Origin: Nitrospirota bacterium
Lineage (GTDB): Bacteria; Nitrospirota; Thermodesulfovibrionia; Thermodesulfovibrionales; JdFR-88
NCBI GenBank assembly: GCA_021813405.1
Contig: JAKAKS010000056.1
Coordinates: 1-44,335 of the forward strand
DNA length: 44,335 nucleotides
Direction of reading: 5' to 3'
The notes below the pieces were generated by a model. It made no database searches and had not been told where the DNA came from. It was given only the letters and a program-made list of their open reading frames with translations. A program made the position numbers and the translations under genes. This document shows positions 1 to 44,335 of this stretch, one piece after another; positions within the stretch are counted from its first letter, which is position 1; each line of letters begins with the position of its first letter.

Positions 1-52
1 AGACCTCAAAATCAAATTCAGACAGCGCAGACTTCCTTGCTTCCTCGTCCAT
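1..52 (-). CDS. Start of an unidentified protein, cut by window edge
   Basis: Only the first 17 codons lie in the window, reading MDEEARKSALSEFDFEV on the minus strand. The start is chosen because an AGGAGG Shine-Dalgarno sequence (58-63, read on the minus strand) sits 5 bases before the ATG at 52. The acidic N-terminus has no signal peptide. The gene lies about 140 bases downstream of the cold-shock gene on the same strand and could share its transcript. The product cannot be identified from this fragment. An overlapping open frame in another phase (about 18-239) has no such ribosome binding site and was not preferred. Confidence 0.6.
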   Translation of the reverse strand, partial: MDEEARKSALSEFDFEV

Positions 53-142
53 ACAATCCTCCTAAATGAAGTAGTTTAAACGTTTTCTCCATTTCAGAGG
101 ATTGACACAGTTCAGCTAACAGACCCTCCAAATCATGCAGCA

Positions 143-169
143 GGCGTGCTTCCCCTCCCGTAGCACGCC
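143..169 (-). other. Hairpin between csp and the next gene
   Basis: GGCGTGC (143-149) and GCACGCC (163-169) are perfect 7-bp inverted repeats with a 13-base loop. The hairpin lies just after the cold-shock stop codon. No T-run follows on the minus strand, so it does not look like a standard intrinsic terminator. It may protect the csp mRNA 3' end or act in the leader of the downstream gene. Confidence 0.35.
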
Positions 170-189
170 CCTGTTGCGCATGTGCCGGT

Positions 190-396
190 CTAGAGCATTT
201 TCTGAACGTTTGCAGCCTTGGGCCCCCTGTCGCCCTCAACTACTTCAAAGCTGACCTTGTCGCCCTCGGTCAGCGTTTTAAAGCCATCTACCCTGATGGC
301 GGAATAATGCACAAAGATGTCCGGCCCGCCGTCCTGCTGAATAAACCCATAACCCTTTGTTTCGTTAAACCATTTTACCTTGCCTTCCAGAGACAT
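190..396 (-). CDS. Cold-shock domain protein (CspA family)
   Basis: A 68-residue protein that matches the usual length of CspA family members. The single OB-fold cold-shock domain covers the whole chain. RNP1 (KGYGFIQQ, about residues 14-21) and RNP2 (DIFVHYSAI, about 26-34) are both intact, followed by the conserved GDKVSFEV and GPKAANV segments. Proteins of this family bind single-stranded RNA or DNA in the cytoplasm, melt mRNA secondary structure and help adaptation to cold or stationary phase. The start has an AAGGAGGGG ribosome binding site (406-414) about 9 bases upstream. A near-consensus promoter lies at 458-486. The untranslated leader of about 55 bases is short for a cold-induced csp gene, so cold regulation cannot be inferred. 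Confidence 0.95.
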
Positions 397-457
397 GCTT
401 CAAAACCCCTCCTTGTCGTCTTTCCGATATTATCCGCCAGGTGTGACGGCTAAAACC

Positions 458-486
458 TTTTTAGCACGCATTGATTGCTTTGTCAA
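458..486 (-). promoter_or_regulatory. Probable sigma-70 promoter for the cold-shock gene
   Basis: On the minus strand TTGACA (481-486) is followed after exactly 17 bases by TAAAAA (458-463). Transcription would begin near 451 and give a leader of about 55 bases before the csp start codon. Confidence 0.6.
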
Positions 487-573
487 TCAGAAAAACAACC
501 GTATTCCGTAATCGCAGCCGCCGCCGCTATGTGTTAGGATTTATGGAATAAATGCCGCGATAAGGAGAAAACC

Positions 574-1305
574 ATGTCCAACCCCCGGTTTAAGACGGGC
601 ATCCTTGTCTTTGTTGTTTATATGGCGCTTGCCGCCATATGCGCCGCCAGCCCCGGCCCACAGGCAGGCGGTGACATCAAGGCGCTTATCAGCCAGTTGA
701 ATTCCCACTACAACGGGTTTGAAAAGGTGATGCACAATGTGGAGATACACAGCCATATGACCGGCCCTTCGGGGCAGGTGATGGAGCAGGCCATATACTG
801 GAAGGGAAAGAAGCTGCGGGTTGAGTCCGGGCCAAAGCAGCCGATGGCAGGCGGCGCTGCGCCCGAAGACCTGTTTGTATACAATGGCAGGGAGGCATGG
901 GTGTTTACGCCGCAGGGCAAGCACCAGCTTACAGGCAAGGACCTGCAGGATTTCGAGGCCGGGCGCAGCTGGTGGTGGACCACTCTTACCCCGCAGGCCA
1001 AAATAACCGGACAGGAGGCCGTAAACGGCAGGGATTGTTATGTTATAGAGCCGCCTTCGGGATACAGGATGTGGATAGACAAGAATGCGCTTGTTATAAG
1101 GAAATCGGAATCGCCAGGCCCCGAAGGCAAAAAATCATACACAGTGTATTCCGATTTCCGGAAGGTAAAGGGATGGGACATCCCGTTCAAGCAGGAGACG
1201 TTCATAGGCAGCCAGCCGGTCTCGGTTTCCGTAACGGATTCATTCGAGGCGGGCAAGGACCTGCCAGACGGCCTGTTTGAACCAGGAAACGTAAAGGGAT
1301 ACTGA
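574..1305 (+). CDS. Exported LolA-like outer-membrane lipoprotein carrier family protein
   Basis: A 243-residue protein with an N-terminal hydrophobic signal segment (about residues 9-26, ending near AAICAAS), so it is probably periplasmic. The mature part resembles the LolA/LolB beta-barrel fold: a start about tracking length and membrane effects, the stretch IYWKGKKLRVESG, a run on FVYNGREAWVFTP, and a later GRDCYVIEPPSG-YRMWIDK motif typical of outer-membrane lipoprotein-sorting proteins (DUF4412/LolA-like). Such proteins bind lipoproteins or other lipidated ligands in a hydrophobic cavity. The start has AAGGAG six bases upstream. hemL follows 61 bases later on the same strand. It is not the canonical LolA, because the similarity is at fold and motif level only, so no symbol is given. 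Confidence 0.6.
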   Translation: MSNPRFKTGILVFVVYMALAAICAASPGPQAGGDIKALISQLNSHYNGFEKVMHNVEIHSHMTGPSGQVMEQAIYWKGKKLRVESGPKQPMAGGAAPEDLFVYNGREAWVFTPQGKHQLTGKDLQDFEAGRSWWWTTLTPQAKITGQEAVNGRDCYVIEPPSGYRMWIDKNALVIRKSESPGPEGKKSYTVYSDFRKVKGWDIPFKQETFIGSQPVSVSVTDSFEAGKDLPDGLFEPGNVKGY

Positions 1306-1366
1306 ATGTTTCCAAGGCGAAAAACAATTTATTTTCCACCTGGTTTTGTGTTAAAGTTCAAGGTCT

Positions 1367-2650
1367 ATGAAAACGGCCAAATCAAAGGCATTGTTTAAAA
1401 AGGCGTCGGCCCTGATGCCAGGCGGGGTAAACAGCCCCGTGCGCGCATTCAGGGCAGTGGGCGGCAACCCGCTTTTCATATCGCGGGCGAAGGGCTCCAG
1501 GATTTTCGACGCGGACGGCAATTCGTATATAGATTACGTCCTTTCATGGGGGCCGATGATAGCAGGCCATGCGCATCCCAGGGTGGTCGCCGCGCTCAAG
1601 AAGGCGGTTGAAAACGGCACCAGCTATGGCGCGCCCACGGCCCTTGAGATACGGCTTGCCGAAATGGTCATTAAGGCGTATCCCTCGATAGAAAAGATAA
1701 GAATGGTCAATTCCGGCACGGAAGCCACCATGAGCGCCATAAGGGCGGCCAGGGGCTTTACGGGCAGGGACAAGATCATAAAATTCGAAGGCGGGTACCA
1801 CGGCCACGGGGACGGCCTTCTGGTGAAGGCAGGTTCGGGCGCGGCCACTTTCGGCGTGCCGGACAGCCCCGGCGTGCCTAAGTCCTATGCAAAAAATACG
1901 GTTACCCTGCCATATAACGATCCAAAGGCATTAAAGGCCGTTATAGAAAAAGAGTGGAAAGACCTTGCAGCTGTTATTATAGAGCCGGTTGCTGGCAATA
2001 TCGGCTGCGTGCTGCCCAAGCCGGGATTTCTGGAGACGGTAAGAAGGCTTACAAAAAAATACGGCATCATCCTGATATTTGATGAGGTAATGACTGGCTT
2101 CAGGGTTTCGTACGGAGGTGCCCAGGCCCATTTCGGGATCAAACCGGACCTCACATGTCTTGGCAAGGTGATAGGCGGCGGGCTTCCAGTTGGCGCGTTC
2201 GGCGGGAAGAAAGAGATAATGTCCATGATCTCTCCGGAAGGCCCCATTTACCAGGCGGGCACGCTGTCAGGCAATCCCCTGGCCATGACCGCCGGTATTG
2301 CAACACTGGATATAATATCGGCACCTAAAGTATACGTAAAACTGCTGGACAGGGCGGCTGAGCTGGAAAGCGCGCTTAGGGATGCGGCACTGCAGGCCAG
2401 GGCCACGGTAAAATTCTACCGTGCCGGTACGATGTTCTGCACGTATTTTACGGACAAGGAAGTTGTGGATTATGCAAGCGCAAAGACTGCTGATACTGTA
2501 AAATTCGGGCGATTCTTCCGCGGTCTTCTGAAGCACGGGGTGAATATAGCGCCCAGCCAGTTCGAGGCGGGCTTCATCAGCACAGCCCACACCTCGGCCG
2601 ACATAACCAAAACGGCCAGGGCGGCCTTCGAGAGCTTCAGAAGCATTTAG
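1367..2650 (+). CDS. hemL: Glutamate-1-semialdehyde 2,1-aminomutase
   Basis: A 427-residue class III PLP-dependent aminotransferase fold protein of normal length. It converts glutamate-1-semialdehyde to 5-aminolevulinate, the last step of the C5 route to haem and other tetrapyrroles. The signature N-terminus [14 protein letters not shown], the PLP-binding [12 protein letters not shown] region, the FDEVMTGFR segment and the [16 protein letters not shown] stretch carrying the Schiff-base lysine are all visible, as is the [10 protein letters not shown] motif. The C-terminal [15 protein letters not shown] matches the family. The ribosome binding site is weak (AAGG four bases before ATG). Its presence shows that the organism makes tetrapyrroles from glutamyl-tRNA rather than by the glycine route. 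It is probably monocistronic or follows the LolA-like gene; a separate promoter precedes the next gene. Confidence 0.97.
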
Positions 2651-2683
2651 CTTCGCCATCGGGCAGAATAAATTAATAATAAC

Positions 2684-2712
2684 TTGGAACCCGCCGGAAA
2701 ATCTGCTAAAAT
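2684..2712 (+). promoter_or_regulatory. Probable sigma-70 promoter for the UspA gene
   Basis: TTGGAA (2684-2689), a 17-base spacer and TAAAAT (2707-2712) lie in the hemL-uspA gap. Transcription would start near 2719, about 40 bases before the UspA start codon. Confidence 0.6.
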
Positions 2713-2758
2713 CTGGCAAACTGTTTATATAAGGTCTGTTTAAGGGAGGGCTTTGAAT

Positions 2759-3178
2759 ATGAAAAGAATACTTGTGACCCATGATGGCTCCAAGGCATCG
2801 GACAAAGCGCTGAAGAAAGCCGTGGAGATCGGGGCTAAGTTCGAGTCCTCCATAACCGTGCTGTCTGTAATACCGGATCTTTATCTTACGGAACTTTCGG
2901 ACGCTGACAGACAGAGGCTCCTGCAGATTATGACCGAGGAGACCCAGAACTCGATGGAGAAGATCAGGGCGTCCCTTACCGGCAAATCCGTGGACGCAAA
3001 GATAATACTGAGGCAGGGTGATCCGGCTGAAAAAATACTGGAGACCGCCAAGAAGATGAAGGTGGATCTTATCGTTACCGGCTCTCACGGCAGGCATGGT
3101 GCCAAGAAGTTTCTTCTTGGCAGTATATCTTCGCGGATTGTTGACTATGCCCCCTGCCCGGTGCTTGTAATCAAGTAA
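2759..3178 (+). CDS. Universal stress protein, UspA family
   Basis: A 139-residue single-domain UspA protein. It begins MKRILVTHDGSKASD, has the DLIVTGSHGRHG segment near residues 103-114, and ends with LGSISSRIVDYAPCPVLVIK. The G-x2-G-x9-G-S/T nucleotide-binding signature is present (GSHGRHG...LLGSIS), so the protein probably binds ATP like the UspFG/MJ0577 class rather than the non-binding UspA class. I place the start at ATG 2759, because GGAGGG (2745-2750) is 8 bases upstream; a TTG at 2753 is in frame but too close to the ribosome binding site. It acts in the cytoplasm during stress or growth arrest. The gene ends only 10 bases from the convergent channel gene. Confidence 0.9.
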   Translation: MKRILVTHDGSKASDKALKKAVEIGAKFESSITVLSVIPDLYLTELSDADRQRLLQIMTEETQNSMEKIRASLTGKSVDAKIILRQGDPAEKILETAKKMKVDLIVTGSHGRHGAKKFLLGSISSRIVDYAPCPVLVIK

Positions 3179-3188
3179 TAATTTTTAT

Positions 3189-4298
3189 TTAAAGCCTTTT
3201 TCCTTCCTTCTCTTCCGGAACCCAGCAGGTATCCTTTGTAATATCGGAAAATCTTTCAGGTATCCACGGGGGAACGGGCATCAGAAACCGGTCTGACAGG
3301 GCATATACAAGCGGCTCGTAGCTCCTCCTTAAAGCCATAAGCTTTTCGTTTGCTTCCGGGCCATCGGCAGGGTTGAAACCCGACGCGGCCAGGACTTCCA
3401 TCATATAGGCCAGCCGGCCTTCCGGAAGCCGGTTTTCAGCCGGCTTGCGCGGATGGGCGCGGAACACCAGCGCGAGGTCTTTAAGAGCATGGCGGGCAAT
3501 TGTGAACGTGAGCATGGCTTGCCGTTCGCATCCGCCGCCGCATGCCATGACAAACGCGCAGGTATCTAGTATGGCCGTAATGGCCCCCAGCCAGGACTGG
3601 TCCTCATGCTGGGAGCGGAAATACGCCAGCACCGGGTATGACAGATGGCTTTCCATGAATTCGGCGGACCACCGTTCCCAATCCTTTAAAAGTTCTCTTA
3701 ACTGGCCAAAATTACCCTCTTCGATATGCGCCATAAGAATAGCTGCCGCAGTTGGTGAGGAGCCCGCCTTAGTGCCGAGCAGCGAAATATTCACCTCCCG
3801 CCTGGAGAAGGACTGGTTGAGACCAGGCAAATAACCTATAACGATAGCCAGAAAACCCAGCCCAAGCCCGGCCTCGGAAACTGACAGGAATTTGCCCAGT
3901 CCGCTTGCGGGGGTCAAATCACCAAGCCCAAGAGTGAAGAAGGTGGTGCCGCTAAAATATAAATAAGTCCAATAATCAGAATGCGCCACCGGAGGTTTAA
4001 GCATGTCCGCGCCGGACCAGTACAGAAGCGAATAACCAAACGTCAGTCCAATTGCCCACATAATTATCAGAACCAGAATGCCAAGCGGGCCAAAAAAACC
4101 CAGGTAAGTCTCCCTGAGCCTGCCTTTAAATGAAAAGACCTTGAGTCCGACCGAGGACCACCCTAGCCACATCACCCTGAAGAATTTCCCGGCAAACCGG
4201 AACTCCCTGAGCACGCGGCGGGGCAGCACCAGCGTGGCAAAGGCGTCCCACAGCACCACCACAATCACTGCAATTCCGGATATAAATACCAGTGTCAT
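3189..4298 (-). CDS. Two-TM potassium channel-type membrane protein
   Basis: The 369-residue protein starts with a membrane segment (residues 3-25), has a second around 70-92, then a pore helix and the selectivity-filter sequence TLGLGD at 122-127, then the inner helix (about 132-157). This is the Ion_trans_2 pore architecture, although the usual filter is TVGYGD. No RCK/TrkA nucleotide-binding domain follows. Instead there is a soluble helical region of about 200 residues (SHLSYPVLAYFRSQHEDQSW and a cysteine-rich CGGGC stretch) found in related uncharacterised channels. The start is ATG 4298, because GGAGGGG lies about 8 bases upstream (near 4307-4313); the open frame extends 27 codons further but without a site. 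It should conduct K+ or another monovalent cation across the inner membrane. Gating is unknown. Confidence 0.8.
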   Translation of the reverse strand: MTLVFISGIAVIVVVLWDAFATLVLPRRVLREFRFAGKFFRVMWLGWSSVGLKVFSFKGRLRETYLGFFGPLGILVLIIMWAIGLTFGYSLLYWSGADMLKPPVAHSDYWTYLYFSGTTFFTLGLGDLTPASGLGKFLSVSEAGLGLGFLAIVIGYLPGLNQSFSRREVNISLLGTKAGSSPTAAAILMAHIEEGNFGQLRELLKDWERWSAEFMESHLSYPVLAYFRSQHEDQSWLGAITAILDTCAFVMACGGGCERQAMLTFTIARHALKDLALVFRAHPRKPAENRLPEGRLAYMMEVLAASGFNPADGPEANEKLMALRRSYEPLVYALSDRFLMPVPPWIPERFSDITKDTCWVPEEKEGKRL

Positions 4299-4350
4299 TT
4301 CCAGTACCCCTCCGTAATACAGCAGGTGAAAAACAGGACCTGTTAGAAAT

Positions 4351-4379
4351 AGTCTAGGTGGAGTTGGCGCTAGAGACAA
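4351..4379 (-). promoter_or_regulatory. Possible promoter for the channel gene
   Basis: On the minus strand TTGTCT (4374-4379) is followed after 17 bases by TAGACT (4351-4356), each matching consensus at 4 of 6 positions. The short palindrome ACAGGACCTGT (4333-4343) lies just downstream, where a repressor could bind. Confidence 0.35.
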
Positions 4380-4392
4380 GGCGGTAACGGAT

Positions 4393-4422
4393 TTGAAACC
4401 TCAAGCCCCGTTGTTTTATCTT
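4393..4422 (+). promoter_or_regulatory. Possible promoter just upstream of addB
   Basis: TTGAAA (4393-4398), an 18-base spacer and TATCTT (4417-4422). The predicted transcription start would fall on or next to the ATG at 4428, implying a leaderless mRNA, consistent with the absence of a Shine-Dalgarno sequence there. Confidence 0.3.
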
Positions 4423-4427
4423 AAGCG

Positions 4428-7160
4428 ATGCTTGTCTTGCACGTGCCTGCCGGACGCAGGGGAATAACAAAACACCTTCTTGCCAGGGCGCTGCCTGCCC
4501 TTGGGACAACGGGGAAAGACTTCTCAAGCCTGTATTACATCTCGCCTTCGGCTGCCAAGTGCCGGGATGCGCTTGGGGACTTCCACCAATTCATAGGCAT
4601 TAATAGCTATATACCAATCACCAGCACTACGCTCCCGCAACTGGCAAAAAGGCTCTGTCTTGCCGCAGGCGTGCCAATGCTGCCATCGCACCTGATCGTT
4701 CCCATGCTTTCTGCCATCTCCGGAGAGGGGATTGGCCGCTCAGCCCTGATTGCCGGTTTCATTTCCGGAATGAAGCTCCGGTTCCCTCTGAAAACCGGCG
4801 GTGAGATATGGACGGAGCTAGAAAAAATTATTTATGAAACCGGTGTGCCTGAAGAGATTTCAGGTCGGATCAAAGATACGCTGGAACTTATGTCCGTTTA
4901 CGACCGGGCGCTTGCCTCAAAGGGCCTTATGGACCGGGACAGCGCCTTGCCATCTGCGGTTTCATTTGCGGGGCAGCTAAATATAAGGGCGCTTGTGATA
5001 GAAGGCTTTCATACGGTGAATCCCGCCCATCAGATATTACTGCGGGCGCTGATTGAAAAGGCAAACGCCGTTTATGCAGCCCTGCCGATGGCGGGCCAGG
5101 AGATTACCGGGGGGTATCTGGAATTTCTGAGGTCTTTCTCCCCGGAAGAGGAAATCCTGCCTGGGGATGAACCCGATTCGTCCAGCCCATCCGCACTTGC
5201 GAAATGGCCGCCGGATTATTCCACGTTCCCTTCAAGAGAGGAAGAGGCCGAAGGGGCGGCACGGAGGATAAAACACCTTTATCTCTCCGGCAGGATAAGG
5301 GACCTCTCCAAAATAGTCCTTGCGCTGCCCGCGGGCAGTTCTCCCGATACCTTTGGCCGGGTGCTGGAAAAGTACGGGATTAAATATTCATCCCCATCCG
5401 GCGCGTCTGCGGCCCGGCGCATAAATGAGATTTCAAGCCTGCTGGAAGCGCCCGGCCAGCAGTACCCGGCGGCAAAATTGTCTGCCTTTCTGAACTCGCC
5501 TCTGTTTTCAAAGGTACCGGAAGACGTGCGATCCTGGGCCCCCAAAATCACATTATCCGGGGTTTCAGCCGGGCTTGATAATCTTGCCGGGCTGGAAGGC
5601 GCGCCTGCGGAAGAGGTAAAAAAATTATCCAGGAAACTCCGCCCGCTGGAGTTTCAGACCGCCGGTGGCAAAGACCGCGCTTCTTCGTTAAAGGCATTCC
5701 TGGCTGCTCTGTCAGCAATGGGGTTTTCCTCCGCTTCTGCCGCTCCGGATAAACCGGAAACCCAGAACGAGGCCGGGGCATTTGCAGAAGAGGCCGAAGC
5801 AAGGCTGCGGGACCTGTTTATGCTTGATGTCCTTCTGCCGGACAATGTTTCCGGTAAAACGGAATCTGCGGATTTGCACGCGGCCGCGCGGTTTGTGCTT
5901 TCTTCGATAGATACAGGCCAGGAAGGGGAGGGTGTACGGATAATGCCCCTTGAGGACGCCTTCGCACTGGAACCGGAATGCCTCATCCTCCCGGGGCTGC
6001 GTGACGGGCAGGCCCCTGCAAGGCCCCAGCCGGACCTGATATTGCCGGAAATGCTCAAAGAGAAGATAGGGCTTAAAACATGCAGGCAGCAGCTTGCCGA
6101 GGAGGAGTTCCTGATTAGAAGACTGGTGCTTTCCTCGGCGGAAGCGTACCTGTCCTACCCGGAGATGGAGGCGGAAAAACTGTTCCTGCCAAGCATCATT
6201 ATATCGGAAGGTAAAAAAATAGATGGCGGCGTTGCCGGGGTCTTTTCGGAGGAGGAAAGGCTTGTGCGCAAAGGAGGGTATGCAGGCGCGCCATATTGCC
6301 AATCCGTTGGGGAAATCAGCATTCCGTTTAAAAGCAAACATGGCTTAAGAGTGACCGACATAGATTCTTTCAGGGCATGTCCGAGGCTGTTTTATCTGGA
6401 AAAAATATTCCGGCTCAGTCCGCCGGAGCTGGCCGGGCCCGGGCCGGACCCCAGGGCAACGGGCACGCTCCTGCACCGGCTGATGGAAAAGCTTCTGCCA
6501 ATATCTATATCGGAAGACCTGGCGGCCTTAACAGAGCGGGCAAAATCAATTATAGAAAAAACATTCCCGGAGTTCCGGCTGGACCGGTACTGGCGCGGGC
6601 TGCTCAGCGACACCTTCCTGGATGCCATCCCTGCAATTTACGAAAACGAGGCCGTGTTCAGGGAGGACGGGTTCGACTTCATGGGGCCGGAGATAGAGAT
6701 AAGGGGCAGCCTTGCCGGATTGCCGCTGCGGGGCAAGGCAGACAGGCTGGACGCAAGATGGGGGGCGCTTGGGCATGGGAAAACCGTGCAGGTGCTGGAC
6801 TACAAAACCGGCTCTCTGGCATTCTCGCCTTCCGATGTCTTTAAAAAAGGCGCATATCTTCAGTTGTTTCTCTATGCGGCGCTGCTGGAACGTGGGAACC
6901 CGGAACTGAAGGTGGAAAGGGTTGGCATTTATTCGTTAAAGGATTTGAAGGTGAAATTTGCTCCGGCCAAAAAAGACGCCAAGCAGAACAGAGCCATGCC
7001 GGACTATATAGACGCAGCCCTTGGCTTTCTGGCTGAAACCGCCGCGCTGCTGGAGGCAGGGGATTTTAGGGCCAGGCCGATTGACGAGGCCAAGTGCAGG
7101 CACTGCCACGAAAGGCCTTATTGCCCATATATACATCCGTCGGAAGCGGCGTGCGGGTAG
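4428..7160 (+). CDS. addB: AddB-type PD-(D/E)XK nuclease with iron-sulfur cluster
   Basis: A 910-residue protein resembling the AddB/RexB partner of the AddAB double-strand-break resection complex. The N-terminal helicase-like half is degenerate: the expected Walker A is only PAGRRGITKHLL, lacking a GK[T/S], so ATP hydrolysis by this subunit is unlikely. The C-terminal quarter is a RecB-family nuclease domain: a Cys in FRACPRLFYLEKIF, GTLLHRLMEKLL (the catalytic His), the core LDYKTGSL near residue 790, and the Cx2Cx5C stretch CRHCHERPYC near 890-899. The lone Cys plus this triad are the four ligands of the [4Fe-4S] cluster known in AddB. There is no ribosome binding site and the promoter may give a leaderless message. 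The helicase partner is the next gene, 863 bases downstream. The symbol reflects family and context; identity with classical AddB is not proven. Confidence 0.8.
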   Translation: MLVLHVPAGRRGITKHLLARALPALGTTGKDFSSLYYISPSAAKCRDALGDFHQFIGINSYIPITSTTLPQLAKRLCLAAGVPMLPSHLIVPMLSAISGEGIGRSALIAGFISGMKLRFPLKTGGEIWTELEKIIYETGVPEEISGRIKDTLELMSVYDRALASKGLMDRDSALPSAVSFAGQLNIRALVIEGFHTVNPAHQILLRALIEKANAVYAALPMAGQEITGGYLEFLRSFSPEEEILPGDEPDSSSPSALAKWPPDYSTFPSREEEAEGAARRIKHLYLSGRIRDLSKIVLALPAGSSPDTFGRVLEKYGIKYSSPSGASAARRINEISSLLEAPGQQYPAAKLSAFLNSPLFSKVPEDVRSWAPKITLSGVSAGLDNLAGLEGAPAEEVKKLSRKLRPLEFQTAGGKDRASSLKAFLAALSAMGFSSASAAPDKPETQNEAGAFAEEAEARLRDLFMLDVLLPDNVSGKTESADLHAAARFVLSSIDTGQEGEGVRIMPLEDAFALEPECLILPGLRDGQAPARPQPDLILPEMLKEKIGLKTCRQQLAEEEFLIRRLVLSSAEAYLSYPEMEAEKLFLPSIIISEGKKIDGGVAGVFSEEERLVRKGGYAGAPYCQSVGEISIPFKSKHGLRVTDIDSFRACPRLFYLEKIFRLSPPELAGPGPDPRATGTLLHRLMEKLLPISISEDLAALTERAKSIIEKTFPEFRLDRYWRGLLSDTFLDAIPAIYENEAVFREDGFDFMGPEIEIRGSLAGLPLRGKADRLDARWGALGHGKTVQVLDYKTGSLAFSPSDVFKKGAYLQLFLYAALLERGNPELKVERVGIYSLKDLKVKFAPAKKDAKQNRAMPDYIDAALGFLAETAALLEAGDFRARPIDEAKCRHCHERPYCPYIHPSEAACG

Positions 7161-7212
7161 TATGTCCTTTTCGATGTCCGCTCCATTCCGTGATTTGCCT
7201 TTTCTTTTTATA

Positions 7213-7370
7213 TGTTCCAGCCATTTCTGGGTTTTCTTTTAAATCCGGTAGCTTAGGGCTAAAAATCTTGTTCCGTTTGTTCCATGTGTTCCATTTTTTA
7301 GCCTCCGCAAGTATTTGATTTTAAAGGATTTGCTTTTATAGTGAAATACGAATGCAATATAGATGGAACA
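7213..7370. repeat. Cluster of TGTTCC repeats
   Basis: TGTTCC occurs at 7213-7218 and then three times with exact 9-base spacing (7269-7274, 7278-7283, 7287-7292), and once inverted as GGAACA (7365-7370). The regular spacing looks like a short tandem repeat or a binding-site array. No function is known. Confidence 0.35.
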
Positions 7371-7512
7371 GCCCAACTGCCTGTTTTTTCAGCTTTTTTT
7401 GCAAATCTTTGCCTTTAAATTTTCCTTGTCTTTTTGGGTCCTTCCCCACTGATTTTCAAAGAGCTATGAGGGCTGTTGCCCCTCCAGACAGCGCCAATAT
7501 ATCACGGCCTGG

Positions 7513-7556
7513 CATGACATTGTCCATATGACATATGTCATAAAGTTGGTGTCATG
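7513..7556. promoter_or_regulatory. Nested palindrome, probable operator
   Basis: TATGACATATGTCATA (7527-7542) is a perfect 16-bp palindrome. CATGACA (7513-7519) and TGTCATG (7550-7556) flank it at equal distance, so both pairs share the centre 7534.5. The result is four TGACA half-sites arranged TGACA-N9-TGACA-N2-TGTCA-N9-TGTCA. The inner core also fits the ACAnnTGT pattern of BlaI/CopY-type operators, but no such regulator gene is visible. The site probably binds a dimer of dimers controlling an unidentified transcript. Confidence 0.5.
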
Positions 7557-8023
7557 GTTGTGGGATGGCATTTCAGATGTGTTTGGTATAACTGAAATCC
7601 CTCACCTCAATATCTCTTTGGCAAGATGCGGGATAATTTTTTTCGTATAGACAAAACCAGGGCGCATTGTCATTTCCCGCCCAGGCCGGAGCCGTGTGGG
7701 GCAAGGTGCCATATTATCAGCCTCTGAGGTTTCAGACAACGTCTCAGGCATTCACATGCCTGTGTGTTTATCAAAGCCGCTGGCTTCCCGCTTATTGCCA
7801 GATATCAGGCGTAGTACCGCACCATCGCGAGGAACGAGAGACAGGCACTCGGGAATGCGCCTAAGGCAGCGATGGCCATAATCAACTATTTTCAGAATGC
7901 CAAAGCCCCTCATATCCGTGAGCATATATGGCTGGAAGAGCCGGGCCGCATTTCCAGTATAATAAACCCGGGGCGTGGTTTAAATTGTGCATGTATTGCG
8001 GATGAACCGGATTTGAAAATCAT

Positions 8024-11008
8024 ATGAACTACCTGGACACGGGCAAAAGCTTTATCATCTCTTCCCCTGCGGGGTCGGGCAAAACGGAAAAGCTGGCCAG
8101 GCGGTATGTCAGCCTGCTTGCTTCCGGCTCCGACGTGGAAAGGATAGTTGCGATCACCTTCACGGAAAAGGCCTCCTCCGAGATGAAGCAGAGGATACTT
8201 AGAATGCTGGCGGCCGAATTCCCGGAGATATACGCCAGGATAAGGCCCAAGGTGCCGGTGATGAGGATATCCACCATCCATTCCTTCTGCCTTGGCCTTT
8301 TAAAGAGGTTCTCAATGGAATTGGGGGTTGACCCGGACGTAAGCGTAACGGACGAGGCCGGGGCCTCCGCCCTCTGGCGCGAGGCGGTTTCCGAGGCGCT
8401 CCGGCAGGAGGCCAGGGATGAGATATGCGGCCCGTCCTCCCTTTCCAGGCTGATGCGCAAGCGCGGCATCAGGGGCTGGGACGGGTTCCTGGGCCAGCTG
8501 GAAGAGGTGTATAAATTAAGGCCGCTCTCCGAGATGGCGCTTTCGGAAAATCCGGATTTCCGCACCAGCGGTGAAAGCGATGATGATGAGCTTGCCGCGG
8601 CCTTCTCCAGGTGCCTGGATATTTACAAGGCCAAAAAGAAGGCCGCCAGGGTGATAGACTTTTCCGATATAGAGATACTTGCATGGCAGGCCATAGCAAA
8701 AAGCCCGCACTGGCTTAATATACTGTACTGCTTTGATGAGCACACGGACCATATACTGGTGGACGAGTTCCAGGACACAAGCACCCTGCAATGGCGCATT
8801 ATAGACAAGCTTACGGAGGAATGGCGCTCCGGGCAGGGGCCAAAGCGCGAGGCGGGCAAGGTGCCCACGATATTCCTTGTGGGCGACGACAAACAGTCCA
8901 TTTACCTGTTCAGGGGGGCCGATGTCTCCGTTATGAAAAAGGCAAGGCAGCGGCTGTCGGGCTTTCTGGGCCAGGAGTACGAGTTTCATGCCGTCAAGGA
9001 CAATTACCGCAGCCTGCCGGGCATTGTGGATTTTACCAACGCTCTCTTTGAGAAGCTGATGCCGCCGTCACTATTTACCGGGCAGGCAGACGATACAGTT
9101 ATAACGCAGGAGTATGAAAACGGCCTGGTGGATTACTGCCCGTTTGAGGCCAGGCGCGAAGGCGACGGAAAGATAGAACTGCTTCTTATACCGGAGCCGG
9201 AAAATATTGAGAATAATGAGCACGGCCAGGACGAAACCCCGGCCTCAAAAAACCAGGCCCGCTGGAAAACCAAGGACAGGCGCGCGGAAGAGGCCCGGCT
9301 GCTTGCGGCCCGCATAAATGCGCTGAATAACAGGTACCAGGTGCACGAGCCTGGCGGCACAAAAAGGCCCTGCCGGTTCTCCGATATGGCAATACTTCTT
9401 AAGCAGAGGACGCATCTTGCCTCGTTTGAAGAGGCGTTGAGAAATGCCTCGGTCCCGTTTCTGGTTATGAAGGGCATGGGTTTTTATGAGGAGCCGGAGA
9501 TTGCCCTTTTAAGGGAATTTGTGTGCTTCCTTGCGGACCCGCAGGACAATTACGGGCTGTTCTGCCTTTTGCGTTCCCCGCTTTTGGGATTCAGTTACAG
9601 GCAGATTGCAGGGCTGTTTGGGAAAGACAAGCCGCTTCTGGAGGCGCTTAAGGAAAACGGCGGCAAAAGGAAGAAAGACGCGGAGGCGCACGCGCTGCTT
9701 GCAGGCTGCCTGGAGCTTAAGCCCGCCATTCCGGTTGCAAGAATAATAGAGAGGCTGCTTGTGCAATCCGAAGGCTGGCAGCATCTGTGGGAGCCGCAAA
9801 GGCGGGCTAACGTAAGGAAGTTCATTTCCATAGTGGAGGGGCTTGAAGCCGAGGGGATGGGCCCGGTTGCAATAAGGGACAAGCTTATCGGCGAGAGGTT
9901 CAAAAACGAGGTGGCCAAGGCAAACGTAAACGCGGAGGGCATGAACGCGGTGAAGCTGATGACCGTGCACGCGGCCAAAGGGCTTCAGTTCCCGATGGTG
10001 TTTTTGCCGTGCCTGGAAGAGGACCCTTCCGCAAAGACAAGGGCCGTGGTTATCGAGGAACGGGCGGGCAAATTCAGCTTCCGCTATGAGCCTTCAAGCA
10101 CAGACAGGAAGGAAGTGCCTGAATTCCAGAGGACCAGGCAGAAGGAGCTTGAGGAGGAAAAACGGCTCTTCTATGTTGCCATAACGCGCGCGATGGACTA
10201 CCTGTTCATGAGCGGATTCGACGGCGGGAAACCAAAAGGGAGGCTTGCGTACCTGTACAAGGCGTTTGGTGGCAGGACTGGGCCTGACGGCCTTGGCGGC
10301 AGGCGATGCGGGGCGAACGGGAAAGAACTCTTTGAAGTGCTGGACCCGGCAGACGGCGCGCTGTTTGAGACACGCGCCATACCGGGGGCCGCCCGCGGAA
10401 AGGCGCCGGATGACAGGTTTATGAGGGAGTTTACCTATACCGGCCCGCTTGAGTACGCGCCAGCCCTCTCGGAAAGCGATGTGACAGAAGACATATTGGT
10501 AAAGACCCGCCACGGCAAAGACTGGGTGCAGATAGGAAGGCTGATGCACCAGATACTGGAGGACATCTCAAAGGGTGTTCTTATTCAAAACGGCGTGGCC
10601 GGGCTTGAAAAGCGCCTTGATACGCTGCTGCCGCTTTTCGCGCCGGAGCCGGAGAGGGCGGCGCGGTTCCGGGCTGTGGTACTGGAGGACATCCAGAAAC
10701 TGCGTGAGACCGGGTTCATGGAATCCGTGATTCTGCCCAGGCAAGGCTCTTTTGCGGAGCTTCCGTTCATGCACGAGAGGGGCAAAACCCTGTACAAAGG
10801 CCGGATAGACCGCCTCGTAATCTCCGGGGCGGAGGCGCTTATCTACGACTACAAGAGCTTCCCGGCCAGGCCGCAGGAGATACCGGAGCTGGTGGAAAAA
10901 TACCGGTTCCAGATGGAGCTTTACAAGAAGGCGGCCGCAGACATATTTGCAGTGCCCGCCAGGGCCTTCCTGCTTTTTACCCATCTGCCCCAATGCCTGG
11001 AGCTGTAA
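8024..11008 (+). CDS. addA: AddA-type UvrD-family helicase with C-terminal nuclease
   Basis: A 994-residue superfamily 1A helicase. Motif I SPAGSGKT is at 14-21, Ia is AITFTEKASSEM, then STIHSFC, motif II VDEFQDTS near 246, motif III GDDKQSIYLFRGA, motif IV NYRS, motif V LMTVHAAKGLQF, and motif VI VAITRAMDYL near 718. The C-terminal RecB-type nuclease has GRLMHQILED and the catalytic IYDYKS near 940. This is the AddA/RecB organisation, so with AddB it should unwind and trim double-strand ends for RecA-dependent repair. At 994 residues it is shorter than the 1,150-1,230 typical of AddA. The start ATG 8024 has no Shine-Dalgarno sequence, but a stop codon lies four codons upstream in frame with no alternative start. 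An ABC permease gene begins 22 bases after its stop, perhaps on the same transcript. Confidence 0.85.
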   Translation: MNYLDTGKSFIISSPAGSGKTEKLARRYVSLLASGSDVERIVAITFTEKASSEMKQRILRMLAAEFPEIYARIRPKVPVMRISTIHSFCLGLLKRFSMELGVDPDVSVTDEAGASALWREAVSEALRQEARDEICGPSSLSRLMRKRGIRGWDGFLGQLEEVYKLRPLSEMALSENPDFRTSGESDDDELAAAFSRCLDIYKAKKKAARVIDFSDIEILAWQAIAKSPHWLNILYCFDEHTDHILVDEFQDTSTLQWRIIDKLTEEWRSGQGPKREAGKVPTIFLVGDDKQSIYLFRGADVSVMKKARQRLSGFLGQEYEFHAVKDNYRSLPGIVDFTNALFEKLMPPSLFTGQADDTVITQEYENGLVDYCPFEARREGDGKIELLLIPEPENIENNEHGQDETPASKNQARWKTKDRRAEEARLLAARINALNNRYQVHEPGGTKRPCRFSDMAILLKQRTHLASFEEALRNASVPFLVMKGMGFYEEPEIALLREFVCFLADPQDNYGLFCLLRSPLLGFSYRQIAGLFGKDKPLLEALKENGGKRKKDAEAHALLAGCLELKPAIPVARIIERLLVQSEGWQHLWEPQRRANVRKFISIVEGLEAEGMGPVAIRDKLIGERFKNEVAKANVNAEGMNAVKLMTVHAAKGLQFPMVFLPCLEEDPSAKTRAVVIEERAGKFSFRYEPSSTDRKEVPEFQRTRQKELEEEKRLFYVAITRAMDYLFMSGFDGGKPKGRLAYLYKAFGGRTGPDGLGGRRCGANGKELFEVLDPADGALFETRAIPGAARGKAPDDRFMREFTYTGPLEYAPALSESDVTEDILVKTRHGKDWVQIGRLMHQILEDISKGVLIQNGVAGLEKRLDTLLPLFAPEPERAARFRAVVLEDIQKLRETGFMESVILPRQGSFAELPFMHERGKTLYKGRIDRLVISGAEALIYDYKSFPARPQEIPELVEKYRFQMELYKKAAADIFAVPARAFLLFTHLPQCLEL

Positions 11009-11030
11009 GGGCATGATAAAATAAGGGGCT

Positions 11031-12008
11031 ATGCTCTTTTTTGTAGGCAGGCGTCTGGCCCAGATGGTCCCGATACTGTTCGGGGTAACTGTAATATCTT
11101 TCCTGCTGCTGCATCTTACACCCGGCGGGCCGGTAGAGGCGCAGACGGGGCTGTCCCTTAAATCCTCCGCCGCCGCCAAGGAAAACCTCAGAAAACTTTA
11201 CGGGCTGGACAAGCCTATCCACGTGCAGTACGTAATCTGGGTAAAAAGGCTTGCGAGGCTGGATTTCGGCAAGTCTTTTACGGACGGCCGTGATGTGCTA
11301 CAAAAAATAGAGGAACGCATACCCATAACACTTAAGATAAACATCCTTTCCATGATGCTGATGCTTGCCGCCGCCGTTCCGCTGGGCATCACCTCCGCCA
11401 CTAGGCAGCATACATTTTTTGACAAGCTGACCACTATCGGCGTGTTTGTGGGCTATTCCACCCCCACGTTCTGGCTGGCCCTGCTGCTGATGATCCTTTT
11501 CGGCGTGGAGCTTGGCATATTGCCGATAGCCGGAATCCATCGCATAGATACGGCGGGGATGGGCACAATGGCGCTGGCTTTGGACGAGGCAAAACACCTG
11601 ATCTTGCCGGTGTTCGTCAGTGCCTTTGGGGGCATCGCCGGCTTCTCGCGCTACATGAGAAGCAGCATGCTGGAAGTAATACGGCAGGACTACATAAGGA
11701 CGGCCAGGGCCAAGGGGCTTCCTGAAGGTGTGGTGATAAAAAGGCATGCGCTCAGAAACGCCCTTATGCCGATGGTTACGATCCTTGGGCTATCCGTGCC
11801 GGGGCTCATCGGGGGCAGCGTGATATTTGAAACGATATTCTCCATCCCCGGGATGGGCCAGCTCTATTTCTCCTCCATTATGGAGAGGGATTATCCAACC
11901 GTAATGGCGATGCTTGTAATATTCGCGGTGCTTACCCAGTTTGGCAACCTGCTGGCCGATTTGGCTTACGGCCTGGTGGACCCCAGGATAAGGGTGGCCG
12001 GCAGATGA
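11031..12008 (+). CDS. ABC transporter permease, DppB/OppB family
   Basis: A 325-residue inner-membrane protein with the usual DppB/OppB/GsiC pattern: an initial membrane helix ([21 protein letters not shown]), a periplasmic loop containing [10 protein letters not shown], and five further helices. The EAA-like coupling loop ([10 protein letters not shown] near residues 221-230) and [17 protein letters not shown] are characteristic. Members form the transmembrane pore with a DppC-type partner to import di-/oligopeptides or nickel. AAGGGG precedes the ATG by 4 bases. The next gene overlaps by 4 bases (ATGA), so the two subunits are translationally coupled. Neither the ATPases nor a substrate-binding protein is encoded nearby. 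Confidence 0.9.
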
Positions 12009-12865
12009 GCTCCGCGCGCGTTGTATGGAGCAGGTTCAAAAAAAACAGGCTATCGGTTGCGGCGGCTATTGTTGTGCTTCTGCTGGCCCTGGCAGCTATC
12101 GCAGCGCCGTTGATATCCCCTTATAAATACACCAGCATAGATGTGAATAATGTGCTGTCTGCGCCCAGCCTTTCCCATCCGCTGGGCACGGACGAACTTG
12201 GCCGCGACGTCCTTGCCAGGATGATTTATGGCAGCCGGATATCACTTAGCGTTGGGTTTGTGGCGATGGGTATAGCAATGTTTATAGGTGTGATAATCGG
12301 CGCGATTGCGGGATATTACGGCGGCTGGATAGATTCCGTGCTGATGAGGTTTGTGGATATCATGCTATCGTTCCCAACGTATATCCTGATACTGGCTATA
12401 ATTGCCCTGCTTCAGCCGGGCATATTTATAATAATGGCGGTTATCGGGCTTACCGGCTGGGCCGATGTCTCCAGGCTTGTGCGGGCGGAGTTCCTTACGC
12501 TAAAGGAGCGGGATTTCGTGCTGGCGGCCAAAAGCTCCGGCGCGGGAAACCTGAGGATCATCTTCAGGCATATCCTTCCAAACGCGCTTTCGCCGGTGTT
12601 TGTGGCCGCCACATTCGGCGTGGCCGGGGCGATACTGATAGAATCCAGCCTGTCGTTTCTTGGCATAGGCGTTCAGCCGCCAACCCCAAGCTGGGGGAAC
12701 ATCCTCAGCTCCGGTAAGGACTACATCGAAACCGCATGGTGGCTTTCCGTTTTTCCGGGACTGGCGATACTTATGACCGTGCTAAGTTATAACCTGGTAG
12801 GGGAGGGGTTAAGGGATGCCCTGGACCCCAGGTTATGGCAGGCTGAAAGGACAAGCCCCGATTAA
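12005..12865 (+). CDS. ABC transporter permease, DppC/OppC family
   Basis: A 286-residue inner-membrane protein with the DppC/OppC N-terminal OppC_N segment ([20 protein letters not shown]), [24 protein letters not shown], and the EAA-type loop [19 protein letters not shown] followed by [13 protein letters not shown]. The ending [12 protein letters not shown] is typical. It pairs with the preceding DppB-type permease, whose stop overlaps its ATG. The substrate cannot be told from the permeases alone; the necessary DppD/DppF ATPases and DppA-like binding protein must be encoded elsewhere. Stretches of the intergenic region after the stop (12866-12958) contain no clear terminator. Confidence 0.9.
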
Positions 12866-12958
12866 ATCATTAAAGTTCAATATAAAGTTATTTAGTACAA
12901 CTGGCTGGTTCCAAAGACTTTTTTGATAAAACAATAACGTTGCCCGATATGGCAGTGT

Positions 12959-13555
12959 TTACCATTCCTCTGAATTTGAATCTCCGGTGTTCTGACTGCC
13001 CTTTGTTATTGCCTTGAAACCGGGGTCTTCCCGCAGGGGTTTCAGTGTCTGATCTGTCTTTGCTACCTTTTTGTAATTGCTGTCAATCTTCACTGCCTCT
13101 GCCAAATCCTTCAGGGCTTTCTCTTTATTGCCGTTTTTGGTATATTCGCGGGCCCGGTTGAAATAGGCATGGGCGTCGGAGCGGTTGAATTTAATGGCCT
13201 TGCTGTAATTTATTATGGCCTGGTTGTAATCGTCTTCAAGGCTGTAGGTGTAGCCCAGGTTATCATAAGCCTTTGCATATGACGGGTTAAGTGATATGGC
13301 CATTTTGAAATCGGCCATGGCCTTGTCGTGCTTTCCTGTGCGTCCGTAGGCAACGCCCCGGTCGTAATAGGCAATGGCAAGGTGGATTCCGGCGAATTTG
13401 CCGGAATTTATACGGTCCGTGCAGGCGCTTATGGCCTTATCATACTTCTTTTGACGATTATAGTTGTAGCACCAGTTGGTTTTGGTTTTGTCCGCCGCAA
13501 ACGAGGTGCCGGGCAGCATCAACGCTAAAACAAGAACAACGCCAAAAATCTTCAT
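12959..13555 (-). CDS. Exported TPR-repeat protein
   Basis: A 198-residue protein with an N-terminal signal peptide (MKIFGVVLVLALMLPGTSFA, cleavage probably after TSFA-A). The mature part has about four tetratricopeptide repeats, shown by AIAYYDRGVAYGRTGKHDKA, YAKAYDNLGYTYSLEDDYNQA and AHAYFNRAREYTKNGNKEKA. TPR proteins in the periplasm act as protein-protein scaffolds. The ribosome binding site AGGAGGGGG is immediately upstream. It is convergent with the DppC-type gene and lies in the same orientation as rluD, with 58 bases between them. No partner or pathway can be named. Confidence 0.8.
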   Translation of the reverse strand: MKIFGVVLVLALMLPGTSFAADKTKTNWCYNYNRQKKYDKAISACTDRINSGKFAGIHLAIAYYDRGVAYGRTGKHDKAMADFKMAISLNPSYAKAYDNLGYTYSLEDDYNQAIINYSKAIKFNRSDAHAYFNRAREYTKNGNKEKALKDLAEAVKIDSNYKKVAKTDQTLKPLREDPGFKAITKGSQNTGDSNSEEW

Positions 13556-13613
13556 TTCCCCCTCCTTTGGCGCAAGCCGGTTTAAAGCGGCTATTGCAAG
13601 GTCATTGCAAAGA

Positions 13614-14570
13614 TTATAACCCCAGCCCCCTCAGCTTCTCAATCACTCCGGCCATATCTTCCGGCAGCGGGCTGGAAAATTCAAGCTGCTCTCCGGATAT
13701 GGGGTGCTTGAACCCAAGGGTCCTTGCGTGCAGCATCTGCCTTGGTATCAAAATCTTTCCGCCGCGGAATTCAATGGAAGTCTTCCTCCCGTAAGTGCTG
13801 TCGCCAAGCACGGGGTGGCCGGCGGAGGCCATATGCACCCTTATCTGGTGCGTCCTGCCGGTGCCCAGCCGTGCCTCTACAAGGCTGGCGGTCTTTTGTG
13901 AAAAACTCTCTATCAGCTTCCAGCTGGTCAGGGCCTGCCGCCCGGCCCTGGACCGGACGGACATCTTCTTTCTGTCCGATATGGAGCGGCCTATGGGAAG
14001 ATTTATTACCCCTTCGGCTTGCGCTGGTTTTCCATGCACCAGGGCCAGGTAGGAACGGGATACCATCCGGTCCTTGAATTGCGAAAGCAGGCCGTAATAG
14101 GCCTTGTCGTTTACCGCAACCACAATCACCCCCGATGTGTCCTTGTCCAGCCTGTGCACCACCCCGGCCCTAAGCGGCGCGCCGATAGTAGCCAGTTTGC
14201 CGCCCGTATAAAAGGCCAGCGCGTTCATAAGCGTGCCCCCCGGATGGCCCACGGCCGGATATACCACCAGCCCCGCAGGCTTGTCCACAACAATTATGTA
14301 ATCGTCCTTGTAAAGGATTTCAAGCGGGATGTGCTCCGGCGCAAGCCAACGTGCTTCGGAGATATGCGCAGCGCCGTCCGGCAGGGTTATGATATCGCCT
14401 TCCTTCAGCTTTTCGCCCGGCTTCATAGCAGGGCTGCCGCTTACTGTTACCTTGCCAGCGTCTATGAATTTTTTTGCCTGGCTCCTGGACAGCCCTGCCT
14501 TTTCGGACAAAAAAATATCCAGGCGCTTCAGAGCGTCATCGCTTGATACGGGGAAGACTTTATCAGGCAT
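13614..14570 (-). CDS. rluD: 23S rRNA pseudouridine synthase, RluD/RluA family
   Basis: A 318-residue RluA-family enzyme. An S4 RNA-binding domain opens the protein (KRLDIFLSEKAGLSRSQAKKFI), and the catalytic domain includes VVDKPAGLVVYPA and the signature VVHRLDKDTSGV with the catalytic Asp (HRLDKDTSG). ArgThrHisGlnIle (GRTHQIRVHMA) is the conserved RTHQIR motif. It converts uridines in helix 69 of 23S rRNA or in a related site to pseudouridine. The start abuts the rapZ stop (14571), so it is translated from the rapZ message. The exact target (RluC or RluD type) cannot be settled by eye; length and the S4 domain favour RluD. Confidence 0.9.
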   Translation of the reverse strand: MPDKVFPVSSDDALKRLDIFLSEKAGLSRSQAKKFIDAGKVTVSGSPAMKPGEKLKEGDIITLPDGAAHISEARWLAPEHIPLEILYKDDYIIVVDKPAGLVVYPAVGHPGGTLMNALAFYTGGKLATIGAPLRAGVVHRLDKDTSGVIVVAVNDKAYYGLLSQFKDRMVSRSYLALVHGKPAQAEGVINLPIGRSISDRKKMSVRSRAGRQALTSWKLIESFSQKTASLVEARLGTGRTHQIRVHMASAGHPVLGDSTYGRKTSIEFRGGKILIPRQMLHARTLGFKHPISGEQLEFSSPLPEDMAGVIEKLRGLGL

Positions 14571-15410
14571 TTACAGGTCTCTGTGGACGACGGTTACCGG
14601 TACGCCCAGGGCCTTGAGCCTGGAGGCCAGCATATCCGCAATCACGGGGGAGCGGTGCCTTCCGCCGGTGCACCCGATGGCGATTGTAAGGGAGGACTTG
14701 CCCTCCTTGATATAATGGGGCACAAGGAACGACAGCAGGTTGTCCAGCCTTTCAACGAACTCGCGCGTGAGGTTGTTCTGCGAAACAAAATCGATAACCG
14801 GCTGGTCCCGCCCGGAGAGGTTTTTCAATTCCGTAACGAAGTACGGGTTCGGGAGAAATCTGGCGTCCACAACCAGGTCGGCACTCTGCGGCAGGCCGAA
14901 TTTGAACCCGAAGGACACTACCAGCGTCTGGAACACCGAGCCCCGCAGCCCCAGGGTGGAGATCGTCAGCTCCCGCAGTTGGTGGGGTGTGAGGGCGGTT
15001 GTGTCTATTATCCTGTCGGCCCTGGCCCTGAGCGGCTCCAGGAGCTTCATCTCGGTGCCTATGCTGGCTTCGATGTTATCCTCCGGAACCGGGTGGGGCC
15101 GCCTGGTTTCCTTGTATCTGCGTATCAGGACGGCCTCATCGGCCAGCAGGAAGATGATCTTTACGTCGTATTTTTCCTTCAGGCGTTCAAGGGTGGGTTC
15201 CATGCCGGCCAGAAATTCCTTCTCTCTTGCGTCTATGCCGATGCCCAGGCCGGAGGATTCCTTGCGGCCGGAAGATATTCTTATGAAGTCGTCTATCAGT
15301 TGAGGGGGAAGGTTGTCTACGCAGAAGAAGCCCGAATCTTCAAGGGCTTTCAGCGCCACGGTTTTGCCCGAGCCTGAAAGCCCCGTTATTATGAATACCG
15401 CAGGCTTCAA
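14571..15410 (-). CDS. rapZ: RapZ/YvcJ-type nucleotide-binding RNA regulator
   Basis: A 279-residue P-loop protein with Walker A GLSGSGKT at 10-17, Walker B-like DVKIIFLLADE, and the signature C-terminal GCTGGRHRSPVIA. RapZ in E. coli guides RNase E to the small RNA GlmZ and so tunes glucosamine-6-phosphate synthase; YvcJ in Bacillus binds nucleotide and helps competence. The gene sits between hpf (4-base gap) and rluD. The usual rpoN-linked neighbour hprK or ptsN is absent. No GlmY/GlmZ could be sought here, so the RNA role is inferred from family membership only. Confidence 0.93.
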   Translation of the reverse strand: MKPAVFIITGLSGSGKTVALKALEDSGFFCVDNLPPQLIDDFIRISSGRKESSGLGIGIDAREKEFLAGMEPTLERLKEKYDVKIIFLLADEAVLIRRYKETRRPHPVPEDNIEASIGTEMKLLEPLRARADRIIDTTALTPHQLRELTISTLGLRGSVFQTLVVSFGFKFGLPQSADLVVDARFLPNPYFVTELKNLSGRDQPVIDFVSQNNLTREFVERLDNLLSFLVPHYIKEGKSSLTIAIGCTGGRHRSPVIADMLASRLKALGVPVTVVHRDL

Positions 15411-15414
15411 AACC

Positions 15415-15939
15415 CTATCTTACGGGTTCTATAAGGCCATAGTTGCCGTCGTTGCGCTTATAGATCACATTTATCTCGCCGTTGCCGGCGTTGGTGAATA
15501 TGAAAAAGGCCTTGCCCAGAAGTTCCATCTGCATGGATGCCTCCTCGGCGGACATCGGCTTGAGCCCGAAGCGCTTGGTCTTTATAATCCGTCCGCCCTC
15601 GTCGGGGATGTGGCTGGACAGCTCCGGTATGGCCTTGCCGCTTTCGCCTTTTCTGTGCGCAAGCTGCTTGCCCTTGTACCTTTTCACCTGCTGGTCAAGT
15701 TTCTCTATCACCTCGTCTATGGCGGCGTAAATGTCGCCTGTGGTGCTTTCGGCCCATATGAGTATGCCGTTTGCGTTTAAAAGCACCTCGGCCTTGTGGG
15801 CGTTTTTTTCAAATACCAGCGTGACCTTGGCGTCGGTGATATTCGACAGGAAGCGGTCGAATTTTGCTACTTTCTCCTCCGCGTAGCTTTTAAGAGCGGG
15901 GGTGAGGTCTATGTGTCTTGCAGATACCACTACGTTCAT
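15415..15939 (-). CDS. hpf: Long-form ribosome hibernation-promoting factor
   Basis: A 174-residue protein, the length of the long HPF class. The N-terminal RaiA/YfiA-like domain (about 1-100, NVVVSARHIDLTPALKSYAEEKVAKFDRF) binds the 30S decoding region, and the C-terminal domain (about 115-174, KRFGLKPMSAEEASMQMELLG and VIYKRNDGNYGLIEP) dimerises two ribosomes into 100S particles. It helps store inactive ribosomes in stationary phase. AGGAGG is seven bases before the start. It sits 46 bases after rpoN with a small hairpin in the gap, a placement typical of hpf next to sigma-54. Confidence 0.95.
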   Translation of the reverse strand: MNVVVSARHIDLTPALKSYAEEKVAKFDRFLSNITDAKVTLVFEKNAHKAEVLLNANGILIWAESTTGDIYAAIDEVIEKLDQQVKRYKGKQLAHRKGESGKAIPELSSHIPDEGGRIIKTKRFGLKPMSAEEASMQMELLGKAFFIFTNAGNGEINVIYKRNDGNYGLIEPVR

Positions 15940-15964
15940 GCTGTCGCCTCCTATTCGAAATTGC

Positions 15965-15986
15965 GGCCTGGTTTTCAGCCAGGGCC
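15965..15986 (-). other. Hairpin between rpoN and hpf
   Basis: On the minus strand a 5-bp core CCTGG-loop-CCAGG is extended by GGCC on the outer side with one bulged base. The loop is 7 bases. There is no T-run after it, so it is probably an mRNA-stability or processing element rather than a terminator. Confidence 0.35.
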
Positions 15987-17440
15987 TAGTCGTAGCGCTT
16001 CCTCCGGTTCTGGGGAGCGATATTCAGTTCCTTACGGTACTTCGCGACGGTGCGGCGTGCTATCTCTATCTTGTTGGCCTGGCAGAGCTTTACTATATCC
16101 TGGTCATTCAGCGGCTTTTTGGGGTCCTCCTCGGAAACAAGCCTCTTTATAAGGTCCTTTACGGAGGTGGACGAGACCATGCCTTCCCCTCCGGTTATTC
16201 CGCTGGAGAAGAAATACTTTAGGCAGAAAAGCCCGTGGCCGCACGAAAGGTATTTGTTGGATGTGGCCCTGCTTATGGTGCTTTCGTGCATCTTCAGCTC
16301 CGTGGCCACGTCCCTCAGGTTAAGGGGCTTTAAAAACCGTACGCCGTGGTCGAAGAACTCGCGCTGAAAAGTGAGAATGCATTCGGCCACCCTGTAAATG
16401 GTCTTGTTCCTCTGGTCCAGGCTTTTTAAAAGCCATACGGCGGAACGGAGCTTCTCCTCGATAAAACTCTTTTCCTCTTTGCTGAGCGTGCCCTTCTGGG
16501 AAAAGAGCTTTTTGTAGATGTTATTCAGCCTGAGACGGGGCAGACCCTCGTCGTTGAGAACTATATTGTACCCGGTATCGGTCTTTACGATGTAAACGTC
16601 CGGCGTTATATACACCGGGCTTGCGCTGGAGTAGTTGCGCCCCGGCTTGGGTTCCAGTTTTTCGATTACCCTTACCGCGTTCATTATGTCTTCGGTGCTG
16701 CAGCTGTATTGCCTGGCCATCTGCTGGTAACGCCTGCGCTCCAGGTCCTCAAGGTTGTTTTGTATAAGGGATTCAACAAGGGTGCCCCTTAATTCCAGCG
16801 CGTCCAGCTGCAAAAGCAGGCATTCCTTGAGGCTCCTTGCTCCAACCCCGTTGGGGTCGAACTTCTGCACCAGGGTTACCGCTTTGGCGGCCTCTTCCGG
16901 CGTGCATCCTGCGATTGCCGCTATCTCCTCGTCGGAGGCCTGAAGATACCCGTTTTCATCCAGGTTGCCGATTACGGCCTCGGCAATCTCTTTATCCCGG
17001 TCTGTTGCGGGGGTGAGCCTTAATTGCCAGATAAGGTGCTCCTGAAGGTCGTCCCCGTTTTTGCTCAGGAAATTATCGAAAGAGGGCTGGTCCACGTTGC
17101 CGGGTGTGAAGTAGCCCAGGTCCCGCCCGTCAAACCCGCGCTCCTCGAAGTAGTCGTCCGCGGAAATGCCCATAAGTTTTTCCAGCGGGGCCTCGGCATC
17201 CTCGTACTGGTTGTCAACAGGCTCGGCCTCGCTTACGGTATTTTCATTTTCCGGCTGTCCGGCGGAAAAAGAGTCCTCTGAAAGTTCCTCTTCCAGAAAC
17301 GGGTTTTCCATCAGCTCGTTTGTTATTGATTGGGAGAGCTCTATCTGAGGCATCTGGAGCAGCTTGATCGCCTGCTGAAGCTGGGGCGTGAGGATCAGCT
17401 TTTGAAGAAGTCTTATTTCAAGACGGCTGTCGAGCGCCAT
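15986..17440 (-). CDS. rpoN: RNA polymerase sigma-54 factor
   Basis: A 484-residue sigma-54. Region I is Gln/Leu-rich (LRLLQKLILTPQLQQAIKLLQ, residues 7-28) and receives activator signals. A short acidic region II follows (residues about 50-85). The C-terminal half has the core-binding and helix-turn-helix domains, and the RpoN box ARRTVAKYRKELN recognises the -24 element (family usual ARRTVAKYRE). It directs RNA polymerase to -24/-12 promoters together with AAA+ activators. No activator gene is present in the window. The gene starts 6 bases after lptB, inside the lipopolysaccharide-export operon, the arrangement common in diderms. Confidence 0.97.
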   Translation of the reverse strand: MALDSRLEIRLLQKLILTPQLQQAIKLLQMPQIELSQSITNELMENPFLEEELSEDSFSAGQPENENTVSEAEPVDNQYEDAEAPLEKLMGISADDYFEERGFDGRDLGYFTPGNVDQPSFDNFLSKNGDDLQEHLIWQLRLTPATDRDKEIAEAVIGNLDENGYLQASDEEIAAIAGCTPEEAAKAVTLVQKFDPNGVGARSLKECLLLQLDALELRGTLVESLIQNNLEDLERRRYQQMARQYSCSTEDIMNAVRVIEKLEPKPGRNYSSASPVYITPDVYIVKTDTGYNIVLNDEGLPRLRLNNIYKKLFSQKGTLSKEEKSFIEEKLRSAVWLLKSLDQRNKTIYRVAECILTFQREFFDHGVRFLKPLNLRDVATELKMHESTISRATSNKYLSCGHGLFCLKYFFSSGITGGEGMVSSTSVKDLIKRLVSEEDPKKPLNDQDIVKLCQANKIEIARRTVAKYRKELNIAPQNRRKRYD

Positions 17441-17446
17441 TTCCGT

Positions 17447-18181
17447 TTAAAGCCTGAAATCCTGGCCCAGGTAAGTTTCCCGGACCGTTTTTTCGCTTAC
17501 AAGCTGTTCCGGCGCGCCCTCGAACAGGACCTTGCCGCCGCTTATGATATAGGCCCGGTCTGTTATGGACAATGTATCCCGCACGTTATGGTCGGTAATA
17601 AGTATTCCCAACCCTTTCCCTTTGAGATATTTTAACATCTTTTTCAGCTCTATTATAGCTATGGGATCGATGCCTGTAAAAGGTTCGTCAAACAATATGA
17701 AGCGCGGTTCTGTGGCCAGCGAGCGTGCAATCTCGGCCCGCCGCCTCTCCCCGCCCGAAAGCCTGAAACCCTCCCTGGACGCAAACTCCTTCAGGTTGAA
17801 TTCATCCAGCAGCCTGGCCGTCATTTCTTCCAGCTCCGTCCCGCTGCGGCCAGTTATCTCCAGCACGGCCTGAAGATTCTCGCTTACGCTTAATTTCCTG
17901 AAGATCGAGGGCTCCTGCGGCAGATAGCTTATGCCCATCCGCGCCCTCTGATACATGGGCAGGCCGGTTATGTCCGCCTGGTCCAGTTCCACCCGGCCGG
18001 AATCCGGGCGCAAAAGGCCGGCGATCATGTAGAAACTGGTGGTCTTGCCGGCGCCGTTTGGCCCAAGCAGGCCGATTATATCTCCGGAACGCACCTCCAC
18101 ATTAAGCCCGCTTACAACCGTTTTGCGGCCGTATTTCTTTGTGAGCCCGGAGGCGCGAAGAACATGCTGCCCGCCGCTCAT
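17447..18181 (-). CDS. lptB: Lipopolysaccharide export ATPase LptB
   Basis: A 244-residue ABC ATPase. Walker A is GPNGAGKT (about 38-45), the Q-loop is SYLPQEPSIFRKLSV, the signature is LSGGERRRAEIAR, and Walker B is RFILFDEPFTGIDP. These together with the length and PQEPSIFRKL segment identify LptB. With the LptF/LptG permeases (not in the window) it powers extraction of lipopolysaccharide from the inner membrane and its passage to LptC and LptA. Its ATG overlaps the lptA stop by 4 bases, so the three lpt genes are coupled. Confidence 0.97.
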   Translation of the reverse strand: MSGGQHVLRASGLTKKYGRKTVVSGLNVEVRSGDIIGLLGPNGAGKTTSFYMIAGLLRPDSGRVELDQADITGLPMYQRARMGISYLPQEPSIFRKLSVSENLQAVLEITGRSGTELEEMTARLLDEFNLKEFASREGFRLSGGERRRAEIARSLATEPRFILFDEPFTGIDPIAIIELKKMLKYLKGKGLGILITDHNVRDTLSITDRAYIISGGKVLFEGAPEQLVSEKTVRETYLGQDFRL

Positions 18182-18729
18182 TTGCCCTGTATCATCACCT
18201 TGCTGTCAGTTACGCTGGTGCGGTCGTCCGACACGTAATAGACTATTTTGGTCCCGGTTATCACCGTATCACCTTCGGCCACCCTGGGGTTTGTGCTGAA
18301 CACTATTTTGTCATCGGCCTTGGTGTAATCGGCCTTGCCGGCAGTGATTACGCGCCCCTCTTTTATAACGCGCACAGCGCCGGTGGCTACGATGCGCTCC
18401 ACGCCGCCCTGGTCCCCATACATAACAACCATCCTGTCGGCAAATATCTCCATATTTTCCGTTTTGGCCTTTACGTTGCCGGAAAATATTGCCGTGTGGG
18501 CCTTGGAATCCGCGGAAAGGCTTTTGGCCGTTATGATTACCGGGCCTTTTTCTCCTAGCGTGGCTGCGGGCGAATTTGTGACCGCGGCCCCGGTCTGTAC
18601 CCCGGCGGATGTTTTGCCGGCGGCGGCGTTCCCCTGTGCGGCAAGAGAAAGTCCGGAGCAAAAAAACAGCGGCATGGCGGCCGCTGCGGCGGCTGCAAAA
18701 GTTCTAATAAAAAATGGCTTTGACGTCAT
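18178..18729 (-). CDS. lptA: Periplasmic lipopolysaccharide-bridge protein LptA
   Basis: A 183-residue protein with a signal peptide (FFIRTFAAAAAAAMPLFFCS, cleavage near LSLAAQ). The OstA/LptA domain follows, with GPVIITAKSLSADSKAHTAIFSGNV, the NMEIFADRMVVMYG repeat, and GRVITAGKADYTKADDKIVF. LptA forms the beta-jellyroll bridge carrying lipopolysaccharide from LptC to LptD across the periplasm. Its start overlaps the end of lptC by 26 bases. Confidence 0.93.
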   Translation of the reverse strand: MTSKPFFIRTFAAAAAAAMPLFFCSGLSLAAQGNAAAGKTSAGVQTGAAVTNSPAATLGEKGPVIITAKSLSADSKAHTAIFSGNVKAKTENMEIFADRMVVMYGDQGGVERIVATGAVRVIKEGRVITAGKADYTKADDKIVFSTNPRVAEGDTVITGTKIVYYVSDDRTSVTDSKVMIQGK

Positions 18730-19231
18730 TTTTCAGTTTCACCGTCCTCTGGGTATTGGCCTCAAGGCTTTTGCCGGTTATGGACATGCCGCGTTTTTTA
18801 ACTTGCACATCCTGGCCGGGCGCTGAGCTTACATCCTGGCCGGGCACTATCCTTACAGTCCCCGTGCTTACGTCAAAACCCTTCACCTGGCTTTTTACAT
18901 TGCCCGAAAGCTCCATTATGTTTGTCTGCATGTCCAGGCTGCCTGTATCGGCCCTCATTGCAATATTTTCTGACGGCACGTTTATGGTCACGGAATCCAT
19001 GGCGGCCGAAAGCCCGTCGGCGGAAAGACTGGCTTCTCTGGAGACCGCCCGCCATAGTGTCTTTGTGTCCATGATATTCAGCACCGTCACGTTTTCAAAC
19101 GATGAGGAGCCGGGAGCGGCCATTTTGGCCTGGGCCGCTCTCATACCGTTCATCGGGAAATAATATATCCCGCACAAGGCAGCCAGCGCCGCGGCGATTA
19201 CAGCCTTGGTGCAGAAGGCATAGCGCGTCAT
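18704..19231 (-). CDS. lptC: Lipopolysaccharide export protein LptC
   Basis: A 175-residue protein with one N-terminal membrane anchor (about 8-24) and a periplasmic jellyroll rich in beta-strands (SLDMQTNIMELSGNVKSQVK). LptC takes lipopolysaccharide from LptBFG and hands it to LptA. Near the C-terminus the motif PGQDV occurs twice (VPGQDVSSAPGQDV), a small in-frame duplication at about 18825-18850. The start overlaps the aroE stop by 4 bases. Family identification rests on size, topology and placement before lptA, as LptC sequences diverge strongly. Confidence 0.85.
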   Translation of the reverse strand: MTRYAFCTKAVIAAALAALCGIYYFPMNGMRAAQAKMAAPGSSSFENVTVLNIMDTKTLWRAVSREASLSADGLSAAMDSVTINVPSENIAMRADTGSLDMQTNIMELSGNVKSQVKGFDVSTGTVRIVPGQDVSSAPGQDVQVKKRGMSITGKSLEANTQRTVKLKNDVKAIFY

Positions 19232-20058
19232 TTGCTGCGCATTCCGTCCAGCAGGGCGGCCCTCATCAGTTCATGCGGAGGCATTTTGCCCGTCCATAGT
19301 TCCGAGGCCAGCACCCCCTGCCACAAGAGCATTCCAAGCCCGTCAAGCGTTTTGCAGCCCTTCTTTTTTGCGGCCCTCAATAACGGGGTTTCATGATATA
19401 TAAGGTCAATTATAACAACCGGGGGAGCAATCAACTCTTCCGGTATGGCCAAGGGGTCCGATTCCTTCAATCCAAGAGGCGTTGCGTTTATGATTATATC
19501 CATGCCTTTGGCTGCATTCAGCGAATCTGGTACATGGACGGTTCTGCCTGTGTCCACAAGATATTTTAAAAAACTTTCCGCCTTGGGCTTGTCTATATCG
19601 AACAGGAAGAATTTTGAAGCGTCCTTTGAAAGGTAGTAGCTTATGGCCTTGGACGCCCCTCCGGCGCCGATTACAAGGATGTTCTTGCCTTTGGTTTCAA
19701 TCCCGGCCTCTTTCAGGCTTTTCATGAACCCGCGGCCGTCCGTGTTGTAGCCCTTAAGCTTTCCGCCGTTGTTTACTATCGTATTTACAGCGCCTATGTC
19801 CCTGGCTTCTGCATCAATGTCGTCAAGGTATTGGATAACGTTTTCCTTGTGCGGCACGGTGACGTTTACGCCCGGCATATTGAATGCCTTTATGGCGTGC
19901 ACGGCGTCGCCAAGCAGCTCCGGCGCAACGGGCAGGGCCATGTAACTGTAATTGAGCCCCATCTGCGCAAAGGCGGCATTGTGCATTGCGGGGGAGAGGC
20001 TGTGTTCAACCGGCCAGCCGAAAAGACTTATAAGCCTTGTCTTTGCATTTATCTTCAC
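19228..20058 (-). CDS. aroE: Shikimate dehydrogenase
   Basis: A 276-residue enzyme. It reduces 3-dehydroshikimate with NADPH in aromatic amino-acid synthesis. Visible are GWPVEHSLSPAMHN (shikimate binding), NVTVPHKENV with the catalytic Lys, NTDGRGF, the nucleotide-binding GAGGASKAISYYL, and the C-terminal GLGMLLWQGVLASELWTG. The start is GTG at 20058, whose GTGA overlaps the upstream stop by 4 bases and gives the normal family N-terminus; the frame is open for 43 more codons, but those overlap the preceding gene and read as low-complexity. The enzyme is part of an unusual mixed operon with lpt genes and a radical SAM gene. Confidence 0.95.
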   Translation of the reverse strand: MKINAKTRLISLFGWPVEHSLSPAMHNAAFAQMGLNYSYMALPVAPELLGDAVHAIKAFNMPGVNVTVPHKENVIQYLDDIDAEARDIGAVNTIVNNGGKLKGYNTDGRGFMKSLKEAGIETKGKNILVIGAGGASKAISYYLSKDASKFFLFDIDKPKAESFLKYLVDTGRTVHVPDSLNAAKGMDIIINATPLGLKESDPLAIPEELIAPPVVIIDLIYHETPLLRAAKKKGCKTLDGLGMLLWQGVLASELWTGKMPPHELMRAALLDGMRSK

Positions 20059-21329
20059 GATGAAAGCCCTTTCAGGAGCCCCTTCGGGGTGGATTCTATA
20101 ACCAGCGTTTTTATCCCCAGGGCGCGTTCGATGTCCTTTGCGCTCATGCCGTCCAGGAAAAGTCCGTCGCCTTCCCTGGTGGCGCAATCGGGCACAAGTA
20201 GTATATCATGCCCTGCTGTTTTGCCGGAAAGGGCCGAAATCACGTCCCGCCCGGCCAGAAGCCCCGTTACCGTTACGGACGGCCCGAAGAACCGGTTTTC
20301 AACCGGTAGAAGCGTAATTTTATGGCCGCGCTTAATCAGCCTGCTTACATAGGCCTCAAGATAGGGATAAAACGATATCCCTGTGAAGGCAAGGTATTTT
20401 TTCCGCGAAATTTTCTTTGCCCTGGCCCTCTTTGCATCCTCCATGAACCTGGCCACAAGCCCGACGCCGTTTTCAATCTGGGGCAAATCATCATAATAAT
20501 CTATGGGCGGCAAAGGCTGGCCTGCCTTTATATAAAGCTCGTCGGCGGCATATACCACGCCGCAACCTGTCTGCTGCCGGAACCTGTTATGAAAAGAGTC
20601 GATTATGCTTATCGCCGCCTGCGCATCTGCGGCCTGCACTGGAGCCAGCTTCCTTCTCCTGTGCTCTGTAAGCCCCACTGGCACAACCGCCACTGATTCC
20701 ACGGCAGGAAATAGCGAAGCCAGGTTGCGGAGCGTACGTTGCAGGTGCTTGCCGTCATTATAGCCGGGGCAAAGCACTATCTGCGTATGCATCCTGACGC
20801 CGTTTTTGGCGAAGAACCGCAGGTCTTTCATTACATCCGGGGCGCCCGGGTTTCCAAGCAGCAGGTTGCGTACTTTCCTTTCGGTGCTGTGCACCGAGAT
20901 ATAAAGAGGGCTCAGGCGCTGGGTGACTATGCGCTTTCTGTCTTCCGGACTAAGGTTGGCAAGCGTTATGTAATTGCCGTAGACGAAGGACATCCTGAAG
21001 TCCTCGTCCTTGATGTACAGGCTTCTTCTTAACCCTTTTGGGAGCTGCGAGACGAAGCAGAAGACGCAATTGTTGCCGCATTTTTTTATATCGAACTGTG
21101 CAAGCCCGATGCCGGGGTCGTCGCTTTCAGGAGGATGGAGTTCGATGCGGCCCGCGTCCAGGAACTGCATCTCCAGCGAGGACCCGTCCTTCAGAAATGA
21201 ATAATCCAGCGCATCACGTACGGTTGCGCCGTTTACCGAAACCAGCCTGTCGCCCGGCCTGACGCCTGCTAAATGCAGCGGGCTTCCCGGCCGGACCGAT
21301 TCAATTTCTACCCCAGGTGCTCCTGCCAC
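20055..21329 (-). CDS. PDZ and radical-SAM DUF512 protein
   Basis: A 424-residue protein. It opens with a PDZ-like domain (GSPLHLAGVRPGDRLVSVNG, about 15-34), then a radical SAM core with the cluster motif CGNNCVFC (C84, C88, C91), and ends with a DUF512 region. The CX3CX2C spacing is the canonical S-adenosylmethionine [4Fe-4S] cluster motif. The family is widespread in anaerobes and in Firmicutes, and its substrate is unknown. The start is GTG at 21329, with GAGG 7 bases upstream; it overlaps the pgsA end by 29 bases, and the aroE GTG overlaps its own stop, so expression is coupled to phospholipid and shikimate genes. Confidence 0.85.
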   Translation of the reverse strand: MAGAPGVEIESVRPGSPLHLAGVRPGDRLVSVNGATVRDALDYSFLKDGSSLEMQFLDAGRIELHPPESDDPGIGLAQFDIKKCGNNCVFCFVSQLPKGLRRSLYIKDEDFRMSFVYGNYITLANLSPEDRKRIVTQRLSPLYISVHSTERKVRNLLLGNPGAPDVMKDLRFFAKNGVRMHTQIVLCPGYNDGKHLQRTLRNLASLFPAVESVAVVPVGLTEHRRRKLAPVQAADAQAAISIIDSFHNRFRQQTGCGVVYAADELYIKAGQPLPPIDYYDDLPQIENGVGLVARFMEDAKRARAKKISRKKYLAFTGISFYPYLEAYVSRLIKRGHKITLLPVENRFFGPSVTVTGLLAGRDVISALSGKTAGHDILLVPDCATREGDGLFLDGMSAKDIERALGIKTLVIESTPKGLLKGLSS

Positions 21330-21885
21330 GCGCCAGCCTCAAACCCCTTTCCATGTACTGGAGCCCCGATATTGCCGTAAGTATCGCCGCAGCCAGGGCC
21401 AGCGCTGTTTCCAGCACCGGAGGGACCACGTTGAAGTTTGTCCGGATCAGAATTACCGTCAGGAACGTGAACTGGACAGCCGTGGCCAGCTTGCCTGCCC
21501 GCGTAGGGCTTACTTTGGGCCTTTTGCCGGAGATGCTCAGCACCGACAGGCCCACTACAATTATTATATCCCGGCTCAACACCAGTATGGCAAGCCACAC
21601 CGGTACCAGCCGCATTACAAGGAAAAGGATGAAAGTTGAGCTCAGCATTATCTTGTCGGCCAGCGGGTCCAGAAAGGTGCCGATGTCCTCGCCCTTGCGG
21701 GTAAGCCTTGCCGCCATGCCGTCCAGCTTGTCCGAGATTGCGGCGGCCACAAATATATAAAGCGCGTATCTGAAGCTCCTGTAGGCAACTGCGGTCAGAA
21801 AGCATGGTATAAGAACAATCCTGAAAAGAGTAAGGATGTTTGCGATATTTAAAGCGCTTTGTTTCCCGCCACCCTCCATCCCCAT
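21301..21885 (-). CDS. pgsA: CDP-alcohol phosphatidyltransferase, PgsA type
   Basis: A 194-residue membrane protein with the CDP-alcohol phosphotransferase signature D-G-x2-A-R-x8-G-x3-D-x3-D visible as DGMAARLTRKGEDIG-TFLDPLADK. It probably joins CDP-diacylglycerol to glycerol-3-phosphate, making phosphatidylglycerol phosphate. About five membrane helices are seen. The start is the ATG at 21885 (MGMEGGGKQSALNIANILT), because it falls 7 bases past the upstream stop and precedes the conserved NIANILTLFRI; an ATG six bases later is an alternative, and the longer frame upstream lies inside the TPR gene. There is no clear Shine-Dalgarno sequence, so translation may be coupled to the TPR gene. Confidence 0.88.
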   Translation of the reverse strand: MGMEGGGKQSALNIANILTLFRIVLIPCFLTAVAYRSFRYALYIFVAAAISDKLDGMAARLTRKGEDIGTFLDPLADKIMLSSTFILFLVMRLVPVWLAILVLSRDIIIVVGLSVLSISGKRPKVSPTRAGKLATAVQFTFLTVILIRTNFNVVPPVLETALALAAAILTAISGLQYMERGLRLARGRSTWGRN

Positions 21886-21892
21886 GCGCTGG

Positions 21893-22966
21893 CTAAGGTA
21901 TGTTGAATGGAAGTGACGCGGGCGCCAGTGATAATCCCAGCGTCTTGTAGCAGCTCTTTTTTGGTGCGGCGTCCTCCATGAGTGCCAGCACTGTACTGGC
22001 ATGGCATTCTTCCACCTGGAAGCCGTGTTTTTTCGCCTGGGCCGCGGCCTGGTTTGCAGTTTTATGGGCCTGCTTTTGCCTGCCGCCAAGCCACTGGAGC
22101 TCCGCCCTTGAGATCATGCAGTAAATTTTGCCCCTGGGGTCTTTGGTTTTTGCAAACAGGGCCTCTGCCTTCTCAAGGTGTTTAAGCGAGAGGGCCAGTT
22201 TACCCGTCATCATGTATGTTTTGCTTACGCTCCAGAGGGTATAGGAAGAACTTACAATGTCTCCTATACGGTTGTAAATCTTAAGTGCGTCCTTGAAATT
22301 GCCCAGTGCGCCTTGCATGTCACCCTGCATCCGGAGGGCGTTTCCGATGCCGCAGTACGAATATGCAAGCCCGAAAGGGTCGCCAAGTTTTTTAAACAGC
22401 CGGTTGGCGCCGGTGTAGAACTTTAAAGAAGCGGCGTAATCGCCTTTTATCCGTGAAGCACCGCCAAGCCCGTTTAAGCAAAAACCCTCGGCGTGCCTGT
22501 CGCGCAGTGCCGCAAAAAGGTCTTTTGCCTTCTGGAAAGCGGCTATGGCCCTTGGGACGTCGCCTTTAATCCGCAGCGCCCCGGCAATGGACCACAGGAC
22601 AAATGCGGTTGCCTCCCTGTCCTTGTTTTTAACATATACGGACCGTGCTTCTTCCAGCAGGGCAAGGGCCTTTTCCCATCGCCCCTGGCCCCTTAAGGAA
22701 AGAGCCAGTCCGGTAAGCGCGTCCGCACGGGCGGATTCATCCGCTTCTTTTTTGGCCAGCGCTGCCGCTTTGGAGTAGTCCTTTGCGGCCATGGCGAAAT
22801 CACCAAGCATTCTTCTGACGTGGCCGGCCGAAAGGTGCAGCCTGAGAATGGCTTCAGCGTCTTTAGCGTACTTTTTCAGGGCGGGCTGGATGACCGCCAG
22901 GGCTTCCTTGTAACGTGCTTCCTCCCGCAGGATGTCCGCTTTTTCTATGTCGTCCATGCTAGCCAT
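21893..22966 (-). CDS. Cytoplasmic TPR-repeat protein
   Basis: A 357-residue protein without a signal peptide. It consists of about seven tandem tetratricopeptide-type repeats, e.g. GDFAMAAKDYSKAAALA, GDVPRAIAAFQKAKDLF, GDYAASLKFYTGANRLF and GDMQGALGNFKDALKIY, each with the A-x2-Y/F pattern at regular 40-residue intervals. This is a protein-interaction scaffold of the kinesin-light-chain-like type. GGAGG is 4 bases before the ATG (22966), embedded in the rpe stop region. Its role between rpe and pgsA is unknown. Confidence 0.8.
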   Translation of the reverse strand: MASMDDIEKADILREEARYKEALAVIQPALKKYAKDAEAILRLHLSAGHVRRMLGDFAMAAKDYSKAAALAKKEADESARADALTGLALSLRGQGRWEKALALLEEARSVYVKNKDREATAFVLWSIAGALRIKGDVPRAIAAFQKAKDLFAALRDRHAEGFCLNGLGGASRIKGDYAASLKFYTGANRLFKKLGDPFGLAYSYCGIGNALRMQGDMQGALGNFKDALKIYNRIGDIVSSSYTLWSVSKTYMMTGKLALSLKHLEKAEALFAKTKDPRGKIYCMISRAELQWLGGRQKQAHKTANQAAAQAKKHGFQVEECHASTVLALMEDAAPKKSCYKTLGLSLAPASLPFNIP

Positions 22967-22967
22967 T

Positions 22968-23657
22968 TTACCTCCGTTTGCCTGAAACAGAGCGCATTAC
23001 TTCTTCCACGGTTTTTTTATAGTTCCCCGAATTGTAGAATGCCGAGCCCATAACAAGCACGTCCGCTCCTGCCTTGACAACCTGCGCGGCATTGCCGGGC
23101 TTTATCCCGCCGTCCACCTCTATCATGGTTTTGGAGCCGGCCTTTTTTATGGCCGCCTTCAGTTCCTTTGTCTTATTAAGGGAATTGGGTATGAATGCCT
23201 GTCCGCCGAAACCGGGGTTTACAGACATTATAAGCACCATGTCGGCGGCGTAAAGGACGTTCTCCAGCGAGGATACCGGTGTTGACGGGTTTATGCTTAC
23301 GCCTGAAAGCGCGCCAAGCTCCCTGATGCGGTTTAATACCCTGTCCAGGTGTATGGTGGCCTCCGCATGCACGGTGAGGTAATCCGCACCGGCGTTGATG
23401 AAATCCTCCAGGTATCTTTCTGGCTCCTCTATCATCAGGTGAACATCAAGAGGTATGGATGCCGCCTTCTTTATCGCCTCTACAACAAACGGGCCTATCG
23501 TTATATTAGGCACGAACCTTCCGTCCATAACATCCACATGGTGCAGCCCGGCCCCTGCCGCCTCGGCCGCCTTAACCTCTTCCGCCAGCCGCAGGAAATC
23601 CGCGGATAGAAGCGACGGAGCTATAATGGGTTTGCCACTGATTATTTTTTTTGTCAT
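22968..23657 (-). CDS. rpe: Ribulose-phosphate 3-epimerase
   Basis: A 229-residue TIM-barrel enzyme that interconverts ribulose-5-phosphate and xylulose-5-phosphate in the pentose phosphate pathway. The opening IIAPSLLSADFLRL, the metal-binding HHVDVMDGRFVPNITIGP, HLMIEEPERYLEDF, LIMSVNPGFGGQAFI and EVDGGIKPGN are all canonical. Its ATGA overlaps the preceding PASTA gene stop by 4 bases, and the TPR gene begins 2 bases after its stop. Confidence 0.97.
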   Translation of the reverse strand: MTKKIISGKPIIAPSLLSADFLRLAEEVKAAEAAGAGLHHVDVMDGRFVPNITIGPFVVEAIKKAASIPLDVHLMIEEPERYLEDFINAGADYLTVHAEATIHLDRVLNRIRELGALSGVSINPSTPVSSLENVLYAADMVLIMSVNPGFGGQAFIPNSLNKTKELKAAIKKAGSKTMIEVDGGIKPGNAAQVVKAGADVLVMGSAFYNSGNYKKTVEEVMRSVSGKRR

Positions 23658-24340
23658 TTTCCGCCCAGGGTAAGAAATACCTTCTGCCCTCCAGTCAGTG
23701 TTGTGCCAGGTTTGGGATTCTGGTCCACAACGAAGTCTCCCGAATTAGAGAAGACAGGCTGCACCCCTACGGTGTTTGCAATCTGCCTGGCGTTGTCTTC
23801 CGTAAGCATCCTGAAATCCGGGGCGTAATAGGTTACCTTATAAGGCCCCTCGCTTACAACCAGCCCGATGGGGATGCTTGGTTTTTCATCGGGGCCTGGG
23901 TCCTGGGCGATAACTATGCCTTCCGGCACAGTATCGGAATGGGATTTTATTATCTTTGTTGCGCTCATGCCGCTTGCTGTGAGTATGGAGGTGGCTTCAT
24001 TAAGCGTTTTGCCAACTACCGATGGCATCCTGGAGGCCTCCGGGCCTTTGCTGAGGACCACCTTCACGTGCCTGCCGGGTTCCAGTTTACCGCCCGCTTC
24101 GGGGTCCTGCCGGATAATGCCTCCTGATGGGATGGAGGGGTCGAAGTCCTGCCCCTGCACCTTCAGCTTCAGCCCCGCATCCTTAAGCCTTGCCCCGGCC
24201 TGCACGGTGGTAAGCGCCATCACGTCAGGCACGGTCACCTCCCTTACAAAAAGCACGCCCTGGTATGCAAGATAACCGGCAACCCCGCCGGCCGCTATGC
24301 ATGCCAGGATAATGAATAATTTTTTAAGAGCGAGTTTCAT
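23654..24340 (-). CDS. Membrane-anchored PASTA-domain protein
   Basis: A 228-residue protein with a single N-terminal membrane helix (about 8-25) and three PASTA repeats, beginning at VPDVMALTTVQAGARL, MPSVVGKTLNEATSIL and YYAPDFRMLTEDNARQI. PASTA domains bind muropeptides or beta-lactams in Ser/Thr kinases and penicillin-binding proteins. Here there is neither a kinase nor a transpeptidase domain, and the protein stands alone. The start ATG 24340 is chosen because AAGGA lies 5 bases upstream and the membrane helix follows directly; a longer frame to 24460 lacks a site. Its place just before rpe is common in diderm genomes, so it is a conserved but uncharacterised envelope component. Confidence 0.85.
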   Translation of the reverse strand: MKLALKKLFIILACIAAGGVAGYLAYQGVLFVREVTVPDVMALTTVQAGARLKDAGLKLKVQGQDFDPSIPSGGIIRQDPEAGGKLEPGRHVKVVLSKGPEASRMPSVVGKTLNEATSILTASGMSATKIIKSHSDTVPEGIVIAQDPGPDEKPSIPIGLVVSEGPYKVTYYAPDFRMLTEDNARQIANTVGVQPVFSNSGDFVVDQNPKPGTTLTGGQKVFLTLGGK

Positions 24341-24549
24341 TTTGTCCTTATTAATCTTGCCATAAAAAACCTGCCGGCTGCCATCAGGCCGAAGCATCCA
24401 GTGGCTTTGTCTTTTCATTTTGCGGCGATCCGCCGCCACTTCTCTTTTTTGACATAACAAAATCCTTCTGATATTTTTTCTTTAAGGGAAATTTACTTAT
24501 TACCCGCATAAGGTTTTTTGCCGCGTTATATGGAAGGGGGAAAACGTTC

Positions 24550-25017
24550 ATGGGCATGCTTAAGGAGTTCAGGGAGTTTGCATTAAAGGGCAATGTGGTT
24601 GATATGGCAGTGGGCATAATCATCGGTGCGGCCTTCGGGCTGGTGGTAAAATCCCTTGTCTCGGATATCATAATGCCCCCACTTGGGCTTCTGCTTGGGA
24701 AAGTGGATTTTTCCGAGTTCTTTATCACTCTTAAAAGCGGGACAGTGCCCGGCCCTTATCCCACGGCGGAGGCCGCTTCAAAAGCCGGTGCGGTGGTTTT
24801 AAGATACGGGCTTTTTGTAAACGAGGTAATATCGTTTCTGCTCGTTTCATTTGCGGTGTTCCTCCTTGTAAAAAGCATAAACAGTCTGCGGCGGAAGGCA
24901 GAGGAAAAGGCAGCCCCGGCGGCCGATACCAGGCAATGCCCTTTTTGCCTTTCCGTTATTCAGGCCAGGGCCGTCCGCTGTCCGCAGTGCACATCGGAAT
25001 TAAAGGGCGCTGAATAA
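24550..25017 (+). CDS. mscL: MscL mechanosensitive channel with zinc-ribbon tail
   Basis: A 155-residue protein. [28 protein letters not shown] at the N-terminus and the second helix (about 88-110) are the classical MscL channel, which opens under extreme membrane tension to release solutes and protect from hypo-osmotic lysis. Unlike E. coli MscL the C-terminus carries a zinc-ribbon-like CPFC-x10-CPQC pattern (C130, C133, C144, C147), probably binding a metal. The ATG has AAGGGGG about 9 bases upstream. It is transcribed opposite to the flanking minus-strand genes, splitting the PASTA-rsmB neighbourhood. Confidence 0.95.
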
Positions 25018-25026
25018 AAAAAGGAA

Positions 25027-25050
25027 GGACGGCCCCCCGCCCATTTTATT
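25027..25050. terminator. Possible bidirectional terminator between mscL and cupin
   Basis: GGACGG (25027-25032) and CCGCCC (25037-25042) pair with one mismatch around a CCCC loop, followed on the plus strand by the T-rich ATTTTATT (25043-25050). On the minus strand the opposite side runs into a T-rich stretch too. The two genes converge here. Confidence 0.35.
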
Positions 25051-25069
25051 CTGGTTATTACCCCTTTTT

Positions 25070-25384
25070 TCAGCTCTTGAACTCCACGATAATCGCCTCC
25101 ATCGGCTTGGTGCCGTTGTTGGCGATCTCATGTGACCTGGCAGGAAACCACGTGGCCTGGCCCCTGTTCAGTGTGCACTGCTCAGGCTGGCCTCCGGGGC
25201 TGATAAACGTGGCCGTGCAGTCCGTGACGATGTAAACAAGGTGGTCCCGCAGGGAATGCATTACAGTCCTGTCGCCAGGGTCTATGCTCAGGTCCAGCAT
25301 GCGAACACGGTCATTTTCAAAAAGTAGCTTGTAGTTATTCGGGGCGGCCGTAAGGGCCTCTTCTATGGCTGCTGTTTTTGGCAT
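25070..25384 (-). CDS. Small cupin-domain protein
   Basis: A 104-residue single-domain cupin (beta-barrel). RVRMLDLSIDPGDRTVMHSLRDHLVYIV forms motif 1 and GQATWFPARSHEIANNGTKPMEAIIVEF motif 2. The usual metal-binding HxH is not intact; only single histidines (HSLRDH, SHE) remain, so metal binding is uncertain. AAGGAGG precedes the ATG. It could be a sensor or small enzyme; no substrate can be named. Confidence 0.8.
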   Translation of the reverse strand: MPKTAAIEEALTAAPNNYKLLFENDRVRMLDLSIDPGDRTVMHSLRDHLVYIVTDCTATFISPGGQPEQCTLNRGQATWFPARSHEIANNGTKPMEAIIVEFKS

Positions 25385-25475
25385 TTCAGGTTTCCTCCTT
25401 TCGGGGCAGGCTTCTTTTAAACAGACCTTCCAATTTCTTTATATCACTGATTCAAAGTACAATCCAGCCAGAAAA

Positions 25476-26819
25476 TTATCTGGTGCGTACCAGCCTGGCC
25501 ATGAAGAATCCGTCCATGCCGTGGCGGTGCGGCCAGGTGCGGAAATAGCGGCCAGCCTTCAATTCAGCCATGAATGCCGGAGAGGATGCGTCCTGCAAAA
25601 AAGCGCCGGATGACTCTTTCAGAAAATTATCAACTACATCCTCGCCTTCTTCAGGCTCCGTGGAGCAGGTGCAATATACGATTATTCCGTCTTTTTTTAC
25701 GGCCTTTGATACGGAGTTCAGCATCCGCAGCTGTGCCGCGCCCAACTCCCGCAAGCCCTTTTTTGTGTGGCGGTATTTTACATCCGGGTTTCTCCTTATC
25801 GTGCCAAGCGCGGAGCAGGGCGCATCCAGTATGACCCTGTCGAATACTCCAAGACCGTCTTCCAGCCCGGCGGCATCCGCCTGCACGGGTTTTACGGATT
25901 TCAGGCCCAGCCTGTCTGCGTTCTGCCGGACACGCTCCAGGCGTTCCGGTGAGATATCGGCGGCCACTATCTCGCCGTTATCCCGCATGAGCTCCGCTAT
26001 ATGCGTGGATTTTCCACCAGGCGCGGCGCAGGCGTCCAGTATCCTTTCGCCCGGCTGCGGAGCAAGGAGGAAGGTTGTAAGCTGGGCGGCCTCGTCCTGG
26101 GCGAAACATGAGGGCAATATTTTTATCACTTCCTCAAAAACAGCCCCGCCCGCGATCTTTATCCCGGACGGGCTGAAGCCGGTTCCGGCTGCGTCCGGGA
26201 AATCTTTTTTCAGATATTCAAGCGCTTCGGTCTTTTGCCCGCTTTTTACACGGATTGTAAGAGGCGGTATTTTATTATTGCTTTGGGCAAGGGCAAAGGC
26301 CTCCTGCACGCCCATTACGCGCGCCCATTTTTTTAAAAGCCATTGCGGATGGGACCAGGCGATTGCCGCCGCCTGAAGCCGTTTTTCATCCTGGGCGGCC
26401 GGATCGTTGGCCATGTCTCTGAGCGCAGCCATTTCTTTTAATACCTGCTCTTCACGGCGCTGGAAAGACCGCAGCACGGCGTTTACCAGCCCCGGCCGGC
26501 CCTGATTTCCGCCATTTTTTTCCAGTTGCACGGCCTCAAAGACGGCCGCATGCCCAGGCACGCGGGTAAAGAGCAGCTGGTAAAGGGCCAGCCTCAGATT
26601 CTCTGTTGTCCGGTTGCCGGGCGTTTTGGCCAGAAAGCCGGAGAGCACATGGTCCAGAAGCAGCCGCCACCTGATTGTGCCGTAAACAAGCTCCATCATC
26701 AGGGCCCGGTCCCGCCGGTCCAGCCCGGTATTACCTGAAACCGCCTCAATCGCGTCCTTCGGCTTTGAGCCCCCGGATACCTTCATCAACGCTTCCAGGG
26801 CGTTTTCCCGCACACTCAT
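25476..26819 (-). CDS. rsmB: 16S rRNA (cytosine-967 C5)-methyltransferase
   Basis: A 447-residue enzyme with an N-terminal NusB-like RNA-binding domain (about 1-135) and a SAM-dependent methyltransferase domain. ILDACAAPGGKSTHIAEL is the SAM-binding motif, VILDAPCSALGTIRRNPDVKY is the motif IV Pro-Cys, and VYCTCSTEPEE contains the catalytic cysteine TCS pair. Length and architecture fit RsmB (Sun). It methylates C967 of 16S rRNA. The start has no Shine-Dalgarno sequence, and the upstream region is shared with the divergent cytochrome gene. Confidence 0.95.
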   Translation of the reverse strand: MSVRENALEALMKVSGGSKPKDAIEAVSGNTGLDRRDRALMMELVYGTIRWRLLLDHVLSGFLAKTPGNRTTENLRLALYQLLFTRVPGHAAVFEAVQLEKNGGNQGRPGLVNAVLRSFQRREEQVLKEMAALRDMANDPAAQDEKRLQAAAIAWSHPQWLLKKWARVMGVQEAFALAQSNNKIPPLTIRVKSGQKTEALEYLKKDFPDAAGTGFSPSGIKIAGGAVFEEVIKILPSCFAQDEAAQLTTFLLAPQPGERILDACAAPGGKSTHIAELMRDNGEIVAADISPERLERVRQNADRLGLKSVKPVQADAAGLEDGLGVFDRVILDAPCSALGTIRRNPDVKYRHTKKGLRELGAAQLRMLNSVSKAVKKDGIIVYCTCSTEPEEGEDVVDNFLKESSGAFLQDASSPAFMAELKAGRYFRTWPHRHGMDGFFMARLVRTR

Positions 26820-26937
26820 TTTGTATTATTCCGTATTCCGGGCCTGAATTGCATGGTTTTTGGCCGTTGCCTGATTTGGAACTGCCCGCATTCGATTTGT
26901 CAATATGAACTTAAAATTTTAGACTGCTTAAATTCCC

Positions 26938-26966
26938 TTGAAACCCGTTTGCGCGTCTGGTAAAAT
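26938..26966 (+). promoter_or_regulatory. Promoter for the cytochrome c gene
   Basis: TTGAAA (26938-26943), exactly 17 bases, then TAAAAT (26961-26966). A transcript would start near 26973, about 25 bases before the ATG, with AAGGAGGTGA between them. Confidence 0.7.
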
Positions 26967-26997
26967 CCACGAACCAGCTTGGAAGGAGGTGAATCTG

Positions 26998-27327
26998 ATG
27001 AAGGCGCTTAAGATCGTTATTATCATGATGTTGATTCTTGGTTTTGCGGCATCCGTGGCATTTGCAGCCGGCAACGCGGCAAACGGGAAGGCCCTTTTTG
27101 AGGGCAAGTCCCTTAGCTCCAGCGGGATGAGCTGCACAATGTGCCATCGCGGGAGCTTGAAGCCTGAACTGCACAAGTTCAAGACTTACGAGGAGGCCGT
27201 AAACTACATGATCACCACAAACCTGCATGGGAAGGCATTGAATCCCAAAGGAAAAAGGATGGCCGACCTCGTGGCCTATCTGAAATCCCTGAATGCTCCC
27301 AAAAGGAGAGTAATCACCGGCTGCTAA
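26998..27327 (+). CDS. Small periplasmic monohaem cytochrome c
   Basis: A 109-residue class I-like cytochrome c. The signal peptide is residues 1-23 (ending SVAFA-AG), and the haem attachment motif is CTMCH at 46-50. A distal Met candidate lies in GKRMADL. The mature chain of about 86 residues is typical for a small electron carrier, and the protein ends ITGC. AAGGAGGTGA lies 6-7 bases upstream of the ATG, an unusually good ribosome binding site, which suggests strong expression. Its redox partner is not encoded nearby. Confidence 0.88.
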   Translation: MKALKIVIIMMLILGFAASVAFAAGNAANGKALFEGKSLSSSGMSCTMCHRGSLKPELHKFKTYEEAVNYMITTNLHGKALNPKGKRMADLVAYLKSLNAPKRRVITGC

Positions 27328-27340
27328 ATTTTTCCCGGAT

Positions 27341-27360
27341 GGGGGGCTGAAAAGCCCCTC
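27341..27360 (+). other. GAAA-capped hairpin after the cytochrome gene
   Basis: GGGGCT (27343-27348), a GAAA tetraloop and AGCCCC (27353-27358) form a perfect stem, extendable by two more pairs to 8. No T-run follows, so it may stabilise the cytochrome mRNA end or work with a protein factor in termination. Confidence 0.4.
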
Positions 27361-27508
27361 CGCCCGGCTGGCAAAAATTCCATTATAAAGAAGCCCGCCT
27401 TCAGGTAAAATGTTAGAATATATCGAGATTGCGCGAGGAAAAAACTCCTGCGCCGTTATTTAGGAATTCATACAGAAAAGGCAAAGCGGCATCTCTTTTA
27501 AGCCGGAC

Positions 27509-28675
27509 ATGAAAAAGAAAAGAATCGTAATCCTGGGCTCCACCGGCTCCATAGGCCGCAGCGCCCTGAATGTAATCGGCAGATACCCCGATCGCTTTGA
27601 AGTGGCCGGGCTGGCGGCCTTCTCCAGCATCGAGACCATCGCAAAACAGATAAACACATTCGGGCCCATCGCGGCTGCCCTTTACAATGAAGATGCGGCT
27701 GAAGGCCTTGCCAGAAAAACCGGCATGCCGGTTTGGGGCGGCATGGACGGGCTGTGCAAAATAGCCAGGCTGGAAGAGGCCGATTTCGTCATTTCCGCCA
27801 TCTCCGGCGCGGCAGGGCTGCTGCCAACACTTGCGGCCATCAGGGCAGGCAAGGACGTTGGCCTTGCAAACAAGGAAGTGCTGGTTACGGCCGGCGCGTT
27901 TGTAATGGACGAGGCCCGGCGATACGGGGTGAAGATGCTGCCAATAGACAGCGAGCACAGCGCTGTTTTTCAGTGCATGGAGCGGGGCGGCTACGGACTT
28001 GACCGCGTAAAAAACATCATCCTTACCGCCTCCGGCGGGCCTTTTTTCGGCAAAAACAGTAAATACCTTGCAACGGTAAAGGCGGCGGACGCGCTAAAAC
28101 ACCCGAATTGGGAGATGGGCAGGAAGATAACCATAGACTCTGCCACGCTGATGAACAAGGGGCTGGAGGTTATAGAGGCCTGCCACCTGTTTGGTGTTGG
28201 GCATGACAAGGTGAAAGTGCTTGTGCATCCGCAGAGCATAATACATTCGATGGTGGAGTTTGTGGACGGCTCCATAATCTCACAGCTTTCAAAGCCGGAC
28301 ATGAGGTCCCCGATAGCTTATGCGCTTTCGTACCCCGACAGGCTGGAGGACGTGATACCTCAACTGGACCTTACCGCCATCTCCGGGCTTACATTTGCCC
28401 ACCCGGATCTGGAGACGTTCCCATGCCTTGCGTATGCATACAAGGCGCTGGGGGCCGGCGGCACGGCAACGGCAGTTTTGAATGCTGCAAACGAGGTGGC
28501 CGTGGTGGCCTTTCTTGAGGGCGGCATCGGCTTCAACGACATACCGGCTGTAATAGAGGAAGTAATGAGTGCGCATCCGCCAAGGCCCGTTGCCAGCGAA
28601 CACGACGCGCTGGAGGCCGATACCGGGGCCAGGGCGGCCGCGCATTCGGTTATAAAAAGGAGAAAAAAGGTTTGA
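27509..28675 (+). CDS. dxr: 1-deoxy-D-xylulose 5-phosphate reductoisomerase
   Basis: A 388-residue enzyme of the MEP isoprenoid pathway that turns DXP into MEP with NADPH. The N-terminal NADPH motif is ILGSTGSIGRSALNVI, the catalytic metal site is in LPIDSEHSAVFQC, and LTASGGPFFG and MGRKITIDSATLMNKGLEVIEA are the classic substrate-binding segments. The ending region is normal in length. No Shine-Dalgarno sequence is clear. rseP begins overlapping its stop by 4 bases (TTGA), a common dxr-rseP order. Confidence 0.97.
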   Translation: MKKKRIVILGSTGSIGRSALNVIGRYPDRFEVAGLAAFSSIETIAKQINTFGPIAAALYNEDAAEGLARKTGMPVWGGMDGLCKIARLEEADFVISAISGAAGLLPTLAAIRAGKDVGLANKEVLVTAGAFVMDEARRYGVKMLPIDSEHSAVFQCMERGGYGLDRVKNIILTASGGPFFGKNSKYLATVKAADALKHPNWEMGRKITIDSATLMNKGLEVIEACHLFGVGHDKVKVLVHPQSIIHSMVEFVDGSIISQLSKPDMRSPIAYALSYPDRLEDVIPQLDLTAISGLTFAHPDLETFPCLAYAYKALGAGGTATAVLNAANEVAVVAFLEGGIGFNDIPAVIEEVMSAHPPRPVASEHDALEADTGARAAAHSVIKRRKKV

Positions 28676-29799
28676 CGCTGGTCTGGGCGGCCCTTCTGCT
28701 TGGGATACTGGTGTTCTCGCATGAACTGGGGCATTTCATCTTTGCAAAGCTCATGAAGGTGAAGGTGCTTAAGTTCTCGCTGGGTTTTGGCCCGAAGGTT
28801 GCCGGAATAAAAAGAGGCGGCACGGAATATGTTATCTCCGCCCTGCCACTTGGCGGCTATGTGAAGATGCTTGGCGAGGAGCAGGGCGAGGAGCTTGCCC
28901 CGGAAGACCGTGCCCACGCCTTCAGCGCGCAGCCTGTTTACAAGAGGGCAGTGATAGCCTTTGCCGGGCCGTTTTTCAATGTATTGCTGACGTTTCTTCT
29001 GTTTGCCGTAATTCTGGGCGCGGGGCTGCCGGTGAATGTTCCCAAACTGCAGGACCTTGCGCCGCGGGTGGATGCCGTCAGGCAGGGCACGCCTGCCGCC
29101 GCCGCAGGGCTTAAACCCGGAGACGTTATCTTGGACATTGGGGGGCAGCCTGTGGATACATGGCTGGACCTGATTGCCATTGTGAGCAACAAGCCAGGCA
29201 AGCCGCTTCAGTTCAAGGTTAAAAGGAACGGGCAGATACTGAATTTCACCATAACCCCAAAGCTAGTGAAGGAGAAAATGCCGGACGGCTCTGAAATTGC
29301 CATAGGGCAGATAGGGATAAAGCGCACCGGCAGCAAGGACCCGTTTTATGTTATAGCCGCAAAAAACCCGCTGATGGTCCCCGCCGCCGCGGCGGCCGCC
29401 ACATACAGGATGGGCGTGTTCACGTATGACTCGCTTGCAAAGCTTGTGACAGGGGCCTTTTCACTAAAGACGATAGGCGGGCCGATAGCTATAGTGCAGG
29501 AGTCCGGCAAGGCCGCTTCGATGGGCACTTTCCCATATATAATGTTCATGGCGTTTATCAGCCTGAATCTTGCCGTGCTAAACCTGCTGCCCGTGCCGAT
29601 TCTTGATGGCGGGCATCTGTTCTTCCTGGCCATAGAGGCCATAAGGCGGAAACCACTTAGCGAGAACACGCAGATTGCGCTTCAGAAAGTTGGCCTGGTT
29701 CTTCTTATAACATTGATGGCCTTTGCCTTCCATAACGATATTGTGCGGAGCCTTCCGCAATGGAAAAAGGCCATAGGCATCGGGCACGGCAAAGGATGA
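28672..29799 (+). CDS. rseP: Site-2 intramembrane zinc protease RseP
   Basis: A 375-residue membrane protease. HELGH (residues 17-21) is the zinc-binding HEXXH in the first membrane helix; a single PDZ domain (about 130-200, GTPAAAAGLKPGDVI) follows, and the third zinc ligand is in LPVPILDGGHL. RseP cleaves anti-sigma factors and signal-peptide remnants in envelope-stress regulation. E. coli RseP has two PDZ domains, so this one belongs to the shorter class. The start is TTG at 28672, overlapping the dxr stop, with GGAG about 9 bases upstream; this is why the length begins exactly with the hydrophobic helix. Confidence 0.93.
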   Translation: MTLVWAALLLGILVFSHELGHFIFAKLMKVKVLKFSLGFGPKVAGIKRGGTEYVISALPLGGYVKMLGEEQGEELAPEDRAHAFSAQPVYKRAVIAFAGPFFNVLLTFLLFAVILGAGLPVNVPKLQDLAPRVDAVRQGTPAAAAGLKPGDVILDIGGQPVDTWLDLIAIVSNKPGKPLQFKVKRNGQILNFTITPKLVKEKMPDGSEIAIGQIGIKRTGSKDPFYVIAAKNPLMVPAAAAAATYRMGVFTYDSLAKLVTGAFSLKTIGGPIAIVQESGKAASMGTFPYIMFMAFISLNLAVLNLLPVPILDGGHLFFLAIEAIRRKPLSENTQIALQKVGLVLLITLMAFAFHNDIVRSLPQWKKAIGIGHGKG

Positions 29800-29800
29800 A

Positions 29801-30265
29801 ATGATGCGTGCCCAAACATCCCCCGTCAGGATTCTGAAATCCGCAGGAGGGGTTGTTTTCAGGCGGAACGTCAGCGGCTTTGAAGTGGCGCTTGTGTCTG
29901 TTAAGGGCGGAAATGTGTGGACGCTGCCAAAAGGGCTTATTAACAAGGGAGAATCGCCCCGCGACACCGCGCTTCGGGAAGTGGCCGAGGAAACCGGCCT
30001 TAACGGGCGGATAACGGACGGCCTTGGGGAGATAACTTACTGGTACGTGGCCAAAGACAAAGAGACGCCCGCTGAGTACATCAGATATAAAAAAACGGTA
30101 TATTTCTTTTTGATGGAATATTTAAGCGGCGACACCGCCGGCCACGATTACGAGGTGGACGAATGTGCCTGGTTCCCGCTGGAACAGGCTGCGGAGATGG
30201 TAACTTACAAGGGCGATAAAGAAATGCTGGAGAAGGCAAAAGAGCTGATTGGGCGCGGCAAATAA
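29801..30265 (+). CDS. Nudix hydrolase
   Basis: A 154-residue protein with a complete Nudix box: G-x5-E-x7-REVAEETGL (GLINKGE then SPRDTAL REVAEETGL). Such enzymes hydrolyse nucleoside diphosphates linked to another moiety, often damaged or excess nucleotides. It is one base after rseP and likely translated by coupling; ATG at 29804 is an alternative start. No substrate can be inferred. The next gene follows by 1 base. Confidence 0.9.
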   Translation: MMRAQTSPVRILKSAGGVVFRRNVSGFEVALVSVKGGNVWTLPKGLINKGESPRDTALREVAEETGLNGRITDGLGEITYWYVAKDKETPAEYIRYKKTVYFFLMEYLSGDTAGHDYEVDECAWFPLEQAAEMVTYKGDKEMLEKAKELIGRGK

Positions 30266-30266
30266 T

Positions 30267-30728
30267 ATGGGCGTGGTCCTTGGACATAAGGAGCTGAAGG
30301 CCCGTCTGGATGCGGATAGAAGCGCAGGCAAAAAAATAGTATTTACAAACGGGTGCTTCGATATAATCCATGCCGGCCATGTGCGGTATCTGAGGGAGGC
30401 CAGAAAATTTGGCGGCGTGCTTGTGCTTGCGCTGAACACCGATGCGTCGGTTTCCAGGCTGAAACCGGGCAGGCCGGTTAATAAAGAGGCCGAGAGGGCC
30501 GAGGTGGCCGCCGCGCTTGAGGTGGTGGATTACGTTACTATGTTCGATGAGGACACTCCGTACGAGCTTATAAAATTTTTAGGGCCGGATGTTCTGGTAA
30601 AAGGCGGGGACTGGAAAAAAGAAGACATTGTAGGCTCCGATCTTGTGCCCGAAACGCACAGCCTTTCTTTTCATCGGGGTTTTTCCACTACGGGGATAAT
30701 CGAGAAGATAGAGAAGAAAAAATCCTGA
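30267..30728 (+). CDS. rfaE2: D-glycero-beta-D-manno-heptose 1-phosphate adenylyltransferase
   Basis: A 153-residue nucleotidyltransferase equal to the C-terminal half of E. coli HldE, encoded alone. VFTNGCFDIIHAGHVRYL contains the cytidylyltransferase HxGH motif (HAGH), and GPDVLVKGGDWKKEDIVG and STTGIIEKI match the family. It transfers AMP to heptose-1-phosphate, the activated step toward ADP-heptose for the LPS core. The start ATG 30267 follows the Nudix stop at once; an in-frame ATG 18 bases earlier lies inside the Nudix gene. The kinase partner is not in the window. Confidence 0.93.
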   Translation: MGVVLGHKELKARLDADRSAGKKIVFTNGCFDIIHAGHVRYLREARKFGGVLVLALNTDASVSRLKPGRPVNKEAERAEVAAALEVVDYVTMFDEDTPYELIKFLGPDVLVKGGDWKKEDIVGSDLVPETHSLSFHRGFSTTGIIEKIEKKKS

Positions 30729-30729
30729 C

Positions 30730-33700
30730 GTGAACCTTCTTAAGGCATTTTCGGATTTCAAAAGCAGAACCGCTCCGCCTGAAGAAGCCCCAGGCAGGAT
30801 ATATTCGCTTAGGGGCTCGGCCGCCGCGCTTTATCTTACCTGCTGCTCGCGGGTGCCGTTTATTGCCGCAACAAAGGACGAGACCGGCGCGCTGGCGCTT
30901 AAAAAAGACATCGATCTGTTTCAGCGGCTCGCCGGGCGCACTATTGCAGGGGGCGTTGCGGTGCTGCCTGAGCCCGACGGCGCGGACACAGCCGGAAGAA
31001 GGGCGCTGGTGTCGTTCAATTCGGCTGCCGGCAAGAATAAAATACCTTCGGTAATTTCGTCCGTGGCCGCATTGGAGGCCCCGGCCTGGGGGCCTGAAGA
31101 CGTGGCCAAAAAATCCATGCACCTTTCTTTCCCGGGCTCGTTCCCCCGCGCCGAACTTGAAGACAGGCTTGCGCTTCTTGGATATAAGCCTGTGTCTCTT
31201 GTTACCCTGCCGGGCCAATACAGGCTGAAAGGCTGGATACTTGACATTTACCCGGTTACATCGGACAGCCCTGCAAGGATAGAGTTTTTTGGCGATGATG
31301 TTGATGCCATAAGGTATTTTGATGTTGAAAGCCAGATGCATACCGACTCTGCCGCGTCCATAACCGTATTGCCCGCAATGGAACCGGAGGACGGATTTTC
31401 TTTCCTTTTACAGGCCGGGTTGAAAAATTACAGGCTCCATACTCTTGACGGCACGGCCTTCCCGAGGGATTTTGCCGCCGAATTTGATAAAGACGGCGTT
31501 ACGCTGTCTTCCGCCCCGATAAAAGGAGAGGGCGTGGATTCCGGGGTGTCTCCTCTTGCCGGCCTTGGGATTCTGCATTCGGAGCGGCGCGATATTACCG
31601 AACTGTCGATTGCAGTAAAACGATTGAAGGGCGAATCGGATGTTCTGCTGGTGTTTTCCTCCCAGGGGCAGGCCGAAAGGATAAAAAACATCCTCTGGGA
31701 CGACGGGCTTCACGTTCCTGTGCTTGCGCCTGAAGAGGTGAAGGATTATCCCGGCTGGCTGGCCATAACTACCGGCGGCCTTTCGCGCGGTTTTGCCATG
31801 CCAGGCCTTGTTATAGCAACAGACAGGGACCTTTTCGGGGAAAAGCCCGCCTGGAGGCCGATGCACAAATCGAAGCTCCAGGGGTTAGTGGAGAGCGTGG
31901 AGGACCTGTCCGCCGGAGATTATGTGGTCCATTCGGACCATGGGATCGGCCGGTTTTTGGGGTTTGCAAAACACGGGGCGGACGGCCCGGTATTCGATCT
32001 TCTGGTAATCGAATACGCCGGGGGCGACAAGATATACCTGCCCGTTTACGGGATGGAAAAGATACGCAAGTACAGGGGGGCGGCGGAAGCAGGCAAAAAA
32101 GGCGCAAAGGCCGAAGCTGCCCATGCTGCCGCGGCGCCGCCCGTTCTGGACCGGATAGGGGGCAAGGTTTGGCAGAAGAAAAAGGAGCGGGCAAAAAAAC
32201 GGCTGAAAGAGATGGCAGGGGAACTGCTTAAGACCTATGCGGCCAGGGAGATAGCCACGGGGTTTGCATTCAGCGCGGACACGGACATCCACAGGGAGTT
32301 CGACAGCTTTTTCCAGTATGAGGAAACGCCGGACCAGCTGAAGTCCATTAATCAAATAAAGGCGGATATGGAAAAAGAGCGCCCGATGGACCGCCTTTTA
32401 TGCGGGGACGTGGGCTACGGGAAAACGGAGGTTGCCATGAGGGCAGCCTTCAAATGCGTGTACGACGCCAGACAGGCCGTGGTGCTTGTGCCAACCACAC
32501 TTCTTTGCGAGCAGCACTTCAGGACGTTCCAGAAGAGGTTTCAGGCTTTCCCGGTAAAGATCGATTACGTAAGCCGGTTTAAAAATCAGGCCGAAAAGAA
32601 AAAGACATACGAGGCCTTTGAAAAAGGCGAAACCGACATACTTATCGGCACTCATTCGCTTTTAAAGAGCCCGCTTGGCTTTGCAAACGTGGGGCTTCTG
32701 ATAATCGACGAAGAACACAGGTTTGGCGTGGCACACAAAGAGAAGGTAAAATCTCTCAAGAAAAATGTGGACGTGCTGTCCATGACAGCCACTCCCATAC
32801 CGCGCACCCTTCAGATGGCCCTCTCCGGCATCCGCGACATGAGCGTGATAGAAACCCCGCCCGAAGACCGGCTTGCCGTGAAAACCACAGTGGCGGCCTT
32901 CGACAAAAACCTTATAAAGGACGCCATGGAGAAGGAGCTTGCACGTGGGGGGCAGGTTTTTTTTGTGCATAACAGGATCGAGACGCTGACAAAACTTTTT
33001 GAGACCGTTGCCAAGCTTCTGCCCTCGGCGCGCATGGTTGTTGCGCACGGCCAGATGGCCGAGAGGGAGCTGGAGCGCGCCATGCTTGCCTTCCTGGACG
33101 GCAAGGCGGACGTGCTGCTTTCAACCGCCATAATCGGCGCCGGGCTGGACATACCCAACGCCAACACCATCATAGTGGACAGGGCGGACATGATGGGGCT
33201 GGCGGACCTTTATCAGCTGAAAGGCAGGGTGGGCAGAGGGCCCGCGCGGGCTTATGCGTTTTTCCTTGTGCCAGGGCTGGACATTATCACAGGTGATGCC
33301 CAGAAGAGGCTTCAGGCGCTGGAGGAGATAAGCTACATCGGGGCCGGCTTCAGGATTGCCATGAAGGACCTGGAGATAAGGGGCGCCGGCAATCTGCTTG
33401 GGGCGGAGCAGTCGGGTTACATAAACGACCTGGGGCTGGAGCTTTATCTTGAGATGCTGGAGCGTACCGTGGCCGAACTGAAGGGCGAGGAAGTGAAAGA
33501 GACCACGCTTCCGCAGGTGGAGCTGAGTGTGCACGCGCTGATACCTGAGGAATATCTTGAGGACATCTCGTTGAGGCTGAGCTTTTACCGGAGGATTGCA
33601 GGTGCCGTTGATAGCGCGGATCTGGAGCGCATCGGCCAGGAGATGGCCGAGAGGTTCGGTCCGCTGCCTGAGGAGATTGCCAACCTGCTTGCCATTATGG

Positions 33701-33927
33701 AGCTGAGGCTTTCAGCCGCCCGCCTGGGGATTGCAAGGATAGACCAGATAAGCGGCAGGGTAAAGCTGGCCCTGGAGAAAGACACCTCTCCGCCGGTGCA
33801 GGCCCTTTTAAAAGCATACGGCGATAGGATAAAATTCAATCCTGGCGGTTTTGACGTCTTTATCTCCGAGCGGAGACTCTTTGAGGAGATAAAAGGGGTT
33901 TTTTCCGTGATGTCCACGGTGAATTAG
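30730..33927 (+). CDS. mfd: Transcription-repair coupling factor Mfd
   Basis: A 1,065-residue ATP-driven translocase that removes stalled RNA polymerase and recruits UvrA. In order: a UvrB-like N-terminal module, the RNA-polymerase-interacting domain (EDLSAGDYVVHSDHGIGRFLGF, about 393), then helicase motifs LLCGDVGYGKTEVAMRA, the DEEH box IIDEEHRFGV, SMTATPIPRTLQMAL, and the TRG-type RIAGAGNLLG stretch. The C-terminal domain is normal. It is slightly shorter than E. coli Mfd (1,148), and a low-complexity Ala/Lys stretch (about 455-472) sits in the linker. The start is GTG at 30730 with only a weak upstream site, so the start is uncertain. Gene follows rfaE2 by 1 base. Confidence 0.97.
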   Translation: MNLLKAFSDFKSRTAPPEEAPGRIYSLRGSAAALYLTCCSRVPFIAATKDETGALALKKDIDLFQRLAGRTIAGGVAVLPEPDGADTAGRRALVSFNSAAGKNKIPSVISSVAALEAPAWGPEDVAKKSMHLSFPGSFPRAELEDRLALLGYKPVSLVTLPGQYRLKGWILDIYPVTSDSPARIEFFGDDVDAIRYFDVESQMHTDSAASITVLPAMEPEDGFSFLLQAGLKNYRLHTLDGTAFPRDFAAEFDKDGVTLSSAPIKGEGVDSGVSPLAGLGILHSERRDITELSIAVKRLKGESDVLLVFSSQGQAERIKNILWDDGLHVPVLAPEEVKDYPGWLAITTGGLSRGFAMPGLVIATDRDLFGEKPAWRPMHKSKLQGLVESVEDLSAGDYVVHSDHGIGRFLGFAKHGADGPVFDLLVIEYAGGDKIYLPVYGMEKIRKYRGAAEAGKKGAKAEAAHAAAAPPVLDRIGGKVWQKKKERAKKRLKEMAGELLKTYAAREIATGFAFSADTDIHREFDSFFQYEETPDQLKSINQIKADMEKERPMDRLLCGDVGYGKTEVAMRAAFKCVYDARQAVVLVPTTLLCEQHFRTFQKRFQAFPVKIDYVSRFKNQAEKKKTYEAFEKGETDILIGTHSLLKSPLGFANVGLLIIDEEHRFGVAHKEKVKSLKKNVDVLSMTATPIPRTLQMALSGIRDMSVIETPPEDRLAVKTTVAAFDKNLIKDAMEKELARGGQVFFVHNRIETLTKLFETVAKLLPSARMVVAHGQMAERELERAMLAFLDGKADVLLSTAIIGAGLDIPNANTIIVDRADMMGLADLYQLKGRVGRGPARAYAFFLVPGLDIITGDAQKRLQALEEISYIGAGFRIAMKDLEIRGAGNLLGAEQSGYINDLGLELYLEMLERTVAELKGEEVKETTLPQVELSVHALIPEEYLEDISLRLSFYRRIAGAVDSADLERIGQEMAERFGPLPEEIANLLAIMELRLSAARLGIARIDQISGRVKLALEKDTSPPVQALLKAYGDRIKFNPGGFDVFISERRLFEEIKGVFSVMSTVN

Positions 33928-33933
33928 GAGACC

Positions 33934-35109
33934 ATGGAAACCGGTACGCAATACAAACCTATCGATATCACAAATTATGTGGATTTCTGCAAGGCCTCCG
34001 CCATCACGCTGATAGCCTTCTGGCATTACTATTACGTTCTTTCATATGGCGACTCGCTGGTTCTGCTGCAGCAAGGTGGCATAACTCACATCCTGGCCAA
34101 ATTCCCTCCATCAGGGTTGATCGCAGGCATAAAGACCCTGGCCATGCTGATTGTGGCGCTGGGCGGCGAGATGCCCCGGTTTTTCATAATCGCAAGCGGG
34201 TTTGGCCTGTACCTGGGCTATCTTAGGCGCAAGGACAACTGGGCGGTATTTTACAAGAAGAGGTTTATCAGAATATTGCCGCTATACTGGGCGGTCGTGA
34301 TACTGATTTACGCTTTCCATAAATACAGCATTGATGAAAAGGACGCGTTCAAGGTTTTTATTTACCATTTGCTGCTGGTCCAGACGTACACGAAGTACTC
34401 ACTGGCTTACGGTGCATTATGGTTTGTGGGATATATAGCGCAGCTTTATTTGCTTTTTCCGTTAATGGTGAATTTTTTTCAAAACCGTTGGCTGAAGATT
34501 TTTCTGGTTGTGTTTGCGATTTTCGGAAATGCGGTCATAGCTGAAATAATTCAGGCGGCCGGGTTTGAAGTGCAGGGGAAGCCGCCCACTTTATATCTGG
34601 CGTGCTTTGTTTTTGGAATGCTGCTGGCCGAAGGCGCATATGGCCAGAAAAAATACTTTCGCAAAATCTTTTCTAAAGCGTATTTGCCGGTTTTTGCGGC
34701 CTCAGCGGCCGTGCTTCTATACCTTGCAAACAATTATGGATTTTTTGACGGCGATATCTTTGCAAACGGCTTTGCGATTACGCTTTTCATGGTGGCATTC
34801 TGGCTATTCAGTGCTATTGCTATGCCCTTGCCCGCAGTCCAGAGGATTGCAAAACCGCTTGCATACAGTTCCTTTGCCCTGTTTCTTTCCCATCAGACAC
34901 TGAACGGGATTTTTCTTACTTACCTGGTTCGTTATCGCGTGGCCAAGTGCATAACATATGGAAACTGCATTGTACAGGTCCCCTCGCTCAGAAACGCGCT
35001 GCTGGAAATTCCGGTTTTCATTATTACAGTATTAATATGCCTGCCGGTCCAGAAGGGCTATGACTGGCTGGTGAGGGCGGTGCGTTCTCATAGGGGCTTG
35101 ACAATCTGA
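33934..35109 (+). CDS. Acyltransferase 3 family membrane O-acyltransferase
   Basis: A 391-residue integral membrane protein with about ten membrane helices. AFWHYYYV near residues 28-35 is the conserved His region of the acyltransferase 3 family, followed by the arginine motif YKKRFIRILPLYW (about 104-116). Such proteins add acetyl or other acyl groups to surface polysaccharides, peptidoglycan or lipid A. AGGAG is 4 bases before the ATG, overlapping the mfd stop, so it may be co-transcribed with mfd. Its neighbours on the downstream side are the antiterminator and a surface-glycan operon, so I infer it decorates that glycan. The local GC content is visibly lower than that of mfd. Confidence 0.85.
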   Translation: METGTQYKPIDITNYVDFCKASAITLIAFWHYYYVLSYGDSLVLLQQGGITHILAKFPPSGLIAGIKTLAMLIVALGGEMPRFFIIASGFGLYLGYLRRKDNWAVFYKKRFIRILPLYWAVVILIYAFHKYSIDEKDAFKVFIYHLLLVQTYTKYSLAYGALWFVGYIAQLYLLFPLMVNFFQNRWLKIFLVVFAIFGNAVIAEIIQAAGFEVQGKPPTLYLACFVFGMLLAEGAYGQKKYFRKIFSKAYLPVFAASAAVLLYLANNYGFFDGDIFANGFAITLFMVAFWLFSAIAMPLPAVQRIAKPLAYSSFALFLSHQTLNGIFLTYLVRYRVAKCITYGNCIVQVPSLRNALLEIPVFIITVLICLPVQKGYDWLVRAVRSHRGLTI

Positions 35110-35137
35110 GGTATAGCTATATACAATCACAGGTAGT

Positions 35138-35644
35138 ATGGACAGAACAGGCAATGCAGTCAGCTGGTATGCCGTTTACACAAAACCAAAAGCCGAAGAT
35201 ATTGTTGCAGGAAGGCTTTCGCTTTCCGGAATAAAGACCCTGAACCCGAAGCTCAGCGTTCACAAGCTGGTTGCCGGGAAGCGCCATGACACGGTTGAAT
35301 CTCTTTTCCCCTGCTATATTTTTGCGGAGTTCAACCCGAACCAGTCCCTGAAGAAAATTTTTTATACCCAGGGCGTGCGGTATGTGCTGGGTGGGTGGCA
35401 GCCACTGAGCGTGCCGGGGGAGATAATGGACGAGCTTTGCCGCCGGATGGAGGGTGGCGTGATAAAGCTGGATCCGCCTGTCCTGCAAATCGGCCAGCCG
35501 GTAATGATAACAGGCGGCATGTTAAAAAATTTCACGGCCGTTTTTACCGGGAAGGCAAACGGGCCGGAGCGTGTGTACATCTTTCTTGATGCGATGAACT
35601 GCAAGGTGGAGATAGACTCCTGGATGCTCAGTAAGTGCGGCTAA
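35138..35644 (+). CDS. NusG-like specialised antiterminator (RfaH/UpxY/LoaP type)
   Basis: A 168-residue NusG paralogue. The NGN domain (about 9-105) has WYAVYTKPKAE at the start, SLFPCYIFAEF (55-65) and YTQGVRYVLGGW (76-87). The C-terminal KOW domain (about 116-150) has IGQPVMITGGMLKNFTAVF. It is not NusG itself, since it sits alone at the head of a polysaccharide locus rather than beside ribosomal protein genes. RfaH, UpxY and LoaP proteins join elongating RNA polymerase at specific leader sequences and suppress early termination in long glycan operons. The next operon's leader contains an ops-like element, making it the obvious target. The start ATG 35138 has no strong Shine-Dalgarno sequence. 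Confidence 0.87.
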   Translation: MDRTGNAVSWYAVYTKPKAEDIVAGRLSLSGIKTLNPKLSVHKLVAGKRHDTVESLFPCYIFAEFNPNQSLKKIFYTQGVRYVLGGWQPLSVPGEIMDELCRRMEGGVIKLDPPVLQIGQPVMITGGMLKNFTAVFTGKANGPERVYIFLDAMNCKVEIDSWMLSKCG

Positions 35645-35650
35645 TTATTG

Positions 35651-35867
35651 AAACTGTCTCAAAATCATTCCAGGCTGCAAGAAGCTGAAATCGGGATTGC
35701 AGCTTCGTTAAAAAGAAAAACGTCCCCAATGCAGCGCTGCTCTTGCCCCGAAAAGCATGCGGGCTTTTTTACAGGCCTCTTTGCGCCTCGATGCGATGCC
35801 CCTTACTCCGTGTCTATCGCAATTTCCTCTCTCTTTAGCTTCTGAATCTATTTTGAGACAGGTCCCT
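35651..35867. mobile_element. MITE-like element with terminal inverted repeats
   Basis: CTGTCTCAAAAT (35654-35665) and its exact inverse ATTTTGAGACAG (35850-35861) bound a 208-bp segment. A second, less exact pair lies inside: AGAAGCTGAA (35680-35689) and TTTAGCTTCT (35834-35843), matching 9 of 10. The ends resemble those of DDE transposon families. No transposase is encoded, and the only reading frame through it (about 35648-35845, 65 codons) is not protein-like. A target duplication is not clear. It fits a non-autonomous element or the ends of a deleted insertion sequence. Confidence 0.55.
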
Positions 35868-35911
35868 AAGTTTCTCGCTTAACACCGCTTAAATTTATCC
35901 GATAAAAGCTC

Positions 35912-35940
35912 TTGACAATACAATTTAAGATGTATAGAAT
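35912..35940 (+). promoter_or_regulatory. Strong promoter of the glycan operon
   Basis: TTGACA (35912-35917), an exact 17-base spacer and TAGAAT (35935-35940). It is the closest match to the sigma-70 consensus in the window. Transcription would begin near 35947, leaving a leader of about 120 bases before the epimerase ATG. Confidence 0.75.
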
Positions 35941-35984
35941 TTCAACCTAGGGTAGTAAAAAGATGTGCTGGTTGTGGTTGAAAT
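35939..35984 (+). promoter_or_regulatory. Inverted repeat over the transcription start
   Basis: ATTTCAACC (35939-35947) and GGTTGAAAT (35976-35984) are perfect 9-bp inverted repeats 28 bases apart. The left arm overlaps the end of the -10 box and the predicted start, so it could be an operator or part of a leader fold. Confidence 0.45.
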
Positions 35985-35997
35985 ATCTTTATATTGA

Positions 35998-36032
35998 GGG
36001 CCGCACACAAGGCGGCTCCGGCGGAGGCGTGC
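35998..36032 (+). promoter_or_regulatory. Leader hairpin and ops-like element
   Basis: GCCGC (36000-36004) and GCGGC (36012-36016), extendable by G.T and G-C pairs, form a hairpin. Immediately after it lies GGCGGAGGCGTGC (36020-36032). This matches the E. coli ops element GGCGGTAGCGTGC at 11 of 13 positions; the two differences are T6 to A and A7 to G. The GC/GC pairs that let the ops non-template strand fold into a small hairpin are kept. The position (about +74 to +86, 34 bases before the ATG) is right for an RfaH-recruiting pause site. A RfaH-like gene sits upstream. Confidence 0.65.
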
Positions 36033-36066
36033 CCGGTCTTTCCCGCAGGCCGGTTATGGAGGGGCA

Positions 36067-37035
36067 ATGCCGAAAATACTCTTGACTGGCGGTAAAGGTT
36101 TCATAGGCACCAATCTCTATACCGAGCTGTTGCGGCGTGGGCACGATGTATACACGTGCGACATAGCGCACTCTGACTCCGGCAAACACATCAGGTGCGA
36201 TATCGGCAGTTTCTGGCAGCTTGCAAGGATTTTTGAAGAGCACCGGTTCGATTACGTTTACCACATGGCCGCAGAACACGGCCGCTGCTACGGGGAGGAC
36301 TATTACGAGAGCCTTTGGATTACAAACGCGATAGGCACTAAAAACGTGCTGAGGCTTCAGGAACGCCACGGCTTCAGGCTGGTATATTTCAGCAGTGCCG
36401 GTGTGTACGGCGATTATGGCGGCCTGATGCGCGAAGACATTACGGAAAAGATGCCCTTGCGTCAGATAAACGATAATGCAATCGTGAAAATGGCCGGCGA
36501 GATGCAGGTGATGAACTCCGCAAGGATGTTCGGTACGGAATCCGTGCGTGTACGGATGGGCAATACCTACGGACCTCATGAATATTACAGCCCGTACAGA
36601 GGGGCGATCCCGGTTTTTGTGTACAGGGCGCTTATGGACAGGCCCTACATCGTCTATACCGGCCATTACAGGATCTTCGCTTATGTGGAAGACACATGCC
36701 GTACGCTGGCCAATATAGTGGATAATTTCATTCCGGGTGAGGTTTACAACATCGGCGGACGTGAGGACTGGCTGACGGACATCAAGCATGTCTCCGATCT
36801 GGTATTGTCCTGCCTTGGGAAAAACGATTCGCTTGTCACTTACAAAGACGCAGAGCCTTTTGTGATTAAGACAAAACGGATGGATTTCTCTAAATCCAGA
36901 GCGCACCTGATGCACGCCCCTAAAATTACGCTTGAAATGGGGATCCCGAAATATATTGACTGGATTAAGCAGAAATATTTGGAGAATAAATCCGGCGCCG
37001 TCCACACGGTGGAAAAAATACTTAGCCCTCTTTAA
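36067..37035 (+). CDS. NAD-dependent epimerase/dehydratase with altered active site
   Basis: A 322-residue extended short-chain dehydrogenase. The nucleotide-binding [11 protein letters not shown] (8-18), [24 protein letters not shown] (Ser present) and the later NTYGPHEY and EVYNIGG segments are normal. The catalytic motif YxxxK should fall at NAIVKMAGE, but residue 137 is Asn where Tyr is expected; Lys141 is kept. The codon is AAT, one base from TAT. The family makes activated sugars such as UDP-galactose, dTDP-rhamnose or related products. GGAGGGG is a few bases before the ATG. It is the first gene of the operon after the ops-like leader. If the Tyr is truly missing it may be a non-redox or otherwise altered enzyme. 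Confidence 0.88.
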
Positions 37036-37094
37036 AAGCAACAGGCCATCCTGCCCATTGTTTGCAAATTGCGGCCCTGCCAACAGGAAATAAA

Positions 37095-37733
37095 ATGATA
37101 GCGCCAAATGAAATGAACCTCTCCAATATAAAATGGCATGGCGGTAAAGTGGGCAAGAATGACAGATGGTTTAAAAACAGCCATAAATCCGCCCTTGTAT
37201 GGCTTACCGGGCTGTCCGCTTCCGGCAAGTCGACGGTTGCCGTTGAGCTGGAGCGAATGCTTTTCGGGGTGAATGTAAACACATTTGTCCTTGACGGAGA
37301 CAACGTAAGACACGGGTTGAGCAGGGATTTGCGCTTTTCCCCCGAGGACAGAAGCGAGAACCTGCGCCGCATTGGAGAAGTAGCCAAGCTGATGGTTGAG
37401 GCCGGGATACTTACGATAGCCGCCTTCATTTCGCCTTACCGGCAGGACAGGGAAAATGTCAGATTGCTTTTCCAGGAAGGCGAGTTCATTGAGGTTTACC
37501 TGAGGTGCAGTATCGGGATATGCGAACAGCGGGACCCGAAAGGATTCTACAGGAAGGCCCGCGCGGGGCTTATCCCGGAGTTTACCGGCATTTCAGCCCC
37601 TTATGAGGAGCCAGAGAGTCCGGAAATAACTCTGGATACAGGCAATATGCCAGTGGAAGCTGCCGTAGAGGAGATTTATTCCTACCTGATGGACAGGAAC
37701 ATTATAAACGCATCAAGACAAATCAGGGGCTAG
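37095..37733 (+). CDS. cysC: Adenylyl-sulfate (APS) kinase
   Basis: A 212-residue kinase. The P-loop is GLSASGKST (39-47), and DGDNVRHGL (67-75), [13 protein letters not shown] and [19 protein letters not shown] are characteristic. It phosphorylates APS to 3'-phosphoadenylyl sulfate (PAPS), the universal sulfate donor. AGGA lies 7 bases before the ATG at 37095; a TTG at 37062 gives only an 11-residue extension without a site. No CysD/CysN or CysH gene is nearby. Placed directly before a sulfotransferase, it probably serves glycan sulfation rather than assimilation. Confidence 0.93.
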
Positions 37734-37739
37734 CTGAAA

Positions 37740-38651
37740 ATGCAAATAAGGCCTGATTTCTTCATAGCCGGGGCCCCGAAATGCGGCACGACGGCAATGG
37801 ATTCTTTTCTGGGAAAACACCCTGAGATATTCATGGCGCCGGTAAAGGAATTGCATTACTTTGGTACGGACCTGAAGTTTAACGTCCCCAGGATAAATCT
37901 GAATGATTATCTGATGCAGTTTGCAGGCGTAAAGAATGAAAAACGCATCGGCGAGTCCTCGGTCTGGTACCTTTACTCCAAAACTGCGGCGCGGGAAATA
38001 AAGCAATTTGCGCCTTCTGCGCGCATAATCATAATGCTCAGAAATCCTGTTGACATGATCCATTCCCAGCACAGCCAGCTTGTATATGAGGGATTTGAGG
38101 ACATCCCCGATTTTGAGGCCGCCCTGGCTGCAGAGGAAACAAGGAAAAGAGCTGGTGTTTTACCTCCGCTAAAAGGGACCTCCATTGAATTTCTGTTATA
38201 TCGTGAAACGGCCAGGTATTCCGGGCAACTCCGGCGCTATATGGATATTTTCGGAGAGCAAAATGTACACGTTATCATTTATGACGATTTTAAGAACGAC
38301 CAGTCCGGCGTTTATAGAGATACACTGGCATTTCTTGATTTAGAGGACATTGATTTTGTTCCGGAATTCCGGATTATTAACCAGAACAAGAAAATCAGGA
38401 GCATGGCCATCCAGAAAATGGTTAAGGACGTGAACCACCCGGTAAGGAAATTTATAAAAAAATTTGTGCCGGTTAAAATGAGGAGTTCGCTTCTGGAGCG
38501 CGCGCACGGCCTGAATGTGTATGGCGCCGCGCGTGCCCCGTTGCCAAACGCATTTAGAAGAAAACTCCAGCGCGAATTTGCACCGGACATAAAAAGCCTG
38601 GGTATTATGCTGAAGCGGGACCTGTCCTTCTGGCTGGATGCGGGCTCATGA
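37740..38651 (+). CDS. PAPS-dependent sulfotransferase
   Basis: A 303-residue protein of the Sulfotransfer_1/3 type. The 5'-phosphosulfate-binding loop is GAPKCGTT (11-18), and the 3'-phosphate-binding motif is RNPVDMIHSQHS (101-112), with the conserved Arg and Ser. Such enzymes transfer sulfate from PAPS to hydroxyls or amines of carbohydrates or lipids; heparan- or chondroitin-type members have the same pattern. The gene is 6 bases after cysC, and its ATGA overlaps the next gene, so all three should be co-translated. The acceptor is probably the glycan assembled by the following glycosyltransferases. Confidence 0.92.
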   Translation: MQIRPDFFIAGAPKCGTTAMDSFLGKHPEIFMAPVKELHYFGTDLKFNVPRINLNDYLMQFAGVKNEKRIGESSVWYLYSKTAAREIKQFAPSARIIIMLRNPVDMIHSQHSQLVYEGFEDIPDFEAALAAEETRKRAGVLPPLKGTSIEFLLYRETARYSGQLRRYMDIFGEQNVHVIIYDDFKNDQSGVYRDTLAFLDLEDIDFVPEFRIINQNKKIRSMAIQKMVKDVNHPVRKFIKKFVPVKMRSSLLERAHGLNVYGAARAPLPNAFRRKLQREFAPDIKSLGIMLKRDLSFWLDAGS

Positions 38652-39970
38652 GGATGTCATTTTGCACAGGGCCGCTAAAAAATCTGACTGCGGACAAGAA
38701 GAGGCTGGCTTCAAATTTCTTTTCACTTTCGGTTGTGAAATGGGCCGATGTTGTTCTGCCTCTTGTTACTTTTCCATACCTGGCAAGGGTGCTTGGGGCC
38801 CGCGGGTTCGGCATGGTGGCTTTTGCTCAGGCATTTGTAAATTTTTTTGCGCTAATCAGGGATTACGGCTTTAACCTCTCAGCCACAAAAGAGATTTCAA
38901 TAAGCAGAAACGATAAGGAAAAAGTGTCCGAAATCTTCAGTTCGGTCATGATTGCCAAGGCGGGATTTGTATTGGCCAGTTTTTTAATCGTGAGTATTGC
39001 CGTTTTAAATTTGCACGTATTCAGCGATAACCGGTTGCTGTACTTTTTGACATTCGGGACGCTGGTGGGCAATGGCTTGCTGCCGATCTGGCTTTTTCAG
39101 GGGATGGAGAAAATGGGGCCTATGGCGGTTTTGGACCTGCTTGCACGGGTTGCATATACTGTGTCAATTTTTATATTCGTAAGGAAAACATCCGATTACA
39201 TTTATGTGCCTGTGTTAAGCTCCGTTATATCGTCCGGCGCCGGCCTGCTGGCTTTACTGGTGGCGGTTAAAACTTTCGGGATACGATTCAAAATACCGTC
39301 GTCTGAGGCAATAAACCATCAGTTGAAAGAGGGGTGGCGCATCTTTACGGCAATGGCTGCCAACAGCCTGTATTCCATGAGCGACACTTTTATTCTTGGG
39401 CTTTTCGCAAGCAGGGAGGCTGTTGGTTATTACAGCGCCGGTTCAAAAATTATCCGGGCAGCCCACCGGATGCTTACCCCGGTTTACGATTCAGTTTATC
39501 CATACATCAGCAAAATGGCGCAGGAGTCCAGGGAAAATGCAATCGGCTTCATCAGAAAAATGCTTAAGATTGCCGGCATTCCGGTTCTGCTGGTATCCAT
39601 CATATTATTTTGTTTCGCTCCTGAAATCAGCGCCATGGCCCTGGGTAAAAACTTCAGCGAAAGCATTCCGGTTTTAAGGATACTGGCATTCTTGCCCATC
39701 CTGTTTTTTTTGAACAATTTTTTTGGCATGCAGACCATGCTGCCCCTGGGCTTGAAAAAAGCCTTCAGCAGTATTTTCATATCTGCTGCGGCATTAAATA
39801 TTCTGCTTGCTCTTGTCCTAGTGCCGCCCATGAAACAGACAGGCATCTCGATTGCTGTACTGATTACGGAAACTTATGTACCAGTGGCAATGCTGTTTCA
39901 TTTGTACCGGAGAGGGGTGCGGCTTTTTAAAATCAGATCGCTTCAGCCCGGCACTGGCGCGGGCGTTTGA
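38648..39970 (+). CDS. Wzx-type polysaccharide flippase
   Basis: A 440-residue integral membrane protein with about 12-14 membrane helices, opening NFFSLSVVKWADVVLPLVTFPYLARVLGARGFG, the MATE/MVF flippase hallmark. It should move undecaprenyl-linked repeat units of an O-antigen or capsule to the periplasmic face. It overlaps the sulfotransferase stop by 4 bases (ATGA). A Wzx protein points to a Wzy-dependent pathway rather than an ABC-exporter. Confidence 0.9.
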   Translation: MRMSFCTGPLKNLTADKKRLASNFFSLSVVKWADVVLPLVTFPYLARVLGARGFGMVAFAQAFVNFFALIRDYGFNLSATKEISISRNDKEKVSEIFSSVMIAKAGFVLASFLIVSIAVLNLHVFSDNRLLYFLTFGTLVGNGLLPIWLFQGMEKMGPMAVLDLLARVAYTVSIFIFVRKTSDYIYVPVLSSVISSGAGLLALLVAVKTFGIRFKIPSSEAINHQLKEGWRIFTAMAANSLYSMSDTFILGLFASREAVGYYSAGSKIIRAAHRMLTPVYDSVYPYISKMAQESRENAIGFIRKMLKIAGIPVLLVSIILFCFAPEISAMALGKNFSESIPVLRILAFLPILFFLNNFFGMQTMLPLGLKKAFSSIFISAAALNILLALVLVPPMKQTGISIAVLITETYVPVAMLFHLYRRGVRLFKIRSLQPGTGAGV

Positions 39971-39985
39971 TGAAGGAATATGGAA

Positions 39986-40828
39986 ATGAAACTGTCGGTC
40001 ATAATAATATCCTTTAACACAAGAGGGATTTTGCGCAGGTGCCTGGCCTTGCTGTGTGGCACCCTCAAGGACAGCGCCTGCGAGGTGATAGTGGTAGATA
40101 ATAATTCCACGGACGGCAGCCTGGAAATGATGGCCGCGGAGTATCCGGAAATCACTGTCATACGCAATGAAAAAAACGTTGGATTTGCAAAGGCAAACAA
40201 CCAGGCAATTAATATAGCGCGCGGCCAGTACCTGCTTTTATTGAACAGCGATGCCTTTGCAACAGGAAATGCAGTTAATTTGCTTGTGCGTTTTCTGGAT
40301 GGCCACCCCGCAGCCGGCATAGCCGGCCCAAAGGTGCTGAATCCGGATGGTTCGCTCCAGAGTAAAGGCTATTTCTTTCCTTCAGTATTTTATTCCATAT
40401 TCACGTTGACAAAAATGCACAGGATAGTCCCGCATAAAATTTTGTCGAAGATATTGAGGCACTACTATTGGAACGAGAATGAAACCAGAGATGTGGATTG
40501 GGTAAGCGGATGTTGTCTCCTTGTCAGAAGAGATGCAATTACCCGGATCGGCCCCCTGTCGGAGGACTTCTTCATGTATTGCGAGGACGTGGAACTGTGC
40601 TTCAGGGCAAAAAAACACGGATATCAGGTCTGGTACGTGCCTGAGGCCGTGGTGACGCATCTTAATTGCGGTTCGAAATGCGAAAACAGACAGGAATTAT
40701 TGCAGGCATCCCGGCAAATATTGTACAGCAAGTCACTTGGCGTAAATGCCGGCAGGCTTGTGAAATTAAATACGCTTGTTGCCTTGCAAATGGCAAACAT
40801 GAAAAGAAAGTTACCATTTGCACATTGA
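39986..40828 (+). CDS. Family 2 glycosyltransferase, rhamnosyltransferase-like
   Basis: A 280-residue GT-A enzyme. VIIISFNTRGILRRCL, VIVVDNNSTDGS, NVGFAKANNQAI and the metal-binding LLNSDAF mark the nucleotide-sugar domain; DWVSGCCLLVRRDAI and DFFMYCEDVELCFRAKKHGY mark the acceptor side. This pattern is shared with WbbL-type rhamnosyltransferases, but the sugar is unproven. The start is ATG 39986 (8 bases after AGGA), not the ATG at 39980, which is too close. Confidence 0.88.
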   Translation: MKLSVIIISFNTRGILRRCLALLCGTLKDSACEVIVVDNNSTDGSLEMMAAEYPEITVIRNEKNVGFAKANNQAINIARGQYLLLLNSDAFATGNAVNLLVRFLDGHPAAGIAGPKVLNPDGSLQSKGYFFPSVFYSIFTLTKMHRIVPHKILSKILRHYYWNENETRDVDWVSGCCLLVRRDAITRIGPLSEDFFMYCEDVELCFRAKKHGYQVWYVPEAVVTHLNCGSKCENRQELLQASRQILYSKSLGVNAGRLVKLNTLVALQMANMKRKLPFAH

Positions 40829-40833
40829 AACCG

Positions 40834-40855
40834 GGATGGTTGCATCCTTCCTTTC
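40834..40855 (+). terminator. Possible attenuator hairpin between GT2 and GT17
   Basis: GGATG (40834-40838), loop GTTG and CATCC (40843-40847) form a stem followed by the pyrimidine tract TTCCTTTCC. An outer pair CCGGG/CCCGG (40831-40835, 40856-40860) is an alternative fold. An RfaH-like factor could be needed to read through such sites. Confidence 0.25.
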
Positions 40856-40873
40856 CCCGGCGAAAATAAAAAA

Positions 40874-41773
40874 GTGATATACGATTGTTTCATTTTTTAT
40901 AACGAGATCGAATTGCTTGAGCTAAGGCTGAAGACACTCGATAAAGTTGTGGATTATTTTGTTCTGGTTGAAGCAAACAGGACATTTACCAATCAATACA
41001 AGCCGTATAATTTTGAAATTAATAAGAACAAATTCCAAAAGTTCCTCCACCGGATTGTTCATATCAAAGTTGATGACATGCCGGATTCAAACGATGCCTG
41101 GGGCCGGGAAATACATCAGAGGAATTGTATTATGAGGGGTTTGCTGGGGTGCGGGGCCGATGATCTGGTCTTGATATCCGATGTTGATGAGATACCCAAT
41201 CCAGGCGTTCTGGCATCTTTCCTGGGAAGCAACAAAATGACGCTCCGGTTTTCCAACAGCCGCTTTAAAATCAAAAATCTTGCGTTAAGCATTCCGCTGA
41301 ATCTTTATTACCGGCTTTTTGGCGCCCTTAATCTGCTGAACAATACTCCCGTGGTTTTAGAGCAGGATATTTTTTATTATTATGTAAATTGCAAAAGCCA
41401 AAAAAAATGGCCGGGCTGTATTTTAACAAAGTATAAATATATCTCATTGCCTCAGGATCTGCGGCAGTGGGACAGGCGCATTTCAATGCCCAGATTGCCT
41501 GGGGCCGGATGGCATTTTTCCTATCTGGGCGGAATCAGCAGAATTGCTGACAAGATAAAGGCATTTGCCCACACTGAAATGAATACGCAATCGTTCACCT
41601 CTGCCGCATGGATTAAAAGCAGGATTGTAAACGGTGAGGACCTGTTTTGCCGCAATGAAGAGGGCGGGGGCAGATTTGAATTTATGGAAATAGATTCCGC
41701 ATTACCCGCGTATACAGGCCCTTTGATTGAAAAATATCCCTATTTATATTTAAAAGCGTCGGCTAAAAAGTGA
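40874..41773 (+). CDS. Family 17 glycosyltransferase
   Basis: A 299-residue protein. It begins MIYDCFIFYNEIELLELRL, with KVVDYFVLVEANRTFTN and the DVDEIPNP motif, the mark of GT17 (related to mammalian GnT-III, beta-1,4-N-acetylglucosaminyltransferase). GT17 is less common in bacteria than GT2 or GT4. The start is GTG at 40874, without a clear Shine-Dalgarno sequence. The region is AT-rich: bases 40921-40980 have 24 of 60 G/C. It probably adds one sugar to the glycan repeat unit. Confidence 0.82.
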   Translation: MIYDCFIFYNEIELLELRLKTLDKVVDYFVLVEANRTFTNQYKPYNFEINKNKFQKFLHRIVHIKVDDMPDSNDAWGREIHQRNCIMRGLLGCGADDLVLISDVDEIPNPGVLASFLGSNKMTLRFSNSRFKIKNLALSIPLNLYYRLFGALNLLNNTPVVLEQDIFYYYVNCKSQKKWPGCILTKYKYISLPQDLRQWDRRISMPRLPGAGWHFSYLGGISRIADKIKAFAHTEMNTQSFTSAAWIKSRIVNGEDLFCRNEEGGGRFEFMEIDSALPAYTGPLIEKYPYLYLKASAKK

Positions 41774-41813
41774 ATATTTCAGACAACGCCAAGGGGTTTA
41801 CTGGACAAGCGGC

Positions 41814-42971
41814 ATGGTGATCTGCTTTATTTCACACCACGCCGGATTGTACGGGGCGGAAGGCGCTCTTCTGGAGCTTATAGAGGCGCTTGGAGACCGT
41901 GGATTTGACTGCCGTGTGCTTTCACCATACCCTGGGCCACTGTTTGGTGAACTTAAAAAAAAAGGAGTGCCGTATTCGCTTATCCACTGCAAGTGGTGGG
42001 CGGACATAAACCCATCGGGTGCCAGGCGCATTTTGCGCACATTCTGGAACGGAATCTTGCTTCCCGAGGTTGCCCGGAAGATAAAAAACTGGAAATGCGA
42101 CCTGGTGTTCACAAATACCGCCGTGCTGAATGAAGGCGCTGTGGCAGCAGCTGTGCTTGGCCTGCCGCACGTCTGGAACATCCATGAGTTTGGTGAGGAA
42201 GACCATGGGCTGCATTTTGACCTTGGGGAAAAAGTCTCAGGACGCTTCATTGATAAATTCTCGTCATTTGTAGTGTGCAATTCCGAGGCGGTAAAAAAGA
42301 AATACGCACGCCATGTCCGTCCGGAAAAGCTGAAGGTTGTATATCAAAGCGTTACCGCTGCTGAATATGCCGGAGCGGACCATTATTCATCAGGCAAGGA
42401 TTACATGCTGAAATGTGCGGTGGTTGGCAGGCTGCAACCCGGTAAAGGTCAGGAGGACGCCATCAGGGCGGCAGGTGCGCTGCGAAGGGCGGGCGCAAAA
42501 ATCGGGCTTACCATAATGGGCGATGGCGACCCATGTTATGAACGTTTCCTTAAAAAAGTTGCAAATGATGAAAATGTATCAAAACAGGTGAGCTTTACCG
42601 GTTTCGTTAATGATGCCTTTTCCCGCCTTCACTTGATGGATGCCGTGCTGGTCTGCTCCAGAAATGAGGCCTTTGGACGGGTTACCGTGGAAGCGATGCT
42701 TGCGGGCAAACCGGTTATTGGCGCCAATAGCGGCGGGACGGCGGAACTGCTTTGCGACGGCTTCAATGGCCTTTTATATACGCCTGGTGACCATCTTGAC
42801 CTGGCCGGAAAGATACACTATCTGCTTCAGAATAAAGCCGAAGCCCGTCAAATGGGGCGCAACGGCTGGCAATGGGCCAAAAATAGATTTACACGAGAAC
42901 GCTATGGGCGCGAGATTGCCCAGATATTGGAAGCAGCCTGCTCCAATAAAAAGAATTGCAGGCTGTATTAA
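41814..42971 (+). CDS. Family 4 glycosyltransferase
   Basis: A 385-residue GT-B enzyme. The N-terminal domain includes HHAGLYGAEGALLELIEAL, and the C-terminal domain has VVGRLQPGKGQEDAI, then EAFGRVTVEAMLAGKPVIGANSGG, the classic E-x7-E donor-sugar motif of the GT4 family. It is cytoplasmic or peripheral at the inner membrane. An alternative start is GTG 41817; there is no strong ribosome binding site. It is one of at least four glycosyltransferases making the repeat unit. Confidence 0.9.
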   Translation: MVICFISHHAGLYGAEGALLELIEALGDRGFDCRVLSPYPGPLFGELKKKGVPYSLIHCKWWADINPSGARRILRTFWNGILLPEVARKIKNWKCDLVFTNTAVLNEGAVAAAVLGLPHVWNIHEFGEEDHGLHFDLGEKVSGRFIDKFSSFVVCNSEAVKKKYARHVRPEKLKVVYQSVTAAEYAGADHYSSGKDYMLKCAVVGRLQPGKGQEDAIRAAGALRRAGAKIGLTIMGDGDPCYERFLKKVANDENVSKQVSFTGFVNDAFSRLHLMDAVLVCSRNEAFGRVTVEAMLAGKPVIGANSGGTAELLCDGFNGLLYTPGDHLDLAGKIHYLLQNKAEARQMGRNGWQWAKNRFTRERYGREIAQILEAACSNKKNCRLY

Positions 42972-43994
42972 ATGGAAATGCTTGCGGGTAAGAAAGTGCC
43001 GGCAGTATATTTTGTTCTTCTAAACTGGAAGGGCTGCCAAGACACGCTGGACTGTCTGGAATCCATGGCCAATTTAAGCTATACAAATTATTGCGCGGTA
43101 GTTGTAGAAAACGCTTCGGGGGACGTTTCGCTATCTGCGATGAAATCCTGGGGCCAGGGGAAAGGCATACCTGTTTCGGAGTACGAATACGGGCCTGCCG
43201 GCGAAGGACTGCGGGCAATATCACGGCAGCAAGCCGGGACCAGCGGGTTCAGGCATCTTCTTTTAATTGCTTCTTTAAGCAACACCGGTTTTTGTGCGGG
43301 CAATAATATCGGCATGTCGCTTGCCAGGGAATCTGGCGCTGAATTTCTTTTTGTGCTTAATAATGACACTGTCCTGGCAAATGACGTGCTGGAACCGCTA
43401 GTCAAAACGGCGCAATCCAGGCCTGACGCGGCGCTGTTCAGTCCTCTTATCCTCTATGCGGATAAAAAAGAGACGATTTGGTGGGGAGGCGGCGATTTCA
43501 ATAACTGGATGACCCCGTCATACAGGCATAAAGGGGATGGCGTCAGCTCGCTGGTCTGCTCCGGGCCGTATGAATCCCAATGGGCCAGCGGATGCGCAAC
43601 TTTTATGCAGGCCAGTATTTTTGATAAATTCGGCGGGTTCGACGAAAGCTTTTTTATCTGGTGCGAGGAATGGGATTTGTCCATGAGGATAAGGTCTGGC
43701 GGCTACCGTATCATGGTGGTCCCGTCGTCTTGTGTTTACCATAAAATAGGCAGGTCACTGGGCATAACCAGTCCGTTGGTATTTTATTATTCGTTCAGGA
43801 ACCTGCTTATGTTCAGAGGGCGCTATCTTCCGTTTTACAAGATGCTGGCATACCTGGTGGCATATCTTCCATCCAAACTGCTGAAGGCGCTTTTCTACAC
43901 AATGAAATTCAGGCAAGCCGGGTACCTGCTGGGTTATTTTGATGCTGTTCTGGCCGCGCTGCGCAAGGAGGGCGGGGGCTGGGCGCGTCAATGA
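42972..43994 (+). CDS. Family 2 glycosyltransferase, larger type
   Basis: A 340-residue GT-A enzyme. FVLLNWKGCQDTLDCL begins the fold, NTGFCAGNNIGM and FVLNNDTVLA give the metal site, and SGCATFMQASIFDKFGGFDESFFIWCEEWDL is the acceptor region. It starts at the base after the GT4 stop, and its own stop overlaps the next ATG by 4 bases. An insert (about 70-105) relative to the shorter GT2 is seen. Confidence 0.9.
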   Translation: MEMLAGKKVPAVYFVLLNWKGCQDTLDCLESMANLSYTNYCAVVVENASGDVSLSAMKSWGQGKGIPVSEYEYGPAGEGLRAISRQQAGTSGFRHLLLIASLSNTGFCAGNNIGMSLARESGAEFLFVLNNDTVLANDVLEPLVKTAQSRPDAALFSPLILYADKKETIWWGGGDFNNWMTPSYRHKGDGVSSLVCSGPYESQWASGCATFMQASIFDKFGGFDESFFIWCEEWDLSMRIRSGGYRIMVVPSSCVYHKIGRSLGITSPLVFYYSFRNLLMFRGRYLPFYKMLAYLVAYLPSKLLKALFYTMKFRQAGYLLGYFDAVLAALRKEGGGWARQ

Positions 43995-44335
43995 AACGAT
44001 GGAACCTGCATGCTGAAAAGCTATGGCTTGCTGCATTGCCTTTCTTGTTCATTCCGGGTTCGTTGTATTCGATTGAAACACGTTACGGCCTCTGGCAGAT
44101 CAGCGATTTTGTAATATGGCCGTACCTGCTTTTAGTATTCCAGGCGGCAAGAAAGAACAGAAAAAAACGGCTGAATGCCGGCCTTGTGAAAGGTAAGATG
44201 CTTTTATTTGTGTACTGGGCAATTCTTGTAACGCTTCTTCCCGCCACAGATGTATTAACGCCGGGAGGCGGCATCTCGTCAGGGGCCCTTCTTTATTGCA
44301 TTCTTAAAATAGCCATGTTGTCGCTTTATGCAGTG
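43991..44335 (+). CDS. Start of a Wzy/O-antigen ligase-like membrane protein, cut by window edge
   Basis: The frame opens ATGAAACGATGG and runs to the window end. The 115 codons seen contain hydrophobic segments, including LWLAALPFLFIPGSLYSI, FVIWPYLLLVF, LLFVYWAILVTLLP and, at the end, LLYCILKIAMLSLYAV, consistent with a multi-pass membrane polymerase or ligase at the end of the repeat-unit genes. The ATGA overlap with the GT2 stop shows coupling. Its full length and exact class cannot be seen. Confidence 0.65.
   Translation, partial: MKRWNLHAEKLWLAALPFLFIPGSLYSIETRYGLWQISDFVIWPYLLLVFQAARKNRKKRLNAGLVKGKMLLFVYWAILVTLLPATDVLTPGGGISSGALLYCILKIAMLSLYAV

Follow-up and report, generated by a model that had tools for sequence, protein, structure and literature searches.

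A four-half-site palindrome marks a dispersed element family in Nitrospirota that probably derives from an autoregulated helix-turn-helix unit

Several described bacterial systems place short sequences at many sites of one genome. REPINs, as presented in the parts of PMC3116915 that define them, consist of two inverted REPs that form a hairpin and are associated with a Y1 transposase. MITEs with internal promoters, among them the Correia elements, are outlined in the corresponding passages of PMC10969869 as intergenic, gene-less derivatives of 50-500 bp that carry sigma-70-like promoters. For Geobacter metallireducens, the section of PMC2700814 on predicted global-regulator sites reports dozens of intergenic copies of short motifs, some of them four-fold, and proposes binding by chromosomal proteins. 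Whether gene-less copies do anything is a question that interspersed repeats pose in bacteria at large. Here, we describe a repeat family tied to one candidate DNA-binding protein and not to a recognisable transposase; our literature searches brought up no description of such an element in Nitrospirota.

The starting point was a nested palindrome in the window, i.e., the whole 44,335-nucleotide stretch of DNA that was analysed. It lies in an 863-bp gap (7161-8023) between two open reading frames (4428-7160 and 8024-11008), which, judging from their sequences, may encode AddB and AddA-like proteins. The original prediction described four TGACA half-sites in an order unlikely to arise by chance, and this description is accurate. 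CATGACA (7513-7519) and TGTCATG (7550-7556) enclose TATGACATATGTCATA (7527-7542) about a common centre at 7534/7535, and the half-sites are positioned at 7515, 7529, 7536, and 7550. The claimed 14-bp spacing applies within each arm, and the inner pair of half-sites starts 7 bp apart. The candidate operator (7513-7556, minus strand) is accordingly a 44-bp arrangement of two 14-bp direct repeats inverted about the centre, with polar linkers inside that read TTGTCCA on the left and AAGTTGG on the right of the plus strand. Allowing up to three mismatches, the pattern TGACAN9TGACANNTGTCAN9TGTCA has a single occurrence in the window, whereas 100 shuffles gave no match, and a genome-wide search at the same tolerance yielded 43 occurrences in the own genome (G000) and 34 in its congener (G001), the only two of 61 genomes with the pattern. 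Across the whole genome, 39 occurrences of the core TGACANNTGTCA contrast with zero for its reversed control. Shuffles, reversed control, and recurrence together rule out a chance palindrome.

Similarity among the copies extends well beyond the palindrome. A blastn comparison of the gap with the own genome (2,906,763 bases in 56 contigs, genus g1) returned 57 matching pieces, and the alignment to the fullest other copy (77% identity, gap positions 38-471) delimits a whole element of about 434 bp on the minus strand (7198-7631). From 52 own-genome loci plus the window, 47 copies with a scoring 44-bp site were obtained, 46 of which were aligned (alignment A3). All four half-sites are exact in 22 of these 46 well-scoring copies and the core in 32; the minus-strand consensus reads CATGACATnAACTTCATGACATATGTCATATGGACAATGTCATG, a few variable bases, and GCCGTGTTATnATGGC. 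Each unit runs from an operator-promoter through a variable stretch to a 3' module with XGAACA boxes. In the window's copy, a region upstream of the operator (7557-7631, strand unassigned) is common to a subset of copies. A -35-like hexamer, TGGACA (7521-7526, minus strand), lies inside the operator and is conserved in A3, and a -10-like hexamer, TATATT (7496-7501, minus strand), lies 19 bp from it and corresponds to the consensus TATGAT in A3 and a second genus alignment, A4. The leader that comes next (7453-7495, minus strand) comprises a small GC-rich repeat and GCTCTTTGAAAA and is common to many gene-less copies of genus g1; its length varies between copies, and GCTCTTTGAAAA is frequent. 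A 3' module of type A completes the element (7198-7293, minus strand), with GGAACA boxes at 7287-7292, 7278-7283, and 7269-7274 and a further box at 7213-7218, followed by TATAAAAAGAAAAGG. Relative to the downstream open reading frame, 18 copies are co-directional, 27 opposed, and one undecided (n = 46, p 0.23). Dozens of copies alike over up to several hundred bases, with no preference for pointing at a gene, rule out an isolated regulatory site of the flanking genes. The overlooked transcript suggested earlier for the gap is plausible, given a -35/-10 pair on the minus strand with the operator over the -35.

Some copies carry a gene between operator and module, encoding a helix-turn-helix (HTH) protein of 140-180 amino acids. 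The own genome contains two gene-bearing copies (C47:12481-12993 and, by a protein match at 18429-18758, C3) and a third, partial HTH gene with a GAACA box behind it (G000:C10:85481-85750). The end of the HTH reading frame runs into the boxes, which it translates as MEQMEQKI or IEQIEQ. Homologs are present in 9 of the 61 genomes of the order (E 0.01) and, in a sample of 395 genomes from across the phylum, in 10 (E 1e-5). Most HTH genes of G001, G002, G006, G011, G039, and G057 are preceded by a similar promoter-operator and followed by GAACA boxes; exceptions are a weak match in G008, a fragmentary one in G003, and several G039 copies with a different upstream region. In G057 and a part of the G039 copies (L097, L107), the HTH gene has AACTATAGTT or similar palindromes upstream, possibly a second operator.

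For HTH_23, the score of the HTH protein falls slightly short of the Pfam cut-off, and the protein gives weak matches to resolvase, sigma-4, and terminase-small-subunit HTH domains in Pfam and PHROGs. The predicted fold places two long helices behind an HTH (mean pLDDT 64.7), and Foldseek returned no match below 0.001 for it among PDB and viral models; in a comparison by sequence profile, 37 positions match a PDB chain with the name 'CAP REPEAT' (2.3e-10). Neither Pfam/PHROGs profiles nor the predicted fold revealed a nuclease or catalytic domain. Phage small terminases and resolvases share the same general HTH type with helices behind it (PHROGs, Pfam, Foldseek; weak matches), but a phage origin was rejected, as the protein has no relative in phages, plasmids, or viral contigs. 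Given that other copies carry a candidate HTH gene immediately after the same operator, the dimer-of-dimers regulator of the original prediction remains the best reading of the four half-sites; what did not stand is a single site particular to this locus, which proved to be one of dozens of element copies.

The gene-less copies of sister genera retain traces of this gene. With an element of G002 as query, matches appeared in all ten other genomes of the family, some of them reflecting a tRNA at the query edge; element matches proper occur in seven genomes of genera g2 and g6 (G002, G006-G011), and G003 holds a gene fragment. In 31 of 32 g2/g6 regions, a promoter block is followed by a module, mostly with GGAAAGGAG or a close variant in between, which is the ribosome-binding site of the HTH gene. 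Two copies (L195, L186) keep the gene start and one (L175) part of the C-terminal coding sequence; L204 has no promoter block, but a gene relic is present. Between promoter and module of the genus g1 copies, no gene relic was recognised. Gene-less copies thus appear to derive by internal loss from a gene-bearing element, as the relics show for g2/g6 and as the shared architecture suggests for g1. In G057, a member of another family, an HTH locus and nine gene-less loci have nearly the same operator, TGTGACACATTTTnnCTGACACGTGTCATATGGACAATGTCA, whose 44-bp register agrees with that of the window site; a pattern search placed modules in six of the nine (L254, L255, L257, L258, L260, and L252, the last counted under the overlapping locus L246).

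We surveyed the 61 genomes of the order with two models of operator and promoter, R1 from the 46 own-genome copies, using their sequence only, and R2 from 31 g2/g6 copies. R1 matched at least 81 times in G000 (every candidate scored, and a few are counted on both strands), 71 times in G001, and 12, 11, and 8 times in G057, G006, and G007; G002 and G011 gave five matches each, G039 three, G009 two, and G008, G018, and G025 one each. R1 matches are absent from 49 of the 61 genomes, and most of the 59 non-congener genomes have few or none. R2 matches number 26 in G006, 24 in G001, 20 in G000, 15 in G007, 14 in G011, 9 each in G002 and G009, 5 in G010, 3 in G008, and 1 each in G027 and G039. Calling sites present at three or more matches in either model, gene and sites co-occur in 8 genomes and are both missing from 49, with the gene only in G003 and sites only in G007, G009, and G010 (Fisher p 4.8e-7, for related genomes and uncorrected for kinship). 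The gene in G003 is a fragment, and no sites were found there; in G007, G009, and G010, metagenome-assembled genomes that are 94, 84, and 82% complete, no HTH gene was found despite many gene-less copies.

We consider it probable (about 0.66) that the palindrome serves as operator and promoter in a miniature dispersed element whose parent is an autoregulated one-gene HTH unit, with the HTH protein as the candidate dimer-of-dimers binder. The parent unit would consist of the operator-promoter, one gene for a small HTH protein, and, at the 3' end, a module with three XGAACA boxes; in most copies, that of the window included, the gene would have been lost and both ends kept. The HTH protein most likely occupies the four half-sites as two dimers, and it is most likely a repressor, acting on its own promoter and, in trans, on that of every gene-less copy. 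Gene-less copies would then be co-regulated transcription units and, at the same time, a large reservoir of binding sites whose titrating effect would tie the amount of free regulator to copy number. Going further, and only tentatively, since we hold it to be somewhat less than an even bet, the family may represent a previously undescribed regulator-borne element: an HTH unit that seeds the genome with dozens of gene-less operator-promoter and module copies, kept by selection at fixed loci, in effect a self-copied noncoding regulon with co-varying boxes read by a partner and with no transposase of its own.

Conservation was examined in the congener. At the window's own locus, the left-side gene and the element are together in G001 (L136), where the site (L136:1486-1529) differs at 5 of 44 positions within an aligned stretch that is 91% identical. 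Conservation in close relatives, whose absence would have counted against the original prediction, is therefore found; the same architecture is seen again in further genera and in a second family. The downstream gene resides on another G001 contig (L127), which starts with a different element copy (L127:28-71). Either the gene order has been interrupted at the element in one of the two species, or the assembly is responsible; in G001, both sides of the synteny break carry an element copy. The nearest named relatives of the downstream gene come from uncultured Nitrospirae MAGs, and the closest, 97% identical over the protein, is encoded on contig JAJYLE010000179. A site is located at the start of this 4602-base contig, and the same site is found on G001 contig C121.

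For the family as a whole, 28 orthologous G000/G001 pairs were aligned first, and 19 unpaired own loci were searched by flank pieces, of which 12 were found: two with whole copies, one with a retained but degraded copy, one truncated at a contig end, and eight with the element replaced, missing, or cut by a contig end. With one further orthologous pair (L141/L209), the set comprises 31 pairs. Operators differ at 60 of 1363 positions (4.4%) versus 542 of 5327 in flanking windows, the rate is lower in the site than in its flanks in 26 of 29 usable pairs, and operator changes fall mostly in the linkers. We set site divergence aside as proof of selection: the 4.4% alone proves little because most pairs were chosen by the site in both genomes, and neutral sites accepted in simulation diverge by 5.0%. 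In a neutral simulation at 10.2% divergence, 6.6 of 32 sites on average stay within three mismatches, with a maximum of 16 in 20,000 runs, versus 27 observed, these G001 pairs having been found by the three-mismatch criterion itself. GAACA boxes, defined in the own genome only, changed at 8 of 295 positions (2.7%) versus 298 of 3595 around them (8.3%). Operators and boxes are kept at orthologous loci well beyond neutral expectation, a conclusion that places its weight on the number of retained sites and on the boxes. This constraint argues that the gene-less copies do something.

The same constraint is unexpected for dead mobile DNA and weighs against the strongest rival, namely that the copies are selfish, MITE-like, non-autonomous repeats moved in trans by some recombinase, with the HTH protein as a mere end-binding partner and with operator and boxes as the needed ends. 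We regard this account as a serious possibility, if somewhat short of even odds. It would fit dozens of copies placed irrespective of gene orientation, several copies of one congener that are replaced or absent in the other, the seven or more HTH matches in G039, some of them broken, and boxes that change together within each element. However, neither terminal inverted repeats nor target duplications were found, and the HTH protein lacks a catalytic domain by profile or fold. At six loci that differ between the congeners, none shows a clean empty site; homology breaks near gene ends, content is replaced, and a duplication is unreadable. At one orthologous intergenic place, G000 carries a type A element (L014) and G001 a type B element (L220) in the same orientation, the latter without a four-half-site operator. 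Another dispersed repeat of about 280 bp (L130:263-545 and L046:949-1232, 80% alike) is present in a G001 locus and absent from the orthologous L059 of G000.

The 3' module raises a different possibility. It opens with XGAACA boxes, two or three in number and set at intervals of 9 or 10 bp, and closes about 50 bp further on with one more XGAACA, behind which come an A-rich stretch and GG. The base X is either G (type A, including the window) or T (type B) in genus g1, with 41 G-G, 42 T-T, and no mixed modules. Of 121 distinct modules, 120 have the same X in the last box as in the second counted one, versus 63.6 expected from column composition; these modules are related, such that a p-value would not refer to independent events, and include one G057 pattern match that resembles coding sequence. 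A separate C-type module occurs in the distant genome G057, and together with the G-type of g1 this indicates that all boxes changed together more than once. Such concerted change within each element points to a second recognition partner. One rival, which we think unlikely but worth weighing, is a multicopy small-RNA family, in which a regulated promoter yields a short RNA with the XGAACA boxes as its active motif and the HTH protein as its transcription factor. The conserved -35/-10 and boxes without a preference for driving a downstream gene, the low divergence of the boxes, and the shared X in nearly all modules all favor it. Against it, conserved structure with covariation, a hallmark of such RNAs, was found neither in modules nor in leaders: 30 g2/g6 module copies yield no consensus fold, a candidate AAAAATC/GATTTTT stem shows no covariation (368 of 500 shuffles reach its score), and leaders of g1 and g2/g6 fold no better than shuffled sequence (mean z -0.25, 45 leaders). 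No terminator was seen after the module. Rfam gave no real match at the window element, two chance matches appearing at lax thresholds, and none at the element in 20 of the 52 own-genome loci. These loci contain just two riboswitches elsewhere, cobalamin (L009:2071-2270, minus strand) and c-di-GMP-I (L019:1232-1308, minus strand). In four G057 modules (L254, L257, L258, L097), longer stems with reversed A/T sides are conceivable by eye, a possible hint of RNA structure. As no conserved RNA fold was found, the module may act as DNA or as unstructured RNA.

The direction of control by the HTH protein bears on the promoter itself. The -35/-10 spacer measures 19 bp in both genus alignments, A3 and A4, a length that suits sigma-70 poorly and could call for an activator. 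That the HTH protein activates rather than represses nevertheless strikes us as improbable: the -35 lies under the operator, whose fourth half-site falls in the spacer, an arrangement that usually blocks polymerase, and the profile matches of the protein include no MerR-type domain. Repression is the simplest reading because the operator covers the -35 and the last half-site lies between -35 and -10. Chromosome-organising systems such as ParB-parS and MatP-matS also use dispersed sites, and dozens of conserved sites per genome with a dedicated candidate binding protein would suit a nucleoid-associated or segregation factor, but such systems need neither a promoter nor a second module at each site, which leaves this role very improbable.

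Set against the described systems, the element built on an HTH unit, as we prefer to read it, shares features with each. The Geobacter metallireducens sites concern other motifs in another genome, and the passages of PMC2700814 devoted to them describe no gene-bearing element copy. With REPIN/RAYT, as portrayed in the relevant parts of PMC3116915, it has in common short extragenic palindromic repeats in many copies, linked to a single-copy gene beside the same palindrome and following that gene across genomes; here, gene-less operators likewise match the operator of the HTH copy in g1, g2/g6, and G057. It differs in that its two ends are unlike and a promoter lies inside. In place of the Y1 HUH tyrosine transposase, the gene encodes an HTH protein without nuclease, comprising HTH and helices only (Pfam, PHROGs, fold), and in place of a hairpin of two inverted REPs, the operator is palindromic and the opposite end consists of a module of direct GAACA repeats without a conserved stem in g2/g6. 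With MITEs and Correia elements, as sketched in PMC10969869, it shares intergenic, gene-less derivatives of a gene-bearing unit and a sigma-70-like promoter, internal loss being indicated by relics and a ribosome-binding site in g2/g6 and by architecture alone in g1. Unlike them, it has no terminal inverted repeats (by inspection, the left and right conserved blocks are unlike) or transposase that we could find, and its promoter is overlaid by a dedicated operator and constrained at orthologous loci; the six differing loci, none with a clean empty site, showed no readable target duplication. The element resembles REPIN/RAYT and MITE systems while falling outside the definition of either, and it makes the spread and upkeep of such repeats testable with one protein and one 44-bp site.

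Follow-up and report, generated by a model that had tools for sequence, protein, structure and literature searches.

Several bacterial polysaccharide clusters with a sulfotransferase have been described. In Cobetia marina KMM 1449 and Vibrio sp. KMM 8419, sulfated capsule clusters were identified and the sulfate of the polymer was chemically shown (PMC11766843, PMC11641403), and the presence of PAPS synthesis genes and a sulfotransferase in one polysaccharide cluster was proposed as a hallmark (PMC11641403). The product of the synechan (xss) cluster of Synechocystis PCC 6803 was also shown to be sulfated (PMC8205485), an N-sulfated exopolymer has been published for Pontiella, and sulfation was predicted for the wps-1 cluster of Actinoplanes missouriensis (PMC13390465). 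Sulfated glycosaminoglycan-like polymers were measured in granular sludge, where their producers are unclear (PMC7356697, PMC10483923). The first-pass annotation of the DNA analysed here had called bacterial sulfated polysaccharides uncommon, but the published cases from Cobetia, Vibrio and cyanobacteria make them less rare than it had stated. We found no report of a sulfated polysaccharide in Nitrospirota in the open-access papers that were searched.

The window, i.e., the whole stretch of 44,335 nucleotides that was analysed, is the entire contig C56 (JAKAKS010000056.1) of a 2.9-Mb Nitrospirota draft genome that has 56 contigs and is estimated to be complete. All the operon genes that it carries are on one strand (+), and the relevant features are the following.

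33934..35109, + strand: membrane O-acyltransferase (Acyl_transf_3); PF01757, 84 bits; gene order shared with the sister species, 80% identity
35138..35644, + strand: RfaH/UpxY-like NusG paralogue; PF02357, 52 bits; 93% identity in the sister species
35912..35940, + strand: sigma-70-like promoter, TTGACA-17-TAGAAT, 11/12 consensus match; a conserved leader (GGGTAGTAAAA block) starts here
36067..37035, + strand: NAD-dependent sugar epimerase/dehydratase; PF01370, 127 bits; 93% identity in the sister species
37095..37733, + strand: cysC, APS kinase; PF01583, NCBIfam, motifs, dN/dS
37740..38651, + strand: PAPS-type sulfotransferase, heparan-sulfate-sulfotransferase-like; PF13469, PF00685, fold, residues, dN/dS
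38648..39970, + strand: Wzx flippase; PF01943, 189 bits; 4-base overlap with the sulfotransferase gene
39980..40828, + strand: GT2 glycosyltransferase; PF00535, 91 bits
40874..41773, + strand: GT17-family glycosyltransferase; PF04724, 104 bits
41814..42971, + strand: GT4 glycosyltransferase; PF00534, 111 bits
42972..43994, + strand: GT2-like glycosyltransferase; PF13632, 36 bits
43991..44335, + strand: Wzy-type polymerase, first part, truncated where the contig ends; PF04932, 46 bits for the portion on C20

The earlier description of a cysC gene followed, 6 bases later, by a PAPS-type sulfotransferase gene overlapping wzx was borne out in both coordinates and family matches: the cysC stop is at 37733, the sulfotransferase ATG is at 37740, and the sulfotransferase stop shares 4 bases with the wzx ATG (38648-38651). 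The O-acyltransferase has a possible role in glycan O-acylation, and its membership in the operon is uncertain. The GT17 family is mainly associated with eukaryotic N-glycan synthesis; its member at 40874-41773 sits in a bacterial capsule operon.

The operon is split over two contigs in this draft genome. The start of contig C20 (L206, first ~106 bases) overlaps the end of C56 and carries on the same protein, and this overlap has a few mismatches, which suggests that strain variation broke the assembly inside the wzy gene. The remainder of this gene is on C20 (L206:3-1064), and the sister species has a whole copy (L098:3527-4828). C20 then encodes a GT2 and a GT4 glycosyltransferase, a PseC-like aminotransferase, an initiating sugar transferase, an acetyltransferase, a LegC-like aminotransferase, a 4,6-dehydratase, a FecR-domain protein, Wza, Wzc, and then a second Wzy_C protein, so that this part of the operon has two aminotransferases and one 4,6-dehydratase. 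Profile searches matched the initiating transferase (PF02397), Wzx (PF01943), Wzy (PF04932) and Wza (PF02563), and the Wzc-type kinase matched TIGR01007 above its cut-off. Since these five components are all encoded, the cysC-sulfotransferase pair lies, judging from gene content, within a complete capsule or exopolysaccharide locus of the Wzx/Wzy type.

A species of the same genus (G038) has a syntenic operon on a contig of 22,371 bases, colinear in one piece up to Wza; the initiating transferase is absent from its list of open reading frames. This operon has an additional aldo/keto reductase gene between the epimerase and cysC genes (L039:3738-4613), which is cleanly missing at positions 37036-37094 of the window. 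The comparison also settles the start of cysC, because the ATG at 37095 is conserved whereas the longer TTG start at 37062, which we rejected, lies in the spacer preceding the extra gene of the sister species. The start of the sulfotransferase gene in the sister MAG (L039:5279) is an ATT aligned to our ATG, which is either a rare start codon or a sequencing error. Between the two species dN/dS is 0.137 for cysC and 0.148 for the sulfotransferase gene (dS ~0.26), with values of ~0.14 for cysC, the sulfotransferase gene and wzx, and both genes of the pair are under purifying selection. The order kept in a second species and the low dN/dS imply that this gene arrangement is not due to chance.

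The region upstream of the epimerase gene holds candidates for regulation. The NusG paralogue scored 77 bits against the RfaH model (cut-off 124) and 65 bits against UpxY (cut-off 100), and thus falls below the cut-off for membership in the RfaH family; it is a probable operon-specific antiterminator, with a mode of action that may resemble that of RfaH. Both the promoter-like site (35912-35940) and the block that follows it are conserved in the sister species. Since shuffled sequences give as many promoter-like matches as this region, what singles out the site at 35912 is its conservation. The stretch 35912-36066, which holds the promoter-like site and a conserved block containing CCTAGGGTAGTAAAA, stands before the epimerase gene and downstream of the RfaH-like gene; this leader (GGGTAGTAAAA/CCTAGGGTAGTAAAA) is a possible ops-like element.

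The assignment of CysC is supported by several profiles, all matched above their cut-offs: PF01583 (213 bits) and the NCBIfam adenylyl-sulfate kinase models NF003013 (282 bits) and TIGR00455 (248 bits). The P-loop, DGDNVR and FISP motifs are present and align with those of E. coli CysC. The protein is thus a canonical APS kinase by family, and would be expected to convert APS into PAPS. It is the sole canonical APS kinase found in a PF01583 search of the whole genome. Another candidate on contig C33 (L007:8257-8835) matched PF01583 with 77 bits, has neither the DGDN nor the ISP motif, and was rejected as a second APS kinase; no sulfotransferase gene was seen near this P-loop protein.

The neighboring gene encodes the only sulfotransferase found in the genome with PF13469 (54 bits) or PF00685 (47 bits), both matched above cut-off. 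Its AlphaFold model has a pLDDT of 93.6, and the best Foldseek hits, with probability 1.00, were the structure 3rnl (E 9e-21), 3-OST (3e-11) and NDST (1e-9), whereas SULT and tyrosine sulfotransferases ranked behind (2e-5 or worse). The same families were recovered by sequence with a profile built from 45 relatives. The residues expected to bind PAPS are conserved among these relatives: in the 5'-PSB loop (GAPKCGTT) K14 is present in 44 of the 45, and the 3'-phosphate-binding residues R101 and S109 in 45 and 40, respectively. E37, in the motif K-E-x-H-[YF]-F (KELHYF here), is found in 42 relatives, with D in two others, and aligns with the glutamate of the EVHFF motif of 3-OST-1, the catalytic residue of 3-OSTs. 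These data point to a PAPS-dependent sulfotransferase that, from its sequence and predicted fold, most resembles glycan (heparan-sulfate) sulfotransferases. It shares with the 3-OSTs and the N-sulfotransferase domain of NDST the fold, the PAPS-binding motifs and the position of the catalytic glutamate. Yet identity to them is only ~17%, and while 3-OSTs and NDST are animal Golgi enzymes whose acceptor is a polymer, this bacterial protein would probably act before export. No signal peptide is evident in its N-terminal sequence, which is consistent with a cytosolic reaction, in the compartment of PAPS synthesis. The closest solved structure, 3rnl, is a sulfotransferase of Alicyclobacillus acidocaldarius with 31% identity over the whole length; its title names no acceptor, and thus it does not settle the substrate.

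If CysC makes PAPS, one must ask where APS comes from and where PAPS goes. The first-pass annotation had noted that there are no sulfate-assimilation genes nearby; none were seen in the window, and CysD and CysH were not found genome-wide either. The one marginal match to their family (PF01507, 22.4 bits, on contig C12) was rejected, because this stretch fits NAD synthase better and probably belongs to another N-type ATP pyrophosphatase. An assimilatory sulfate reduction set (cysDNC-HIJ) requires CysD and CysH, and since our genome search found neither, cysC is not the spare copy of an assimilation gene. As the genome has one sulfotransferase and no detectable CysH or CysD, PAPS has no visible use other than the sulfotransferase. 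The same annotation had proposed that the operon makes its own sulfate donor. This holds for the last step, catalyzed by CysC, but we found no ATP sulfurylase in the operon and APS has to come from elsewhere. The only ATP sulfurylase found in the genome (GCA_021813405.1) is Sat, whose gene directly adjoins aprBA in our family search, leaving APS with no other visible source. Because of this neighborhood, and of a DsrA match above cut-off, the genome encodes enzymes of dissimilatory sulfate metabolism, whose direction we infer to be reduction. The APS used by CysC thus probably comes from the Sat beside aprBA, i.e., from sulfate respiration. No PAP phosphatase was found in the operon; one gene of the inositol-phosphatase family elsewhere in the genome encodes a protein that could remove PAP.

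Our survey of the order covered 149 genomes (thresholds of E <= 1e-10 for the sulfotransferase and E <= 1e-20 for cysC), among which 26 have the sulfotransferase and 70 have cysC. Of the 26 genomes with the sulfotransferase, 24 also have cysC, against 46 of the remaining 123 (Fisher p 1.5e-7, with genomes that are not independent). Glycan genes are found at 35 of 60 cysC loci, cysD/N at two, and an inositol-phosphatase-family (CysQ-like) neighbor at 5 of 20 sampled loci. The first-pass annotation had suggested comparing APS kinase-sulfotransferase pairs in other glycan operons; our counts of cysC and sulfotransferase loci gave different answers from the two sides. Among the 60 cysC loci, 13 lie within 10 kb of a sulfotransferase gene of the same subfamily, which in every case is encoded on the same strand and in six cases is adjacent, and two more sampled loci have other PF13469 sulfotransferases next door. 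Conversely, among 79 named sulfotransferase loci (from Chloroflexota, Cyanobacteria, Planctomycetota, Pseudomonadota, Bacteroidota, Actinomycetota and others) cysC is present at five (flanks of up to 10 kb), and we rejected a general rule by which this family pairs with cysC. A more recurrent partner is wzx, which directly adjoins the sulfotransferase gene in ~20 of the 79 loci, in several phyla; all 10 of the adjacent wzx genes that we checked match flippase families.

The sulfotransferase family is not restricted to glycan loci. Twelve Chloroflexota relatives (~42-44% identity; L170, L171, L173, L175-L177, L179, L187, L194, L195, L197, L198) lie in a non-glycan context, either fused to an LPG_synthase_TM domain or next to one, which led us to reject a glycan-only family; in L171 the cassette is followed by acetoacetate-decarboxylase-like and SDR genes. 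These cassettes are perhaps involved in lipid sulfation. Given their existence, the acceptor is not readable from the family alone, and its assignment in our operon rests mainly on the local context. Nor does the sulfotransferase strictly imply a detectable source of PAPS, since a single-contig Nitrospirota genome (G005; CP070669) has two homologues near glycosyltransferase genes (L045, L046) and no convincing APS kinase (best PF01583 match of 21 bits). The anammox bacteria Brocadia pituitae and Kuenenia hertensis (L128, L137) have sulfotransferases 47-53% identical to ours, and the Brocadia locus has another copy directly beside wzx; these bacteria are a candidate source of the sulfated polymers described from anammox granules.

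Taken together, these results make it probable that the pair provides the sulfation step of the Wzx/Wzy capsule or exopolysaccharide operon and that the surface glycan is sulfated. We favor glycan sulfation because the genome searches found no other sulfotransferase and no other canonical APS kinase, the fold resembles that of glycan sulfotransferases, the Wzx/Wzy locus is complete, and adjacency to wzx is recurrent. The proposal that sulfate is added to the repeat unit of the operon is thus well supported, the operon and the adjacency to wzx favoring a glycan acceptor. The Sat beside aprBA would turn sulfate into APS, part of which CysC, an APS kinase by family, would convert to PAPS. With this PAPS the cytosolic sulfotransferase would then sulfate the repeat unit while it is still undecaprenyl-linked and has not yet been flipped by Wzx, the sulfuryl group going to a hydroxyl or perhaps to an amino group; this step is suggested by context, fold and the recurrent neighborhood of wzx. 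Polymerisation and export by Wzy, Wzc and Wza, all encoded in the operon, would yield an acidic surface glycan that carries sulfate.

Some bacterial sulfotransferases make sulfolipids, and together with the lipid-like context of the Chloroflexota relatives this raises the question of whether our enzyme acts on a lipid or another small acceptor, its position in a glycan operon being coincidental. We regard this as unlikely, because the gene is embedded in a complete glycan operon and overlaps wzx, relatives adjoin wzx in ~20 of the 79 named loci, and the fold is nearest to glycan sulfotransferases. Slightly less plausible still is that the sulfated product is an O-antigen or a protein-linked glycan. 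O-antigens are also made by Wzx/Wzy routes, and the second Wzy_C gene further along is ligase-like, but the operon encodes a Wza-type exporter and a Wzc-type kinase, which are typical of capsules and exopolysaccharides.

Other scenarios dispense with sulfation of the glycan altogether. PAPS was proposed to be a second messenger for polysaccharide expression in Vibrio vulnificus (PMC6113621), and might here serve signalling, or assimilation, rather than the sulfotransferase. This is very improbable, since no CysH was found, which leaves no assimilation through PAPS, and cysC is directly followed by the one sulfotransferase gene that the genome searches recovered. The least probable scenario is that of a decaying or silent locus lacking sulfation: although this operon lacks the aldo/keto reductase gene of the sister species and the sulfotransferase of the sister MAG starts with ATT, the remaining genes are intact, the low dN/dS extends to cysC, the sulfotransferase gene and wzx, and the promoter-like site is conserved.

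Sulfation of the capsule or exopolysaccharide from respiratory APS, if true, would mean that a sulfate-respiring lineage puts the first intermediate of its respiration into a surface polymer that is sulfated and strongly acidic. Such a polymer could influence how the cells bind metals, aggregate, and meet phages or grazers. We lean, by a small measure, towards a broader hypothesis: in the capsule operons of sulfate-respiring Nitrospirota a stand-alone APS kinase would tap the Sat-AprBA-Dsr pathway for APS and so supply a Wzx-coupled sulfotransferase, tying the charge of the envelope to sulfate respiration and not to assimilation. The known range of sulfated polysaccharides would also grow by one phylum, as none turned up for Nitrospirota in the open-access papers that were searched. 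The homologues, including those of the anammox genera Brocadia and Kuenenia, are candidates for the production of the sulfated polymers of granular sludge (PMC7356697, PMC10483923), and the recurrent adjacency of sulfotransferase and wzx genes provides a simple marker to find sulfated-glycan clusters.

The locus can be compared with known systems. Like our operon, the Cobetia and Vibrio clusters have PAPS-making genes and a sulfotransferase within a polysaccharide cluster, but they use ABC export and encode cysN, cysD and cysC (and cysQ in Cobetia), whereas here there is cysC only, with Wzx/Wzy export, and, unlike in those clusters, cysD was not found in the genome. The proposed hallmark (PMC11641403) is present in that cysC and the sulfotransferase gene are both in the operon, while the ATP sulfurylase is outside the cluster. 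The xss cluster is, like ours, a Wzx/Wzy polysaccharide cluster with sulfotransferase genes; it has two of them and a two-component/STAND regulator, instead of one and an RfaH-like protein, and the text of the paper mentions no APS kinase gene (PMC8205485). The wps-1 cluster, also of the Wzx/Wzy type, names the heparan-sulfate-sulfotransferase-like wpsH next after the wzx gene wpsG, and differs by belonging to an actinomycete and having two sulfotransferases. For the cultured magnetotactic bacterium Mf. australis IT-1, four sulfotransferases were reported alongside one sulfate adenylyltransferase and two adenylylsulfate kinases, while CysH was absent; this inventory resembles that of our genome, though it was not interpreted there in terms of a sulfated glycan (PMC5088516). 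This bacterium thus very probably carries sulfate on its surface sugar, a trait that is known but uncommon among bacteria and for which we found no report in Nitrospirota; the likely source of its APS is of particular interest.
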